Positions 1-58,655 of a DNA stretch of 58,655 nucleotides are shown here, in pieces. Numbering within the stretch: the stretch's first letter is position 1; every line of letters starts with the position of its first letter. Source of the DNA: Microcaldota archaeon (lineage in GTDB: Archaea > Micrarchaeota > Micrarchaeia > Micrarchaeales > CABMGC01); NCBI GenBank assembly GCA_021801225.1, contig JAJYYF010000012.1, positions 1-58,655 on the forward strand. The letters run 5' to 3'. The notes under the pieces were generated by a model that saw only the letters and a list, made by a program, of their open reading frames with translations, ran no database searches and was not told the origin of the DNA. Made by a program: the position numbers and the translations under genes.

Positions 1-1
1 T

Positions 2-82
2 ATGACCTCGAAACTCAATGGAGAGAATTATGTTGAGAACCTGCAGGACATAATTGATGAGAAAAGGGGCTTCAGACGGTAA
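2..82 (+). CDS. C-terminal fragment of an unidentified protein (cut by window edge)
   Basis: An open frame enters from the left edge and stops at a TAA at 80-82. The visible 26 residues are hydrophilic and end EKRGFRR. Its codons (CTC, CTG, GGC, CGG) are less AT-biased than those of the neighbouring AglB gene, and a hairpin with a T-run follows directly, which supports a real gene end. Too little is visible to name a family. Confidence 0.4.
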   Translation: MTSKLNGENYVENLQDIIDEKRGFRR

Positions 83-106
83 CGTTATTGGACTGTTACT
101 TTTTTA
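79..106 (+). terminator. Hairpin plus T-run after the edge gene
   Basis: GTAAC at 79-83 can pair with GTTAC at 95-99, followed at once by a run of six T. It overlaps the stop codon of the edge gene and lies between two convergent genes. The stem is short, so this may simply be a T-rich archaeal terminator. Confidence 0.4.
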
Positions 107-137
107 TAATGTCAAGAATTTTTTTCATAATATAACA

Positions 138-2417
138 CTATGTATTGTTATAATAAATCCTAAATATTTTTGTGTCGCTATTTGAATATATCAAATTAAA
201 TGATATATTATTATTTCCTATAAGGCAATCGTAATTATTACAAAAATATAATAATTTAATCATATTGCTTCTTGCAAGCCCACTGGCCATAGCCATTTCT
301 CCAGTAATATTTACGATTTCTCTGTTGTTCTGTACACCTGAATAATCTACTAATAATGTTTGGTTATTGGTTTCATTAATATTATTCTTAATTATACTAA
401 AGTTTTTGTTATTTATATTATAAAAAGCAGTATATTTAAAGTATGAAATACCGTTTGGAAATTTTAAAAAGCTTATTTCAGTATTGTTTTTAAATATGAT
501 CAAATATGCAGATAAATTACTATATGAACTTTTTGAAAAAACAAATTCTTCTAAAGTTTTATTTTTAAATTCTGAGAAATTACTAAAAGTTATATAACTA
601 TAATCTGTAGAATATGAATTATTAATTCCAGTCTCTAAAAATAATCCTGCTGTTTCCATAAGCCACACATTTCTTACTAATAAGTATTCTGGTTTATTTG
701 CATATTTGCTATAAATAAAACTTAAATTTTGGTTATCATTGAAAAGCCAATTAGAAAACGCATCTATCTTTGTTCCGTTTTGAGCTCCGACACTATCTGT
801 AATACTTGTTAAATTTCCCCAGCCTTCAACTACACTACCTTCTGACCACAGTGTTAAAACAGTACTATTATTATTTAAGTTATTTTTCATCCAAGTTACT
901 GCATTTAAAAATTTCTGTGTTATAAGTCCACCAAACTGAATATTAGTATCTAAATATACATCATTTAGTAATAATGTAATTATAATTAAAATTATTAAGG
1001 TTATAACAACATATTTTAAATATCTTCTACCCTTTACTTTCAATAAAATTATATATAATGTATAAGCACTTAATATTGAAAGGGGTATTGATAATAAAGA
1101 ATTAAATCTTATTGCAAATAAATTTAAATATGAAGTTATAATGAGGTATGACAATAAAATAATCATTTCTACTTTAATATCTAAAATAAACCTAAAATTT
1201 CCACTTATCCATTCTTTTGAATCATAAACATTTAAGAAAAAATAAATAAATCCAGATAAAGTTAATAAAATCCAAAAATAAATGGGGAAAGAATCAAATA
1301 ATCCATAAATAGCAATTAAAATAGACATTGGAGTAATAAAGAGGGTTACTCCAAAACTTTCAATTAAATCATTAAATGTTGGCATTGAAAGTTCTTGTAT
1401 GCTAGACTTTACAAAGTTAGTTGTAGATATGAAATCATTATTAACAAATATATTACTTATTATTTGATGATAAAATGTTTCAACAAATACAAGTATAACT
1501 ATTAAAAATAATAAAACTAACAAAAATCTTTTTATTTTTGTATCAAAAAATTTTGAATATGAATATTTTATTATGAAAAATTCTAGTATAAATCCGATTA
1601 AAAATACAATTATTAAAATCAGAGCCGAAAATCCAGTTAACTCTTGATTTGGTGAACTTATTAATCCAGAATAAACATAAGCCCTTACTAATGAAAACCA
1701 TATTATTATAGAACCTAAAACATAAGGTAACGCCTTTAATATACCTTCTTTAATATATACAAAAGAATATATCATTATAGATACTGAAGAAATAAAATAG
1801 ACAATAAAAGCAAATGGTGCACCATTCCAAACCAAATTGCATATGCTAAGAAAAAGAGATGAAAGAAGCATATACGCTAACCTTCTATTTTTATTATTTG
1901 TTTTAAAAATTTCTATTAAAAATATAAGTGCTAAAATTAGGAATATTGATATAAAACCATCACCTCTGTAATCTAAAGCGCTTGTCTTGGAGATGTTCGC
2001 AAAACTGAAAGCAACAAACGTCATAACAAGCAATCCAAATACTTTGTCCTTACTCAAAAATCTTGAGAGGTAATACGCTCCAAGAACATCAAATATTGCA
2101 AAAAGTAAAGGTATCAATCTCATTACATCGTAATACGAAACGCCAAAGAATCTAAGAATATAATATGGGAATAAAGTCACCCAATAAAGTCCTACAGGTT
2201 CTGTAACTAATGTATGCTGTGGCCATCCTGATATAGATAGTGTTTTGGGCACAACAAAATTATTATTCACTGCTGCTCTTATGACTGAAAAATGGTAAAA
2301 ACCATCTGGTTCATAAAAGCCTTGATACTTTAAAAGTGGTATCCTAAAAAAAATAGTTATAAAAAGTATTAATAAAGTTATACAGAAGAACAAAAATTTA
2401 TTTTTATTTACTTCCAT
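138..2417 (-). CDS. AglB/STT3-family oligosaccharyltransferase, paralogue 1
   Basis: 759-residue polytopic membrane protein predicted to transfer a lipid-linked glycan to Asn of exported proteins. The N-terminus has a membrane segment, then EPDGFYHF (an acidic/His motif matching the first catalytic acidic site of STT3) and later YRGDGF. About a dozen hydrophobic helices follow, then a soluble C-terminal domain. The position of the family WWDYG motif reads LWSEGS (about residue 524), so the core is atypical. It lies 12 bp downstream of a closely related paralogue on the same strand, so the two are probably co-transcribed. Divergent sugar genes and an S-layer gene nearby fit surface glycosylation. 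The family call is firm; activity of this divergent form is inferred. Confidence 0.85.
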   Translation of the reverse strand: MEVNKNKFLFFCITLLILFITIFFRIPLLKYQGFYEPDGFYHFSVIRAAVNNNFVVPKTLSISGWPQHTLVTEPVGLYWVTLFPYYILRFFGVSYYDVMRLIPLLFAIFDVLGAYYLSRFLSKDKVFGLLVMTFVAFSFANISKTSALDYRGDGFISIFLILALIFLIEIFKTNNKNRRLAYMLLSSLFLSICNLVWNGAPFAFIVYFISSVSIMIYSFVYIKEGILKALPYVLGSIIIWFSLVRAYVYSGLISSPNQELTGFSALILIIVFLIGFILEFFIIKYSYSKFFDTKIKRFLLVLLFLIVILVFVETFYHQIISNIFVNNDFISTTNFVKSSIQELSMPTFNDLIESFGVTLFITPMSILIAIYGLFDSFPIYFWILLTLSGFIYFFLNVYDSKEWISGNFRFILDIKVEMIILLSYLIITSYLNLFAIRFNSLLSIPLSILSAYTLYIILLKVKGRRYLKYVVITLIILIIITLLLNDVYLDTNIQFGGLITQKFLNAVTWMKNNLNNNSTVLTLWSEGSVVEGWGNLTSITDSVGAQNGTKIDAFSNWLFNDNQNLSFIYSKYANKPEYLLVRNVWLMETAGLFLETGINNSYSTDYSYITFSNFSEFKNKTLEEFVFSKSSYSNLSAYLIIFKNNTEISFLKFPNGISYFKYTAFYNINNKNFSIIKNNINETNNQTLLVDYSGVQNNREIVNITGEMAMASGLARSNMIKLLYFCNNYDCLIGNNNISFNLIYSNSDTKIFRIYYNNT
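2086..2231. repeat. AglB paralogue near-identity tract, copy 1
   Basis: 146 nt matching 4612-4757 with only two mismatches (at 2178 and 2190), including 92 identical bases in a row. It lies in the N-terminal coding part of AglB paralogue 1, while sequence outside the tract diverges clearly. It looks like a recent gene-conversion tract. Confidence 0.85.
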
Positions 2418-2429
2418 ACCTATCTATTG

Positions 2430-5087
2430 CTACTTATAATTTATTTTATATATTCTTGTATCTCCATTGACGAATACTAATGTTAAGCCCGCCTTTGTAT
2501 TGTTCCAAACGCATCCTTGGTTATTATTGCAAAAATAAAGGAACTTAAGCATATTGCTCATTGCAATATCTCCTGAAAAGATAAACCCTTCACTAACATT
2601 TAATACTTTTTTACTAGTATTTGGTATATACCTGGGAGTGTTTGAGTATATAACAAGAGCCATTGCATCTACTGTTCTATTGAAGTACTTAGAGTCATTA
2701 ACTATTGTATAATTAAGTGTATTTTCATTATACAATGCAGTATACCTAAATGGTTCGTATGCTGTACCTCCTTGCAATCCATTTATCGATTGCTGTTGAA
2801 TTCCTATATATGAAGTTGATTGATTAAATGTTGAGTTTTGTACTACAACTATATTCTGACTACTTTGTTGTTCCTCAAAGTTAATTATAGAAGAACCATT
2901 TTTTGAACTCTCAGTTGTTGGTAGTAACAAACCAAAACTATAATTACTTTCAATGTTTGGATTAATTCCAGATTCGGTAAATATTCCCTGGCTTTCTAAT
3001 AACCAGTTATACCTAACCAAAAGGTAATTCGGTTTCCCATTTATTTTACTGTATAAGAAACTTGGATTATTACTATCATTTAAAATCCATGCTGCAAATG
3101 GATCTGCCTTTGAGGCGTTTTGTGAACCTACGCTGTCTGTAACACTTGTTCTATTGCCCCAACCTTCTACTACACTTCCATCTGGCCAAAGTGTAAGAAA
3201 TACACTATTAGGTGCAGTGTTATTCTTTATCCAAGCAGTTGCATTAAGGAATAATGGATTGATATTATCTGCCTGAGTTATTGTGCCTCCATAAATTATA
3301 TCATAAAATAATACTACCATTATGAAAATAATTATAAAGTAAGCAAATATCCCTGTAAGATTACTTACAAACCCTTTATTTATTAACATTAAAATAAATA
3401 GTCCTGAAATAATGTTTACTATTATCAATACTGCAACTGCCAATAAGTTCCCAAAAACTGCACTTTCTACGTATAGTACTATTGTCATTAAAATAACTAA
3501 TAATGAAAGTACAACTGTTGTATATTCTATGTTAATTTGTGTTAATTTATGTTTGTGGAAGTTTTTATGAATTAAAGCAAAGAACCAGTATATGGTGTAT
3601 GCACTAAATATTGCCAATGGAACTGAGACTAATGAATTAAATCTTATGGCAAATATCTGCAAATAAATAGTTAAAGCAAAGTATACAATTATTAAAAGCA
3701 TCTCGGGCTTTATATCAAATATAAATCTTGGGTTGCCATTAAACCAATCTCCGCTGTCATAAATATTCATGAATAAGTATGGTATAAATGATAACAAAAT
3801 CAGTATCCATATTATATTCTGTGCATTACTCAATAATGTAGATATACTCATTAAAATAGTCATAGGAGTTGTGATTAAGGCTATTCCAAAACTTCCATAA
3901 AGGAATGGCAAGGTTGGTGGTGTTAATTCTTGTATGGTCTGTGCAAATGTATTCCCTGTAGTTATAAATCCGTTATTTACAAATACTTGTTGTATGAATC
4001 CATTCAATCCAAAGTAAATAACAAATCCTATAAGCATACTGAATAATATTAAAAACAAAGCTCTCTTTGAAATAGTCTCAAAGAACTCAAACTTTTCATT
4101 ATTTATATAATAACCTATTAACCACCCAATAATCAAAATTACAAAAAGATAAATGAAGTATGTCTGAGTTAAGGCCTGTGCATAGAAAAATGTTGCAGCC
4201 CTATATAAATTAACTAATAAATACCATATTAAAAGCATTCCAATTAAATAAATGTTATCGTTGTAAATTTTTTCCTTTTTAAATACAAATCCGAAAGCCA
4301 TTAAAACTATAAATGCACCTATTACTATCGCATTTGCAAATGATGCCCCATTCCATACTGCATTACATATGCTTAAGCTCAAGGCACCTAACAGCATATA
4401 AGCTATTTTTTTATTTCTGTCTTTAGACTTGAAAATATATGCTATAAAAATAAGTGAAAGTATTAGAAAAATAGTTATAAATCCATCTCCTCTGTATATC
4501 AAAGCACTAGTTCTAGCAGAGTCTCCTGCACTTAATGCAACTAATCCCATTACTAAAATTCCAAATATCTTATCTTTGCTTAAGAATCTTGAGAGGTAAT
4601 ATGCTCCTAACACATCAAATATTGCAAAAAGTAAAGGTATCAATCTCATTACATCGTAATACGAAACGCCAAAGAATCTAAGAATATAATATGGGAATAA
4701 AGTTACCCAATAAAGCCCTACAGGTTCTGTAACTAATGTATGCTGTGGCCATCCTGAGATACCTAATACTTTAGGTACTACAAAATTATTATTTACAGCT
4801 GCGCGTATTACGGAAAAATGATAAAATCCATCAGGTTCATAAAAACCTTGATACTGTAAAAGTTCAACTCTAAGATATACTGTTGCTATTAATATTATTA
4901 GTGTAATTCCTATGAAAATAAGGTTTTTATTGGTAAAAACAGTATCTCTAAGAGATTTTTTATCTTTGTTTAAGTGTGAGTGTGAATTGCTAACCTCTTC
5001 TTTATTACTTTCATGATTGTGTTGATGTTTATGCACTTCATTATTAGTATTATCAAAAGTCTGGTTATCGCTCTCCAAAATACTCAC
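2430..5087 (-). CDS. AglB/STT3-family oligosaccharyltransferase, paralogue 2, with His-rich N-terminal tail
   Basis: 885-residue relative of the adjacent gene and first in the two-gene minus-strand unit. It carries the same EPDGFYHF and YRGDGF sites, a multi-helix membrane domain and an external C-terminal domain. The WWDYG-equivalent reads LWPDGS (about residue 634), followed by VVEGWGN. It is longer than paralogue 1 because of a roughly 50-residue hydrophilic leader containing HKHQHNH and SHSH, plus extra membrane and loop sequence. The His cluster could bind metal, but I have no evidence of function. A tract near residues 110-158 is almost identical at DNA level to paralogue 1. Role by family: N-glycosylation of surface proteins such as the S-layer protein. 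Confidence 0.87.
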   Translation of the reverse strand: MSILESDNQTFDNTNNEVHKHQHNHESNKEEVSNSHSHLNKDKKSLRDTVFTNKNLIFIGITLIILIATVYLRVELLQYQGFYEPDGFYHFSVIRAAVNNNFVVPKVLGISGWPQHTLVTEPVGLYWVTLFPYYILRFFGVSYYDVMRLIPLLFAIFDVLGAYYLSRFLSKDKIFGILVMGLVALSAGDSARTSALIYRGDGFITIFLILSLIFIAYIFKSKDRNKKIAYMLLGALSLSICNAVWNGASFANAIVIGAFIVLMAFGFVFKKEKIYNDNIYLIGMLLIWYLLVNLYRAATFFYAQALTQTYFIYLFVILIIGWLIGYYINNEKFEFFETISKRALFLILFSMLIGFVIYFGLNGFIQQVFVNNGFITTGNTFAQTIQELTPPTLPFLYGSFGIALITTPMTILMSISTLLSNAQNIIWILILLSFIPYLFMNIYDSGDWFNGNPRFIFDIKPEMLLIIVYFALTIYLQIFAIRFNSLVSVPLAIFSAYTIYWFFALIHKNFHKHKLTQINIEYTTVVLSLLVILMTIVLYVESAVFGNLLAVAVLIIVNIISGLFILMLINKGFVSNLTGIFAYFIIIFIMVVLFYDIIYGGTITQADNINPLFLNATAWIKNNTAPNSVFLTLWPDGSVVEGWGNRTSVTDSVGSQNASKADPFAAWILNDSNNPSFLYSKINGKPNYLLVRYNWLLESQGIFTESGINPNIESNYSFGLLLPTTESSKNGSSIINFEEQQSSQNIVVVQNSTFNQSTSYIGIQQQSINGLQGGTAYEPFRYTALYNENTLNYTIVNDSKYFNRTVDAMALVIYSNTPRYIPNTSKKVLNVSEGFIFSGDIAMSNMLKFLYFCNNNQGCVWNNTKAGLTLVFVNGDTRIYKINYK
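4612..4757. repeat. AglB paralogue near-identity tract, copy 2
   Basis: Direct-orientation partner of the tract at 2086-2231, within AglB paralogue 2. Both mismatches are silent in the proteins. Confidence 0.85.
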
Positions 5088-5306
5088 AAAATATTTTAAG
5101 TAGTATTATATATTACAAAAACAATATAAACGCTACTATTATTTTCGTATTTTTTTATTGCCATACTAAACTATAAGAAAATAAACTAAATTAATTAATA
5201 AATTTAATTAATAAATTAAATATTTAAAAATATTTTATATGTTGTATTATGCAAAAGTATATATTTATAAAAGAAAAATTACATTTTGGCTTAATTAAGG
5301 ATAAAA

Positions 5307-6029
5307 ATGCAAGAAAATATTGAAACTGTAATAATACTGGCAGGAGGTGAAGGCAAAAGACTAAGGCCATTTACTGAACATACTCCAAAGCCAATGATAA
5401 ACCTTTTCGATAAGCCTTTGTTAGAACACATTATACATATATTAGAAAAGAAGGGCATTAAACAAGTAATACTTGCCATAAGCTACAAGGCAGGTAAGAT
5501 AATAGAGTATTTCGAGAAGAAAAAAGATGAGTTTTCTGTAAAGATAGATTACTCAATAGAAAAAACACCTCTTGGTACAGGAGGAGCTATAAGATTGGCT
5601 TTATCAAAATGTACTAATCAAAAGGATGTTCTTGTAATAAATGGAGACAGTATCTTCATTGTAGATTTAAAAAATATGTATGATTTACATAAAAAAAATA
5701 ATGCTTTAGTTACGATTGGAGTTACTATTACTGATGACATTTCTGCATCTGGAGCGGTAAAACTATCCGGTCCTGTAATTACTGAGTTTATCGAGAAACC
5801 AATGATAAAGAAAAGAGGCTTAATAAATGCCGGTGTATACTTAATAAATTTAAGTATACTGAATAAGTTCCCTAAAGAAGAGAAATTTTCTTTTGAAAAA
5901 GACTTTCTAGAAAAAGAATCAAAAAATAATACAATTTATTCTTACTTAATAGATGAATTTTATACTGTAAATGATATGGAACAGTATAAAGAAATGGTCA
6001 AAAAACTTAATGATAGGCGATTAATATGA
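5307..6029 (+). CDS. Sugar-1-phosphate nucleotidyltransferase, HddC-like
   Basis: 240-residue NTP_transferase-fold enzyme that activates a sugar 1-phosphate with a nucleotide. The N-terminal LAGGEGKRLRPFT is the nucleotide-binding loop, PKPM follows, PLGTGGAI and VINGDS (metal-binding Asp) are in place, and EFIEKP is the usual sugar-site motif. It has no C-terminal left-handed beta-helix, so it is not GlmU-like. It overlaps gmhA by 4 bp and precedes a heptose-7-phosphate-kinase-like gene, which suggests GDP-D-glycero-D-manno-heptose synthesis (HddC role). Mannose- or glucose-1-phosphate specificity cannot be excluded from sequence alone. Confidence 0.82.
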   Translation: MQENIETVIILAGGEGKRLRPFTEHTPKPMINLFDKPLLEHIIHILEKKGIKQVILAISYKAGKIIEYFEKKKDEFSVKIDYSIEKTPLGTGGAIRLALSKCTNQKDVLVINGDSIFIVDLKNMYDLHKKNNALVTIGVTITDDISASGAVKLSGPVITEFIEKPMIKKRGLINAGVYLINLSILNKFPKEEKFSFEKDFLEKESKNNTIYSYLIDEFYTVNDMEQYKEMVKKLNDRRLI

Positions 6030-6583
6030 ATAAAGATGAAGTTGCATTATACATGAAAGAGGGTTCTGAACTTCGATTGGAGTCAGATATAGAAAATATC
6101 TATAACATTGGCATAATAATATCAAAAGTAATAGCAAAAGGTGGAAAACTTTTAATAATGGGCAATGGTGGAAGTGCGGCAGATGCTCAACATATAGCTG
6201 CTGAGTTAGTAGGAAGATTTGAAAAGGAAAGAAGATCATTACCTGCTATAGCACTGCATGGAAATACCTCCTCATTGACTGCAATAGCAAATGATTATGG
6301 ATACGAACATGTTTATGAAAGACAGATAGAAGCATTTGCAAAGCCAGGAGATTTAGTTATTGGGATCTCAACTAGCGGAAACTCAAAAAATATACTTTTA
6401 GCTATGGCAAAGGCTAAAACCATAGGCTGTATCACTATAGGTATGACTGGAAAGGACGGTGGAAAACTTACTGAAGTTTCTGATTATATGTTCAAAACAA
6501 ACACCAAAAGGACCTCATTAATTCAGGAGGTTCATATAGCAGTTGGGCACATATGGTCAAAGATGGTTGAGGACTCAATATAA
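6026..6583 (+). CDS. gmhA: Sedoheptulose-7-phosphate isomerase GmhA
   Basis: 185-residue SIS-domain protein, the normal GmhA length. It converts sedoheptulose 7-phosphate to D-glycero-D-manno-heptose 7-phosphate, the first step of nucleotide-heptose synthesis. GNGGSAADAQH is the phosphate/zinc region; His56, Glu60, Gln167 and His175 match the zinc and catalytic set of bacterial GmhA, and STSGNS is the second SIS phosphate loop. It overlaps the upstream nucleotidyltransferase by 4 bp (ATGA). The family is best known from bacterial LPS and S-layer glycans. Confidence 0.9.
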   Translation: MNKDEVALYMKEGSELRLESDIENIYNIGIIISKVIAKGGKLLIMGNGGSAADAQHIAAELVGRFEKERRSLPAIALHGNTSSLTAIANDYGYEHVYERQIEAFAKPGDLVIGISTSGNSKNILLAMAKAKTIGCITIGMTGKDGGKLTEVSDYMFKTNTKRTSLIQEVHIAVGHIWSKMVEDSI

Positions 6584-6602
6584 AATAAAAACTGTTGTTT
6601 TT

Positions 6603-7592
6603 ATGTCAAAGCATCTTGTAACTACTAAAACTCCTCTGAGGATAACATTTACCGGAGGAGGAACTGATTTACCTGAGTATTACACAAAACATGGTCCAGG
6701 AGCTGTAGTATCCGCAACTATAAACAGTTATATTTACATCTCAGTAAGTAAACATTTTTATCCCGATGAACTAAGAATAAGTTACTCAGTAACTGAAAAT
6801 GCAATAAAAAACATTAATGATATAAAACACCCTACAGTAAGGGAAGCTCTTCGTCTTCTTAATATAGAACGTGGCATTCAAATAGTGAGTATAACTGAGA
6901 TACCATCAAAGGGTACAGGTCTTGGCTCAAGCAGCAGCTTTATAGTTGGTCTACTAAATGCACTTCATGCATGGAAAGGTGAGTTTGCATCTCCAAAACA
7001 ACTTGCAGAAGAAGCCGTATACATAGAAAGAGAAGTTCTGAAAGAGAAAGGAGGTAAACAGGATCAATATATGGCCGCTTATGGCGGTATAAATTTAATG
7101 GAGTTCATGAAAAGCGAAGAGGTATCTGTAAAGCCAATACCTATCTCTACAAAATTAAGGAAAGAGTTAGAGTCAAATTTAATCATGTTCTATACTGGTA
7201 AGGAAAGAAGCTCAAGCGAAATACATGAAAAGCAAGTATTGGGAATAGAAAAAAATATAGAAAAATATGACAGAATGCGTGAAATTGCTTATGAAACTGC
7301 AGATTCAATAACCAAGGGTGATTGGTCACTGTTGGGTAAACTTTTCCATGAAAATTGGCTTTTAAAGAAACAACTTTCTGGAGGTATAACAAATGACGTC
7401 ATAGATAATTATTACTCAAAAGCCATTAATGCAGGCGCTTCTGGAGGAAAACTAATCGGTGCAGGCGGAAGTGGCTTCCTGCTTTTTAATGTTACTCCTG
7501 AAAAAAGGAAAGCAGTAACCTCTGCAATTAATCTTCAAGAACATACCTTTGAGATAGAGACTCAAGGAAGCCGGGTTATATATGTTGAGTAA
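6603..7592 (+). CDS. GHMP kinase, HddA-like heptose-7-phosphate kinase
   Basis: 329 residues from ATG 6603; the 60 nt upstream in frame overlap gmhA and are not kinase-like, so this start is preferred. TPLRITFTGGGTD near the N-terminus is the family signature, GTGLGSSSSF is the GHMP ATP loop, and GASGGKLIGAGGSGF is the C-terminal motif. Family members phosphorylate D-glycero-alpha-D-manno-heptose 7-phosphate at C1 (HddA) or similar sugars. Position between gmhA and a glycosyltransferase fits HddA. The next gene starts 11 bp before this stop. The phosphatase GmhB, needed between HddA and HddC, is not in the window. Confidence 0.85.
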   Translation: MSKHLVTTKTPLRITFTGGGTDLPEYYTKHGPGAVVSATINSYIYISVSKHFYPDELRISYSVTENAIKNINDIKHPTVREALRLLNIERGIQIVSITEIPSKGTGLGSSSSFIVGLLNALHAWKGEFASPKQLAEEAVYIEREVLKEKGGKQDQYMAAYGGINLMEFMKSEEVSVKPIPISTKLRKELESNLIMFYTGKERSSSEIHEKQVLGIEKNIEKYDRMREIAYETADSITKGDWSLLGKLFHENWLLKKQLSGGITNDVIDNYYSKAINAGASGGKLIGAGGSGFLLFNVTPEKRKAVTSAINLQEHTFEIETQGSRVIYVE

Positions 7593-8835
7593 AGAAAAGA
7601 TAGCAATCGTATACTCTGAAAGTATCTCAAAAGCAGCGCTTGGCAGTACTCGTACATTATTGGATCTTGGAAATATGTTGTCCAAATATTACGATATTAA
7701 ATTTTTTTCACTAGGGAAGTACGATCGACATGTAAGTATTAGTTCTGGTATAAAGGAAGAAATTTTCTACTCTTCAGCATCTTCTGATTCTAGAACTACA
7801 AAATCAAGGATACTTGACTATGCTTCATTAATTTTTTTAAACAAGCAAAGAAGTTATCAAGTAATGAACAATAATAAAAATATTTACGAAGCTGTAATTA
7901 AATATAATCCCGATTTTATAATAACTCTTGGACGTAATCTTGTAGATTTGGTTATAGAATTACAAAAGGAGCTTACATCAACTTGTACTATCTCAATTAC
8001 AGACGATTTCCGTGTTGTTGAGAACTCAATAAAGATACAAAGGGAACGTATGACTAAAAATGCCAAAGGACCAAAGCTTATGATAAAACTTTTCTTTTTT
8101 GATTTAATAAGTAAACGTCATTTATCATTTTCCTTAAAGATATACAAAAAGATGCTTAAACAGCTAACTGCAACTGCATTTGTAACTGATATAGATAAAG
8201 ATCTGTCTATAAAAAGATATCCGAATTTAGCTAAAAAATTCTTTGTTCTTCCTACGGCATCATTTCCTAATTACAAAATACTAAATAAACCGAAGTATCC
8301 TGTTAAGGACAAAATTAAAAAAATAGTTTTTATAGGAAACTGTAAACATGAACCTAATCTTGAAGCTATGAGTTTAATAGAAACAGAAATAGCACCAAAA
8401 CTAAAAGAAAAAAGTTTTATTATCATAGGTTCAGGATGCGAAAAGAAGAAAATAGCAAATGTCGAGTATACTGGTTTTATTTCAGAAGAAGAGAAAAACG
8501 AAAGAATTGATACCGCGGATCTTTGCATAGCTCCTTTAAAGAATGGTTCGGGCATTAAGGTAAAGATACTTGATTACTTCGCAAGGTGTAAGCCAGTAAT
8601 AGGGACAAGTGTAGCATTTGAAGGATATCCAATAAAAAACATGCAAAATGCAATTTTAGAGGATAATATATCTCATTATGCAAAACATATCCTCGCATTA
8701 GATTCAAAGAAAGAGTTAAGAGAAAAAATATCATTAAATGCCAATACTATATGTAATTACTTTTCCTATTCAGAAACATCCTCAAGATGGCTGAAGGTTT
8801 TAAGATCTATTAAGAAAAATTCTAATCAACTCTAA
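7582..8835 (+). CDS. GT-B type glycosyltransferase (group 1-like)
   Basis: 417 residues. The N-terminal half has a Rossmann-like pattern after KIAIVYSES. The C-terminal half carries the GT-B nucleotide-sugar domain: IVFIGNCKHEPNLEA, then IGSG, then CIAPLKNGSGIKVKILDYFA with conserved Gly/Lys and acidic region, followed by KPVIGTSVAFEG. It has no membrane segment. It overlaps hddA by 11 bp as the last gene of the four-gene operon, so it probably adds the activated heptose or a related sugar to a lipid-linked glycan; the acceptor is unknown. Confidence 0.8.
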   Translation: MLSKEKIAIVYSESISKAALGSTRTLLDLGNMLSKYYDIKFFSLGKYDRHVSISSGIKEEIFYSSASSDSRTTKSRILDYASLIFLNKQRSYQVMNNNKNIYEAVIKYNPDFIITLGRNLVDLVIELQKELTSTCTISITDDFRVVENSIKIQRERMTKNAKGPKLMIKLFFFDLISKRHLSFSLKIYKKMLKQLTATAFVTDIDKDLSIKRYPNLAKKFFVLPTASFPNYKILNKPKYPVKDKIKKIVFIGNCKHEPNLEAMSLIETEIAPKLKEKSFIIIGSGCEKKKIANVEYTGFISEEEKNERIDTADLCIAPLKNGSGIKVKILDYFARCKPVIGTSVAFEGYPIKNMQNAILEDNISHYAKHILALDSKKELREKISLNANTICNYFSYSETSSRWLKVLRSIKKNSNQL

Positions 8836-8959
8836 AAAGCACTCTTGTTGCTTACCTTTGTTATACTAACCTAGCTCGCATACACTTCTTCTTACGTATT
8901 AATCATTACTTAATACATTATTAAATACATTATTATATAGTATATTATACGTGGATTGT

Positions 8960-9124
8960 ATGTGGGCCGATTATATCACTTCACCAAATTATAGCATAAG
9001 AACATACTTTAAAATGAAATTTTTTATCTATCCTAATCAAATCAAAGAAATATTATCAAAATTAAAAGAATCTGGCTTCCGTCGTAGTGATGCGTGTATC
9101 ATAGAACAATATTACTACGATTAA
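8960..9124 (+). CDS. Small hypothetical protein (54 aa)
   Basis: ATG to TAA frame encoding 54 residues, starting MWADYITSP and ending EQYYYD, rich in Tyr, Phe and Lys with a central amphipathic stretch. A TATA-like AT tract (8930-8950) lies just before it. It sits in the 388-nt gap between the glycosyltransferase and the S-layer gene. The balanced amino-acid content and usable start support a real gene, but I recognise no family. The rest of the gap upstream holds nothing I can name. Confidence 0.45.
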   Translation: MWADYITSPNYSIRTYFKMKFFIYPNQIKEILSKLKESGFRRSDACIIEQYYYD

Positions 9125-9162
9125 CGTTATTTAATAATTAATTTATAAAAACAAAGTTAATT

Positions 9163-9220
9163 AAAACGATTTATTTAAATACTTTGCACTTTAACTAAAT
9201 CTCAAAATATTAAATGTGAT
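9163..9220 (+). promoter_or_regulatory. S-layer promoter and ribosome binding site
   Basis: A purine-rich BRE-like AAAACGA (9163-9169) precedes the TATA box TTTAAATA (9174-9181), about 43 nt before the ATG. GTGAT at 9216-9220 complements the archaeal 16S 3' end and sits three bases before ATG 9224. This predicts a short leader, as expected for a highly expressed surface protein. Confidence 0.6.
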
Positions 9221-9223
9221 GTC

Positions 9224-12200
9224 ATGAGAAGTATAAAAGCGAAACGAATAGCTGCAGTCGCAGCGAGTTTGTTAGTTGGTCTTGCATTTGCAAGCCAAGG
9301 AGTGAACTTTGGAACAGTTCCTATAATAAACAATCAAGGACAACCTGTTGTACAGATTGTAGTAGGATCTCAAGCAAAGCCTAGCGACGGCGTAGTTGCT
9401 GCAAACATAGCTGCAGTAATAGGAAGCTTGGCACACAGCAGCCAAAACATAACTGCGTATGTAAGCGGAAGAAGTGGAATAAGTTGTGTAGTAACAACAC
9501 CTACTTGTACGCTATCAAACCAGCAAGTTTGGTTAGGAGAAAAAGGACTTGTCGTTCCGGCAGGATCTTACTCATTTAGTGCATTAATAGGATCAGTATT
9601 GAACCCTGGTGTACTAAGCTCTGGAAACCTTGAAAACACAAAGACAATTCAAAGCACCGCAGGTTCTTTTGATTATCCGGACTCAACAACATCTCCATAC
9701 TCAATAACAAGCACACCTACAGCTACTTCAGTATATACTGGAATAAGCAGTGGAATCTCTCCATCAACCTCAGTTTCAGCAACAAACAACGGAGGTGGCG
9801 TAACCTTCACAAGGTTTACAAACAATGGATTCGATAACATTTTGCAGCTTACAAATTCCCAGGTACCTGGATTGCTTTCAAGTGCAGGAACATATCAGGA
9901 ATCAGAGTCATTGTGGCTAGCAGGATTCCCAGTATATAATCAAAATACAGGTCAATTGTCTGTTCTTGATACAAATGGAGCGTACCAAATAACATTTGGC
10001 AAGCCAATACAGAACACAACCTCAACTGGTAAGATATCTGCTCAGTTCTCATTATTAGGGAGCAACTGGACTGTATACAACATGTCAGTTCCTAAAATGG
10101 CAGGTGTTTCATCAAGCGACTTTATTGTAGGCGGAAGTGCAACATTTGCACAGTCATCTACACCTGTAGAAACCGTATACGTAGGACAGAACATCTCAAC
10201 AGGTCCATTCAAAGTGGTACTTTCTGACTTGTCATATCCTAACTCAAATGGTTTGGCAAATGCTGCTTTGTCAATATACAAAAATGGTGTATTAACAAAC
10301 GTAACATCAGCAGGTCCAGCATCAAATGACAATGTAGTTGTAAATGCATCAGGTACAAAGTTGTACATAGATGTATCACAGACCTTCCCAGGTTTGTATG
10401 CATACCAAAAGTGGGCAAAGATTCAACTCTTCTCAAATACCTTTACGGTAAAGAGCGGACAGAACTTTAACTCAGCTAATGGAAACAACTGGCTAGCTGC
10501 ATTAAGATGGACTACAAACCAATCAACACCTGCAGATGAAAATTCATACAACGGAGCACTTCAAGGAATAATACTGTACTCAAACCAGTCAAACCAGCAA
10601 ACATTGACACCTGGTTCAAGCATGGCGTACATAACAAATCCTGCAAAGTGGAATATTAACTTCGTAGGAGACTCACTTGGAGCACCTAGCAGCGGAAATG
10701 CAAACTATGATGCATTGCAGTTGTCAACAACCAACGGTGGCGGAAGTGCATGGACTTACTCAAACGGTCAAACAGGTTTGGTATCTCCAACAGTAGATAC
10801 TTTTGCTACAAACGGTTTACTTGAATCAAGCTCCGCTACTGTACAGCAAATAAACGAAACAACAGTCACAGAGCCTGTTAATATCTTCCAAGTATCAAGT
10901 TCAATACCAACAGCATTCCAGATAAACTCTGGTAGTTATGCTGCACCAACATCAAACTTGCAAACTTTGGATTATAACCTTAACCCATATACATTCTCTG
11001 CATCAAACGCAATAGACTCAGCCGGTATAGCAAATGTAGTGGCAAGCGGAGTAGGAGGATTAATCTTCCAGTTGAACAACAATGGAGTTAATGGAAACTA
11101 CGTTACTTCAAGCAATCCATTAACTGTGTATGTAACAGGTTACAGACAAGTAGGATCAACCTCAACAACAACATACTCTGTGTCATTTAACGGATTTAAC
11201 ACACAGACATTGCAAGGAGATTACCTAACAAATGCAACAAACATACAGTTGGGAATGGCTCTTCCATTACCAGGAGCAAATGTTCTTGTATATGAAACAG
11301 CAAACACCGCAAATGGAATAAATGCAAACTCTGTACTTTTGGGAACATTAACACCATCAAGCACTCCAACATTGTTGTACAAAGTACCACAGTACTCTTA
11401 CTACATTGCACCAACAGTTGATACAGCAACCTACACTGGCGAACAAAATAATGTAAACTTCGCATTAGGAGTATCAACAACACCTGCAAATACAGTAGCA
11501 AGAGGGCAGTACTTTACATACACAATACCAGAAATAACATCTCCTTCAGTTACAACACCTAACGCAAACGTAATTGTTGGTTTGACAAACAGCTCATCAG
11601 TTACATCAACAGCACCACTATACTGGTTGAACGAAACAAATGGAAACAACAATGCAGTTGAGTATCAAAGCTCACAGAATGTTCAGACAAAAGCAGTACA
11701 AGGCTTTAGAACAGAGCGTGGTGGAGAAGTTGGATCAGTAGGAACTTCATCCATAACATACTACGAGCCAAAGAGCGTAGATGGTCTTGAATTCCTTATA
11801 GGAGCTGCAACAAGCAACACCGTGAACACATCAACAACAAAGTTGTATGGTCCATACACAGTAGGTCAAGCAACAAACATTGCAAACGTAACAATAGGAA
11901 AGGTTAATGCAACATGTGCATTCTCAACTACAAGTTGTAACGTAACAGGTTTGAACAACCTAACTGCAGTGCCATCAGCAACCTCTGCTGTAGTTGGTTC
12001 ACCATTGAACACAGCAACAACACCAATAGCAGTACTTGACTCAAATGCAAACAACTCAACAAACTTGATTGTTATAGGAAGCGGTTATGTAAACAGCGTA
12101 GCACAAAGTATCTTCAATGCAAACCCATCGTTACAGTCTTCATTCGGACAAAACTCAACGATAGTGCAAGCATTTGGAAACAACAAGATACTCGTAGCAG

Positions 12201-12274
12201 GATACACCGCACAACAAACAGTCAATGCAGGAAACGAGTTCATAAACCAATTGTTACAGGACGCATCATCCTAA
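9224..12274 (+). CDS. S-layer protein
   Basis: 1016-residue exported protein. Residues 1-24 are a signal peptide (basic start, AAVAASLLVGLAFA core). It is followed by an archaeal S-layer N-terminal domain with VVQIVVGS, PSDGVVAANIAA and an IGSLA stretch. The middle is Ser/Thr/Asn-rich with many NxS/T sequons, and the C-terminus (LIVIGSGYVN, then ILVAGYTAQQTVNAG) matches the S-layer C-terminal domain. Codon choice is more uniform than in neighbours (many GCA, ACA and AAC codons), consistent with high expression. It is the probable target of the upstream AglB enzymes and heptose-type glycan. Only four Cys are visible. The call rests on both terminal domains. Confidence 0.92.
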   Translation: MRSIKAKRIAAVAASLLVGLAFASQGVNFGTVPIINNQGQPVVQIVVGSQAKPSDGVVAANIAAVIGSLAHSSQNITAYVSGRSGISCVVTTPTCTLSNQQVWLGEKGLVVPAGSYSFSALIGSVLNPGVLSSGNLENTKTIQSTAGSFDYPDSTTSPYSITSTPTATSVYTGISSGISPSTSVSATNNGGGVTFTRFTNNGFDNILQLTNSQVPGLLSSAGTYQESESLWLAGFPVYNQNTGQLSVLDTNGAYQITFGKPIQNTTSTGKISAQFSLLGSNWTVYNMSVPKMAGVSSSDFIVGGSATFAQSSTPVETVYVGQNISTGPFKVVLSDLSYPNSNGLANAALSIYKNGVLTNVTSAGPASNDNVVVNASGTKLYIDVSQTFPGLYAYQKWAKIQLFSNTFTVKSGQNFNSANGNNWLAALRWTTNQSTPADENSYNGALQGIILYSNQSNQQTLTPGSSMAYITNPAKWNINFVGDSLGAPSSGNANYDALQLSTTNGGGSAWTYSNGQTGLVSPTVDTFATNGLLESSSATVQQINETTVTEPVNIFQVSSSIPTAFQINSGSYAAPTSNLQTLDYNLNPYTFSASNAIDSAGIANVVASGVGGLIFQLNNNGVNGNYVTSSNPLTVYVTGYRQVGSTSTTTYSVSFNGFNTQTLQGDYLTNATNIQLGMALPLPGANVLVYETANTANGINANSVLLGTLTPSSTPTLLYKVPQYSYYIAPTVDTATYTGEQNNVNFALGVSTTPANTVARGQYFTYTIPEITSPSVTTPNANVIVGLTNSSSVTSTAPLYWLNETNGNNNAVEYQSSQNVQTKAVQGFRTERGGEVGSVGTSSITYYEPKSVDGLEFLIGAATSNTVNTSTTKLYGPYTVGQATNIANVTIGKVNATCAFSTTSCNVTGLNNLTAVPSATSAVVGSPLNTATTPIAVLDSNANNSTNLIVIGSGYVNSVAQSIFNANPSLQSSFGQNSTIVQAFGNNKILVAGYTAQQTVNAGNEFINQLLQDASS

Positions 12275-12350
12275 GTAACTACTTGAGTTAAATGTAGTAA
12301 AGGTTTATTGTTTTTTTGCCTTTTTGGGCGTTTCTCTTTTCTTTTTATCT

Positions 12351-12380
12351 GGGCGGGTTTCTCGCCCTTTTATATTTTAT
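12351..12380 (+). terminator. S-layer gene terminator
   Basis: GGGCG (12351-12355) and CGCCC (12363-12367) form a GC stem with a seven-base loop, followed by a T-rich run. An earlier T-run with GGGCG begins near 12309. It lies about 75 nt after the S-layer stop. The remaining gap to 12583 is AT-rich and I see no gene in it. Confidence 0.65.
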
Positions 12381-12583
12381 TATTTTTTCTTGTTCTAATA
12401 ATTTTATTAATCCATTACTTTGAGAATAACTTATAAAAAGATCTAAACCAGTCGTTAATACAAAGTATTGACTAAAACAACGTTTTTAACCTTAAGTTTA
12501 TACTGATATTAATAGATTTTAGGATTATTAAATTTAAGAAAGAGTAAGAATCAGTAAAAAATTGAGTTGAGGCACCAATCCTT

Positions 12584-14335
12584 TTATTTAGGAGTTATCT
12601 GTGCTTTTTTTATTAAAGACATTATATGTTCATGATAATTAGGAATAACAGGATTGCCATAAATCTTTAATAATTTCTGTTCTAACTCCCTCAATACTAT
12701 ATACTTATCTTGTATCAAAACAAGTTCAGAAGGTATTCCTAACTTTTTAATATCCCTTCTAATTCTTACTAACTCATTATCTTTTAAGTACTGTACTCTT
12801 AGAACTTTTATAAAATCTAAGTAATTTTTCAAAATATCTATATTTTTACTGGATTCAAATATTAAATCACTATTTAAATTATCAAAACTTTTTAATAAAC
12901 CTGATAATTTTTTAATATATATATCAAAGACCAAACAATTTTCTAAAAATGTCCCCTTATCATTAAATAGTTGCTTAAGCATTCTTGATGAATCATAAGC
13001 TTGAAAATAACTTTCTACCTTATTATTATATAACTCAGATAAACTCTTGTTGTTACCTAAATTGTTAAAAAATTCATCAAAAGTTTTCGAATTAATAACC
13101 TTTTTTATATCATTTATCATATCGTTATTTTTCAAAATATTTAAAAGTAAAGAATTTTTTTGTATTTTATTACTTAAATCTTCGGGAAGCAACAACCAAT
13201 CTAAGAAAAGCTCTGAAACATTTTTTAAAAGTATGTTTAATCCTAACTCCTTAAACTTCTCAATGCTTATTATAGGACCAAGTGCCTCTTTAATCGATTC
13301 CCTATTACTTTTTGCATTAAATGCTACAAATAAATTTTTATCTCTAACTTCAAGTTCATTAAATTTATTTACAATCACATTTTTCAATGCATACTCAAAT
13401 GCTTCTATTATCAAGGTACTTCTTTTTGCAATAATTGGTTCCAAGTGCACTTTAGGCATATCTCCTGAATATCTATTTGTAATATCTATCATTTTATCTT
13501 CATCACTCATTTTAAATGATAAAATGCCTTTTTCAATTACACTTTCACCAGAGCCTACCTTTTCCATTGTTTTTTTACCTACTTTTGGTAACTCAATTAC
13601 TGATTTTACTTTAGTTACGGTTACGAACTCCTGAAAAAGCTCCTCTCCATCTTTTTTATAACTAGCTTTAATTATTCTCATAGCATCGGCTAGGCTAACT
13701 AATTTGTCTTCTTTATGCGAATAGTTGTCTTTATTCTCTTCTATACTTTCGTAATTACCCTTATTCTCTTCTACTGACAAAAGCGCTTTAAGCCCACTAT
13801 GTAAAACACGTATTCTTCTTACTTGAGCATAATCTTGTTCTTTTAAATTTTTATGCCAATCTAGCAACTCCTGAAAATTAAATTTTGTGCCTATACTGTC
13901 CAAAACCTCAGGTTTTTTAGGTAGCATAACATTTCCAGAGATCCAATTAGAAACAGCTTCACGTGAGTAAGTTATACTTTCAGGAATTGCACTAAATATT
14001 GTATTTACTGGGTCTTTTTCATCTCCCATCTTTATTATTTCTTGTAAGAATACGCTCAACTTTGTTTTTAGAGGTATACTGTCCCCAGAAGGCTCAAAAA
14101 CTGCTGCTCTATCATTTCTATAAATTTCTGAACCTGCCCATAATGTCGGTATTATGTGATCCTGTAAGGTAATCTTCTCAGAACTCCTTTTTCTTATTAA
14201 TATCGAATCTCCTTCCCTTAAATTTCCTATAAACTCATATCTTAACTTATTACCTTCTAAAACGGCTCCTAAATGATCTACAGGATATATGAAATTTCCT
14301 TTACTTGTTTTAACTAAAACTCTAAAATTACTCAT
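12584..14335 (-). CDS. Large uncharacterised protein, possible DNA-binding or defence-related
   Basis: 583-residue soluble protein; family not recognised. Residues 1-60 are beta-rich with LREGDSILIRK, a pattern seen in Hint-like or DrmE-like N-terminal modules. Around residues 120-150 SREAVSNWISG resembles a helix-turn-helix, followed by PKKPEVLDSIG. The rest is Lys/Glu/Asn-rich and mostly helical. No nuclease, helicase or ATPase motif is visible. It is transcribed alone, between the S-layer terminator and the ABC operon. The resemblance to parts of DISARM-type proteins is an impression from pattern only. A long opposite-strand frame at 13047-13634 looks like a shadow. Confidence 0.6.
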   Translation of the reverse strand: MSNFRVLVKTSKGNFIYPVDHLGAVLEGNKLRYEFIGNLREGDSILIRKRSSEKITLQDHIIPTLWAGSEIYRNDRAAVFEPSGDSIPLKTKLSVFLQEIIKMGDEKDPVNTIFSAIPESITYSREAVSNWISGNVMLPKKPEVLDSIGTKFNFQELLDWHKNLKEQDYAQVRRIRVLHSGLKALLSVEENKGNYESIEENKDNYSHKEDKLVSLADAMRIIKASYKKDGEELFQEFVTVTKVKSVIELPKVGKKTMEKVGSGESVIEKGILSFKMSDEDKMIDITNRYSGDMPKVHLEPIIAKRSTLIIEAFEYALKNVIVNKFNELEVRDKNLFVAFNAKSNRESIKEALGPIISIEKFKELGLNILLKNVSELFLDWLLLPEDLSNKIQKNSLLLNILKNNDMINDIKKVINSKTFDEFFNNLGNNKSLSELYNNKVESYFQAYDSSRMLKQLFNDKGTFLENCLVFDIYIKKLSGLLKSFDNLNSDLIFESSKNIDILKNYLDFIKVLRVQYLKDNELVRIRRDIKKLGIPSELVLIQDKYIVLRELEQKLLKIYGNPVIPNYHEHIMSLIKKAQITPK

Positions 14336-14369
14336 AAATACTGTTTAATATTTTCAGATATATAAACTT

Positions 14370-14477
14370 TTAATTTAATCTCACAAATGCAGCAAAATCT
14401 GTTCGAGCGAATAGTTCATCAGGTGTAAACTCTCCACCTCCACCTCCACAGCTTCCACCACAATGACGTAAAAACAC
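14370..14477 (-). CDS. Possible Cys/Gly-rich small peptide (35 aa, GTG start)
   Basis: The minus strand reads from GTG 14477 (or TTG 14492) to TAA 14370-14372: MFLRHCGGSCGGGGGEF, then a protein-like tail ending AAFVRLN. It sits alone in the 244-nt gap between the large minus-strand gene and the ABC-2 operon, and its base composition is clearly less AT-rich than the flanks, as expected of coding DNA. Two Cys in a glycine run followed by a helical acidic/aromatic tail could be a metal-binding or modified peptide, or the remnant of a longer gene. No start is convincing; no family recognised. Confidence 0.3.
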   Translation of the reverse strand: MFLRHCGGSCGGGGGEFTPDELFARTDFAAFVRLN

Positions 14478-14588
14478 AAAATAATAGTGCAATAACCTAT
14501 TTTTGCTCTATACATACTACTTTTTATTATTTTCAATTCTAATTAAATTAGGGGATTTGAATATTTGCTTTAAATTAAAGTGAATAAT

Positions 14589-15590
14589 ATGGATAATAAC
14601 AATATGGATAATAACACAATCATAACTGTTGATAAAGTACTAAAGAAATACACAGTTAATGAGAGTAATTCTAAAAAAGGTTTTCTCAATGGCCTTAGAA
14701 GAAAAAAAGTAACTAAAATAGCCGTAAGGAATGTAAGTCTAAGTATCAAAAAAGGCAGTATAATTGCACTTCTCGGGAAGAACGGAAGTGGAAAATCAAC
14801 TCTTATTAAAATGATGACCGGTATAATATACCCAGACAAAGGTCATATAACAGTTGATGGACTATCACCCTATAATGATCGCAAAAAATTAGCAACAAGA
14901 GTCGGAGTTGTATTGGGGGCGCATGGTCAATTATATTGGAATTTACCTGCAATTGACACATTTAATTTCATGAAAAGCATGTATAAAATACCAGAAGTAG
15001 AGTTCAATAAAAGACTTAAATCTTATCTTAAACTACTTTCGCTTAATGATGTATACAAAAAACCTGTAAGAACTATGTCTCTTGGAGAACAAATGAAATG
15101 TAATTTTGTCGCTTCAATGTTGCATAATCCTAAGATTGTATTTTTGGACGAGCCGACAATAGGCGTAGATCTTCCATCAAAATCTGCATTAAAAGAAGCA
15201 ATAATTAATGCAAGAGATAACTCTGGAACAACATTTCTGCTAACAACACATATAGTAGAGGACATAGAGATAGCAGATAACGTAATAGTCATAGATAAAG
15301 GCAGGAAAAAGTTTGATGGTACTAAAAAAGAATTAGAAAAGATCTTTGGCGATAAACGTATTGTTGAGGTATATAGCTCTAAAATAAAACAGATAAACTT
15401 CAAAAGTTATGGTCGTATTTTGTTAGAAAAAAATGATATGATACGACTCGAGGTAAAACCATCAATGCTAAAAAATAAGAAATTCCTAACAATGCTAAAT
15501 GGTAAGTATATATCTGATTACAGGGTATCAGAGCCGCATCTTAGCTATATTCTATCAAAACTATATAAATCATTTGAAAATAATAAGTGA
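14589..15590 (+). CDS. ABC-2 transporter ATP-binding protein
   Basis: 333 residues from ATG 14589 (an in-frame GTG at 14580 supplies a GTGA ribosome-binding match, so the ATG is preferred). Walker A GKNGSGKST near residue 61, signature MSLGEQMK (variant of LSGGQ) near 163, Walker B VFLDEPT near 185 and H-loop TTHIVED near 219 are all present. The Asn-rich leader repeats MDNN. It resembles the ATPase of the three-gene DUF990-type exporters (COG4586), and two permeases follow at once. It powers export of an unknown substrate. Confidence 0.9.
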   Translation: MDNNNMDNNTIITVDKVLKKYTVNESNSKKGFLNGLRRKKVTKIAVRNVSLSIKKGSIIALLGKNGSGKSTLIKMMTGIIYPDKGHITVDGLSPYNDRKKLATRVGVVLGAHGQLYWNLPAIDTFNFMKSMYKIPEVEFNKRLKSYLKLLSLNDVYKKPVRTMSLGEQMKCNFVASMLHNPKIVFLDEPTIGVDLPSKSALKEAIINARDNSGTTFLLTTHIVEDIEIADNVIVIDKGRKKFDGTKKELEKIFGDKRIVEVYSSKIKQINFKSYGRILLEKNDMIRLEVKPSMLKNKKFLTMLNGKYISDYRVSEPHLSYILSKLYKSFENNK

Positions 15591-15595
15591 AATAA

Positions 15596-16387
15596 ATGAG
15601 TAGTACATATCTTGCACTTTTTAAGATATCACTAAAGGATAAAATTGCATATTTTAAAGATTATATGTTTTCTGCAGTAGGGCGCACGCTAACGTATGTA
15701 CTTATGATATTTGTATGGAATATTATATATTTTGGTGGACATTTTACAACAATAAAAAATTTTAATCTATTACAAATAGATGCTTATTTTGTAATTGGAA
15801 GTGCCTTGTTTTTATTAATAAATTCAAATAATGACTATATAGTATCAAACGATATGAAAATGGGCAATGTTGCAAAATCACTGATAAAGCCGTTAAGTTA
15901 TGTTTATTCGGTTTTTATAGAGTCATTTTCAGAGAATATACTTCTTCTTCCATCAGTATTAATTGTTATCTTCTTTACACTTTATTATACAGGATTAGTT
16001 ACAACGTTATTTTCAATAATCACGGTTATAATAATTATTATCATAGCATACTTAATAATAAACATATTACAATTTATGATAGGTTCTTTTGCTATATATA
16101 CCTCTTCAGCGTTCGGTATCTCTATTTTATTCTTTAATATAATCGAAATACTTGGAGGAGCAATAATGCCTTTAACTTTCTTTCCAAGTTATGTGAATAA
16201 TATTGTTATGTTAATGCCATTTCAACTTTTTACATATGTCCCGGCATCAATATTAATAGGCTCAATTCCTAGCAGTACATACATATATTATATATTTTTT
16301 GGGCTTTTCTGGCTTTTTATTATAGCATTTGTAGGATATATTTTCTGGAATCATGTCAAGAAAAAAATATCTTCAGTAGGTGGTTAA
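15596..16387 (+). CDS. ABC-2 type permease 1
   Basis: 263-residue protein with about six hydrophobic helices, starting SSTYLALFKISLKDKIAYFKDY, the usual cytosolic elbow helix of ABC-2 permeases. It lies 5 bp after the ATPase and abuts the second permease. It resembles the DUF990 permease half (COG4587/COG3694 type). It ends SVGG just as its partner ends SGGG. Transport substrate unknown. Confidence 0.82.
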   Translation: MSSTYLALFKISLKDKIAYFKDYMFSAVGRTLTYVLMIFVWNIIYFGGHFTTIKNFNLLQIDAYFVIGSALFLLINSNNDYIVSNDMKMGNVAKSLIKPLSYVYSVFIESFSENILLLPSVLIVIFFTLYYTGLVTTLFSIITVIIIIIIAYLIINILQFMIGSFAIYTSSAFGISILFFNIIEILGGAIMPLTFFPSYVNNIVMLMPFQLFTYVPASILIGSIPSSTYIYYIFFGLFWLFIIAFVGYIFWNHVKKKISSVGG

Positions 16388-17176
16388 ATGGAGCTCATAG
16401 AAAATATAAAATATTTTTTACTTTGTCAAAAATATCATTGGAAAGAACTTTTTGTATATAGATCGCAGGCATTAGTATGGTTAATTGTAGGTAGCAGTAT
16501 ATTACTTTTTACTTATCTTCCAGTCACAATAATATATAACGTATCGTCTGGAATACCAGGATGGACATATTTCCAATTGTTATTATTATCAAGTACTAGT
16601 GGATTTGTAATGGAATTAGTATGGTACTTCGTGTTACCTTGGGGAATAGTTAACGGAATGCGGGTAGGCGAATTTGACAAATACTTAATTCGTCCTTTCG
16701 GAAAAGTAACATGTATGTTATCCGGTTACGCTGGAAATTTAGTGGGCAGTACAGGAGTAATAGGTTCATTATTTTTAATTATATACTGTCTTATAAACTT
16801 AAATATACAAATTATACCTATTGTAATATTTTTTGTTAGCATAATAATAGGTATAATAGCTTTAGTAATGGTATTCCTGTTAATAACTATCCTTTCATAT
16901 AAATTAATGAATTCGGCAAATTTTACAAATAACTTAATGAATCTCTCGCTTTCTGCAAACACATATCCTCTAAATATATATGGCAGCGGAATACAGCTTA
17001 TATTCACTTTAATTCTACCAATTGGCCTTGCAGTCTATTATCCAACACAAGTCCTATTTAGCATGACAACTCCATTATTTACCTTAATATTGATTTTTGT
17101 ATTTGCAATTATTATAATAATAACAAAAATAGGTTTTAATAAACTAATTAAAAGTTACTCAAGTGGAGGAGGGTAA
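16388..17176 (+). CDS. ABC-2 type permease 2
   Basis: 262-residue six-helix membrane protein starting one base after the stop of permease 1. It has an N-terminal elbow region (YFLLCQKYHWKELFVYRSQ), conserved GEFDKYLIRPFG in the cytosolic loop (a hallmark of the DUF990-type permease family) and a C-terminal SSGGG tail. It should form the heterodimeric channel with permease 1. Confidence 0.82.
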   Translation: MELIENIKYFLLCQKYHWKELFVYRSQALVWLIVGSSILLFTYLPVTIIYNVSSGIPGWTYFQLLLLSSTSGFVMELVWYFVLPWGIVNGMRVGEFDKYLIRPFGKVTCMLSGYAGNLVGSTGVIGSLFLIIYCLINLNIQIIPIVIFFVSIIIGIIALVMVFLLITILSYKLMNSANFTNNLMNLSLSANTYPLNIYGSGIQLIFTLILPIGLAVYYPTQVLFSMTTPLFTLILIFVFAIIIIITKIGFNKLIKSYSSGGG

Positions 17177-17254
17177 TACTTAAAATTAGTTATAACAGAC
17201 CAGAACATATACATATAATATATAAATATTTCTTACTAATCATTATTTGATAAT

Positions 17255-19339
17255 ATGGCGAGGACCAGTACAATTTTAATATTAACCTTAATCTTAAGCA
17301 TAGGTGTAATATCATTAAGTTCTGCTAATTTTACTACTGAAAATAGTCTAAACGCTCTTCTTAATTCTTACAACGTTTCAAGCTCACTAATAAATTCAGC
17401 AACATATGTAAATGTAAGCTATCAGAACAAAAATTATACCATAGTTTATGAAAGCACAACTCCATACTTCTTAATAAATACCTCCTCTCCACAGTACTCA
17501 TTTGTTTTAAATACCACTGCAATTTCAAGTATAATAAATAACGAAACAATCTTTATGCTTGAGAAACAGATCAGCTTTAATGCATTATCAAGGGGTGTTT
17601 CTGCATACATGGAGACCTCATCTAGCTCACTTGCAGATTGTGTTATAGAGACTGGAACAGATAGGGGAACATGTACAGTTGGGAATTACTGCGAGTCATG
17701 TGCTCTTGTACCATCTTGTAATAAAGTCCTATATGCAACTAACGGCCCTACTGGAGTTTTTGGAGAAGGTATAATGTCATTTCAACAATCATATGCTGCT
17801 CTTGAAGATAATCTAAGTACTCTTTATTATTATGTAAATCAAAGCAATACATCTAAATTAAATAGTACAAATATAATATTAGACGCACAGAAAGTAACTG
17901 CTGCTTATGATAATATATCAAAAATAACACAAACGCTCTATCAAAATCCAATTTTTCCTCCACTCCAAAACTCTGATTTTGCAGCATGTCAAAATGCTGG
18001 GACAGCAACCTTTAACTTCTCAACTTCAGGACCTTGGTACTGCAACTCTATAGGCTACTGTCAATTTCTTTCATATAATTACACCATGTTAAGTAATCTA
18101 AATGCAATAGTTAATACTATAAATTCAGAATTACCTACTCAGACTAAAATAAATCAAATTGCGCAGGGAGTCGGAACAACAGAAAATCAATTTATAGTTC
18201 CAACTTTATTAAAAGAAAAGAAATCAATATACCTTAATGAAATAAATACCACTTTATCATCATACAATAACCTTGTAAATGAAAGTAATCTATTGCTAGA
18301 ACACTTGCAAAACACTACTCTATCAAATAAATTATCTGAATTGAAATCAAGCTATTCTAATCTGCAAAATAATTATTTAACATTAAATGTAACAGTTTAT
18401 TCAAAAAATATTTCATCTCAATTGTCATATGTCACAGCACTTTATGAAAGATTAAATAAAACTTACTCAAATCTATTAAACAAAGCTCAAAATAATACAG
18501 TGCTTTTAATAAGTGCTCAGTTAATGTCACCTTCTTCAGCATCATTATCACAATACGCATTTGAACAAAACAAGTTAAACTCACAATTAAGCTCATCTAT
18601 TTCTAATTTAACTGAAGTAAACAACTCTCTTAACTCAATATCTAAAAATGTTTCATACGCTAGCGGTCCTGATATAAGTTTACAATCATTATCGAGAGGA
18701 ATAGATGGTCCTTTCGTTTCCTTAATTTCTAGTGCATTAAACCTAAATTATCCTCAAACAATCTCGTCAGTACCTATTTTATCTGGATTGTTTTCTTTAA
18801 TAATTGGTTTAATTATCCTTGTGATAATATTTGCATACTATTTAAAACTAAAATCTTCACATAAAATACGTTTAACTCAAGATACATTAAAAGCATGGCG
18901 TATGTTATTCCTTTTAGTATTAATAATAATCATAATCTATGTTATAATTACTTATGCCGTAGCGACATCAGCTAATTCCTCTGCATCACTATCCTCATTT
19001 AACTCTGCATTATCATCTTCACATTCTATAATAATAGTGCTAAACGGAACTCAAACATCATCACTTACTCTATGTGCAGATAAAATAAATAGCACTGCTA
19101 AATCTTTAGGATTAACATCAAAAATTTATACAATTTCAGGAACTTCGTGTTCTCCAGGGTTAATGAATGCTACTGAGTGTATGAACTCATTCGCAAGATC
19201 CGGCGTTCCAGTTATATCTATGTCAATATCTAACTCCTCATCTATTAATTTATATTCAATGTACGGAACTGCTCTTTCAATAAAGGGTTCAGATGAATTT
19301 ATTAACTCTTGTTATGGTTCCTACTTTGTAAAGCAATAA
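17255..19339 (+). CDS. Secreted, membrane-anchored coiled-coil protein with C-terminal Cys domain
   Basis: 694 residues; family not recognised. A signal peptide occupies residues 1-25. A large external region follows, with a Cys-rich patch (TCTVGNYCESC, residues about 140-150) and long Asn/Ser/Leu helices suggesting coiled coil. Two membrane helices lie near residues 507-532 and 550-573, then an external C-terminal domain with several Cys. That last domain resembles the external part of the next gene (FxxxF, hydrophobic strand, Cys, TSC, Cys). Many NxS/T sequons suggest glycosylation. It starts a group of surface genes that precedes the T4SS-like operon; a role in that machine is inferred only from position. 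Confidence 0.65.
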   Translation: MARTSTILILTLILSIGVISLSSANFTTENSLNALLNSYNVSSSLINSATYVNVSYQNKNYTIVYESTTPYFLINTSSPQYSFVLNTTAISSIINNETIFMLEKQISFNALSRGVSAYMETSSSSLADCVIETGTDRGTCTVGNYCESCALVPSCNKVLYATNGPTGVFGEGIMSFQQSYAALEDNLSTLYYYVNQSNTSKLNSTNIILDAQKVTAAYDNISKITQTLYQNPIFPPLQNSDFAACQNAGTATFNFSTSGPWYCNSIGYCQFLSYNYTMLSNLNAIVNTINSELPTQTKINQIAQGVGTTENQFIVPTLLKEKKSIYLNEINTTLSSYNNLVNESNLLLEHLQNTTLSNKLSELKSSYSNLQNNYLTLNVTVYSKNISSQLSYVTALYERLNKTYSNLLNKAQNNTVLLISAQLMSPSSASLSQYAFEQNKLNSQLSSSISNLTEVNNSLNSISKNVSYASGPDISLQSLSRGIDGPFVSLISSALNLNYPQTISSVPILSGLFSLIIGLIILVIIFAYYLKLKSSHKIRLTQDTLKAWRMLFLLVLIIIIIYVIITYAVATSANSSASLSSFNSALSSSHSIIIVLNGTQTSSLTLCADKINSTAKSLGLTSKIYTISGTSCSPGLMNATECMNSFARSGVPVISMSISNSSSINLYSMYGTALSIKGSDEFINSCYGSYFVKQ

Positions 19340-19351
19340 TGGTGTTGTGTT

Positions 19352-19954
19352 ATGGCAAAATTAGAAAATAAAAAAAACAATGAAAAGAAACAAATCTCAA
19401 AAGATACAAAACTAAATAACCAAAAAAATAATCAAAACTCAAAAAAAGAAAAACAAGAAAGTACAAAAAGTAAAAATAAAATCTTTCCATATATTGTGAC
19501 TGGAGTACTTGCAATAATTATAATTATTGTATTACTATTTGTTATTTATAATTATAACTCAACTTCTTTTGCTACATTTAAATCAAACTTTAATTCAGCT
19601 CAAAGGATAGCAATAGTATCTCAATATGTAAACGGAGGTGACTATGCAAATATATCTCAATGTTCTACTGATCTAGTTCATGCAGAAACATCATCTCTCA
19701 GAAGGAATGCCAGTACTATAGATTTTTATGTAATAAATGCAACTAGCTGCACCTATGCACCTAATGGTCTTGGACATGTATTAAATCCAGTAACAACAAA
19801 CGCTTCCTCTTGTCAAAAATCAATAGCTTCAGAATCTAGCATATCTCTTAATTATAGTACTTATAATTACACAATTATAACTCCAAATCATTTGACTGTA
19901 TATGGTAACAACCAATATTTTGCACAATGTAACATAGCAATAAGTATAGTTTAA
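19352..19954 (+). CDS. Single-pass membrane protein with external Cys domain
   Basis: 200 residues: a very Lys/Asn-rich cytosolic leader (1-45), one hydrophobic helix (about 46-70, IVTGVLAIIIIIVLLFVIYN), and an external domain with four Cys and sequons. The external domain parallels the C-terminal domain of the preceding gene, from which it is separated by 12 bp. No enzyme motif. Function unknown. Confidence 0.6.
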   Translation: MAKLENKKNNEKKQISKDTKLNNQKNNQNSKKEKQESTKSKNKIFPYIVTGVLAIIIIIVLLFVIYNYNSTSFATFKSNFNSAQRIAIVSQYVNGGDYANISQCSTDLVHAETSSLRRNASTIDFYVINATSCTYAPNGLGHVLNPVTTNASSCQKSIASESSISLNYSTYNYTIITPNHLTVYGNNQYFAQCNIAISIV

Positions 19955-19995
19955 TTTTTTATTTTATCTTAAATTTTTTAATAGGTAATTAAGTA

Positions 19996-20778
19996 ATGTT
20001 ATTTAAAAATAAAAAAAATAAAGCTCAATTCTCTGAAGAAAAATTAAGTGTGAATGGAGTTGAGTTTGATGTTTTTGTAAAAGTAAGCAAAGGCAATTCT
20101 GTTTCTGCAAAGATCAATAACGGAGTTATGTTTATACATATACCAAGAAGATTAAATAAAAAAGAAAAATTACTTGCAAAACAAAGAATCCAAGCGAAAT
20201 TAGTTAAAAAATTAGAAAAATTAGATAAAACAGAATTAGAGGTATTAAAACTCAAAAAATTCTTAATAAAAGAAAACTCTAAATTTTCAATTCTTAACTC
20301 TGTTTATACTGTAAAAGTTTCATACACACAAACTAAGCAAATTAGAACAAAACTAAATTCCTCTATACTGGAAATAATTCTTCCAATGCATCTACAAAAC
20401 AAAAATAATGATGAAATAATATCAAAAAAATTTAAAAAAGCAATTTCAAAAGAGTTCATTCCTCATTTAAAAGCCATAATACAAGAAATAAATTCACAAT
20501 ACTACAACTTACATTTTAATCATTTGAGAATACATAACTCTAATGGTTTATGGGGAAGTTATAGTAGAAGCACTAAAAATATACACTTAAACTTCAAATT
20601 GCTCTTTGCTCCTGAAGAAATTATACGTTATGTAATAATACATGAACTTTCGCATATTACCTTTCCAAATCATAATAAAGAGTTCTGGGATAATGTATCG
20701 ATTGCTTGTCCTGATTATTTAGAAAAAAGAAAGTGGTTGAGGAAAAATGGCAATAAACTTGGTTACTTCAATCAATAG
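19996..20778 (+). CDS. YgjP/DUF45-type zinc metallopeptidase-like protein
   Basis: 260 residues. The C-terminal part has HELSHITFPNHNKEFW, a gluzincin-type HExxH with the downstream H used by the DUF45/YgjP (M48-like) family, preceded by LRIHNSNGLWGSY, the family's conserved Arg/Trp/Gly stretch. Length and layout match YgjP. It has no signal peptide, so it should be cytosolic. Its 3' end overlaps hjc on the other strand by 11 nt. Substrate unknown. Confidence 0.8.
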   Translation: MLFKNKKNKAQFSEEKLSVNGVEFDVFVKVSKGNSVSAKINNGVMFIHIPRRLNKKEKLLAKQRIQAKLVKKLEKLDKTELEVLKLKKFLIKENSKFSILNSVYTVKVSYTQTKQIRTKLNSSILEIILPMHLQNKNNDEIISKKFKKAISKEFIPHLKAIIQEINSQYYNLHFNHLRIHNSNGLWGSYSRSTKNIHLNFKLLFAPEEIIRYVIIHELSHITFPNHNKEFWDNVSIACPDYLEKRKWLRKNGNKLGYFNQ

Positions 20779-21205
20779 CCATTATGTTTTCTTGTAATTT
20801 ATTCTCAATCTTTTCATATTTCCAAGGAAGTATACTATCTAAGATTCTATTCATTTCAAGAACTTTTATTCTGGTTATGCTATAATCTTTTTCTCCTTGT
20901 TTAAGTTCATCAAGTTTTATAAAAAACCAACCTTTTCCATTCATTCTCCATGCAATATATGTTGGAAATTTAGTATTCTGTTCCCACTCATATAATTTCT
21001 TGTATCCGTCCATATCTATACTCAATCTATTCTTTTCCCACGCTTTACATTCTATGGCAATGCATACCTTATCTTTAATTGCTATTATATCTGGCCCTAA
21101 AGAATTTACACCAGAACCTGCGCTTCTTAATACTGAATAACCCATATTATAAAATATATTTAATAATTCTCTTTCACTTCTTGCGCCTTTCATATATCTG
21201 TGCAA
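20768..21205 (-). CDS. hjc: Archaeal Holliday junction resolvase Hjc
   Basis: 145-residue member of the archaeal resolvase family that cuts four-way DNA junctions in recombination. The N-terminal RYMKGARSERELL matches Hjc (Glu11), GPDII gives Asp39 and IECKAW gives Glu52 and Lys54, completing the PD-(D/E)xK catalytic set. The first ATG is kept because known Hjc proteins also have RY.KG at their start. It is convergent with the DUF45 gene. Confidence 0.9.
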   Translation of the reverse strand: MHRYMKGARSERELLNIFYNMGYSVLRSAGSGVNSLGPDIIAIKDKVCIAIECKAWEKNRLSIDMDGYKKLYEWEQNTKFPTYIAWRMNGKGWFFIKLDELKQGEKDYSITRIKVLEMNRILDSILPWKYEKIENKLQENIMAID

Positions 21206-21457
21206 AATATCACAAATTATAACTTGTTATTTAATCCTAAATATCTTTCTATAAAATCAATTTTTAATTTTTTCAATATTACATTCAGTTAAATTTAAGT
21301 TATATTTAAATTATGTGTATACATTGACGATATTACATTGAATTTATTTATTCATCATACTATCATCTTTGAATTAAAATTATTTTTAATTTTCAGATTT
21401 ATCTATGAAAACAGTATTTATACTTAATACTTTTTATTTCTTTTAAAATTAAAATTA

Positions 21458-21479
21458 GGAAAGCTTTATATATTTAAGT
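21458..21479 (+). promoter_or_regulatory. Promoter of the T4SS-like operon
   Basis: BRE-like GGAAAGC (21458-21464) followed by TTTATATATTTAAG (21465-21478), 35 nt before ATG 21513. The 301-nt gap 21206-21506 is otherwise very AT-rich, serves the divergent hjc promoter too, and shows no gene. Confidence 0.6.
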
Positions 21480-21512
21480 ATAATATATATACTTTAGTAT
21501 AAGGTTATGTAT

Positions 21513-21923
21513 ATGAATATAAGAAGTATTCTTTCGGGAAAGAAAATAATTGGGCTCATGCCAATGCCAATAATTGTTTTTATGTTTTTATTAAGCTTAA
21601 AACCAGTTATGGGATCAATGACTAACGTACCAACATTTGACATAATAACTACCCTCAACTCTATACAAAGTATTCTTGCACAAATAGGTCCTACACTTAG
21701 TGCGGTACTTTTTATAATAGCTGGGATATTTTATGCTTTAGGCCAACTTTTTCCAACTTACAAAAGAGCAACTTTGCATAGTGCTTCAATAGATATAATA
21801 ATAGGAGCAATAATAGTTGCAGTTTTGTCTGTTGCCTCAACTGGTCTAGCTGTAGCTTCAACTCACTTACTGACTAATGCTACTGCAAATACGATAATTA
21901 ATCTTACTTCAAACACGGTGTAA
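21513..21923 (+). CDS. VirB2-like small membrane protein
   Basis: 136 residues from ATG 21513 (chosen over 21507 for spacing to AAGGT). Layout: N-terminal hydrophobic leader, then two closely spaced helices (ILAQIGPTLSAVLFIIAGIFYALG and a second after TYKRATLHSASIDI), with a short basic loop LFPTYKRA between. This is the architecture of VirB2/TrbC pilin-like proteins in type IV secretion systems. A second gene with the same plan lies at 50071-50526. First gene of a tightly packed operon of membrane proteins and two HerA/VirB4 ATPases. Family call by architecture only. Confidence 0.6.
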   Translation: MNIRSILSGKKIIGLMPMPIIVFMFLLSLKPVMGSMTNVPTFDIITTLNSIQSILAQIGPTLSAVLFIIAGIFYALGQLFPTYKRATLHSASIDIIIGAIIVAVLSVASTGLAVASTHLLTNATANTIINLTSNTV

Positions 21924-21926
21924 CTT

Positions 21927-22982
21927 TTGAGCATAGGCTTTACCACTTATGGCTATGATATTGTAATTTATTTAATTGCCATAATGTTGTCAATAGGGGG
22001 AATAACTCTCGGATTAGGTTATGCCCTAAATGAAAGAAAGTTAAAGGAATTTGGGAAGAAAGAATTAACTGAATCACTATTCAACGGAATAATAGTAGGT
22101 GGCTTATTTCTTCTATTTTCAAGTAATGGGGCTTTAGGGATAGTAATAAATCAATTAACTCTTAGTAATAATACTACAATCAGCTGCAGTGCTATTCTAT
22201 CTCAAAATCCTGCTATTTGTCTTGCAAATAACTATTTAGTTGGAACAGAACCATACACATTTGACGGTGTCCAGCATTACTCAGTTCTATCTAGCGTTAC
22301 TTCCTTGATGGTAAGCCTTATATCATTAAATACTGTACTTGGATTAGTTGGGTCTTCAAAAATTGATTTAATTATAATAACTATTTCTTTATCTTATGTT
22401 GTAAATCCAATAATAACTCAAATACAGTATCTTATACGAATACTTAGCACCATCTCTATAAGTATTTTAGTTCAGGCAGCTATTATAACCTTAATTGCAT
22501 TTTCTGCATTATCCCTCATACTTCCATCAGGTATAATTCTTAGATCTTTTTATCCAACTAGAAAATTAGGGGGATTTTTAATAGCCGTTGCGATAGGCCT
22601 GTATGTTGTACTACCTTTATCTTACGTTTTAAATGCCAGTATGGCTTCATCATTTTCAACTAATGTAAACTCAACTTCATTATCTGAGGTTACTTTATCC
22701 ACTAAGAATTTTCAAAATACCTTACTAAACTCCGGTGCAGAAGCACAAAATAGCAATGACAGTATACTAACCAGCTTAGCAAATACAATATCTGGAGGGA
22801 TAACTTCCCTGACTAACTCTATTAGTAATACGATAACTTATCTTTACAGTATAATTAGTTATTTTATAGTTTATGTTTTTATTTTGCCTATCTTCAGTCT
22901 AATATTAACTGGCATTTCTATAAGAGAACTATCTCAAATCTTAGGTTCTGAAGCATTTTTTGGAAAATTTGACATATTGTGA
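21927..22982 (+). CDS. VirB6-like polytopic membrane protein
   Basis: 351 residues with about seven hydrophobic helices; TTG start 3 bp after the upstream stop with GGTG before it. A moderately long polar Ser/Asn/Thr loop (around residues 235-290) separates the sixth and seventh helices. Between VirB2-like and VirB4-like genes, a VirB6/TrbL-like inner-membrane channel role fits, but there is no decisive motif. Confidence 0.55.
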   Translation: MSIGFTTYGYDIVIYLIAIMLSIGGITLGLGYALNERKLKEFGKKELTESLFNGIIVGGLFLLFSSNGALGIVINQLTLSNNTTISCSAILSQNPAICLANNYLVGTEPYTFDGVQHYSVLSSVTSLMVSLISLNTVLGLVGSSKIDLIIITISLSYVVNPIITQIQYLIRILSTISISILVQAAIITLIAFSALSLILPSGIILRSFYPTRKLGGFLIAVAIGLYVVLPLSYVLNASMASSFSTNVNSTSLSEVTLSTKNFQNTLLNSGAEAQNSNDSILTSLANTISGGITSLTNSISNTITYLYSIISYFIVYVFILPIFSLILTGISIRELSQILGSEAFFGKFDIL

Positions 22983-22986
22983 TTAA

Positions 22987-23706
22987 ATGAAAGAAGCTGA
23001 GCTGTTTAATAAATTACTTTTTTATATAATATACATAACTTCAGTGATTTTTCTTTTAATTACGTTTATATCAGGCTCCTTTTATTTGATAATAATTTCA
23101 TCTGGTCTTCTTTTGTTATCGTTAATATATCTTCATTCTGGGCATATAGTAAATAACTATCTAATTAAAAAATCAAAAATTATCGAAATATCAAATAATT
23201 ATACATTAAGTTCTTCTTTGAATTCTGTTTTCAAAAGAAAAGGCACTCAATATGTTGGGATTTCAATGGCAGAAATTAAACAATATGGCCAATCTAACAT
23301 ATCTTCTGAATCTATGAAATCTTTGATAGAAGCAATTCATGAACCTTTTGAATTCTCCATTTATTTTTACGAGTTAGATAAAGAAAAACTTCTCGAACCT
23401 TTAGAAACAAAGAAAAAAATGAAAGAAATATCTCTGACTAAAATTAATGAAAATAAACAAGATAAAATAAATCTTATAAAAAGAGAAATAGAAATATTAA
23501 ATTCAGAAATAGAAAATATACGTTCCTCTCCAAAGTCATTTGATGTTTCTATACTAATAAAATCTTTTTCAATTTCTAATAGTGAAGGAGAAGCAGTCAC
23601 ACAATCATTTAAAACCATTCAAAGAATAGCTGATACATTCTCTGCTTCTCTAAAATTAGAATATGAGATTATCCGAGGAGAAAAGCTACTTGAGTTTTTT
23701 AGTTGA
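22987..23706 (+). CDS. VirB3/VirB4 N-terminal-like protein
   Basis: 239 residues. Two N-terminal membrane helices (residues about 10-50, like VirB3/PrgI), then a soluble domain with AIHEPFEFSIYFYEL, a Lys/Glu-rich coiled segment (about 145-180), and SFDVSILIKSFSISNSEGEAV. That pattern resembles the N-terminal domain that precedes the ATPase in archaeal VirB4-type proteins. The ATPase itself is encoded by the next gene, so VirB4 seems to be split into two polypeptides here. The next gene's ATG lies 5 nt after this stop. Confidence 0.55.
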   Translation: MKEAELFNKLLFYIIYITSVIFLLITFISGSFYLIIISSGLLLLSLIYLHSGHIVNNYLIKKSKIIEISNNYTLSSSLNSVFKRKGTQYVGISMAEIKQYGQSNISSESMKSLIEAIHEPFEFSIYFYELDKEKLLEPLETKKKMKEISLTKINENKQDKINLIKREIEILNSEIENIRSSPKSFDVSILIKSFSISNSEGEAVTQSFKTIQRIADTFSASLKLEYEIIRGEKLLEFFS

Positions 23707-23711
23707 TTTTG

Positions 23712-24824
23712 ATGAAAACAAACATTATTGGAAGTAATAATTTATCAAGATTATTGGTAATACCTAAAGAACCTGAAGAAAAATATGATCAAATAATTAA
23801 AAATTCTAAAAATGGAATATATCTGGGTAATTCTTCAACAATGTCTAAACCTTTTTTCATAGACTTCGAGAATCTTATTAATCTCCATATTTTTGTAGTT
23901 GGAATGACAGGAAGTGGGAAAACATTTATGGTTAAAAATCTTATGCTCAAACTTTTCGGTTGTTTAAACTCAACTATTTTTCTTTTAGATTTTACTGGAG
24001 AATACTCTTCATTTGCAGCGTTCATAAATTCTAAGACCTTTTCAAAAAATTCTTTAAAATATGCTTATGAAAAAGATGAAAATTCTGTATTTTATTTAAA
24101 TTTGGAATTATTATCAGAAAAACAAAAAATAGCTACCTCAACTGAAATAATTTCATTTTTAGTTGAGTTTATGAGAGAAAGAAAGATCGGCACAAAAAAT
24201 AAATTATTTATAATAATCGATGAAGCATGGAAAGTAATCCATGAAAAATCTGAAATCAATACCTTAATCAGAGAAGGTAGAAAATATTCAATAGGAGTAA
24301 TATTGTCTTCACAAATAATAGAGGATATAGATCAAAAAATACTCTCGAATTTTTCTTCATTATTTGTATTTAGAACTCAAAATATGGAAACTCTTGAAAA
24401 ACTGAAAGTTAATTATCAAATCCCTCAAGAATATGTAGAAAAAATTCAAAATTTAACTGTCGGTAATTGTATTGCGATAATGATTTATAATTCGGATAAA
24501 AGAGGAATTTTTGAAATAAATAAAATAATTGGAGTTAATCTCTCTAAAAAAATAAATTTATTTTTAAGTGGTAATATGATTGAAATAAAAAAAGAAAAAA
24601 TAGAAATGCTAATACGCGAGGTCTCAAAAGAAGATCCTTCTGAATTAATTATTAAATTAAATTCAAATAACAATATTGACTTGAGTACTTTAATATTAGA
24701 ACTTATAAAATTAAATGCAGACAGGTTAGAGTTACTTTCCGGCTTATTAGGCTTAGGATTGGATTATAAAAAAATAGCTGATTCTTTTGCAAATGTATTA
24801 GATGGTGTAACTTATGTTATCTAA
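23712..24824 (+). CDS. VirB4/HerA-type ATPase
   Basis: 370 residues from ATG 23712 (an in-frame TTG at 23703 is also possible). Walker A GMTGSGKTFM near residue 64, Walker B LFIIIDEAWKV near 167, then LSSQIIEDID with the conserved Gln, and a C-terminal FRTQN segment typical of HerA/VirB4 motors. It lacks the usual N-terminal VirB4 domain, which the preceding gene appears to supply. It should energise export or pilus assembly at the membrane. It overlaps the next gene by 11 bp. Confidence 0.8.
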   Translation: MKTNIIGSNNLSRLLVIPKEPEEKYDQIIKNSKNGIYLGNSSTMSKPFFIDFENLINLHIFVVGMTGSGKTFMVKNLMLKLFGCLNSTIFLLDFTGEYSSFAAFINSKTFSKNSLKYAYEKDENSVFYLNLELLSEKQKIATSTEIISFLVEFMRERKIGTKNKLFIIIDEAWKVIHEKSEINTLIREGRKYSIGVILSSQIIEDIDQKILSNFSSLFVFRTQNMETLEKLKVNYQIPQEYVEKIQNLTVGNCIAIMIYNSDKRGIFEINKIIGVNLSKKINLFLSGNMIEIKKEKIEMLIREVSKEDPSELIIKLNSNNNIDLSTLILELIKLNADRLELLSGLLGLGLDYKKIADSFANVLDGVTYVI

Positions 24825-25494
24825 AACTGAAAAATTCATCTTTACTTCAAAAATACAAATAACTGCTAAAACAAAAGTTACATTTGAAACTATAAGATCA
24901 AATTTGGTAGATCATAAAAGCTTAAAACTAATAAAAAATGATAAATCACTTTTATATTTAATTAAAAGTAATGATTCGGATTATTATTCTACATTAGAGT
25001 TATTTGAAGATAAAATATCTTTCATAACTTACTCTAATTCATTTCCTTCATTATATTCTAACGATTCAATAATGAAATTAATACTATTATTATCATTCAT
25101 GAAAGATATTTATGTAGTTGAACTAGTTGATTTATATCCTTATTTAATTGAACTTTTCAAGTCAGTTTCGTTATCTAATACTCATATTATCAATAAGATT
25201 GAGAAAAAATCTAGAAACATAAATCCTCCTGAATTAATATTATCAAAGCGTAATATAGATTTACAAAAAGAAAATAAATCTTTGTCTCTTGATTTATCTA
25301 ATAAAAAATCCGAAATTACTCTACTTTTTCTTAAATTTATTTTATTAAAATATAATAACAGAATAAATATTTTTGAGTTATCAAAAGATTTAGAAATGGA
25401 AGAACAACATATTAGGTATTTAATCTCTGAACTTAATAATTCAAGAGCTCCTATAAAGTGGCTGAATAAAAATGAATTTGCGGTAATCAAATGA
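24814..25494 (+). CDS. Hypothetical soluble protein of the T4SS-like operon, possible wHTH end
   Basis: 226 residues, Lys/Ser/Leu/Ile-rich, no membrane helix or catalytic motif. The final 60 residues (LFLKFILLKYNN, then ELSKDLEMEEQHIRYLISEL) read like a winged-helix fold. It overlaps the genes on both sides by 11 and 4 bp, so it is firmly part of the operon. No family recognised. Confidence 0.6.
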   Translation: MLSKTEKFIFTSKIQITAKTKVTFETIRSNLVDHKSLKLIKNDKSLLYLIKSNDSDYYSTLELFEDKISFITYSNSFPSLYSNDSIMKLILLLSFMKDIYVVELVDLYPYLIELFKSVSLSNTHIINKIEKKSRNINPPELILSKRNIDLQKENKSLSLDLSNKKSEITLLFLKFILLKYNNRINIFELSKDLEMEEQHIRYLISELNNSRAPIKWLNKNEFAVIK

Positions 25495-26024
25495 TTAACT
25501 ATTCTATTTTCACTGATTTTTTTATACTTATTATTGGCATATCTATAATGATACTTTTACGTTCTATAAAATATACTAATAAAAAAATTAATATTCACAC
25601 CCCTATTTTCACTGACTTTTCTAATAAATCAAATATTCAACTGATGATTCCTAAAAAAGAATTCTCTTATACTTTATCTGAACTTTTTCAGATAAATGAC
25701 TTAAACTATTCAAAGTTTTCTACAATACTGCTAAAAAATAAAGAGGTAGCTTTTTATGGAAAACACATATCATTAGAAAGTAAGTGTATAAGAAATTCCA
25801 CCTTAAATATTTTAAAATCTAATTTATTTATTGTATCTGGAAATAAAAATAATGAAATTTTCAAAAAGAAAGATAGTACATCTTTATTTTATATCGATAA
25901 AAAGCCATTCCTATTAATAGAAAACAACACTATTTTACTATCAAAATCAATAAATTTTGATTCTAGCGGTTCATTACTTTTATGGAATTTGTTGTTTGAA
26001 GAACCAAAATTTATTACTATTTGA
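25491..26024 (+). CDS. Hypothetical single-pass membrane protein
   Basis: 177 residues with one N-terminal hydrophobic helix (about 7-24, FFILIIGISIMILL) and a Ser/Asn/Lys-rich soluble domain. It overlaps the upstream gene by 4 bp (ATGA). No family recognised; an accessory part of the secretion-like operon by position. Confidence 0.55.
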   Translation: MINYSIFTDFFILIIGISIMILLRSIKYTNKKINIHTPIFTDFSNKSNIQLMIPKKEFSYTLSELFQINDLNYSKFSTILLKNKEVAFYGKHISLESKCIRNSTLNILKSNLFIVSGNKNNEIFKKKDSTSLFYIDKKPFLLIENNTILLSKSINFDSSGSLLLWNLLFEEPKFITI

Positions 26025-26033
26025 GGTTTTTAA

Positions 26034-26216
26034 TTGAATTTATATAGCATATTACTTTTTATAAAAATTTTTATTGGGACATTTGCTGGAATTATTAGTT
26101 TAATTGCATCATTTTCACTTCTGTTATCTAAAAATAATAATTTACATATGTTTTTTGTTGAAAAATTACTAGGCTTAGCAATTCTTTGTATCATTATGTT
26201 ATTATTAGTTGGTTAA
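26034..26216 (+). CDS. Small two-helix membrane protein (60 aa)
   Basis: TTG start with GAGGT eight bases upstream, a good ribosome-binding match that decides this start. Two hydrophobic helices fill nearly the whole chain with a short SKNNNLH loop. VirB2/VirB3-sized; function unknown. Confidence 0.5.
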   Translation: MNLYSILLFIKIFIGTFAGIISLIASFSLLLSKNNNLHMFFVEKLLGLAILCIIMLLLVG

Positions 26217-26217
26217 A

Positions 26218-26481
26218 ATGGAAAATATACTTTCACTTAATTTTAAAAAAAATTTAATTAGGACTGATATATTAATAATATTCACGTGCATATTGTTATC
26301 AGAACTGTCAATATTCTTATATTTAAATATACTTTCAATTTTTAATATTATTTTTTTATTATTCTGTACAATCATCTTAATATTTCTAACAATAAAAAGT
26401 AGAAAAATTTTAATTTTTTCAAATTGGACATCACTCTATTTACTTTTATTGATACTTTTAATCTTTATTTGTTCATTGTGA
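26218..26481 (+). CDS. Small membrane protein (87 aa)
   Basis: ATG 26218, one base after the stop of the previous gene (an in-frame TTG lies at 26209). Three to four hydrophobic segments and few polar residues. It ends 4 bp before the large ATPase gene. No family recognised. Confidence 0.5.
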   Translation: MENILSLNFKKNLIRTDILIIFTCILLSELSIFLYLNILSIFNIIFLLFCTIILIFLTIKSRKILIFSNWTSLYLLLLILLIFICSL

Positions 26482-26485
26482 TTTG

Positions 26486-28702
26486 ATGCAATTTTCCAAT
26501 GTGTTTATTATAAAACAACTTCCAGATATGCTAAATGAAAATTTATTTATAAACTCATTTCTTGGGAAGCCTTTTGCATTGCATCATGACTTTAAAAATT
26601 CTAAAACTTATATAATACTTGATAAAAAATTCTCTTCAAAAGAATTATTTTTATCTATATCTGGGCTATCTTTATTTGAAACAGATTTACCTGAAGAAAC
26701 CTCAAATTTACTACAAATATTTCCTTATTATGAGATAAATTTGGATAACAAAGGAAAACCATTGTCAAAATTTGATGATTTTTATAAATTATTTTATGGT
26801 AAAAATTCTTCTGCAACATTTATTTTTTATCCTTCTGAACCAAAAGAAACTTTACTTCTAAAAAAAGAGATTGAAATAGCACTTAGTAAAGAAGAAATAC
26901 GAGCAAATAAACAAAGTTCATTTAATGGCATTAAGTTTCAAAATGAATCAAAACAATATGATTTATTTTACGATTATGGTAAAAGAAATATTTTATTATC
27001 TATGCTAACTACTGTAAACGAATGCCTCTTAAATAATGGTTTTTCTTACTCAATTTCTATACTTGTTAAAAATACTGATAAAGATATTATTTCTTATTTA
27101 AATTCTAAAGTATATTTATTAGCCACAAAATTAATTACTGCATCTATTTACGATGTAAATTTTGAACTTCTAAATAATAAAAATGCATTGCCATTTTCTG
27201 AACAAAAATTATCAAGTTCTATATTTTTTTCGGATCATATCTCAACTGTCAAATCAATTTCTACAGAATTTTTTGAGTTCTACGGGGAGATACCTGTAGG
27301 GACTTATTTGAAGGAAGCTCTAAACGATACTAATAAAAAAATACTTTTAGATAGAAACGTTTTCAATCTTGGAACTCTTGTTACTGGTGTTCCAGGTTCC
27401 GGAAAAACTTCATCTACAATGCATATAATTAAAGAGCTACTTTCTAAAAATAGACCTTATATTGGAATAATATCCCCTACGGAGGAATGGAATTATTTCG
27501 GAGCAGAATTTAATTTGTTTATAATAAAATTATATAATTCAAAGATATCAATACCATTTTTTAATTGTCCAAAAACAATAAAAAAAGAAAAATTTTATGA
27601 AAACTTAGCAATGCTTTTATCTTCTGCATCTAATTCTGGACCTTATAAAAATGCAATGGAGAAATGTCTTCTGAGTGCATTTAGTAAAGTATATGAAAAA
27701 ACAATTTCTCCAGAACCTGAAGAAGTTTATGAAGAGATAATAAATAAAGTAATAGAACGTCATGGAAAAAGAACAAATACAGGGGTTAAGCTTTCAAAGC
27801 ACGGAGAAAATATTATTGCTGCATTAGAACCTATACGACTAATGTTAAAAAAAGAGGAATTTGCATATTCTAAAGGAGCAAATTTTATTGAATTGCTTAA
27901 GAAGGGTGTGGTATTTGACCTTTCTGAGGTTAGTAATTCTCTTAAACCTTTTTTTTATTCATTAATTCTAAATCAAATTTATAGTGTTGTAGAAGATTTT
28001 GATACATTTGGTGATAAAGATTTGAGAATGTTACTTTGTTTAGAAGAAGCACAGTTAATTTTTAAAGATGAAAACTCGGTAGCTTCTTTTGATATAATGC
28101 AAAGAATACAAGATTTTAGGAAGAAAGGCATAGGCCTTTTTCTTATAACGCATAATGTTAATGATATTGCTTTAGAAATAAGACGTCTATGTCAATTGAA
28201 ATTATACTTCAGGCAGAGTCCAGACTCTGCAAAAATCGCATTCAATGATCTTATCCTATCTCCCATACTATTCGATGATGTTGTAGAAAAGTTAAAACTC
28301 TTAAAAAATGGTACATGTATATTTACTCCGATAATAATTAGCAATGAAAGACGCGATATATCTAAATCAATTTTTATAAATACCTTAAAACACTTTCCTC
28401 AAAAAACAACTAACGAAAATTATTCAAGATCCCAAAAAAATTATGTTACTCAAATAAAATTACTAAATTCTGAATTACTTCCAATACCTAACAAATTAGT
28501 TGATATTTTATATTTAGAAGAAGTAGTTGATACCTCTATTACTAATGAATTTGGGGTTATTACTACTGATAAATTAATCAAAGATAAATTATGTAAGATA
28601 ATTATTCATGGTAATAAGAAAAAAGATAGTCTTTACTTCAAAATAAAAGGCGGAATTGAAAATAAAATAGTAATTAACAATTACAAAGATAACAATTTCT
28701 GA
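26486..28702 (+). CDS. Large HerA/VirB4-like ATPase
   Basis: 738 residues from ATG 26486, which has GTGAT just upstream. An N-terminal domain of about 290 residues is followed by Walker A GVPGSGKTSS near residue 301, ISPTEEW after strand 2, Walker B MLLCLEEAQLIF near 515 and a sensor stretch FLITHNVNDIA, then a C-terminal beta-rich tail. This is a full HerA/DUF87-type motor, the second ATPase of the operon, possibly analogous to a VirD4-like coupling or VirB4 motor. Its 3' end overlaps the convergent Nre gene by 22 nt. Confidence 0.8.
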   Translation: MQFSNVFIIKQLPDMLNENLFINSFLGKPFALHHDFKNSKTYIILDKKFSSKELFLSISGLSLFETDLPEETSNLLQIFPYYEINLDNKGKPLSKFDDFYKLFYGKNSSATFIFYPSEPKETLLLKKEIEIALSKEEIRANKQSSFNGIKFQNESKQYDLFYDYGKRNILLSMLTTVNECLLNNGFSYSISILVKNTDKDIISYLNSKVYLLATKLITASIYDVNFELLNNKNALPFSEQKLSSSIFFSDHISTVKSISTEFFEFYGEIPVGTYLKEALNDTNKKILLDRNVFNLGTLVTGVPGSGKTSSTMHIIKELLSKNRPYIGIISPTEEWNYFGAEFNLFIIKLYNSKISIPFFNCPKTIKKEKFYENLAMLLSSASNSGPYKNAMEKCLLSAFSKVYEKTISPEPEEVYEEIINKVIERHGKRTNTGVKLSKHGENIIAALEPIRLMLKKEEFAYSKGANFIELLKKGVVFDLSEVSNSLKPFFYSLILNQIYSVVEDFDTFGDKDLRMLLCLEEAQLIFKDENSVASFDIMQRIQDFRKKGIGLFLITHNVNDIALEIRRLCQLKLYFRQSPDSAKIAFNDLILSPILFDDVVEKLKLLKNGTCIFTPIIISNERRDISKSIFINTLKHFPQKTTNENYSRSQKNYVTQIKLLNSELLPIPNKLVDILYLEEVVDTSITNEFGVITTDKLIKDKLCKIIIHGNKKKDSLYFKIKGGIENKIVINNYKDNNF

Positions 28703-29886
28703 TATAAAATCCTTTTTAATAAATTACTCTTCCTTATCCAGATATTCATAGGTACTTCAAGTTTTTTTGATGCATATAGCAACGCATCAGAAACTTTAGC
28801 ATAATACGTTGGAGTTCCTCTTAAAGTTTCTCTTACATATTCCCTTACATTCCAAACACCTACTGGCATTATGTACCCTGAGTGTACTTCCCTTAAAATT
28901 ATTACTTTTCCTTGTTTTTTCTCCTTTTCAAGCAGCTCACTAACCGCTAATCTTGCTGCATAATAACAACCACCTATCTCTGCATATGTTTTTCTTCCAT
29001 CAAATGATTCGTATGATGCACCAATTTCAACTTCAGTTCCAGATTCGTTCCATGTGGTATTCGGATACCAAGCTTCCATAGACTCATACTCCCAAGTTCC
29101 TGGGATAAAGATGATTACCCATCTATTATCTAGTGCGTTGTGTTCATAAATTCTTATCGAATCTAATTTATCCATCTCTTTTATTCTAGATAATTTGTCT
29201 TTAGATATAGTGTCATCTGTAGCAGTAATGCTCCATCTTGTTGGTACAAATCTTCTATTATTCTTTCTCCCAAGTATTCCTGCAGAAAGCGCTTTTTGAA
29301 TCTTAGAAACTTCAACTCCTTTTTCATAAAGTTCTATTATTGCCCTATTAGCTCCAAGATCAGTATCTAAATAAGCATCTTCAATTTTACTATTAGCTTT
29401 TATGTTGTATAAATGCATATCACTTAAAGGTGCACTAGGTCCAAAAGGTTGCCCATTCTCATCCATTCTAATTTCATTATTTGGCCTATGTTTTAATTTT
29501 ATATCTACTGTGGCAAATTTTTCAGAAAGAGCCATTTCTTTTATCATCTCCTCTATTTTTCCATTATCTGGATTTTTTACCTTAGTTCTATACATACCTC
29601 TTATCAACATAGAGCGCATCTGAACTATCTCTGGTATTGTTTTTCCAATCCACCTTTCTGGAGTTGCCATAATCGAAGTATCTCCTAATGAAGGTGGTAC
29701 TAATGGTCCTATATAAACATCAGGATAACCTATTCTACCTACAAAAAGATCTGTAGGTGAAGAACCATAAATCTCATTATTTTTTATTAGCTCAACTGTT
29801 TTAAATTTATAATATCTTTTAAGAAAAACAGGGTCTTTCATGTTTTTATAAACAGAACCAGTACTTCTTACACTATTCCCAAACAT
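28681..29886 (-). CDS. Archaeal Nre-family DNA repair protein
   Basis: 401 residues. GSSPTDLFVGRIGYPDVYIGPLVPP near the start is the Nre hallmark, and GRKNNRRFVPTRWSITATDD and a C-terminal REVHSGY-GVWNVRE block are also typical. Nre proteins act in repair of DNA damage with PCNA in archaea. Here the N-terminal Cys-rich zinc segment seen in many Nre proteins is missing and the C-terminus QKLLSL is a poor PCNA-interacting motif. The gene ends 22 nt inside the convergent ATPase gene. Confidence 0.88.
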   Translation of the reverse strand: MFGNSVRSTGSVYKNMKDPVFLKRYYKFKTVELIKNNEIYGSSPTDLFVGRIGYPDVYIGPLVPPSLGDTSIMATPERWIGKTIPEIVQMRSMLIRGMYRTKVKNPDNGKIEEMIKEMALSEKFATVDIKLKHRPNNEIRMDENGQPFGPSAPLSDMHLYNIKANSKIEDAYLDTDLGANRAIIELYEKGVEVSKIQKALSAGILGRKNNRRFVPTRWSITATDDTISKDKLSRIKEMDKLDSIRIYEHNALDNRWVIIFIPGTWEYESMEAWYPNTTWNESGTEVEIGASYESFDGRKTYAEIGGCYYAARLAVSELLEKEKKQGKVIILREVHSGYIMPVGVWNVREYVRETLRGTPTYYAKVSDALLYASKKLEVPMNIWIRKSNLLKRILYQKLLSL

Positions 29887-29952
29887 AAAACCAAATATAT
29901 ATTACAATTTGTATATTAAGATTTAGTGATATTAAATAAGAAAGGCGATATA

Positions 29953-31044
29953 ATGGACAAAGATGAAATTACTTTAAGAATAAAAAAAATATTTTCTTAC
30001 ACTAAAAATATAGATGTAATACTTTTAATTAACACCAACTATCCGGATCCGAATTTTCTTTATGTAACCGGTTTAAAAAGCGGTCTATTCGAATATAGTT
30101 ATCTAATACTAGAAAAAGAAAAGGCAACAGTTTTTACTTCTTCTCTTGAATATGAAACCGCTATCGAGTCACTTCCCAAAACAGTAGAAGTGGTACTTAT
30201 GGATATAAAAGGTGAGTTCAGATCAAAGATATCCTCTTTATTAAAGGATAAAAGTGTAGGGACAAATGATTTCTTTTTACCAATTGGACTTTATAATTTA
30301 ATTAAAAAAAGATACTCTATAAAAGAAACTACTGATGTATCACAGGCATTAGAAAAAGCCCGTCTTGTAAAAGATGAATTAGAAATATCACATATCAAAA
30401 AAGCAGTAAGTATTACTAAATGGGCAATGTTAATGATTCAAAAAGAGTTTAAACAAGGTATGACTGAGGCTGAACTGGCAGCAAAATTTGATAATATATC
30501 GGCAACTTTGGGTTCATCTGGACCATCTTTTCAAACTATAGTCTGTTTTGGGAAAAACGCTGCACTACCTCATCATTTTCCAGACAATACAAAACTTAAA
30601 AAGGGAGATTTAATACTAATAGATGCAGGTGCAAAGATCAATAATTATTGTTCGGATATGACAAGAACATTTATTTTTGATGAAAAAAGTAATTCTGAAG
30701 ATTATAAAGCTAAAGAGCGTATAATAAAAGTAGTTAAAGAAGCTCAGCTAAAAGCAATAAGAGCAATTAAAGTGGGGGCAAAAGGCAGCAATATACATAA
30801 AATCGCAGCCGATTACATTGATACTATAGATGATGGATATTACAAAGGTAAATTTACCCACGCTTTAGGCCATTCAATAGGAATTGAGGTTCACGATGGA
30901 CCTGGTTTTTCTCCAGGTTCAAATCAACCACTTAAACCAAATATGATAATTACAGTTGAACCTGGGATATACATTCCTGGTTTCGGCGGAGCAAGAATTG
31001 AAGATGACATAATAATTACAAAAGATGGCGCAGAAGTTTTATAA
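29953..31044 (+). CDS. M24 metallopeptidase (Xaa-Pro dipeptidase-like)
   Basis: 363 residues from ATG 29953 (MDKDEITLRI); an earlier in-frame start at 29926 would add a basic, unlikely leader. The creatinase-like N-terminal domain (YVTGLKSGLFEYSYLILEK) is followed by the pita-bread domain with all five metal ligands: DAGA, DMTRTF, HALGHSIG, VEPGIY and GARIEDD. It cleaves an N-terminal residue before proline in peptides. It ends just after the last ligand, a little shorter than usual. tRNA-Pro begins 8 bp later. Confidence 0.9.
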   Translation: MDKDEITLRIKKIFSYTKNIDVILLINTNYPDPNFLYVTGLKSGLFEYSYLILEKEKATVFTSSLEYETAIESLPKTVEVVLMDIKGEFRSKISSLLKDKSVGTNDFFLPIGLYNLIKKRYSIKETTDVSQALEKARLVKDELEISHIKKAVSITKWAMLMIQKEFKQGMTEAELAAKFDNISATLGSSGPSFQTIVCFGKNAALPHHFPDNTKLKKGDLILIDAGAKINNYCSDMTRTFIFDEKSNSEDYKAKERIIKVVKEAQLKAIRAIKVGAKGSNIHKIAADYIDTIDDGYYKGKFTHALGHSIGIEVHDGPGFSPGSNQPLKPNMIITVEPGIYIPGFGGARIEDDIIITKDGAEVL

Positions 31045-31052
31045 TTATTTTA

Positions 31053-31125
31053 GGGGAGTTCTGCTAGTTTGGTAGGCTACCACCTTCGGGAGGTGGTGAC
31101 ATGAGTTCAAATCTCATACTCCTCA
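31053..31125 (+). tRNA. tRNA-Pro (CGG)
   Basis: 73 nt. Acceptor GGGGAGT pairs with ACTCCTC (one G-T wobble), anticodon stem CCACC/GGTGG encloses loop TTCGGGA giving anticodon CGG with G37, and T arm ATGAG-TTCAAAT-CTCAT is perfect. Discriminator A, CCA not encoded, no intron. The gap to 31320 holds only AT-rich promoter-like sequence (for example AAATATTTAAATATTTAAAAG near 31279). Confidence 0.93.
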
Positions 31126-31320
31126 TTTTTAATTTGGGCTTATTTTGATAAAGCAAATGTGACTAATACACAATAATATGTTTTCTTGAAAAAGCAAAAG
31201 CAACAGATATTCACAAGTAGGAATAAATAATAACTTTAAAATACTATAAGTTATTGTAAAAGTTCACAACAAAACAAAAATATTTAAATATTTAAAAGAC
31301 CTAATTTATCTCTGAATTAA

Positions 31321-31977
31321 ATGTTAGCCAGAAATTTATCATTAGAAAATGGTACAAATATCAGTACTTCAATAAAAAATCCTTTTAAAGAATTTAAAAA
31401 CACAAGAGTTTTAATCGCAAATATAGAAGATCTAAACTATGAAAGATCTCAAAGATTATTTGATAAATATAATTTAAGACCACTTTCTTTGAAAGAAATT
31501 TTAACGGTTATGGTAAAAAACCCAGATCTAAAAGAAAAATTCAAAGGAATAAGATTTTTTATAAATGGTAATAACTCTAAATTATCCAATTATTACTCAT
31601 ATAATGATAACGGAACTCTTAATTATGGGAAAGGAAAAATAGAGGAAACATTATTTGTTCATAGCGGAAATAATCTCTCTTCTCTTTATGTCGCTACAGA
31701 TTATTATACTCAGTTTTTTGAGTCACGTTACGTTTTATACGCAAATACCTCTCCTTATGACATACTGCCTTCACTTATATGTTACAAAAAAGATATCGAA
31801 TATAAAGATTATGATGTTAGATCATTTTCTCATAATTCAGAAAAACAAATTAGCCATAAAGAATACGAAGAACTTTATTCTGGGGCAGTAAATGAGGCTA
31901 TTCATTTGAGTGTAACTAATAATCCCTCTAAACTGTGCAATATAATGGCTCTTTTAAAATTTTTAGGTAGAAAATAA
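31321..31977 (+). CDS. Hypothetical soluble protein (218 aa)
   Basis: Mixed alpha/beta composition with Asn/Ser/Tyr-rich middle (NGNNSKLSNYYSY) and no membrane helix, signal or catalytic motif. A TATA-like TTTAAATATTTAAAAG lies about 40 nt upstream. No family recognised. It stands between tRNA-Pro and the convergent PLP-enzyme gene. Confidence 0.6.
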   Translation: MLARNLSLENGTNISTSIKNPFKEFKNTRVLIANIEDLNYERSQRLFDKYNLRPLSLKEILTVMVKNPDLKEKFKGIRFFINGNNSKLSNYYSYNDNGTLNYGKGKIEETLFVHSGNNLSSLYVATDYYTQFFESRYVLYANTSPYDILPSLICYKKDIEYKDYDVRSFSHNSEKQISHKEYEELYSGAVNEAIHLSVTNNPSKLCNIMALLKFLGRK

Positions 31978-32074
31978 CCTTTTGTAAAGAAAACTTGCTT
32001 TAAAAAATAATACTTAAAGGGTAAAAATTCATAAATAACGTGTAATCTATTTTTCTAAACAAAAACTATTATTT

Positions 32075-33238
32075 TTAAGAAAATTGTCTCAAAGATTCTT
32101 TAAATGCATTGCCTATCTCAATTACTTCATTTTCTTTTTCAGTGCCTGCAGATATCCTTACAAAATTCATATCCAAATTTGGCCAGATAGCTGTAAAATC
32201 ATACCCGAAACTTTCTATTACTTCACAAGAATTTTTTATTACCTCATTTTTTAATAGTTCCTCGGTCAATTGGAGCTCAGTTATTCCATTTTTTGGCTGT
32301 ATAAAAAACAATGGAGCACTACCATTTGGAAACTTTTGTTTTACAAAGTCATAATTCTCATGGACAGGTATATTCGGATAATGAACTGAAAAAGAAGAAT
32401 TCTCATTACACACTTCATTGCACATACTTGCAATTATCTTTGCATTCCTGAAAATTATCTCATTTCTTAATAAAAATTCCCACCTTCCTATAAGTTTACT
32501 ACTTATTAAATTTGTTTGATATAAATCTGGAGTTTTCCCTGTTTGTTTTCTATACTCTTCTAAATTCTGAATTAAATTAATATTATTCGTATATAGAAAA
32601 CCAAAAGCACCTCTGTGTTTAGTATAAAACTTTAAACCACTCTCTACGCCTATTATATCTCCTTCAAAACTTAATATCTGTTTAGGCTTAATTATTCCTG
32701 CGGCAAGCGTGTTGTCCAAAATAATTAATGGTTTTTTTTCTTTTATGTATTTAATTTGGAAAAATTTTTCTAGATCTAAAACCGGCATCTTAACTCCATT
32801 TCCAACTGTTTCTAAAAATATTATATTTGGTTTATTTTTTTCTATCTCTAATTCAAGTTTATTTATTTCATAAGACTCTACTTCAATATTTTTTATTCCT
32901 CTTTTGTGAAGTGTTTTAGATATATAATTTCTATTGTTGGAATACTCATTTTTTCCATGTAAAATTATAGTCTCATTGCTTGGAGAGGCACTTTCTATTG
33001 CAGTTACTACAGCTGCCATTCCAAAGGTAAAAGCAAGTAAATTTTTAGAATCTATCTCTAATAAATTAGCAACTTTTCTCTCAAATAATTTTAATTCTTC
33101 CAAACCGCTTCTAGGATACCTACTTTTAGGAATTTTATTTTCAGTATCTCTAGAAATCGATTTCAGTTCTTCTAATGTATAAGATCTGACATTTCCCGTA
33201 AATTTTTCTTTATCTTCCACCAATCCTCTAAACTCCAT
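32075..33238 (-). CDS. Cys/Met-metabolism-type PLP enzyme
   Basis: 387 residues of the trans-sulfuration PLP family (cystathionine synthase/lyase, methionine gamma-lyase type). FLETVGNGVKMPVLDLE is the substrate-loop region, LIILDNTLAAG contains the PLP-ring Asp, and VESGLKFYTKHRG contains the Schiff-base Lys. The middle GAFGFL and the C-terminal FVRISAGTEKENEV match the family; the exact reaction cannot be fixed. Divergent from an HTH-CBS regulator across 108 bp, which suggests regulation by it. Confidence 0.8.
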   Translation of the reverse strand: MEFRGLVEDKEKFTGNVRSYTLEELKSISRDTENKIPKSRYPRSGLEELKLFERKVANLLEIDSKNLLAFTFGMAAVVTAIESASPSNETIILHGKNEYSNNRNYISKTLHKRGIKNIEVESYEINKLELEIEKNKPNIIFLETVGNGVKMPVLDLEKFFQIKYIKEKKPLIILDNTLAAGIIKPKQILSFEGDIIGVESGLKFYTKHRGAFGFLYTNNINLIQNLEEYRKQTGKTPDLYQTNLISSKLIGRWEFLLRNEIIFRNAKIIASMCNEVCNENSSFSVHYPNIPVHENYDFVKQKFPNGSAPLFFIQPKNGITELQLTEELLKNEVIKNSCEVIESFGYDFTAIWPNLDMNFVRISAGTEKENEVIEIGNAFKESLRQFS

Positions 33239-33346
33239 ACTTGTAATTTTATTTACTTATATTTAATATTTTCTGTAATATTTATTCATATTTGAATATT
33301 TTATGAGAAGATTTAAAGTCTTTATGATTTAAATATTATTGTTTTT

Positions 33347-33865
33347 ATGTTTCCTGAGTTATCTACAATTTATTTAAAACGTAAACGGTTAGGCATAACC
33401 CAGAAAGAGTTATCTAAAAAAGCAGGTATAAGTCAATCATTGCTTACAAAAATAGAGCGAGGAGTTGTAATACCTAATTATAAAATTGCATGTAATTTAT
33501 TTGAATTATTGGAAGAATATGAATACAAAAAAGAAAAAACACTATCTGAAATAATGAGGAAAAATGTTATTTTATTAAGTACTTCAGATACAATAAGCAA
33601 AATAATACGTTTAGCCAAAAAACATTCAATATCCCAATTTCCAATATTTGAAGATGAAAAGGTCGTTGGAGCCATAACTACAAACGATTTAATTGGCATT
33701 GGGAAGGATATTCCTGTAAAAAATGTAATGCATGAACCATTTCCAACATTAAGTGAAAATACTCCAATTAGTATTGCAAGTAATATACTTAAGCAATTTC
33801 CTGCAATTATTGTTGTACATGGAAGGTCCATAGTTGGTATAGTAACCGCTGAAGACTTATTGTGA
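33347..33865 (+). CDS. HTH (XRE) regulator fused to a CBS pair
   Basis: 172 residues. Residues 1-58 form an XRE-type helix-turn-helix (GITQKELSKKAGISQSLLTKIERG), and residues 65-172 form two CBS repeats (SDTISKIIRLAKKH..FPIFEDEKVVGAITTNDLI, then TPISIASNIL..VHGRSIVGIVTAEDLL). This is a recurrent archaeal architecture. CBS domains usually bind adenosyl ligands such as SAM or AMP; with a Cys/Met PLP enzyme divergent from it, SAM sensing is a reasonable inference. The 252-nt gap that follows to 34117 holds no gene I can support, only the promoter of the next gene (TATA-like near 34050-34110). Confidence 0.85.
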   Translation: MFPELSTIYLKRKRLGITQKELSKKAGISQSLLTKIERGVVIPNYKIACNLFELLEEYEYKKEKTLSEIMRKNVILLSTSDTISKIIRLAKKHSISQFPIFEDEKVVGAITTNDLIGIGKDIPVKNVMHEPFPTLSENTPISIASNILKQFPAIIVVHGRSIVGIVTAEDLL

Positions 33866-34117
33866 CATCTCCAACCACTAAATCATATAAGGGCTCTAAC
33901 AAATCCGAAAATTTACCAATGTCTATCTGTTAAAGATAAATATAGTTTTCTGCATTATTGCCAGAGCTACACCACCGGCATATCATTTCCTGCAACTATC
34001 ATTATTTCATAGATATGAAAATTAATATAATATCAAGATATGCCTGACCTATGCTAATATTTAAATAGGTTAATGGTTTAAATCTTTTATAGTACGTATT
34101 ATATATAAGGTATTGTA

Positions 34118-36082
34118 ATGGATAACAAAAATTTGAATTCGGTAGGATCTTCTGTTAATAATCAGAAGATGGTAATAACAAATAATCAAGTGACAATATC
34201 AAAAGAAGAGCCACATTTAGCGCCATATCATAGAACAATGGAAGAAATAAACAAGATGCCTGTTCTAGAGAGAACAAAAACAGTCTGTCCTGAATGTAAA
34301 TTGATAGTAGACGGAACAATTTACAAAGACGCAGAGAATGTAATGATTAGAAAGTTCTGTCCTGATCATGGCTGGGCTATTGAAAAGTATTGGGAAGACT
34401 ATGACATGTACATGAGAATGAAAAATTACAATTACTTCGGAAGAGGGTTTGACAATCCTAATTACATAAATAAAGGAGAAAACTGTCCTTTTGACTGTGG
34501 TATATGTGAAAGGCATAAATCTCATACGGGTTTAGCCAATGTTGTAATAACAAACAGATGCCACTTAAGCTGCTGGTACTGTTTCTTCTACGCTAAAGAA
34601 GGTGAGCCTATTTACGAGCCTACAAAAGAAGAGCTTAATAAAATCTTTGTAGAGCTAAAGTCACAAAAGCCTATTCCAGCTAATGCACTTCAAATTACTG
34701 GTGGAGAACCTACAATGAGAAGTGATCTAGTCGAGATAGTAGGATTAGCAAAGAAAGCAGGTTTTGATCAAATACAATTAAACACTACTGGTATAAATTT
34801 AGCTAACCATCCAGAGTACGCAATAAAATTAAGGCATGCTGGCGTAAGTACTCTTTACATGAGCTTCGACGGCGTAAGCAAGAGAGCTAACCCTAAAAAC
34901 CACTGGGAAGCACCAGCTACACTTGATGCAGCAAGAAAAGCAGGTATTGGAGTAGTGCTAGTACCTACAGTGATAAGAACAATAAATGATGGAGAGTTGT
35001 CAAACATAATTAACTTTGCATTAAACAACTCTGATGTTGTAAAAGCAGTTAACTTCCAGCCTGTTTCATTAGTAGGAAGAATGCCAACTAGACAAAGAGA
35101 AAAGCAAAGAATAACTATTCCAGGAGCAATAAAGTTAATAGAAGAACAAACAAACGGTGTAATAACAAAAGATGATTGGTTCTCAGTTCCTTATGTAGGT
35201 GGAATAAACAAGTTCATTGAAGCTTTAACTGGAGAATACAAGTATGATCTTTCAATACATTTCGCATGCGGAGCAGGTTCATACATCTTTACAGACAAAG
35301 ACAACAAGATAATACCACTCACAAGATTCGTTGATGCAGCAGGTTTGCTAGAGCACCTACAAGAAGCTGTAAATGAAATGTCAGGAAAATCAATGTTGCA
35401 AAGAAAATTAATAGCACTGAAAGCAGTTTCAGGAATGAGAAGATACATAGACAAAGAAAAGCAACCAAAGTCTGTAAACTTTACAAGAATGCTTATGTCA
35501 GTAATCTTCAAACATGACTTTTCATCAATGGGTTCATTCCAATTAAAATCATTATTTTTAGGAATGATGCACTTCCAAGATGAGTACTCATACGATATAA
35601 AAAGAGTTGAAAAGTGTGATATACACTACTCAATGCCTGATGGAAGAGTGTTGCCATTCTGTACATTTAATGTATTCCCAGAAGTTTATAGAGATAAGAT
35701 ACAAAAGCAGTACAGTATACCATCAAAAGAATGGGAAAACATGCATCATGATTGGTCATATAGAAGTGACAAGTACATGAGAAATGTAAAGGAAATAGAA
35801 GCAACAGAACCTTACCAAAGGACATACGCAAAGATGTTGGACTACTTTACATTGCCTGTAAATATTGCAGAAGCACAAAAAATACGCTCAGCAAAAGGTA
35901 CATCAAAAGAGGTAGTACCTCCAATGTCTTCAGTAATGACATCTAATACACCACAATCTTCTTCTAAAAATGTTGAACAAGACTCATGTGGTTGTGGCAA
36001 CTCAGGTTCAGGCTGCGGCTGTGGAAAAGGAGCAGAATCAGAATCATGCGGTTGTGGAAACTCAAGTTGCAACTGTGGCTAA
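34118..36082 (+). CDS. Tetraether lipid synthase-like radical SAM protein (Tes/GDGT-MAS family) with Cys-rich tail
   Basis: 654 residues. N-terminal CPEC and CPFDCGICERHK zinc/Fe-S motifs precede C148-X3-C152-X2-C155 (NRCHLSCWYCFFYAKEG), the radical SAM cluster; ALQITGGEP follows. The C-terminal CDIHYSMPDGRVLPFCTFN matches the Tes family, which joins archaeol chains C-C to make tetraether lipids. From about residue 623 there is an extra tail with SCGCG and CGCGKG motifs and eight Cys among Gly/Ser, not expected in the family. Lipid processing at the membrane is known for the family; its presence in a probable DPANN archaeon is notable. Good promoter, probably monocistronic or with the next gene. 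Confidence 0.87.
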   Translation: MDNKNLNSVGSSVNNQKMVITNNQVTISKEEPHLAPYHRTMEEINKMPVLERTKTVCPECKLIVDGTIYKDAENVMIRKFCPDHGWAIEKYWEDYDMYMRMKNYNYFGRGFDNPNYINKGENCPFDCGICERHKSHTGLANVVITNRCHLSCWYCFFYAKEGEPIYEPTKEELNKIFVELKSQKPIPANALQITGGEPTMRSDLVEIVGLAKKAGFDQIQLNTTGINLANHPEYAIKLRHAGVSTLYMSFDGVSKRANPKNHWEAPATLDAARKAGIGVVLVPTVIRTINDGELSNIINFALNNSDVVKAVNFQPVSLVGRMPTRQREKQRITIPGAIKLIEEQTNGVITKDDWFSVPYVGGINKFIEALTGEYKYDLSIHFACGAGSYIFTDKDNKIIPLTRFVDAAGLLEHLQEAVNEMSGKSMLQRKLIALKAVSGMRRYIDKEKQPKSVNFTRMLMSVIFKHDFSSMGSFQLKSLFLGMMHFQDEYSYDIKRVEKCDIHYSMPDGRVLPFCTFNVFPEVYRDKIQKQYSIPSKEWENMHHDWSYRSDKYMRNVKEIEATEPYQRTYAKMLDYFTLPVNIAEAQKIRSAKGTSKEVVPPMSSVMTSNTPQSSSKNVEQDSCGCGNSGSGCGCGKGAESESCGCGNSSCNCG

Positions 36083-36136
36083 TAATAATTAATATTTCTT
36101 TTATTTTTTAATTATTTTATTTAAAGGGTTTAATAA

Positions 36137-36826
36137 ATGGATCATAGAGAAATAAATGATGTAAACGCTTACGAAAAGGATCTTAAAAATGAAGACGTTT
36201 ACGATGAGTATGTTACTATAGATGGTAAAAGATTTAGAATACCTTATAAAATAGTAAAAGAAGTCACATTCAATGATGTCAAGAAAGAGGAGTTAATTAG
36301 TATAGAAAATGCAGGAAGGCTTCAATATAGATTAATGTTGTTAGAACCTGTATTAAGAGCAAAGGTAGAGTTCACAAAAGGCAAAATAACAGTTGTATAC
36401 AATCCTAAAACTGCAAATAATCGAAAAGAAAAAATGAGCAGAGAGGAACTTGCTGCATTTTTTGCAAAGGAAGGCGTAAATGTTTCAAATTGTCCATTAA
36501 CCGAGAGGGATTTTGATTATTTTGTAGAGATGTACACTTATCAATTTGATCCTCCTTCAATACGTGAAAGACCTCCTTACGGCTATACTGCGGCTGAATG
36601 GCAAAACATGAAAGAAGATTATAACAAAAAGATGCAGTTATCTAAGGAAAAGTCAAGAACAAAATTTGAAGATTGGCAGAATGAATATGCCATGGAACAT
36701 CCTGACGTTTTACAAGAACACATTAAAAACACCGCTCCTAAAAAACAAACACTAAAGGAAAAGATATTCGGCGGCAAAAAAGGCAAAAAGAAAAATGAGA
36801 AAGGCTTCTGGTTCCACGGTGTATAA
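36137..36826 (+). CDS. Hypothetical protein with possible HMA-like segment, downstream of Tes
   Basis: 229 residues. Around residues 75-105, VLRAKVEFTKGKITVVYNPK reads like the beta-alpha-beta core of a ferredoxin-like/HMA domain but lacks the CxxC metal site. The C-terminal third is charged (REKSRTKFEDWQ) and ends in a very Lys-rich tail and WFHGV. It starts 54 bp after the tetraether synthase gene, so they may be co-transcribed. No family recognised. Confidence 0.6.
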   Translation: MDHREINDVNAYEKDLKNEDVYDEYVTIDGKRFRIPYKIVKEVTFNDVKKEELISIENAGRLQYRLMLLEPVLRAKVEFTKGKITVVYNPKTANNRKEKMSREELAAFFAKEGVNVSNCPLTERDFDYFVEMYTYQFDPPSIRERPPYGYTAAEWQNMKEDYNKKMQLSKEKSRTKFEDWQNEYAMEHPDVLQEHIKNTAPKKQTLKEKIFGGKKGKKKNEKGFWFHGV

Positions 36827-36940
36827 ACTATTTTTTAATTATATTAACTACAAATTATTAAAACTTAATTATTTTATCTAATATTTTAAAAAAGAAATAT
36901 AATTATTTAAAATAAATTATTCAAAAAGTTAAAATAAATC

Positions 36941-38134
36941 TTACTTATACCTTAAAATAGCTCCTAATCCACTGTATCCCATTGTAAACTCTTTTCCATA
37001 TGAGCTTTCTGAGGTTACAAAAACAACCTCTACTCCTAAACTTTCAGCCTGTTCTATTAACTCTTCTAAAACATCGGTTTTATCGACTACCTCTAAAATA
37101 CCTCCACATTCATGTTTTTCTTCTCTATGATTACCTATCTCTATCTTTTCAAATATCATTCCACAAGAGGCACATTTGTACTTTATTCTATGTAACTCTA
37201 CCTCATCACTTATTATTAATATCTTAACTTGATTATTACTAAGCGCTTTTTTAGTATTATCATAACCAAAAGTTGCAAGTCCATTTCTTACTCTTTCTTG
37301 CATAAAGTGCTCTATAACCTTTCTTTCTTTTGCAGCTTCTTCTTCTTTTAACAACTCTTGTGCCTTTTCAACAAGCTCATGCAATCCAAATTCATCTGTA
37401 TAACCTATATCAAAACTTGCTAAAACTTTAATTTGATAATTTAATGTATGTCCTTTAATAAAACCTTCTTTCGCAGGCCCTGGTCCTCCAACTATAACTC
37501 CATTTATTTTGAATTGATTATTTACAAAAATCTCATTTATACTTTCACTTATTCTTTTAACATAATCTCCTATACTTTCTTCTATTGCTCTTTGGTATCT
37601 CTGTGCAGACTGACCCCCCTTTCTAACTTTTGCATGCGCAGTAGAGTTCAATCTTCTTAAAACTTGTATATGTGCACCCTTCAATATCCCTATTGTTGCT
37701 TCTCTTCCATCCATTGCTAGAAGACAGTAGGAGTTTTTGTTATCTAGTAATACCTCTAAAGGTTCTAGTAAAAATGTTGAATCACATCTGTATATATTGA
37801 CATTTATTGGGGAAGGAGGCTCTATTGAAAATAATTCTATCTCTACCTTACTTTGATTTTCAGATACATTACCACAAAAAACAGCAATTCCGTTTTTAGG
37901 AGTTTCTTTAAATAATCTTAAATAACCGATTATTTTATCTATTGCACTTAAAACATTTCCTCTTGTCTGTTTGGATTTAATATTTGAAGACTCACTATAC
38001 TCTTGCCTAAGTCTATTTATCTCTTCGTTTAATTGAAACCCTGCAGGTACATATACACTTATTAATTCTGTACCATAACCACGTACGGATCTTAATCTTT
38101 TCATCTCTTTTAAAATATTATAATCACTTTTCAT
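36941..38134 (-). CDS. prf1: Peptide chain release factor aRF1
   Basis: 397 residues from ATG 38134; the earlier ATG at 38146 would fall inside the TATA-like stretch near 38160. It has the NIKS stop-codon motif (SNIKSKQTR), the GGQ peptidyl-hydrolase motif (KVRKGGQSAQRYQR), and the C-terminal domain with a CASCGMIFE and HECGG zinc-type segment. It reads all three stop codons and releases the finished chain. Confidence 0.95.
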   Translation of the reverse strand: MKSDYNILKEMKRLRSVRGYGTELISVYVPAGFQLNEEINRLRQEYSESSNIKSKQTRGNVLSAIDKIIGYLRLFKETPKNGIAVFCGNVSENQSKVEIELFSIEPPSPINVNIYRCDSTFLLEPLEVLLDNKNSYCLLAMDGREATIGILKGAHIQVLRRLNSTAHAKVRKGGQSAQRYQRAIEESIGDYVKRISESINEIFVNNQFKINGVIVGGPGPAKEGFIKGHTLNYQIKVLASFDIGYTDEFGLHELVEKAQELLKEEEAAKERKVIEHFMQERVRNGLATFGYDNTKKALSNNQVKILIISDEVELHRIKYKCASCGMIFEKIEIGNHREEKHECGGILEVVDKTDVLEELIEQAESLGVEVVFVTSESSYGKEFTMGYSGLGAILRYK

Positions 38135-38185
38135 GAAACTACACAAATTTAACCTTTAAATTTGCAATAACTAAAAATTAGTATG

Positions 38186-38836
38186 CTACAAACTTCTTAA
38201 TCTTATTATAATTACTGCAAATAATATTATTACTGCAATTATTGAAATATACAATGGATATTGATTTGAGGTATTTGAATAATTATTTGGTTGTACTTTA
38301 AAACTACTACTATTTTGATTATTCGTAATATATGGTGCTGTATTTACTGTTGTTGAGTTTATACTTTTTGTAGTATTTTGGGTTGTGCTTGTTTGATTAG
38401 TTTTTGTAGTAGTTGTATTTTGCTTTCCATTCACTGTTAATGTAATCGCAGTTGGTGATGTTGAAGGATCATCTCCTGTTGCAATAAATTGTATAACGTA
38501 ATCTCCAGGTTTAGTTGTACTACTTGTATTTATTGTTGCAATACCTGAAAAGTTTGGATCTTGTCCGTTGTTGCTAAATTGTACTGTAACTCCTTGGGAA
38601 GCCAAGGTACTCTGATTAATAACAGATATATCAGTTCCCCATGTATTACCTGAAACTAACTTAACTGTATACGTAACATTAGTGCTAAATCCTTGATTAA
38701 CACTTACTGTTGTAGAATTTATAATTATTTCAGATGTTCCTATTCCTTGTTGTGCATATACTGTTATTATAGATAAAAATGCAGTAATAATTAAGAAAAA
38801 TCCAGTCAATCTTAATTTATTTATTTTAATACTCAC
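38186..38836 (-). CDS. Secreted, C-terminally anchored surface protein
   Basis: 216 residues: signal peptide (1-27, ending VYAQQ), a beta-rich external domain (immunoglobulin-like, TNVTYTVKLVSGNTWG), a Thr/Asn-rich linker (TTTKTNQTSTTQNTT), and a C-terminal helix with a short basic tail. Many sequons. Typical archaeal surface-layer accessory; no specific function. Confidence 0.65.
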   Translation of the reverse strand: MSIKINKLRLTGFFLIITAFLSIITVYAQQGIGTSEIIINSTTVSVNQGFSTNVTYTVKLVSGNTWGTDISVINQSTLASQGVTVQFSNNGQDPNFSGIATINTSSTTKPGDYVIQFIATGDDPSTSPTAITLTVNGKQNTTTTKTNQTSTTQNTTKSINSTTVNTAPYITNNQNSSSFKVQPNNYSNTSNQYPLYISIIAVIILFAVIIIRLRSL

Positions 38837-38848
38837 TTAAAAACCCAA

Positions 38849-39019
38849 TTATTTTCTAAATCCTATATCTATCCAAAGCCATATCAAATCTGCTACAAAT
38901 ATTATTATACCTAAAGCAAGCCACAACGTGCTAAAGTAACTAGTATAAGTCCAGTATATATCTGCTAAGCCTATTATTATGCCCATCAATATACTTATAT
39001 TTGATTTGGTGTTCTTCAT
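38849..39019 (-). CDS. Small two-helix membrane protein (56 aa)
   Basis: Start placed at 39019 (MKNTKSNIS), because the longer frame from 39097 would overlap the serS 3' end by 35 nt. Two hydrophobic helices, ILMGIIIGLADIYW and LALGIIIFVADLIWLW, with Tyr/Trp-rich edges. No family recognised. Confidence 0.5.
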   Translation of the reverse strand: MKNTKSNISILMGIIIGLADIYWTYTSYFSTLWLALGIIIFVADLIWLWIDIGFRK

Positions 39020-39062
39020 AAAACCATCATTAATCTTACACTGTATATAGTTAAATACCTTT

Positions 39063-40376
39063 TTATTTTTTACTTCCGAAAATCTCTGTTTTACCATTCA
39101 TATATGGAATTAATACATGAGGTATTTTTATTGTATTATCTTCAGTAAGATTGTTTTCAACTATTCCTAAAATAATCCTTGTTGTTGCTATGCCTGTGCA
39201 GTTTAATGTATGTACATAACTTCTTTTACCCCCTTCATCATATTTTATATTTAATCTTAAACTTTGCCAATCACTGCAATTAGAACCAGAAACAATCTCT
39301 CTAAATTTGTCTTGACCTGGCATGTATACCTCTATATCATACTTTTTAGCAGCTACTGTCCCTATATCTCCTGTACAAATATTAATTATTCTATAAGGCA
39401 ACTCTAACTCCTTTACTAACTCTTCTGCATTTTTAATAATTTCATCAAAAATCTTTTCAGAATCTTCTGGTTTAGCTACTATGTATTGCTCAACTTTGTA
39501 AAAATGATGTACTCTAAAAATACCTTTCGTATCCTTTCCATGGGAACCAGCTTCACGTCTAAAACAAGGTGTAACTGCAATATATTTTTTGGGCAACTCA
39601 CTACCTGCAAAAACCTTTTCTGCATTATAAGCAGCGAGTGCATGCTCTGAGGTAGAAATCAAAAATAATTCATCTTCTAGCTTTTCATAATCAGCTTTTG
39701 CTTTTACCTCAGTAGTTTCAGCTATTTTATATAATGCATCTTCAAAATCTCCTAAGGCAGTACTTCCTCTATAATACTCTTTCTTGAGCATCAAAGGAGG
39801 CGCAATTAACTCATAACCCTTTTTTGTTAGTCTATCTATAGCAAATCTTATCAAAGCCTGCTCCAAAAGTGCAAGATCACCTTTCAAATAATAAAATCTA
39901 GCTCCAGACACCTTTGCAGCCTGCTCTAAATCAATCAAATCTAATCCTTCAAGTATATCACTATCCGAAGGCATATCTCTTTTTTTAATTCTTTGTGATC
40001 TTTTAAGTTCTACATTTTCTGAATCATCTTTTCCATAAGGTACACTTTCATCAAGAGTATTTGGCATATTCCAAAGAAGTTCCTCTATTCTTTTATTTTC
40101 CTCAAGTGTTTTATTTTCTAATTCCTGTATTTTTTTACCTATTTCTGCAAGTTGCTTAACCTTAACTTCATCTACTTTTTTATATTGTTTTTTAGCTTCA
40201 GAAATTTCTTTACTTCCTACGTTTCTCTGTTTCTGCAGCTCTTGAATTTGAGTATTTATTTTTCTTAAATCCTCATCCAATTTAAGCAATTCATCTAATG
40301 GATAATCACTTCTACGTTTTTCCATCGATCTACGTATCTTGTCAATGTTATCTCTCACATACTTAGTTGTTATCAT
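39063..40376 (-). CDS. serS: Seryl-tRNA synthetase
   Basis: 437 residues, class II type. The N-terminal coiled coil (residues about 20-110) binds the long tRNA arm. Motif 2 appears as CFRREAGSHGKDTKGIFRVHHF and motif 3 as GIATTRIILGIVENN; NCSDWQSLRLNIKY is also typical. It charges tRNA-Ser. It is the bacterial/common type, not the methanogen-specific rare type. Confidence 0.95.
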   Translation of the reverse strand: MITTKYVRDNIDKIRRSMEKRRSDYPLDELLKLDEDLRKINTQIQELQKQRNVGSKEISEAKKQYKKVDEVKVKQLAEIGKKIQELENKTLEENKRIEELLWNMPNTLDESVPYGKDDSENVELKRSQRIKKRDMPSDSDILEGLDLIDLEQAAKVSGARFYYLKGDLALLEQALIRFAIDRLTKKGYELIAPPLMLKKEYYRGSTALGDFEDALYKIAETTEVKAKADYEKLEDELFLISTSEHALAAYNAEKVFAGSELPKKYIAVTPCFRREAGSHGKDTKGIFRVHHFYKVEQYIVAKPEDSEKIFDEIIKNAEELVKELELPYRIINICTGDIGTVAAKKYDIEVYMPGQDKFREIVSGSNCSDWQSLRLNIKYDEGGKRSYVHTLNCTGIATTRIILGIVENNLTEDNTIKIPHVLIPYMNGKTEIFGSKK

Positions 40377-40537
40377 AAATATCCTAATTATTTGAATTAA
40401 ATTTAATCTTAAAATTATATATGTCTTGTGTATTGCTTTAAATTTTTTAAAAAAATAGATTTATTTTTTATCAGGTTTTTATTAAGGTTATACTTATATA
40501 TTTAAAGGATAAATTACATAAATTAATCTAGAACAAA

Positions 40538-40623
40538 GCAGGGGTGGCAGAGCTTGGCCAAATGCGACGGGCTTAGGACCCGTTCCTTTAGCGGGTGCGA
40601 GAGTTCAAATCTCTCCCCCTGCA
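40538..40623 (+). tRNA. tRNA-Leu (TAG)
   Basis: 86 nt class II tRNA. Acceptor GCAGGGG/CCCCTGC, anticodon stem and loop GGG-CTTAGGA-CCC giving anticodon TAG, a long variable arm (around TCCTTTAGCGGG), T arm GAGAG-TTCAAAT-CTCTC. Discriminator A, no CCA encoded. Upstream TATA-like CTTATATATTTAAAGG at about 40493-40508. Confidence 0.93.
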
Positions 40624-40684
40624 CATTACTCAATTTCAGGGAAAACAGAAACATATATAAAATTTACCTTAATTATAGAAAAGC

Positions 40685-40723
40685 TTATATATAAAAATTC
40701 ATTTTTTTCAAAACATATATATA
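40685..40723 (+). promoter_or_regulatory. TATA elements before the Thr/Pro surface gene
   Basis: Two candidate TATA boxes, TTATATATAA (40685-40694) and ATATATATA (40715-40723), precede ATG 40757. The second sits about 34 nt upstream, the usual spacing for a short leader. Confidence 0.5.
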
Positions 40724-40756
40724 CGTGAAAAGACAAAGCTATGTAGTGGAGTTTAA

Positions 40757-42676
40757 ATGAAAGTACATACATTATTTTTAATCTCAATATTATTGGGAGT
40801 GGTATTTAGTGGTATTAATATGGTTGGAGCAAGTTCAAGCCCAACCGTAAGTATAACTTCATACCCAAGTGGTTGGATATACGTAACTAATGGAAATTCA
40901 GGAACAGCACAACCTACATTTTCAATGACTGGTTCAGCTTCTGGTGGAACAGGAGTTTACACCTATCAATGGTTTGTAGGACAATACAACTCACCCTCTT
41001 GTAGTTCAAACGCACAAATACCTTACTCAACAAATCCTGAAACGTTTAGTTATGATACTAATGGTCAAGGAAACTTGCCTTTATATGCAGTAATGCCAAA
41101 TCAACAAAGCTTTAATGTATACTATTGTTTAAGAGTTACAGACAGCATAAATCAAGCAGCATACTCACATCCTGTAGTAGCAAACTGTGCTTACGAAGGA
41201 ACAAATGTTCAAAAAGTAGCATGTCAATTCTCAGGAGGCGCAGCAAATCCTGTATTATACATACAAAATCCTACAGTTTCTCCATCAGTAATTACACTAG
41301 GCAATACAATTGTATTATCTGATGGCGGAGCATCTGGAGGGACAGGAGGTTATACTTATCACTGGTTATACGAAGCTCCTGGTAGTACAACTTACAACCA
41401 TATAGCAATATACACTACTTCTTTTGAGTACGCTCCGCAAGATGTAGGAACATATAACTTTGAAATAGTCGGTTTAGATAGCAATGGAGATCAAGTAGTT
41501 TCACAACCTGTATCAGTAACTGTAAATCCAGTTCCTACAACCACTACAACAACTACACAAACAACAACACCAACAACATCTCCAACAACTTCCCCTACTA
41601 CAACGGGTCAAACAACAACTCCAACCACAACACCAACAACTACTCAAACAACAACACCAACAACAACTCCAACAACAACACCAGTACAACAAGTTATTAC
41701 TGGCGGAGGAGGTCCACCACCAACAGTTTCAATACAAAACAAAACAGCTCCTATACTTGCACAAGTTTCTAGCAACGCAACATGTTATAATATAAACAAC
41801 TTTACTGAAAGTGCAGTACAATCATTTAAATTAGATCAAACTAACTTTACTATAATCAACAAATATACCTTCCCAAGCTATACTGATTTAATATTAAATA
41901 ATTCTTATTACACATTAAGTGCTAATCAAACTTATAAACTTTCAAATAACTCTGGAAACGGCTTCTCTATCAAAATAAACAATATAACGCAGATAAAACC
42001 TGTTAATTATACAACACCAGTTACAGTTGTTTCATTAAGTTTATGTAGTTATACAAAAACACCAACTAAACCTGTACTTGTAAAACCAACAACTCCTGTA
42101 TTTTTAAACTTATCAATAGTCAATTATACAATAACTGCAACAAGTACACAAAAAAATGATACTGTAATAATAAAAATGAATGGAAAACTTGTTTCACAAG
42201 GAACCGGCACTGCATTTGTAGATGCAAGCTGGTTACCTGCAGGTATCTATCTTATACAAGGAAAGGATATTAATTCAGGAACATACATAAATCAAACACT
42301 AAACAAACCTTTCTTTAAACCATCTCTTAAATTTACGAGAATATGTAAGAACAGTACTGACAGTTATAACTGTACAACATCTGCACAAATATTATCACAC
42401 AATGATGTATTGTCTGGTAGTTTGTATGTCAACGGTAAATATGTAGGCTCAACAAACACAGTTATAAATTATACAACAAATAATCCTGGAAGTTATGTAT
42501 TTACTTTTAATACAATAGGAAATTCCTATTACTCGAATTACTCGGTATCTTATAACTTCCAAAATGGAGTTGAAAGAAATTATACATTACCGATATTAAC
42601 CGTAATATTGGTTTCATGTGTAGTAGTTCTTCTTTATAGAAGAAGAAGAATAACAGCTATGGCAAAATTTAATTAA
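40757..42676 (+). CDS. Surface protein with Ig-like domains and Thr/Pro linker
   Basis: 639 residues. Signal peptide at 1-26; two PKD/Ig-like repeats (GGTGVYTYQWFVG near residues 58-80 and GGTGGYTYHWLYE near 195-215), then a long TTTP-type linker (about residues 258-315), a further beta-rich external region with sequons, and a C-terminal membrane helix followed by RRRRR-type basic tail. Likely heavily glycosylated and cell-anchored. The ACA/CCA-rich DNA at 41535-41700 is just this linker. Confidence 0.75.
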   Translation: MKVHTLFLISILLGVVFSGINMVGASSSPTVSITSYPSGWIYVTNGNSGTAQPTFSMTGSASGGTGVYTYQWFVGQYNSPSCSSNAQIPYSTNPETFSYDTNGQGNLPLYAVMPNQQSFNVYYCLRVTDSINQAAYSHPVVANCAYEGTNVQKVACQFSGGAANPVLYIQNPTVSPSVITLGNTIVLSDGGASGGTGGYTYHWLYEAPGSTTYNHIAIYTTSFEYAPQDVGTYNFEIVGLDSNGDQVVSQPVSVTVNPVPTTTTTTTQTTTPTTSPTTSPTTTGQTTTPTTTPTTTQTTTPTTTPTTTPVQQVITGGGGPPPTVSIQNKTAPILAQVSSNATCYNINNFTESAVQSFKLDQTNFTIINKYTFPSYTDLILNNSYYTLSANQTYKLSNNSGNGFSIKINNITQIKPVNYTTPVTVVSLSLCSYTKTPTKPVLVKPTTPVFLNLSIVNYTITATSTQKNDTVIIKMNGKLVSQGTGTAFVDASWLPAGIYLIQGKDINSGTYINQTLNKPFFKPSLKFTRICKNSTDSYNCTTSAQILSHNDVLSGSLYVNGKYVGSTNTVINYTTNNPGSYVFTFNTIGNSYYSNYSVSYNFQNGVERNYTLPILTVILVSCVVVLLYRRRRITAMAKFN

Positions 42677-42710
42677 AAATAATGATAAAAATTTATGTAG
42701 GTGTATATGA

Positions 42711-43310
42711 ATGAATAAAAATGGAGAATATGCAGTGGCAGTAATTATCTTATTGGCACTTATACTGGCAATAGCATCAATGGTGTTAAATGTCAGTATT
42801 TATGGAATAGCAGCAGCTGCAGTAGCTATAGTCGCAGTACTTTACTCGATATATCTTATACACGCAGAGATTAACTTGTCAGAAACACAATCTACTTACA
42901 ATGAAAATCTGGCAACTTCAACATCAATGCAAGAAGAACCTGTAGAAGAAGAATCAGATTCTAATTACGAAGCTGATTCAGATAAAGACAATAGCGAAAT
43001 GAAAGAGCATGCAGAATCAGAAGATTCAGATACTGAAAGTAGTTGGTTATCTTCAAACAATGAAGATACAGAGACAGACTCAAAAATATCTGAAAACACT
43101 AAAGAAGTACTTTCTGATCTCTCAATAACAATTTCAGAGATGCAAGAAAAGTTAAACGAAGTACAACAAAAGTTAGATAACATATCTTCTGAAACTTCAG
43201 ATTCAAACTACGATGAATTAACTGAATCAGATGATGAAGTAGTTCCACAAAAGAAAGAACAATCAAAAAAGACAAAGCCACAACCAAGCAAGAAAAACAG
43301 AAGAAATTAA
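42711..43310 (+). CDS. Two-helix membrane protein with acidic coiled tail
   Basis: 199 residues: two N-terminal hydrophobic helices (about 8-50), then a long Glu/Asp/Ser-rich tail with heptad-like SDLSITISEMQEKLNEVQQKL (coiled coil, about 130-155) and a basic Lys-rich end. It starts 35 bp after the surface gene and may be co-expressed with it. No family recognised. Confidence 0.6.
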   Translation: MNKNGEYAVAVIILLALILAIASMVLNVSIYGIAAAAVAIVAVLYSIYLIHAEINLSETQSTYNENLATSTSMQEEPVEEESDSNYEADSDKDNSEMKEHAESEDSDTESSWLSSNNEDTETDSKISENTKEVLSDLSITISEMQEKLNEVQQKLDNISSETSDSNYDELTESDDEVVPQKKEQSKKTKPQPSKKNRRN

Positions 43311-43348
43311 GCAAGTAAATATTTTGTTTATTTTTTTATTTTTATTAA

Positions 43349-44299
43349 TTATTTTTTTTCCTTATCCTCCTTTTCTTTATTATAATTTAATCTTAGAAGA
43401 TACTCCCTAGCATGAAGTGCACACTTAACACCACTTGCGCTTGCAGTTATTGCTTGTCTATAATATTTATCCGCAACATCACCTGCAATATAAACTCCTT
43501 CAATTGTTGTTTTTACTTCATCTACAGTTTCGATATAACCTTTTTCATCTAACTTTAATTGATTATTAAAAATTTCAGTATTTGGTTTATATCCTATCGC
43601 AACAAAAACTCCATCAATTTTCATTTCTGTTACCTCATTAGTCAATAAGTTTTTAATCTTAACTCCACTAACCTTCTGATCTCCTAAAATTTCTTCTATT
43701 ACTGAATTCCAAATGAACTTTATTTTTTTATTTGAAAAAGCACGTTCTTGCATTATTTTGCTCGCTTTCAATGAATCTTTTCTATGTATTATAGTGACTG
43801 AGTTTGCAAATTTTGTAATGAATATAGAATCTTCCATTGCAGTATCTCCACCCCCTACAACAATAACATCCTTATTTTTAAAGAAAGGTCCATCACATGT
43901 ACCACAGCTAGAAACTCCTTTTCCTATAAATTTACTTTCTGACTCCAAGCCTAACCATTTTGCATTTGCACCTGTAGCTATAACTAATGTATCTGTTTCA
44001 TAATTTTTTCCTTCAACAACTACCTTTAGCGGTTTGCCTTTCAAATCAACTCCTTCAGCATCTTTGTCTATAAACCTAGTGCCAAACTTCTCAGCCTGTT
44101 TTTTCATAAACTTTACTATATCTGGTCCATTAACACCATCTGGAAAACCTGGAAAGTTCTCAACAATTGTTGTTAATTCAAGTTGTCCACCGCCTTTTGA
44201 ACCGCTGATAACTAATGGGTTAAACCCTTCTCTAGCTGCATATATTGCAGCAGAAAGTCCTGCAGGACCAGATCCTATAATTATAATTTTTTCTACCAT
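43349..44299 (-). CDS. trxB: Thioredoxin reductase
   Basis: 316 residues, normal length. N-terminal FAD loop GSGPAGLSAAIYAA, the redox disulfide in SSCGTCDGPF near residues 131-138 (CxxC, with Gly where Ala is common), the NAD(P) loop VVGGGDTAMEDS, and the C-terminal FVAIGYKPN and GVYIAGDV. It reduces thioredoxin or a similar carrier. Divergent from the MBL gene across about 80 nt. Confidence 0.93.
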   Translation of the reverse strand: MVEKIIIIGSGPAGLSAAIYAAREGFNPLVISGSKGGGQLELTTIVENFPGFPDGVNGPDIVKFMKKQAEKFGTRFIDKDAEGVDLKGKPLKVVVEGKNYETDTLVIATGANAKWLGLESESKFIGKGVSSCGTCDGPFFKNKDVIVVGGGDTAMEDSIFITKFANSVTIIHRKDSLKASKIMQERAFSNKKIKFIWNSVIEEILGDQKVSGVKIKNLLTNEVTEMKIDGVFVAIGYKPNTEIFNNQLKLDEKGYIETVDEVKTTIEGVYIAGDVADKYYRQAITASASGVKCALHAREYLLRLNYNKEKEDKEKK

Positions 44300-44329
44300 A
44301 TTAAAACCTGAAATACAAGTAATATTTTG

Positions 44330-44347
44330 TTTATAAATATATTTAAG
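44330..44347 (+). promoter_or_regulatory. Promoter of the MBL-fold gene
   Basis: TTTATAAATATATTTAAG lies 31-48 nt before ATG 44378. A start at 44327 would put this TATA box inside the gene, so 44378 is chosen for the downstream gene. Confidence 0.55.
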
Positions 44348-44377
44348 TCTTCAGATGTTATTCTCTTTGGCGACTTA

Positions 44378-45361
44378 ATGGGTTTATCTGTTTCTGGAAT
44401 AGAAATCTCTTTAGATAGCAGAGATAAAAATTCCTCTGTTAATTTTGTTTCACACGCACACTCAGACCACACTACGGGAGTTAACAAAACAAAACCAATC
44501 CTTGCAAGTGCGATAACTCATGATTTAATCGAAGCAAGAAAAGGAATTAAGATTAAGCGTTGCGAAGAACTCAAAAATACTCAGTTACTTCCTTCAGGGC
44601 ATATAATCGGCTCAAAACAACTTTATGCAGAGACAGATAATGGTTATTCTGTATTGTACAGTGGAGACTTTCAAACAGACACTCCGATCCTAGCAGAAAA
44701 AATAAAAACAAAACAATCAGATATTCTTATTATGGACTCAACCTACCCTACTCCTGAAGTAGTTTTTGATGACAAACAGGAAGTAATTGAAGCTATTAAC
44801 CTCTATGTTAATAAAAAATTAGAAAAAGGGATAATTCTTTTCGGGGCATACTCGTTAGGTAAAGCACAGGATATAGTTAAAATATTAAATGGTATTGGAA
44901 TTGTACCTGTTGTAGACAAAAAAATAAGTGCTATAAACGCAATATATAAAGATCATGGAATTAAGTTAGAGTATGCATCATTTTATGAAAATGAGAATGT
45001 ATTTGAAGAATGTACAAAGGGTAATTTTGTAGGGATAGTTGAAAACAATAAATTAGGAAATCTTTCAGTTTCATTAAGTAAGGTTTACTCAAAAAGAGTA
45101 TTCACTGCAGTTGCTTCTGGCTTTGCTAAAATCTTCAATATGCATGTTGATGTACAGTTTCCACTGAGTGATCATGCAGACTTCAAACAGGCTGTATCCT
45201 ACATTAATATGTGTTCTCCAAAGTTAATTTATACATTCGGTCCAGGAGCAAATCCTTCTATTTTTGCTAAAAACCTTTCAAAGTTAGGATACAATGCACA
45301 TCGGTTCTTAAATTACAAAGAAAGTCTGTCTGAATCTGTACTGCTCAAAAATAAATTTTAA
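44378..45361 (+). CDS. MBL-fold nuclease-like protein (RNase J/CPSF/SNM1 type)
   Basis: 327 residues. HAHSDHTTG is motif 2 of the metallo-beta-lactamase fold, PSGHIIGSKQL is motif 3, VLYSGDF motif 4, and PLSDHADF is the beta-CASP-like late His motif. DSTYP also matches exonuclease-type MBL proteins. Predicted RNA or DNA processing nuclease in the cytosol; substrate unknown. Confidence 0.78.
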   Translation: MGLSVSGIEISLDSRDKNSSVNFVSHAHSDHTTGVNKTKPILASAITHDLIEARKGIKIKRCEELKNTQLLPSGHIIGSKQLYAETDNGYSVLYSGDFQTDTPILAEKIKTKQSDILIMDSTYPTPEVVFDDKQEVIEAINLYVNKKLEKGIILFGAYSLGKAQDIVKILNGIGIVPVVDKKISAINAIYKDHGIKLEYASFYENENVFEECTKGNFVGIVENNKLGNLSVSLSKVYSKRVFTAVASGFAKIFNMHVDVQFPLSDHADFKQAVSYINMCSPKLIYTFGPGANPSIFAKNLSKLGYNAHRFLNYKESLSESVLLKNKF

Positions 45362-45448
45362 AGTTAAAAACAAGATACTTTCGCTTATTGTCTATTAAAA
45401 CTATCTATTTAATAAGTTTTCTATCTATTTATTATTAAAGTGAAATGT

Positions 45449-45847
45449 ATGGCAAAATCAGCAGACAAAAATAAAGGAAATGGAGTCCTTAGTTTTATCC
45501 TAGCTTTTCTAGGCTCTTTGGTATACCTATATGTAGTATACACATTGTTGATGGGACTTCAGTCTGGTTGGACGGCTAGTTTGGTTATTTTTGGTGGTTC
45601 CGGATCATTCTTCCTACCAATATTCATAGGTTTAGGTGTAGTGTCCTCAATAGGATTATTCCTAGCAAGCTTTGGCTTATTGAAAGGAGATAATAACTCA
45701 AGGAACTGGGTAAGCAAAACATCAATAATTGGTGGTGTATCTTTAATAGCATTATTCGCAGGATCAACAACAACACCAGCAATAGTTTGGTATGCTATTC
45801 TAGGATTTGTCTTATCAATGATAGGAAGCATAGCCGCAGAGATGTAA
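45449..45847 (+). CDS. Four-helix membrane protein
   Basis: 132 residues from ATG 45449, which has GTGA just upstream (an in-frame GTG at 45440 is the alternative). Four hydrophobic helices with Gly-rich turns (GGSGSFFLPIFIGLGV). No recognised motif. The 254-nt gap that follows is AT-rich and holds only the promoter for the next gene. Confidence 0.6.
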   Translation: MAKSADKNKGNGVLSFILAFLGSLVYLYVVYTLLMGLQSGWTASLVIFGGSGSFFLPIFIGLGVVSSIGLFLASFGLLKGDNNSRNWVSKTSIIGGVSLIALFAGSTTTPAIVWYAILGFVLSMIGSIAAEM

Positions 45848-46101
45848 TCAAACAAAAGCAAATAATTAGTATTTCTTTTATTTTTTCTTTTTTGTATTTT
45901 TTTATTTTTATTAATTATTTTTACTTATTTTATTTAAAAATCTAAATTTAACTTCTTATATAAATAACTATCTAATTTATTCTGTATTTATATCTACAAA
46001 TAATATAAAAATTTCACATTTTTAATAATCATTTACTGCGATAAATAACTCTTCTAATACTGTGTATATATTATAACTACTAACTATTTAATGGTGGGAA
46101 T

Positions 46102-47013
46102 ATGGTAATAGGAAGTTACAATGATGGGAAGGGAATCTTCGAAGAAAGATTTCGCAGTTTGAAAAACGTGCCTATTCGTGAACACAAACTCGATTACAGA
46201 TCACAGCTAAAGCACGTATTATATAGGGACGAGAAGATACTATTGGAAGTAGCTCAAAGCAAACTTGAGGTACTTACACCAATACTACTTGTAGCTACAA
46301 ATAAAAGATTAATAATAATATACCCGTCTTTCTGTGGTATGTACTTTAATATGGACATATTAAATCCTACCACCTACGCTATAATTCCTTACAGGTACAT
46401 CATAGGAGTTTCAATATCCAAGGGTAAAATGTTGTCTTCAATAAAAATTCATACTAGCGGTTCTATAGATACAGGTTCTCAAATAAAGGATGTTGATGAG
46501 GTACATGGGATTCCTTCTAAGAGGGCAATAGCAATGACTAATTTCCTTGGAGAGCTAATACAACTTACCGAAGAGGATCACAAAAAACTCTCTTCTGGAA
46601 TGATTTATAACAATAACAAAGTAACTGAAGAAACACAATCCTATAACTTAGAAATAAAACAAGACAGATTTAATCCAGATCTTCTTATACCTCAAATTGA
46701 GTTAGAAAAAGCGCATGAACTTATAAAAGAGAACAATGTTCCAATAGTTTGGTTAGGTTTGGAGTCAAAGGATTATATAAGCAAAATCCTAAAAGTAAAT
46801 CAAGACATAATTAAAAAGATAAACATAAACGAGATAGAAAAATGGAGCAAGGAAGATATATTGGCAATGGAAGGTGCAGTGCTCTTAAGTTACGACGGTA
46901 TAATGTCTCTTCATGTTGCATCATTACTTAGGGATAAGTATGGACTTGTAACTTACATAATTAGGGGAGGATTACTTAATATAATGCAGAAACTTGGAAA
47001 TTTAAAGACATAA
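46102..47013 (+). CDS. PH-like domain protein with rhodanese-like C-terminus
   Basis: 303 residues. Residues about 30-135 have a short bacterial PH-like pattern (LKHVLYRDEKILLEV, LVATNKRLIIIYP, YRYIIGVSISKGKM). Residues about 200-300 look rhodanese-like, ending VAS-LLRDKYGLVTYIIRGGL, but the loop where rhodaneses carry catalytic Cys reads LLSYDGIMS, with no Cys. A GGTGG ribosome-binding match precedes the ATG. Function unknown; sulfurtransferase activity is unlikely. Confidence 0.65.
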   Translation: MVIGSYNDGKGIFEERFRSLKNVPIREHKLDYRSQLKHVLYRDEKILLEVAQSKLEVLTPILLVATNKRLIIIYPSFCGMYFNMDILNPTTYAIIPYRYIIGVSISKGKMLSSIKIHTSGSIDTGSQIKDVDEVHGIPSKRAIAMTNFLGELIQLTEEDHKKLSSGMIYNNNKVTEETQSYNLEIKQDRFNPDLLIPQIELEKAHELIKENNVPIVWLGLESKDYISKILKVNQDIIKKININEIEKWSKEDILAMEGAVLLSYDGIMSLHVASLLRDKYGLVTYIIRGGLLNIMQKLGNLKT

Positions 47014-47071
47014 TCTTCTGCAATCATAAAATGCTACAGTCTACTCTTTTAGTAGAATCTCAAAAATATAA

Positions 47072-48334
47072 TTACTTAATATATTTTTCTAAATTTATGT
47101 AATTGTTTATTCTTTTTGCTGATCTCTTTTTTATTTCATCTTTACTTATATTTATTCTTGCGTTTTTATCTCTAATTGCAGAAATGCCTATCTCTCCAGC
47201 AATTTCTAAAGTTAATTTATTCATTTCTTTTTCATCTATTGCACTTGGTATTATCTTATCTACATTCAAATCTTTTTGCACTGACTTTGTAATTGCCATT
47301 GCAGCATCATAAAGCATCATCATACTTACTTTTTTGGCTCTTACCTCCAACATACCTCTCATTACACCTGGGAATGCCATAATATTATTTACTTGATTTG
47401 GGGCATTGCTTTTTCCTGTTGCAACTATAAAGGCTCCAGCCTTAATTGCTTCATCGTACTCTATCTCAGGACTCGGATTAGTAAGTGCAAAGATTATCGG
47501 TTTCTTATTCATTTTAGGTATCCACTCTTTCTTGAAGTAATCTTTTTGTCCAGAAACACCTATCAGTACATCTGCATTAATTATAGCTTCTTCAACCCCT
47601 AACTCTTTATTATCTTTATTTGTCATTTTAGCTAATTTGTATTTGAATTCATTCATGTCATCCTTTCTATTTCTTTTTATAATTCCTTTGCTATCAAATA
47701 CGTAAATATTGTCAAAGCCTGCAAAACAAAGTAGTTTAGTTATTCCATAGCCCGCAGAGCCCGCTCCAAAAATTATAATTTTTGCATGTCTATTCTTATT
47801 GGCTAATTTTAATGCGTTATTCAAAGCGCCTAAACAAACAACCGCAGTTCCGTACTGATCATCATGAAATATTGGAATATCTAACTCCTTTTCTAATCTT
47901 TCAATTATCCTAAATGATTTGGGGGACTCAATATCCTCTATATTTATTCCTCCTATACTCGGAGAGATATTCTTTGCAAAATTAATTATGGCCTCTTCAT
48001 CTGTTGTTGAGATACAAAGTGGTATTGCATCTACGCCTCCATACTTCTTAAATAAAAGTGATTTTCCCTCCATTACGGGTAAACCAGCTTCAGGACCTAT
48101 ATTTCCTAAACCTAAAATTCGTGTTCCATCAGAAAGTATGATTATAGTATTGCCTTTATTTGTATATTCATAAGCAAGTTCTTTATTTTTTTTAATTTCT
48201 TCAGAAACAAAAGCAACACCAGGCGTGTAATAAATAGAAAGGTCTTCCTTTTTCAATATTTTTACCTTTCCGACAACTTGAATTTTTCCATTATTTTCTT
48301 TGTGTTTTCTAAGAGCAGTCTTTTCATCAATCAT
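47072..48334 (-). CDS. Malic enzyme (malate dehydrogenase, decarboxylating)
   Basis: 420 residues. YYTPGVA near the start carries the catalytic Tyr, SDGTRILGLGNIGPEAGLPVMEGK the active-site Lys, FHDDQYGTA the metal Asp, and GAGSAGYGI the NAD(P) loop; ALTNPSPEIE is also typical. It converts malate to pyruvate and CO2, giving reducing power. It overlaps the upstream small gene by 4 bp. Confidence 0.93.
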   Translation of the reverse strand: MIDEKTALRKHKENNGKIQVVGKVKILKKEDLSIYYTPGVAFVSEEIKKNKELAYEYTNKGNTIIILSDGTRILGLGNIGPEAGLPVMEGKSLLFKKYGGVDAIPLCISTTDEEAIINFAKNISPSIGGINIEDIESPKSFRIIERLEKELDIPIFHDDQYGTAVVCLGALNNALKLANKNRHAKIIIFGAGSAGYGITKLLCFAGFDNIYVFDSKGIIKRNRKDDMNEFKYKLAKMTNKDNKELGVEEAIINADVLIGVSGQKDYFKKEWIPKMNKKPIIFALTNPSPEIEYDEAIKAGAFIVATGKSNAPNQVNNIMAFPGVMRGMLEVRAKKVSMMMLYDAAMAITKSVQKDLNVDKIIPSAIDEKEMNKLTLEIAGEIGISAIRDKNARINISKDEIKKRSAKRINNYINLEKYIK

Positions 48335-48759
48335 TTTTTCATCTTCATTTTATTTTTATTACTAAATTTATTAGTAAACATTAAAAAATAAAGAAGTATT
48401 CCAAAAAACAAGGCAATCATGAACATAACTGCAAATGCATACTGTGCATAATTTCTAATATTTTGAAAAGAATCATTAGCTGATGACTCTGCAGCATAAG
48501 AGTAAGAAACAGAAGCATCAGGACTTGAGTTAATTGTTTGTTGAGCCCTATTCAAATAAGCATAAGCCTGCGAAAGATTTGGATTGAATATTAAATAACC
48601 ACTTTGATTGATCATATTAATATAAGAAATACTTTGATTTAATATCGCTTGCGCTTGGGTTTTGTTATAATTTTGATTTGTTATACTTATTGTATTTGAA
48701 AAAGCAAAAGAAAAAATAAAAAAAGAAAAAATCAAAGAAAAAATTAACCTACGTTGCAT
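48331..48759 (-). CDS. Exported protein with C-terminal membrane helix
   Basis: 142 residues: signal peptide (1-21), an Asn/Ser/Gln/Tyr-rich external helical region, a hydrophobic helix (about 105-128) and a Lys/Met-rich tail. It lies between tfb and malic enzyme, overlapping the latter by 4 bp, so it may be co-transcribed. Function unknown. Confidence 0.6.
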   Translation of the reverse strand: MQRRLIFSLIFSFFIFSFAFSNTISITNQNYNKTQAQAILNQSISYINMINQSGYLIFNPNLSQAYAYLNRAQQTINSSPDASVSYSYAAESSANDSFQNIRNYAQYAFAVMFMIALFFGILLYFLMFTNKFSNKNKMKMKK

Positions 48760-48772
48760 TATCCCACGAGCT

Positions 48773-49777
48773 TTACAGATTTACATCTATATTAAGTTCG
48801 TGTTTAAGTTCTCTGTATCTATTCCTTATAGTTACTTCTGTAACTCCTGCAACATCTGCAACTTCTTTCTGAGTTCTTCTTTCTCCAGCAAGAGCTCCTG
48901 CTATATATACGGCTGCTGCCGATACTCCTGTAGGACTTCTTCCACTTATTAAACCTTTTTTCATTGCCTGCTTCAAAAGAGTCATTGCTTTTTCTTGCGC
49001 TTCTCCACTAAGCTTCAATGCAGCAACGTATCTAGGAACATATGCTGATGGATCTGTTAAAGGTATTTTTAAATTAAGTTCATGTGCTATTATCCTATAA
49101 GTTCTGCCTATTTCCTTTTTAGACACATTAGATATCTGTGATATCTCATCTAATGTTCTAGGCATTCCTGCACTTCTACAGGTTGCATACAAAGCTGCGT
49201 TTACTACTGTTTCTATAGGCCTTCCTCTTATTAAGTTATTTTTTACACATTGTCTGTATAATAAAGCAGTCTGTTCTCTTATATTATCTGGCAAACCCAA
49301 ATAACTTGCAACTCTATTCAACTCTGGCAAAGCAACTAAATAGTTTCTTTCACTTGAGCTTGCTATACTAGCTCGTTTGTGCCATTTTCTCATTCTATAT
49401 AATTGAGCTTGCCTTTTTGAAGAAAGTTTAGTACCTCTTATATCTTTATTGTACATATCTATTTCAGTAACTAATCCTTTGTTAGGCTTCATGTACTTGA
49501 TTGGAGCTCCTGTTCTTGCTCTGGCGTTTCTTTGATCTGAGTCGAATGCCCTCCATTCTGGACCAGAGTCAGTAACATTTTCTTCAATAACAAGACCACA
49601 GTTGTTACAAATATACTCTCCTCTTTCATTATCAAATATTATATCAATACTTGAACATGCAGGACATTTCTTACTTGCACTACCTAACTTGTTACTTTTA
49701 TATGATTGCTTATTCTCTGTATCACTATTATCAATTTCTTCATTTTCTGTTTTATTTGATTTTTCAGTTCTAGCCAT
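48773..49777 (-). CDS. tfb: Transcription initiation factor B
   Basis: 334 residues. A zinc ribbon (CPACS and CNNCG, residues about 38-62) is followed by the B-reader/linker (DSGPEWRAFD), and two cyclin repeats (ELNRVASYLGLPDNIREQTALLYRQ and the second with ALKLSGEAQEKAMTLLKQA), then a C-terminal helix-turn-helix that should read the BRE. It works with TBP, whose only copy seen here is the one-repeat protein at 56667-56990. Basic Lys-rich leader of 35 residues. Confidence 0.95.
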   Translation of the reverse strand: MARTEKSNKTENEEIDNSDTENKQSYKSNKLGSASKKCPACSSIDIIFDNERGEYICNNCGLVIEENVTDSGPEWRAFDSDQRNARARTGAPIKYMKPNKGLVTEIDMYNKDIRGTKLSSKRQAQLYRMRKWHKRASIASSSERNYLVALPELNRVASYLGLPDNIREQTALLYRQCVKNNLIRGRPIETVVNAALYATCRSAGMPRTLDEISQISNVSKKEIGRTYRIIAHELNLKIPLTDPSAYVPRYVAALKLSGEAQEKAMTLLKQAMKKGLISGRSPTGVSAAAVYIAGALAGERRTQKEVADVAGVTEVTIRNRYRELKHELNIDVNL

Positions 49778-50070
49778 AAAATCACTTTAAATATTATTTT
49801 TAATATTATTTTTTTATCTTAAAACAAATATTTTTAAATCTTTCCAAAATAAGTAATAATATTATTAACCATAAGATATTTAAATGTTTCTGTGTACTGT
49901 GGTTGTGTTACGATCAATACCTGCAAATAATTTAATTGCAAATTTAATACCTTATTATATTAAACATATTAATTAAAATTTCAAAATTTTAAAATCATAC
50001 TTATAAAAAATAAAAAAACATAAGTATTTAAATCTTCATATATACATATAATCTGAATAAGGCGTATGTG

Positions 50071-50526
50071 ATGAATAAGAATATTTGGTCAGGAAAGACT
50101 AGAATTGTTTTGTACATATCATTTTTTATAGGCATATTAGGGAGTTTTCTATTGCCTTTTACATCAGCACAAGCATCTACAACAACAGTAGCGGCACAGG
50201 CTGCACTTTGTAGTGTGATATCTACAATATCATTTATATTGAGTATACTTGCTTTAATGTTGTTCATATTAGGAGGTACATTATATGCATTTGCACATTT
50301 CTTACCTGCAACAGGAAACTTTAGAGGAGGAATGCAGGGTTGGGGTATGGGTATGCTTATGGGAGGTATAATCTCATTAATACTATACATATTAGCTCCA
50401 TTTATAGTAGGTAAAATAGAATCAATAAACACAACATCAGGTTTACAAGCACCAACATGTTCAACATCAACAGGTACGGTTTCTGGTTCGTCACCAGCAA
50501 CAGGAGTAGGGACACAAATTCAATAA
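50071..50526 (+). CDS. VirB2-like membrane protein, second copy
   Basis: 151 residues from ATG 50071. Layout as in 21513-21923: N-terminal helix ending near an Ala-rich AQAST segment, two further helices (ISFILSILALMLFILGGTLYAFAH and MGGIISLILYILAPFIV) separated by a glycine/methionine-rich FLPATGNFRGGMQGWGMG loop, then a Ser/Thr tail. A TATA-like AAGTATTTAAAT lies just upstream. Pilin-like or secretion-channel subunit by architecture only. Confidence 0.6.
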   Translation: MNKNIWSGKTRIVLYISFFIGILGSFLLPFTSAQASTTTVAAQAALCSVISTISFILSILALMLFILGGTLYAFAHFLPATGNFRGGMQGWGMGMLMGGIISLILYILAPFIVGKIESINTTSGLQAPTCSTSTGTVSGSSPATGVGTQIQ

Positions 50527-50613
50527 TTGATTTGACTTAACTCATAATTAATGATTTGTTTTTCTTTTTCTTTTATTTTTATATGTTTATGTATTTATTA
50601 AAGGTTGAAGTAA

Positions 50614-51345
50614 ATGAGTAATATTCTTTCCGAAGCATTTGAAACATATAAAGATAACCTTAAGTTTGTAATATTCTTTTCAATACCTTTTGTAATAGCC
50701 TTTTTAATACCATTCTTTGCTCCACTACCTACCTACATAAGCATCGGAGGAATCTTCATAAGAACCTCAAGTATCGCAACGAATCTTAATTTTATAAGTT
50801 TAGCAGTTATATTAATAGCTACTCTATTCTCTTTACTTTTCATAAGCTTTGCTTTTGTTGCTATAAGTCTTATAGTAAAGTCAAAGAAAACCAGATCTAA
50901 AATATCAAAAAGAGTAATTCAAGATATAGAAAAATACATAAGTAAGATTTTTCTATTACTTATAATTTACACATTTATATTAATACTTGCAAACATAATC
51001 GGTTATTATCTGGGGATTATGACTTTATTAACATCGGTAGTCGGTTTCTTTTTATTCATACCTATATTCTATGCACCTAGTGCAATAGTTGTAGATAATA
51101 AAAAGATAGGAAGAGCAATAAAAGACAGCATAAAGCTAGTTATATCAAAACCAGCATACTTCATATTGTGGTTTGTTTTAATAAGTGTATTAATCACTCT
51201 AGTTGATGAAGTAATGATTATATTAACTGGCAGTTATCTCTCAATGTACTTAACTCTCGTAATCACATCTTTACTTATCCTTCCATACTTTGTCATATTT
51301 CAGGCAGAAGCATATATGAAAAGATTTGCACTTTTAAGACATTAA
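50614..51345 (+). CDS. Six-helix membrane protein
   Basis: 243 residues with about six hydrophobic helices and one basic loop (VKSKKTRSKISKRVIQDIEKY). The layout is that of the archaeal DUF4013/DUF7544-like integral membrane proteins, with repeats of NLxFxxFFSI-like segments. It lies 87 bp after the VirB2-like gene. No function known. Confidence 0.6.
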   Translation: MSNILSEAFETYKDNLKFVIFFSIPFVIAFLIPFFAPLPTYISIGGIFIRTSSIATNLNFISLAVILIATLFSLLFISFAFVAISLIVKSKKTRSKISKRVIQDIEKYISKIFLLLIIYTFILILANIIGYYLGIMTLLTSVVGFFLFIPIFYAPSAIVVDNKKIGRAIKDSIKLVISKPAYFILWFVLISVLITLVDEVMIILTGSYLSMYLTLVITSLLILPYFVIFQAEAYMKRFALLRH

Positions 51346-51399
51346 TCAATCAGTAGTTTTAAATAACTTATAAATTAATAAATATAAATTGTTTTTTTT

Positions 51400-51518
51400 G
51401 GCGGAGTAGCTCAGCCTGGTTAGAGCGCTAGACTCATATGCATAGCATTATGAGTGATGAGCATTTATTGCAATGACGAGAAATCTAGAGACCGCGGGTT
51501 CAAATCCCGCCCCCGCCA
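51400..51518 (+). tRNA. tRNA with CAT anticodon (elongator Met or Ile2), intron 51439-51482
   Basis: Acceptor GGCGGAG pairs with CCCCGCC except for an A6-C67 mismatch. D arm GCTC/GAGC, anticodon stem CTAGA/TCTAG, T arm GCGGG-TTCAAAT-CCCGC. Removing 44 nt (51439-51482) at canonical position 37/38 leaves loop CTCATAA, anticodon CAT. The anticodon stem lacks the GGG/CCC of initiator tRNA. Discriminator A, no CCA. Met versus modified-C34 Ile2 cannot be settled here. Confidence 0.88.
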
Positions 51519-51611
51519 AGCCTACTTTTTAACTTATTAAATAACTTTATTAATTTACTCAAAAACAATAAACTCTAAATAATTTTTGAAACATAACTTA
51601 TTTGTGATTAA

Positions 51612-51800
51612 ATGCCAGTAAAAACAGGAGAATATAAGGGACATCCGACAATAAGTCTTCTTAAAGACGAGACAGACATGAGGCCATTTACATTTGGAAT
51701 GGGCAAAGCGCGTCTAATACTAGAAAATATAGAAGCAATAAAAAAGTTTGTTGAAAACAATGATAAAGGTTCAAGTAACTCAGAAACAGAAGCAGAGTAA
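51612..51800 (+). CDS. Small conserved archaeal-type protein (62 aa)
   Basis: 62 residues with KTGEYKGHPTISL and RPFTFGMGKARLIL, a compact beta-beta-alpha pattern, and an acidic Glu/Ser tail. This pattern recurs as a small uncharacterised archaeal protein. Function unknown; single-domain and soluble. Confidence 0.65.
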   Translation: MPVKTGEYKGHPTISLLKDETDMRPFTFGMGKARLILENIEAIKKFVENNDKGSSNSETEAE

Positions 51801-51874
51801 ACAATAATATTAATTTTTAATTAACTAAAGAATTTAATATTATTTTATTTAATTTTCTTTCTTTTTGTAAATTT

Positions 51875-52051
51875 TTATAGGTTCCTGACTAACTTCTGGA
51901 GTTTTGCTACTCTTCTCTCAGTCTTTAAAATCAATTCAATCGTTTTTCTTGTTTTAAAATCTTGAGTTTCACTACTACTAAACTCTCTTGCAGCTTCACG
52001 TAAACCTTCCATAGCCTTTTCTAGTTTCCCAACAGCATAATAATTGCACAT
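51875..52051 (-). CDS. Small helical protein (58 aa)
   Basis: ATG 52051 to TAA 51875 encodes MCNYYAVGKLEKAMEGLR followed by two amphipathic helices, ending RVAKLQKLVRNL. Lys/Arg/Leu/Glu heptad-like spacing suggests a helical bundle or coiled coil. The reading frame fills the middle of the 409-nt gap 51801-52209, which otherwise shows only AT-rich flanks. No family recognised. Confidence 0.6.
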   Translation of the reverse strand: MCNYYAVGKLEKAMEGLREAAREFSSSETQDFKTRKTIELILKTERRVAKLQKLVRNL

Positions 52052-52209
52052 TTTTATCCCATTTACGATTTATATACTAATAATAAAGATATAAATAAGT
52101 TTTCTATAATCACTTTGGGAAAAACAAACACAAATTTAAAATAAATTATAAAAATCAAAAATGTAAAAGTATATATATCTAAAAATGCAAATTTATTCAT
52201 CGTGTTATA

Positions 52210-53124
52210 ATGGAAGTAAAAACTGAAGTAAAGAGTTTGAGATATGAAAAGAATTATGATCTAGTTAGATCATTAAAAGACTTAAAAAATAGACCAGGAA
52301 TAATACTTCATCCTTCTAGAGTGCCAACAACAAGTGAAAGTTTTAAAATAATGTTTGATGGATACACTCTAGGTGCAGTTGCGGTAGAAAATGATGTAAG
52401 AAAAACCTTAACAGAACCTTCAGCGCAACAAGGAAAATTCACCGATAGATTAAAAGCATGGGAAAATATACATACAGTTGAAGATTTAAGTTCTATATTC
52501 TCAAATAAAAGATTAAGAGAGGTAGTTGGTTCAGAAACAGACATTAATAAAATAAAATCTTCATTAACAGTTAACCAATTAACTATGGAAGAGTTTAAGA
52601 AACTTGCAGAACATGGTTCGCAAGAAGTTCTTAGTTTATATGAGTATTTTAGAATATATGAAGATTCATCTGATTTCTTAGTAAGAAGACCTAAGATGGC
52701 AATAGACTTGCAAGACTCTAACTCTGCCACAGTAGTTTTAAATGAAATAGATGCAAGAAAGCTTTCAAGCAATGTCTATATATTAATGGAAAGGGATATT
52801 ACCTCATTTACTTCAACGAGAAATATCTTATTATCAAAAGGTTCTGATATAAAATTAGGTTTTGTACCTTCAAGCGACATACTTAAAAATGATGGCGCAG
52901 ACGCGTTTAAAGGCTGCGTAAGATCTGCTGTTGTTAATGGTGGCGCAGAAACTTTATGTATTAAGTTATCAGAAATACCTATGGTTCTTGAGTCACTTCC
53001 AGAAGATAAAAAAGGAAGAGTTTCATTGATAACCTATGTATCCCCTAAAGAATTTGATAAAGAAGTATTAGTTAAAACAGCAGTAACAACCCCTCAGTTA
53101 ACGGCTTATCAAATAGATAATTAA
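52210..53124 (+). CDS. Hypothetical protein (304 aa)
   Basis: Soluble, alpha/beta composition; starts MEVKTEVKSLRYEKNYDL. No signal peptide, membrane helix or catalytic motif I recognise. It has its own TATA-like stretch near 52170. It is convergent with moxR. Long antisense frames over it look like shadows. Confidence 0.6.
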   Translation: MEVKTEVKSLRYEKNYDLVRSLKDLKNRPGIILHPSRVPTTSESFKIMFDGYTLGAVAVENDVRKTLTEPSAQQGKFTDRLKAWENIHTVEDLSSIFSNKRLREVVGSETDINKIKSSLTVNQLTMEEFKKLAEHGSQEVLSLYEYFRIYEDSSDFLVRRPKMAIDLQDSNSATVVLNEIDARKLSSNVYILMERDITSFTSTRNILLSKGSDIKLGFVPSSDILKNDGADAFKGCVRSAVVNGGAETLCIKLSEIPMVLESLPEDKKGRVSLITYVSPKEFDKEVLVKTAVTTPQLTAYQIDN

Positions 53125-53170
53125 GTAAATACTTACTTTATTGCTATACAAAGCAAATAGAAAGGGTAAC

Positions 53171-54082
53171 TTAGTTAACCGAAGCTATTATTCCATCAAC
53201 TATTCCGTGCACGCCAATACCTCCTGTAGATCTTACAGTTATTCTATGGCTAAGTACGGGTCTAGCTAGGAACTTTATATCATCTATTGTGACATCCTTT
53301 CTTCCTTCTAAATAAGCTTTAGCTTTAGCACAATTCATAAATGCAATATCTGCCCTAGGGCTAGCTCCCATAACAACGTGCATGTCTACTCTTGTTGCAT
53401 TTACTATTTTAGATATGTATCGTACTACCTCATCAGATATACTTATTTTCTTTGCTTCTTCTTGCATTACTAATATATCCTCAATACTTATTACCTTTTT
53501 AACAATCATCTTTTCTTCACGTTCTTTTATTCTTAGTATGTTTTGTTCTTCTTCCATGCTTGGGTAATCAACATCTATCTTCATTATAAATCTGTCTGCA
53601 AGTACCTTTGGAAGAGGTTCTGTACCCTCTATTTTCAATGGATTTTGAGTTGCAAATGCAATAAATGGCTTTGGCAGTTTAAGATCCTCACCTCCTAAAC
53701 TTACTTGTTTTTCTTCTAATGTTTCAAGGAGCGCACTCATAGTTTTAGGTTGCATTCTGTTTAACTCATCAATAAGCAGTATATTTGTAAAAACAGGACC
53801 TTTATTTATAACTAATTTTTTACTTGTTTCATCCTCATAAGTATATCCAACTATATCTCTTGGGGTTATGTCTGGAGTACCCTGTATTCTTTTAAAGTCT
53901 GCTTGTATAGTATCTGAAAGCGCCTTTGTCATAGTTGTTTTGGCTACTCCCGGGACTCCCTCTAAAAGAGCATGTCCATTAGCTACTAAAGCAATTACCA
54001 TTAACTCTATTGTATCTATCTTTCCTGCTATATGTTTATGTATCTCCTCTAATATTTGTGAATATATCTCTTTTGGTTCCAA
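53171..54082 (-). CDS. MoxR-type AAA+ ATPase
   Basis: 303 residues. Walker A GVPGVAKT (residues 42-49), Walker B ILLIDELNRMQPK near 105, sensor ATQNP, and the C-terminal lid SPRADIAF. MoxR ATPases remodel or mature other proteins, usually with DUF58/VWA partners, which are not seen next to this gene. An intact insertion sequence lies about 75 bp upstream of its start. Confidence 0.9.
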   Translation of the reverse strand: MEPKEIYSQILEEIHKHIAGKIDTIELMVIALVANGHALLEGVPGVAKTTMTKALSDTIQADFKRIQGTPDITPRDIVGYTYEDETSKKLVINKGPVFTNILLIDELNRMQPKTMSALLETLEEKQVSLGGEDLKLPKPFIAFATQNPLKIEGTEPLPKVLADRFIMKIDVDYPSMEEEQNILRIKEREEKMIVKKVISIEDILVMQEEAKKISISDEVVRYISKIVNATRVDMHVVMGASPRADIAFMNCAKAKAYLEGRKDVTIDDIKFLARPVLSHRITVRSTGGIGVHGIVDGIIASVN

Positions 54083-54157
54083 GTAAAAACCCTTAACTAT
54101 TACAACTTTTAATAGTAAGAATATATATCTTATCTGAATTTGTATATATTAGAAAAC

Positions 54158-54164
54158 ATAAGTA
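54158..54164. repeat. Left target-site duplication
   Basis: ATAAGTA directly before the left inverted repeat, identical to 55192-55198. Confidence 0.75.
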
Positions 54165-55191
54165 TAGGAACCTGACAAATTATAAACCTTACGGTCTTAT
54201 AAATTCTATTTCTCTCTTCTCTCTTTTTGATATAGTGAGAGTTACGTCTCCTGTAGACGGGTTTGGTCGCCTGCCAGGAGAATGAAAACATGGATATATA
54301 TGAGTTAAAGAATAAATTAATAGAGGTTTGGGCCGCTGCACGCGTAATAGTGCAGAAGTATGGGCATACACGGAAGTTTGCAAAACATCTTGTTGCGCTT
54401 GTAATAAGACAGATAGAAAACTTCAATGACATTAAACTTGTTCATTTTCTTATGAATGATAAGATAGGAAGAATTCTTGGCTATAAGAGAACATTACACG
54501 AATCAACATTTTCAAAGGTCAGAGAAAGATCAGATTCTATGATGTTTCAAGAGTTAATAACTTGGATCATTGAAGATAGATTCAAAGGGAAACAAATTAG
54601 TCTTGTTGCACAAGACAGCACTGATGTTCCTGCATACTCAAAAGACGATAGAGATGCGATGATTGGTGTAAGAACAATACCGAAGAAACGACAACATAAA
54701 AACAAAGAAAAAACTGAGTTCTTCCATGGATATAAAATACACACCATAGTTGAAGTAGAAACTGAACTTCCAATAAGCATAATTGTAGACAAGGCGAATC
54801 ATCATGACTCAACGTTTTTTAGACCTCTTTTCATACATGCAAAACAACTATTTACGTTTGGATTTGGATCAAAATATCTTGCAGATTCGGCAATGGATGC
54901 AGCATGGATAAAAGATGAGCTCAAAGAAAATAATATGATTCCTGTAATCGCATCAAACGGAAGAAGAAAGTTTAAATCTTCAATACCAAAGGATAAAGAT
55001 TATGGAAGGAGATGGGCTGTAGAACGTTTTTTCTCAAGATTAAAAGAAAAATTTGGTCTTAGAAACAATAGATTTATAGGAATAAAACATGTTAAAATTT
55101 ATGTGTTTTCTTGCATTCTTGGTTATCTCCTTAGTTATTGAGGATATTTTTGAAATTGACGAGGCGATGAAATGTAAATGTCAAGATCCTA
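54165..55191 (+). mobile_element. Intact insertion sequence (IS4/IS5-like), 1027 bp
   Basis: Left inverted repeat TAGGAACCTGACAAAT (54165-54180) matches the reverse complement of the right end AAATGTCAAGATCCTA (55176-55191) at 11 of the first 13 positions. A perfect 7-bp target duplication ATAAGTA flanks it. One complete transposase gene sits inside. Clean ends suggest recent, possibly active, transposition into the gap between moxR and rpoF. Confidence 0.85.
54290..55141 (+). CDS. DDE transposase
   Basis: 283 residues from ATG 54290, chosen because AGGAG lies about 10 nt upstream. The catalytic acidic residues are in AQDSTDVP, KYLADSAMD and RRWAVERFFSRLKEK, the last being the R-x3-E-x6-K signature of IS4/IS5-type transposases. 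It is unbroken. The helical N-terminal region is probably DNA binding. Confidence 0.92.
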   Translation: MDIYELKNKLIEVWAAARVIVQKYGHTRKFAKHLVALVIRQIENFNDIKLVHFLMNDKIGRILGYKRTLHESTFSKVRERSDSMMFQELITWIIEDRFKGKQISLVAQDSTDVPAYSKDDRDAMIGVRTIPKKRQHKNKEKTEFFHGYKIHTIVEVETELPISIIVDKANHHDSTFFRPLFIHAKQLFTFGFGSKYLADSAMDAAWIKDELKENNMIPVIASNGRRKFKSSIPKDKDYGRRWAVERFFSRLKEKFGLRNNRFIGIKHVKIYVFSCILGYLLSY

Positions 55192-55198
55192 ATAAGTA
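55192..55198. repeat. Right target-site duplication
   Basis: ATAAGTA directly after the right inverted repeat, identical to 54158-54164. Confidence 0.75.
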
Positions 55199-55261
55199 AT
55201 AAAACAAAAGGTTTATAATATCTAATTATTAATATTTATAAGATGTGGCAGGTGAATTGTA

Positions 55262-55603
55262 ATGGCTAATAAAAATACTCGAGAAAGTAAAGTAATAACA
55301 ACAGCAGAAGCACTAGAGATATTAGAAAAGAGAAAAAAAGACGGAGATATGGGTTACGAGCAACAAGTTTCATACGAACATATTAAAAAGTTTTCAAAAT
55401 TAGATGAATCAAAAGCAGCAAAAATAATTAAACAATTAAAAGAATTAGGCGTTTCTGATAAAATTTCAATACAAATAGTTGATGTACTTCCAGTAGATGA
55501 GTTACAACTAAAACAAATATTATCAAATGAAAAGACAATGCCTGAAGAAGAAACAATTAAAAAAATTATGTCTCTAGTAGATGAAAACAAGGGTAAATCT
55601 TAA
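55262..55603 (+). CDS. rpoF: RNA polymerase subunit F
   Basis: 113-residue Rpb4-like subunit of the archaeal RNA polymerase stalk (partner of RpoE). TAEALEILEKR at the N-terminus and ELQLKQILSNE in the HRDC-like C-terminus are family marks. TATA-like GGTTTATAATATC lies about 50 nt upstream, right after the insertion-sequence end. It is followed 19 bp later by DUF655. Confidence 0.92.
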   Translation: MANKNTRESKVITTAEALEILEKRKKDGDMGYEQQVSYEHIKKFSKLDESKAAKIIKQLKELGVSDKISIQIVDVLPVDELQLKQILSNEKTMPEEETIKKIMSLVDENKGKS

Positions 55604-55622
55604 TGTATAAAGGCGAAAAACA

Positions 55623-56204
55623 ATGCATGAATTTGAACAGAAAAGAGATGATTTGGAAGAGTACGGAGTCGTTCTCGACTTTTTACCTACTGGCAAGTCT
55701 TTTTCAGTACGTTCAGAACCTATTGTTCAGATACTCGGTGAAACAAGATTTACTTTGTTAGAAGCTGTTCCTAAAGTACAAGGAATTAAAATAGCAGAAA
55801 GAATATACATTGGAAAAGGAGAAAGAGATAAAATTTCCTTAATAAAATCACGCTTAACTTATCAAAATTTAACTGAAGTAGCAAAGAACGAGCTTCCAAA
55901 TGCTATAATATCTATTATAAAAAACAACGAAAAGAAGTTTGTTGGATTTTTTAATACTGCTTCTCCAATAAATATACGTATGCATTCGTTAGAGTTACTT
56001 CCAGGAATAGGGAAGAAACATCTCACCTCATTATTAGAAGCAAGAGAAGACAAACCCTTTGAAAGTTTTGAAGACATGATAGAAAGGGTCCAGTTACTTC
56101 AAGATCCAATAAAATTACTTACTGATAGGATCTTAGTTGAGTTAAAAGGAGAAACACGTTTTTATATATTAACAAGACCTCCTGCACAGCCTAGACGACA
56201 ATAA
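55623..56204 (+). CDS. DUF655 RNA/DNA-binding protein
   Basis: 193 residues. N-terminal YGVVLDFLPTGKS and a C-terminal helix-hairpin-helix (LLPGIGKKHLTSLLEAR) with a following FESFEDM block are the DUF655 pattern. The family usually sits in the L21e-rpoF-DUF655-ksgA cluster of archaea, and does so here in part. Probably nucleic-acid binding; precise role unknown. Confidence 0.9.
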   Translation: MHEFEQKRDDLEEYGVVLDFLPTGKSFSVRSEPIVQILGETRFTLLEAVPKVQGIKIAERIYIGKGERDKISLIKSRLTYQNLTEVAKNELPNAIISIIKNNEKKFVGFFNTASPINIRMHSLELLPGIGKKHLTSLLEAREDKPFESFEDMIERVQLLQDPIKLLTDRILVELKGETRFYILTRPPAQPRRQ

Positions 56205-56290
56205 TTAGCAATAATCTATACTACTTTTCAGAAAAATCTTCAAAAGATAAAATTGTAAATTAAAAGAATTAGTTATTTAAAAAATAAAAG

Positions 56291-56578
56291 TTAAAATTTC
56301 TCAAGGTGCATTTGTGGTACAATTACCTTTCTTTTTATTGATTTAGAAACTGAGAACTCAACTACATAAGCGTCTCCTCTTTTTTCTACAATTGTACCAA
56401 TTCTACCTCTATATCTTGGATGAGGTATGTTCCTAAAGTTGCTTTTTTGTGATATAATTACCTTGCTTCCTACATCAAAGCGCTTTATTAATTTGCTTAT
56501 CCCTAACGTTGAAGGTTTATTGTGTCTTGACAAATTCCTTGTTCTTCCTATAAATAATCCGTGCGATCTTTGTGACAT
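56291..56578 (-). CDS. rpl21e: Ribosomal protein L21e
   Basis: 95 residues from ATG 56578 (MSQRSHGLFIGRTRN); an earlier in-frame ATG would add a hydrophobic, unlikely leader. Basic, with IPHPRYRGRIGTIVEKRGDA, the KOW-like core of L21e. In other archaea it is the first gene of the rpoF cluster on the same strand; here it points the other way, convergent with DUF655. Confidence 0.9.
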   Translation of the reverse strand: MSQRSHGLFIGRTRNLSRHNKPSTLGISKLIKRFDVGSKVIISQKSNFRNIPHPRYRGRIGTIVEKRGDAYVVEFSVSKSIKRKVIVPQMHLEKF

Positions 56579-56666
56579 TCTACTCACTAATGTTATATAA
56601 TATTCAATACACATTTATAGAAAAACATATAAATACCTTTCATATCTATTTATAAATCGTGGTTCA

Positions 56667-56990
56667 ATGCCAAGTAAATCAAACCCAGGGAAACATAATA
56701 AGAAATCAATACTTCATCCTGATTTCAAAATAGAAAACATAGTAGCAAGCGCCGATTTAGGCGTAGAATTAGATTTATATGCAATAGCAAAATCCTCTCC
56801 TGATGTAGACTATGAACCGGAACAATTTCCAGGAGCTATATGTAAAATACACTCTCCGAAGACTGCACTATTATTATTCAAGAACGGTAAGATAATCTGT
56901 ACAGGTTCAAAAACAGAGGCAGACATTAAAAAATCAATAGATCAAGTAATAAAAATAGTACAAAATCATATTTCTGAAAGAAAAGAGTGA
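56667..56990 (+). CDS. Single-repeat TATA-binding-protein homologue (half TBP)
   Basis: 107 residues containing only one TBP repeat (about residues 21-98). FKIENIVASADLG is the first strand, with Asn24 and Val26 where TBP contacts the minor groove; YEPEQFPGAI gives Phe54 and LLLFKNGK gives Phe71, the places of the DNA-kinking Phe pair; IICTGSKTEADI completes the repeat. A normal archaeal TBP has two such repeats in about 180 residues. Convergent DedA follows 10 bp later and L21e is upstream, so no second repeat is hidden. A 20-residue basic leader precedes the repeat. To form the TBP saddle it would have to homodimerise, or pair with another half elsewhere in the genome. Confidence 0.88.
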   Translation: MPSKSNPGKHNKKSILHPDFKIENIVASADLGVELDLYAIAKSSPDVDYEPEQFPGAICKIHSPKTALLLFKNGKIICTGSKTEADIKKSIDQVIKIVQNHISERKE

Positions 56991-57000
56991 AAACTCTTTT

Positions 57001-57603
57001 TTATCTTTTTTTAAATTTTTTCATGACTATTAAATATACGACATAAAGTGCTATTGCTAACACCGCTATCATTATCATTATTGTACTTATGCTTTTTCCA
57101 TTCAATGCATAAAATCCAAATGATACGAGCAAGATATCCCATATTAAAGATCCTAAAATCGAGTATAAATAAAACTGTTTTTTATTCATTCCTGAGAAAC
57201 CAGCAGGAAAACTTATTAAACCACGTAAAACAGGCACCATTCTCATTGTGAAAACAGCAGCAACTCCATTTCTGTTAAACCAGTTGTCGAAGTTCTCTAA
57301 AGTTTCCTTTTTGATTTTAAACAATCCTAAATGTTTATAAAAAACATCCTTGCTTATAAAATATGCAATAAAGTAATCAATACTTATTCCTATTACTCCA
57401 GCTACTGTAGCAACTATTAAAACTAGGTAAAAATTAAGGACTCCTTGAGCTGCAAAAACACCTGCTACTGGTAGTAAAATCTCACTAGGTATTGGTAATG
57501 AGGCTGATTCTAGTATCATTAATATTAATATAGCGAGATAACCATACTTTCCAACTATGCCGCTTAAAGCCGTCCCACTAAATATAGATAATAGATTAGA
57601 CAT
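57001..57603 (-). CDS. DedA/SNARE-associated family membrane protein
   Basis: 200 residues. ILESASLPIPSEILLPVAG is the family N-terminal motif and FNRNGVAAVFTMRMVPVLRGLISFPAG the core motif with conserved Arg and Pro. The C-terminal helix has a Lys-rich end. Members act in lipid flipping or membrane homeostasis. Tightly packed between the TBP and ksgA genes. Confidence 0.92.
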   Translation of the reverse strand: MSNLLSIFSGTALSGIVGKYGYLAILILMILESASLPIPSEILLPVAGVFAAQGVLNFYLVLIVATVAGVIGISIDYFIAYFISKDVFYKHLGLFKIKKETLENFDNWFNRNGVAAVFTMRMVPVLRGLISFPAGFSGMNKKQFYLYSILGSLIWDILLVSFGFYALNGKSISTIMIMIAVLAIALYVVYLIVMKKFKKR

Positions 57604-57657
57604 ATAACTCCTATTATTTTAAATAACTATATAATATAAACTTTTATGTTGAAGTAA

Positions 57658-58431
57658 ATGAATTTCAAAGCAAATAAAAAACTAGGGCAAAACTTCTTAA
57701 TTAACAAGAATGTAGCCTTTGCAGAAGCAGCTCACGGTGAGGATAAGGTAGTCTTAGAGATAGGCCCAGGTAAAGGGATTCTTACTGAAGAGTTATGCAA
57801 TGTAGCTAAAAATGTAATTGCTGTTGAAAAAGATGAACGTCTGTATAACTATCTTAACTCAGTTTTACACAGAGATAACTTAACTTTAATAAACAAAGAT
57901 TTCTTTGATTGCACTAAAGATGAGTTATCAATCGATTCATTAGATATACTAATAGCAAATATTCCGTATAATTTATCAAGCAAGATCATTTCATGGCTTT
58001 ATGAGCATAAATTGGAAGCAGTTTTATGTCTACAAAAAGAGTTTGTGGAACATATGCTTGCTACAGAAGGAAATAAATCTTACTCAAAACTTAGTGTTAT
58101 GTCTGCTCTTTCATTTAAGATAACTCCTATGATGAAGGTATCAAAAAAAAGTTTTTTCCCAAAGCCAAAGGTAGACTCTCAAATAATTTTTATTAAACCT
58201 AAAAAAGAAGTAATATCTAAAAAAGAAGAAGAAATAATATCTTTAATAATGCAGCATAAAAAGAAGTTATTAAAGAACGCAGTATTGGACTCAAAAGAAA
58301 ATCTAAATTTGGATATGGAAAGACTAGAGAAACTCTTTATCGAAAACGCATCTTATAATAAAAGGGTATTCAAAATTTCTCCAGAACGTTTACTTAACAT
58401 TTCAAAAGAACTTTTAACACTTCAAAAATGA
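57658..58431 (+). CDS. ksgA: 16S rRNA dimethyladenosine transferase
   Basis: 257 residues. KKLGQNFL at the N-terminus, SAM loop LEIGPGKGILTEEL, and NIPYNLSS (motif IV, NxPY) mark the family. It dimethylates two adenosines near the 3' end of 16S rRNA. As in other archaea it lies close to rpoF-DUF655, but here TBP, L21e and DedA intervene. Its end overlaps the convergent edge gene by 10 nt. Confidence 0.94.
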   Translation: MNFKANKKLGQNFLINKNVAFAEAAHGEDKVVLEIGPGKGILTEELCNVAKNVIAVEKDERLYNYLNSVLHRDNLTLINKDFFDCTKDELSIDSLDILIANIPYNLSSKIISWLYEHKLEAVLCLQKEFVEHMLATEGNKSYSKLSVMSALSFKITPMMKVSKKSFFPKPKVDSQIIFIKPKKEVISKKEEEIISLIMQHKKKLLKNAVLDSKENLNLDMERLEKLFIENASYNKRVFKISPERLLNISKELLTLQK

Positions 58432-58655
58432 TACTCTGGATTTTCTTCATCAATAATTATTCCATTCTTGATACTTTTAACGAACTTTTCTTCAGCTTGT
58501 TTTGAACCATCTTTTCCTAATAACATCTTATAATGAATTGGTGCGATATTCTTTGCCTTTATCTTCTTTGCTGCATTAATCATCTCATCAGTTGTCATTG
58601 TGTAAGTGCCTCCCATAGGTAAAAGAGCTAAATCAACTCTTAATCCATTCATCTC
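58422..58655 (-). CDS. C-terminal part of a UPF0173-type metal-dependent hydrolase (cut by window edge)
   Basis: The frame runs off the right edge. The visible 78 residues include ALLPMGGTYTMTTDEM and APIHYKMLLG, the C-terminal MBL-fold motifs of the UPF0173 family, with the late metal His. Function unknown. It converges on ksgA. Confidence 0.75.
   Translation of the reverse strand, partial: EMNGLRVDLALLPMGGTYTMTTDEMINAAKKIKAKNIAPIHYKMLLGKDGSKQAEEKFVKSIKNGIIIDEENPEYHF

Follow-up and report, generated by a model that had tools for sequence, protein, structure and literature searches.

We found that a Micrarchaeota archaeon encodes a TATA-binding protein (TBP) of a single repeat, half-TBP A (107 aa), and it is likely that this is the general TBP cut to one repeat, that its saddle is a dimer of halves, and that its history is one of reduction followed by re-fusion. 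Judged by sequence and structural modeling, A lacks the two-repeat feature of the TBP family and appears to fit as a working TBP in every tested respect. In archaea and eukaryotes alike, a saddle made of two repeats is regarded as universal, with a single ancient duplication as its source. The stretch analysed, called here the window, is a contig of 58,655 nucleotides from a genome assembly of 965 kb in 31 contigs, 91% complete.

The gene for A runs from 56667 to 56990 on the plus strand, exactly the open reading frame claimed by an earlier sequence-only reading, and is identified by that frame, its Pfam match, an AlphaFold2 model and pN/pS. A scores as a TBP family member with the Pfam TBP repeat PF00352 at 101.9 bits against a cut-off of 22.9, and this repeat occurs once (residues 19–100) instead of twice in tandem. 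NCBIfam TBP models align over a single repeat, at 67–91 bits against cut-offs of 181–347, as expected of a half protein. The significant PDB sequence matches of A are all TBPs, and A aligns to each of them twice, at one repeat and then at the other. Neither side of the gene holds a second TBP repeat or, upstream, the room for one, again as the earlier reading had it: a 52-bp gap separates A from the divergent eL21 ribosomal protein gene (56291–56614, minus strand), and downstream lies a convergent VTT/DedA membrane gene (57001–57603, minus strand). Other neighbors encode Rpo4 (55262–55603), a DUF655 protein (55623–56204) and KsgA (57658–58431); a DDE transposase gene (PF01609; 54263–55141, plus strand) is inserted about 120 bp ahead of rpo4-DUF655. 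A candidate TATA box of the half-TBP A gene, ATATAAATA (56627–56635, plus strand), can be read directly from the sequence, and by general archaeal promoter spacing transcription would presumably begin some 9 nt upstream of the ATG. The same 52-bp gap contains a perfect palindrome, TTTATAAA (56649–56656), positioned as a minus-strand TATA box of eL21.

The reading frame of A is open in relatives that were assembled separately, and comparison with two close relatives gives pN/pS values of 0.087 and 0.130; the gene is thus under maintenance and is no error. This rules out an artefact or frameshift as the origin of A, and with it the sequencing error that had been named as a possible cause of its half size.

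The residues by which TBP contacts its partners are in place. The first strand of the repeat (residues 23–30, ENIVASAD; codons at 56733–56756, plus strand; strand E25-30 of the model) carries the minor-groove Asn24 and Val26; by analogy with TBP strand S1 we expect it to be the central strand of the proposed dimer. The stirrup motif YEPEQFPGAI (residues 49–58; 56811–56840, plus strand) carries the intercalating Phe54, and residues 68–78, LLLFKNGKIIC (56868–56900, plus strand), carry the second intercalating residue, Phe71, within the FKNGK signature. A thus has both the minor-groove Asn/Val and the intercalating Phe pair of a TBP, and these residues, which the sequence-only reading had picked out, prove invariant among 44 half-TBPs; the invariant positions include Asn24, Val26, Tyr49–Ile58, Phe71–Lys75, Ile77, Cys78 and Gly80. 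From known TBP-DNA and TBP-TFB structures, we take these to be the regions that contact DNA and TFB. Lys stands at the FKNGK column (canonical F-x-S-G-K) in every micrarchaeal repeat, whether from halves or two-repeat proteins. The stirrup of A is of the C type that binds TFB, with Glu at a position that is mostly Asn in canonical N repeats, and the Asp at the ELDL column of the micrarchaeal repeat is of the N type; from this mixture, a single micrarchaeal repeat may do the jobs of both N and C repeats. The AlphaFold2 model of A (pLDDT 88) has the strands, helices and stirrup of the TBP fold and superposes on a human TBP repeat (1cdw) at 1.1 Å over 86 columns; all its significant structural matches are TBPs.

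A search of the whole genome at E ≤ 10 returned exactly two TBP matches, A itself and one other, both single-repeat, and no two-repeat TBP, which speaks against the notion that a normal TBP in this genome makes A a dispensable paralog. The second match, half-TBP B (L002; 110 aa, 49% identical to A; contig 31, 14698–14946), is the only other TBP in the genome. The window also encodes a complete TFB of 334 aa (48773–49777, minus strand) with a zinc ribbon and two cyclin repeats (Pfam TFIIB 150 bits over two repeats, Zn_Ribbon_TF 65 bits), and an ordinary two-cyclin TFB was present in all 30 genomes examined.

The distribution of half-TBPs was surveyed in sets of 60 and 116 relatives, covering Micrarchaeota genomes only. 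Single-repeat TBPs alone occur in ten family-level groups (f1, f2, f8–f11, f13–f15 and f17), and two-repeat TBPs in families f3–f7, f12, f16 and f18. The one exception, G094 of family f2, has two halves plus a two-repeat TBP on a short, foreign-looking contig. That contig (contig 43, 8.4 kb; L165) encodes a TBP whose nearest solved structure is Sulfolobus TBP, and is probably bin contamination from another archaeon. Almost every sampled f2 genome has a pair of half genes that lie far from each other; the single-contig genomes G042, G048, G058 and G083 are among these. Some f1 genera have both A and B, while g3, g11, g24 and g25 have A alone (2–6 genomes each), and families f8–f10, f13–f15 and f17 have one half gene only. 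When 25 single-half genomes were re-searched at E ≤ 10 with a profile of the 44 halves, every one yielded exactly one half-TBP, and nothing else credible as a TBP came up (G092 has two further fragments below threshold); they include G034, on one contig, and G074, 100% complete. These genomes rule out a full TBP missed in an incomplete assembly. Genus g64 of family f11 (G082 with L149, L150 and L151; G088; G100) has two or three single-repeat paralogs, which in G088 include two about 1 kb apart. Among the viral TBP-like matches examined, most were two-repeat and none was micrarchaeal-looking; a further viral scan gave no matches.

TBP is essential in archaea. Given this and the known chemistry of the saddle, a half that has no other TBP beside it must act as the TBP and is needed in two copies; A alone suffices, since relatives carry only A. 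We infer that half-TBPs dimerize, bind DNA and bind TFB, a dimer with self or partner being the sole way in which known TBP chemistry could work with a half. Two halves would pair through the edge strand that joins the two repeats in ordinary TBP, giving a ten-stranded symmetric saddle that would insert four phenylalanines, two per chain, into the TATA minor groove. In genomes with one half gene the saddle would be a homodimer; in the present species it could be A-A, B-B or A-B. Such a saddle would offer two equivalent stirrups for TFB, and direction would then come from TFB reading the upstream element; the TFB of the window is the expected partner of the half-TBP dimer and would provide this direction.

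A symmetric TATA box was sought as a signature of the homodimer in the upstream regions within 400 kb each of G034 (one half), G083 (two halves) and G134 (two-repeat TBP), with start codons guessed. A T-w-w-A core was found in all three alike, about equally symmetric in a one-repeat and a two-repeat genome and, with these guessed starts, if anything more palindromic in G134; promoters therefore give no independent support for the dimer. G034 and G083 also show an AA-rich BRE-like stretch upstream.

The two-repeat TBPs of Micrarchaeota bear on both mechanism and history. Identity between their N and C repeats reaches 79%, and a model of one forms a full saddle (pLDDT 95; TM 0.86–0.91 to the archaeal TBPs 1mp9_A and 1ais). 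Going by this model, the protein can be seen as the proposed half-TBP dimer in a naturally tethered form, and since two halves on one chain model as a complete saddle, the fused and free forms point to one interface. A profile classifier of N and C repeats, built over eight reference archaeal TBPs, scores canonical N repeats at -17 to -106 and canonical C repeats at +17 to +95, while micrarchaeal repeats of every kind fall near zero (group means -14 to +6), suggesting that the repeats of the two-repeat proteins have lost N/C identity. In three of these genes (L142, L132 and L136) the N and C repeats share identical tracts of 79–89 nt, which point to recurrent gene conversion between repeats. 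In G022 two near-identical A units are fused in frame at the end of contig 39 (L022; 99 of 102 shared nt identical), the fusion being cut by the contig end; this is a possible case of very recent TBP duplication-fusion.

In a repeat-level tree (84 rows, 88 columns), micrarchaeal repeats stand apart from canonical N and C repeats with support of 100/97; the halves branch first, and the micrarchaeal N and C repeats nest inside them at 93/70, on few columns. Trees in which micrarchaeal N repeats are forced to group with canonical N repeats are rejected (p=0.010), and those that force micrarchaeal C with canonical C marginally so (p=0.046). Species trees were rooted with Thermococcales and Sulfolobus RNA polymerase. 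In these, all two-repeat families fall into a single clade that sits within the one-repeat lineages (100/99 with RpoB+TFB; SH-aLRT 100 with RpoA′). A single loss, with one-repeat taxa held together, costs 38.9 log units on three genes and is rejected (AU p=0.0016); on RpoB+TFB it costs 6.2 log units and is not rejected (p=0.113), the test becoming significant after RpoA′ is added. The half-TBP likely arose by early reduction in Micrarchaeota, with re-fusion in one clade, as these trees suggest, and parsimony on the nested two-repeat clade favors one reduction and one re-fusion over four or five losses. The polymerase genes vary in their own right. RpoB is split in nearly all the sampled Micrarchaeota, with a C-terminal piece of about 600–700 aa, apart from G109 of family f12, where it is one 1097-aa frame (L199). 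RpoA′ and RpoA″ are one fused open reading frame in L319, L320 and L325 (families f10, f17 and f15), with the A″ motif continuing in frame; RpoA′ frames in the other sampled Micrarchaeota are mostly 775–890 aa, that of f13 also being long.

The strongest competing account, which we consider a minority position that still carries appreciable weight, is that a two-repeat TBP was kept throughout, its repeats homogenized by concerted evolution, and then reduced in four or five separate losses with no re-fusion. Gene conversion between repeats could possibly mimic re-fusion; the identical tracts show that conversion occurs, and the two-gene test leaves even a single loss standing. Against this account, the rooted three-gene tree calls for four or five losses in place of one loss and one gain, and the repeat-level tree has the halves as basal with the N and C repeats among them (93/70, few columns). 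It concerns history only, and the half-TBP dimer would work identically under it.

Reduction to one self-sufficient half is also to be weighed against a split, in which A and B would be the separated N and C halves of one ancestral TBP and work as an obligate A-B heterodimer. That both genes are present and far apart, here and in nearly all sampled f2 genomes, speaks for a split, as does an IQN motif in B reminiscent of canonical C repeats where A has IEN. The assignment of A as N half and B as C half hinted at by these motifs is unsupported by profile scoring over the eight reference TBPs: B lies on the N side (mean -14.4), like A (-9.5), far from the range of true C repeats. The caution of the sequence-only reading that a second half might lie elsewhere was thus borne out as far as a diverged single-repeat gene on contig 31 goes, but that gene scores N-side and does not look like a missing C-terminal half. 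Neither N/C orthology nor constant co-occurrence of the two genes was found, with A alone in four f1 genera and one half in seven further families. B is most simply a paralog that arose within the f1+f2 lineage, going by the repeat-level tree, and we regard a split as unlikely.

Very unlikely is the survival of an ancestral half-TBP that predates the TBP duplication. The single repeat is indeed the early-branching state in Micrarchaeota on the rooted trees. However, other archaea and eukaryotes have in common a TBP of two repeats, N and C, that differ from each other, so that Micrarchaeota would need to have branched before the duplication, outside all of these, and the mix of N-type Asp and C-type stirrup is as expected of a derived repeat. 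The earlier suggestion of an ancestral-like or secondarily reduced form is thereby narrowed: the trees favor secondary reduction, and the mosaic repeat disfavors pre-duplication survival. That A is a dispensable regulatory or degenerate paralog, the true TBP being absent from an incomplete assembly (one in which the C-terminal part of RpoB is also undetected), is scarcely credible given purifying selection, invariant functional residues and 25 other genomes, one on a single contig, with one half and no other TBP, and is refuted for the lineage unless every assembly lost the same gene.

Returning to reduction and re-fusion, we think it rather probable that a large part of Micrarchaeota initiates all transcription with a homodimeric half-TBP, and that the duplication and fusion behind TBP took place again there at least once and possibly three times, in addition to the very recent case in G022. 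If so, the assumed origin of TBP is open to study in living lineages: with a one-repeat TBP as the sole TBP, the ancestral homodimer that has been inferred becomes directly testable in the laboratory, as does the question of whether transcription can start from a symmetric TBP when direction comes from TFB alone. Free halves, recent fusions and settled fusions occur together in Micrarchaeota, with visible concerted evolution between repeats. For annotation, half-length TBP genes in these genomes should be taken as complete, not truncated. The key study of TBP domains is reportedly that of Brindefalk et al. in 2013. Single TBP-like domains are described for bacterial proteins in two papers (PMC7221094, PMC4132731); the former, a 2020 study of TBP lobes, assumes that archaeal TBP began with a duplication. 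In the open literature searched, no paper describes an archaeal TBP that is free-standing and of one repeat, though it may have been mentioned earlier; two DPANN genomics papers mention TBP merely as present.

Canonical two-repeat TBPs (P. woesei 1ais, M. jannaschii 2z8u, S. acidocaldarius 1mp9) resemble A in repeat fold (about 1–1.5 Å for well-aligned chains), in the Asn/Val/Phe residues that contact DNA, in the TFB-type stirrup and in co-occurrence with TFB. They differ in having two repeats per chain, whereas the saddle of A must be a dimer, and in keeping separate N and C features with FxSGK where A has merged features with FKNGK. Bacterial single TBP-like domains (the RNase HIII N-domain, DUF3378, and RnlA) share with A one TBP-fold unit per chain. 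These form part of larger enzymes, and their ligands are RNA/DNA hybrids or RNA; A, in contrast, is free-standing at 107 aa with no RNase H catalytic domain, keeps the DNA residues of TBP, scores as a true TBP and has no DUF3378 match (that of B is sub-threshold, E 0.00098). Archaeal histones and similar proteins, in which identical units pair to make what is elsewhere a fused single chain, offer a mechanistic analogy to the half-TBP only, with no homology. Closest are the micrarchaeal two-repeat TBPs, which differ in carrying two halves on one chain yet have the same FKNGK and PEQFPGAI signatures as the half, and which were probably re-fused from it.
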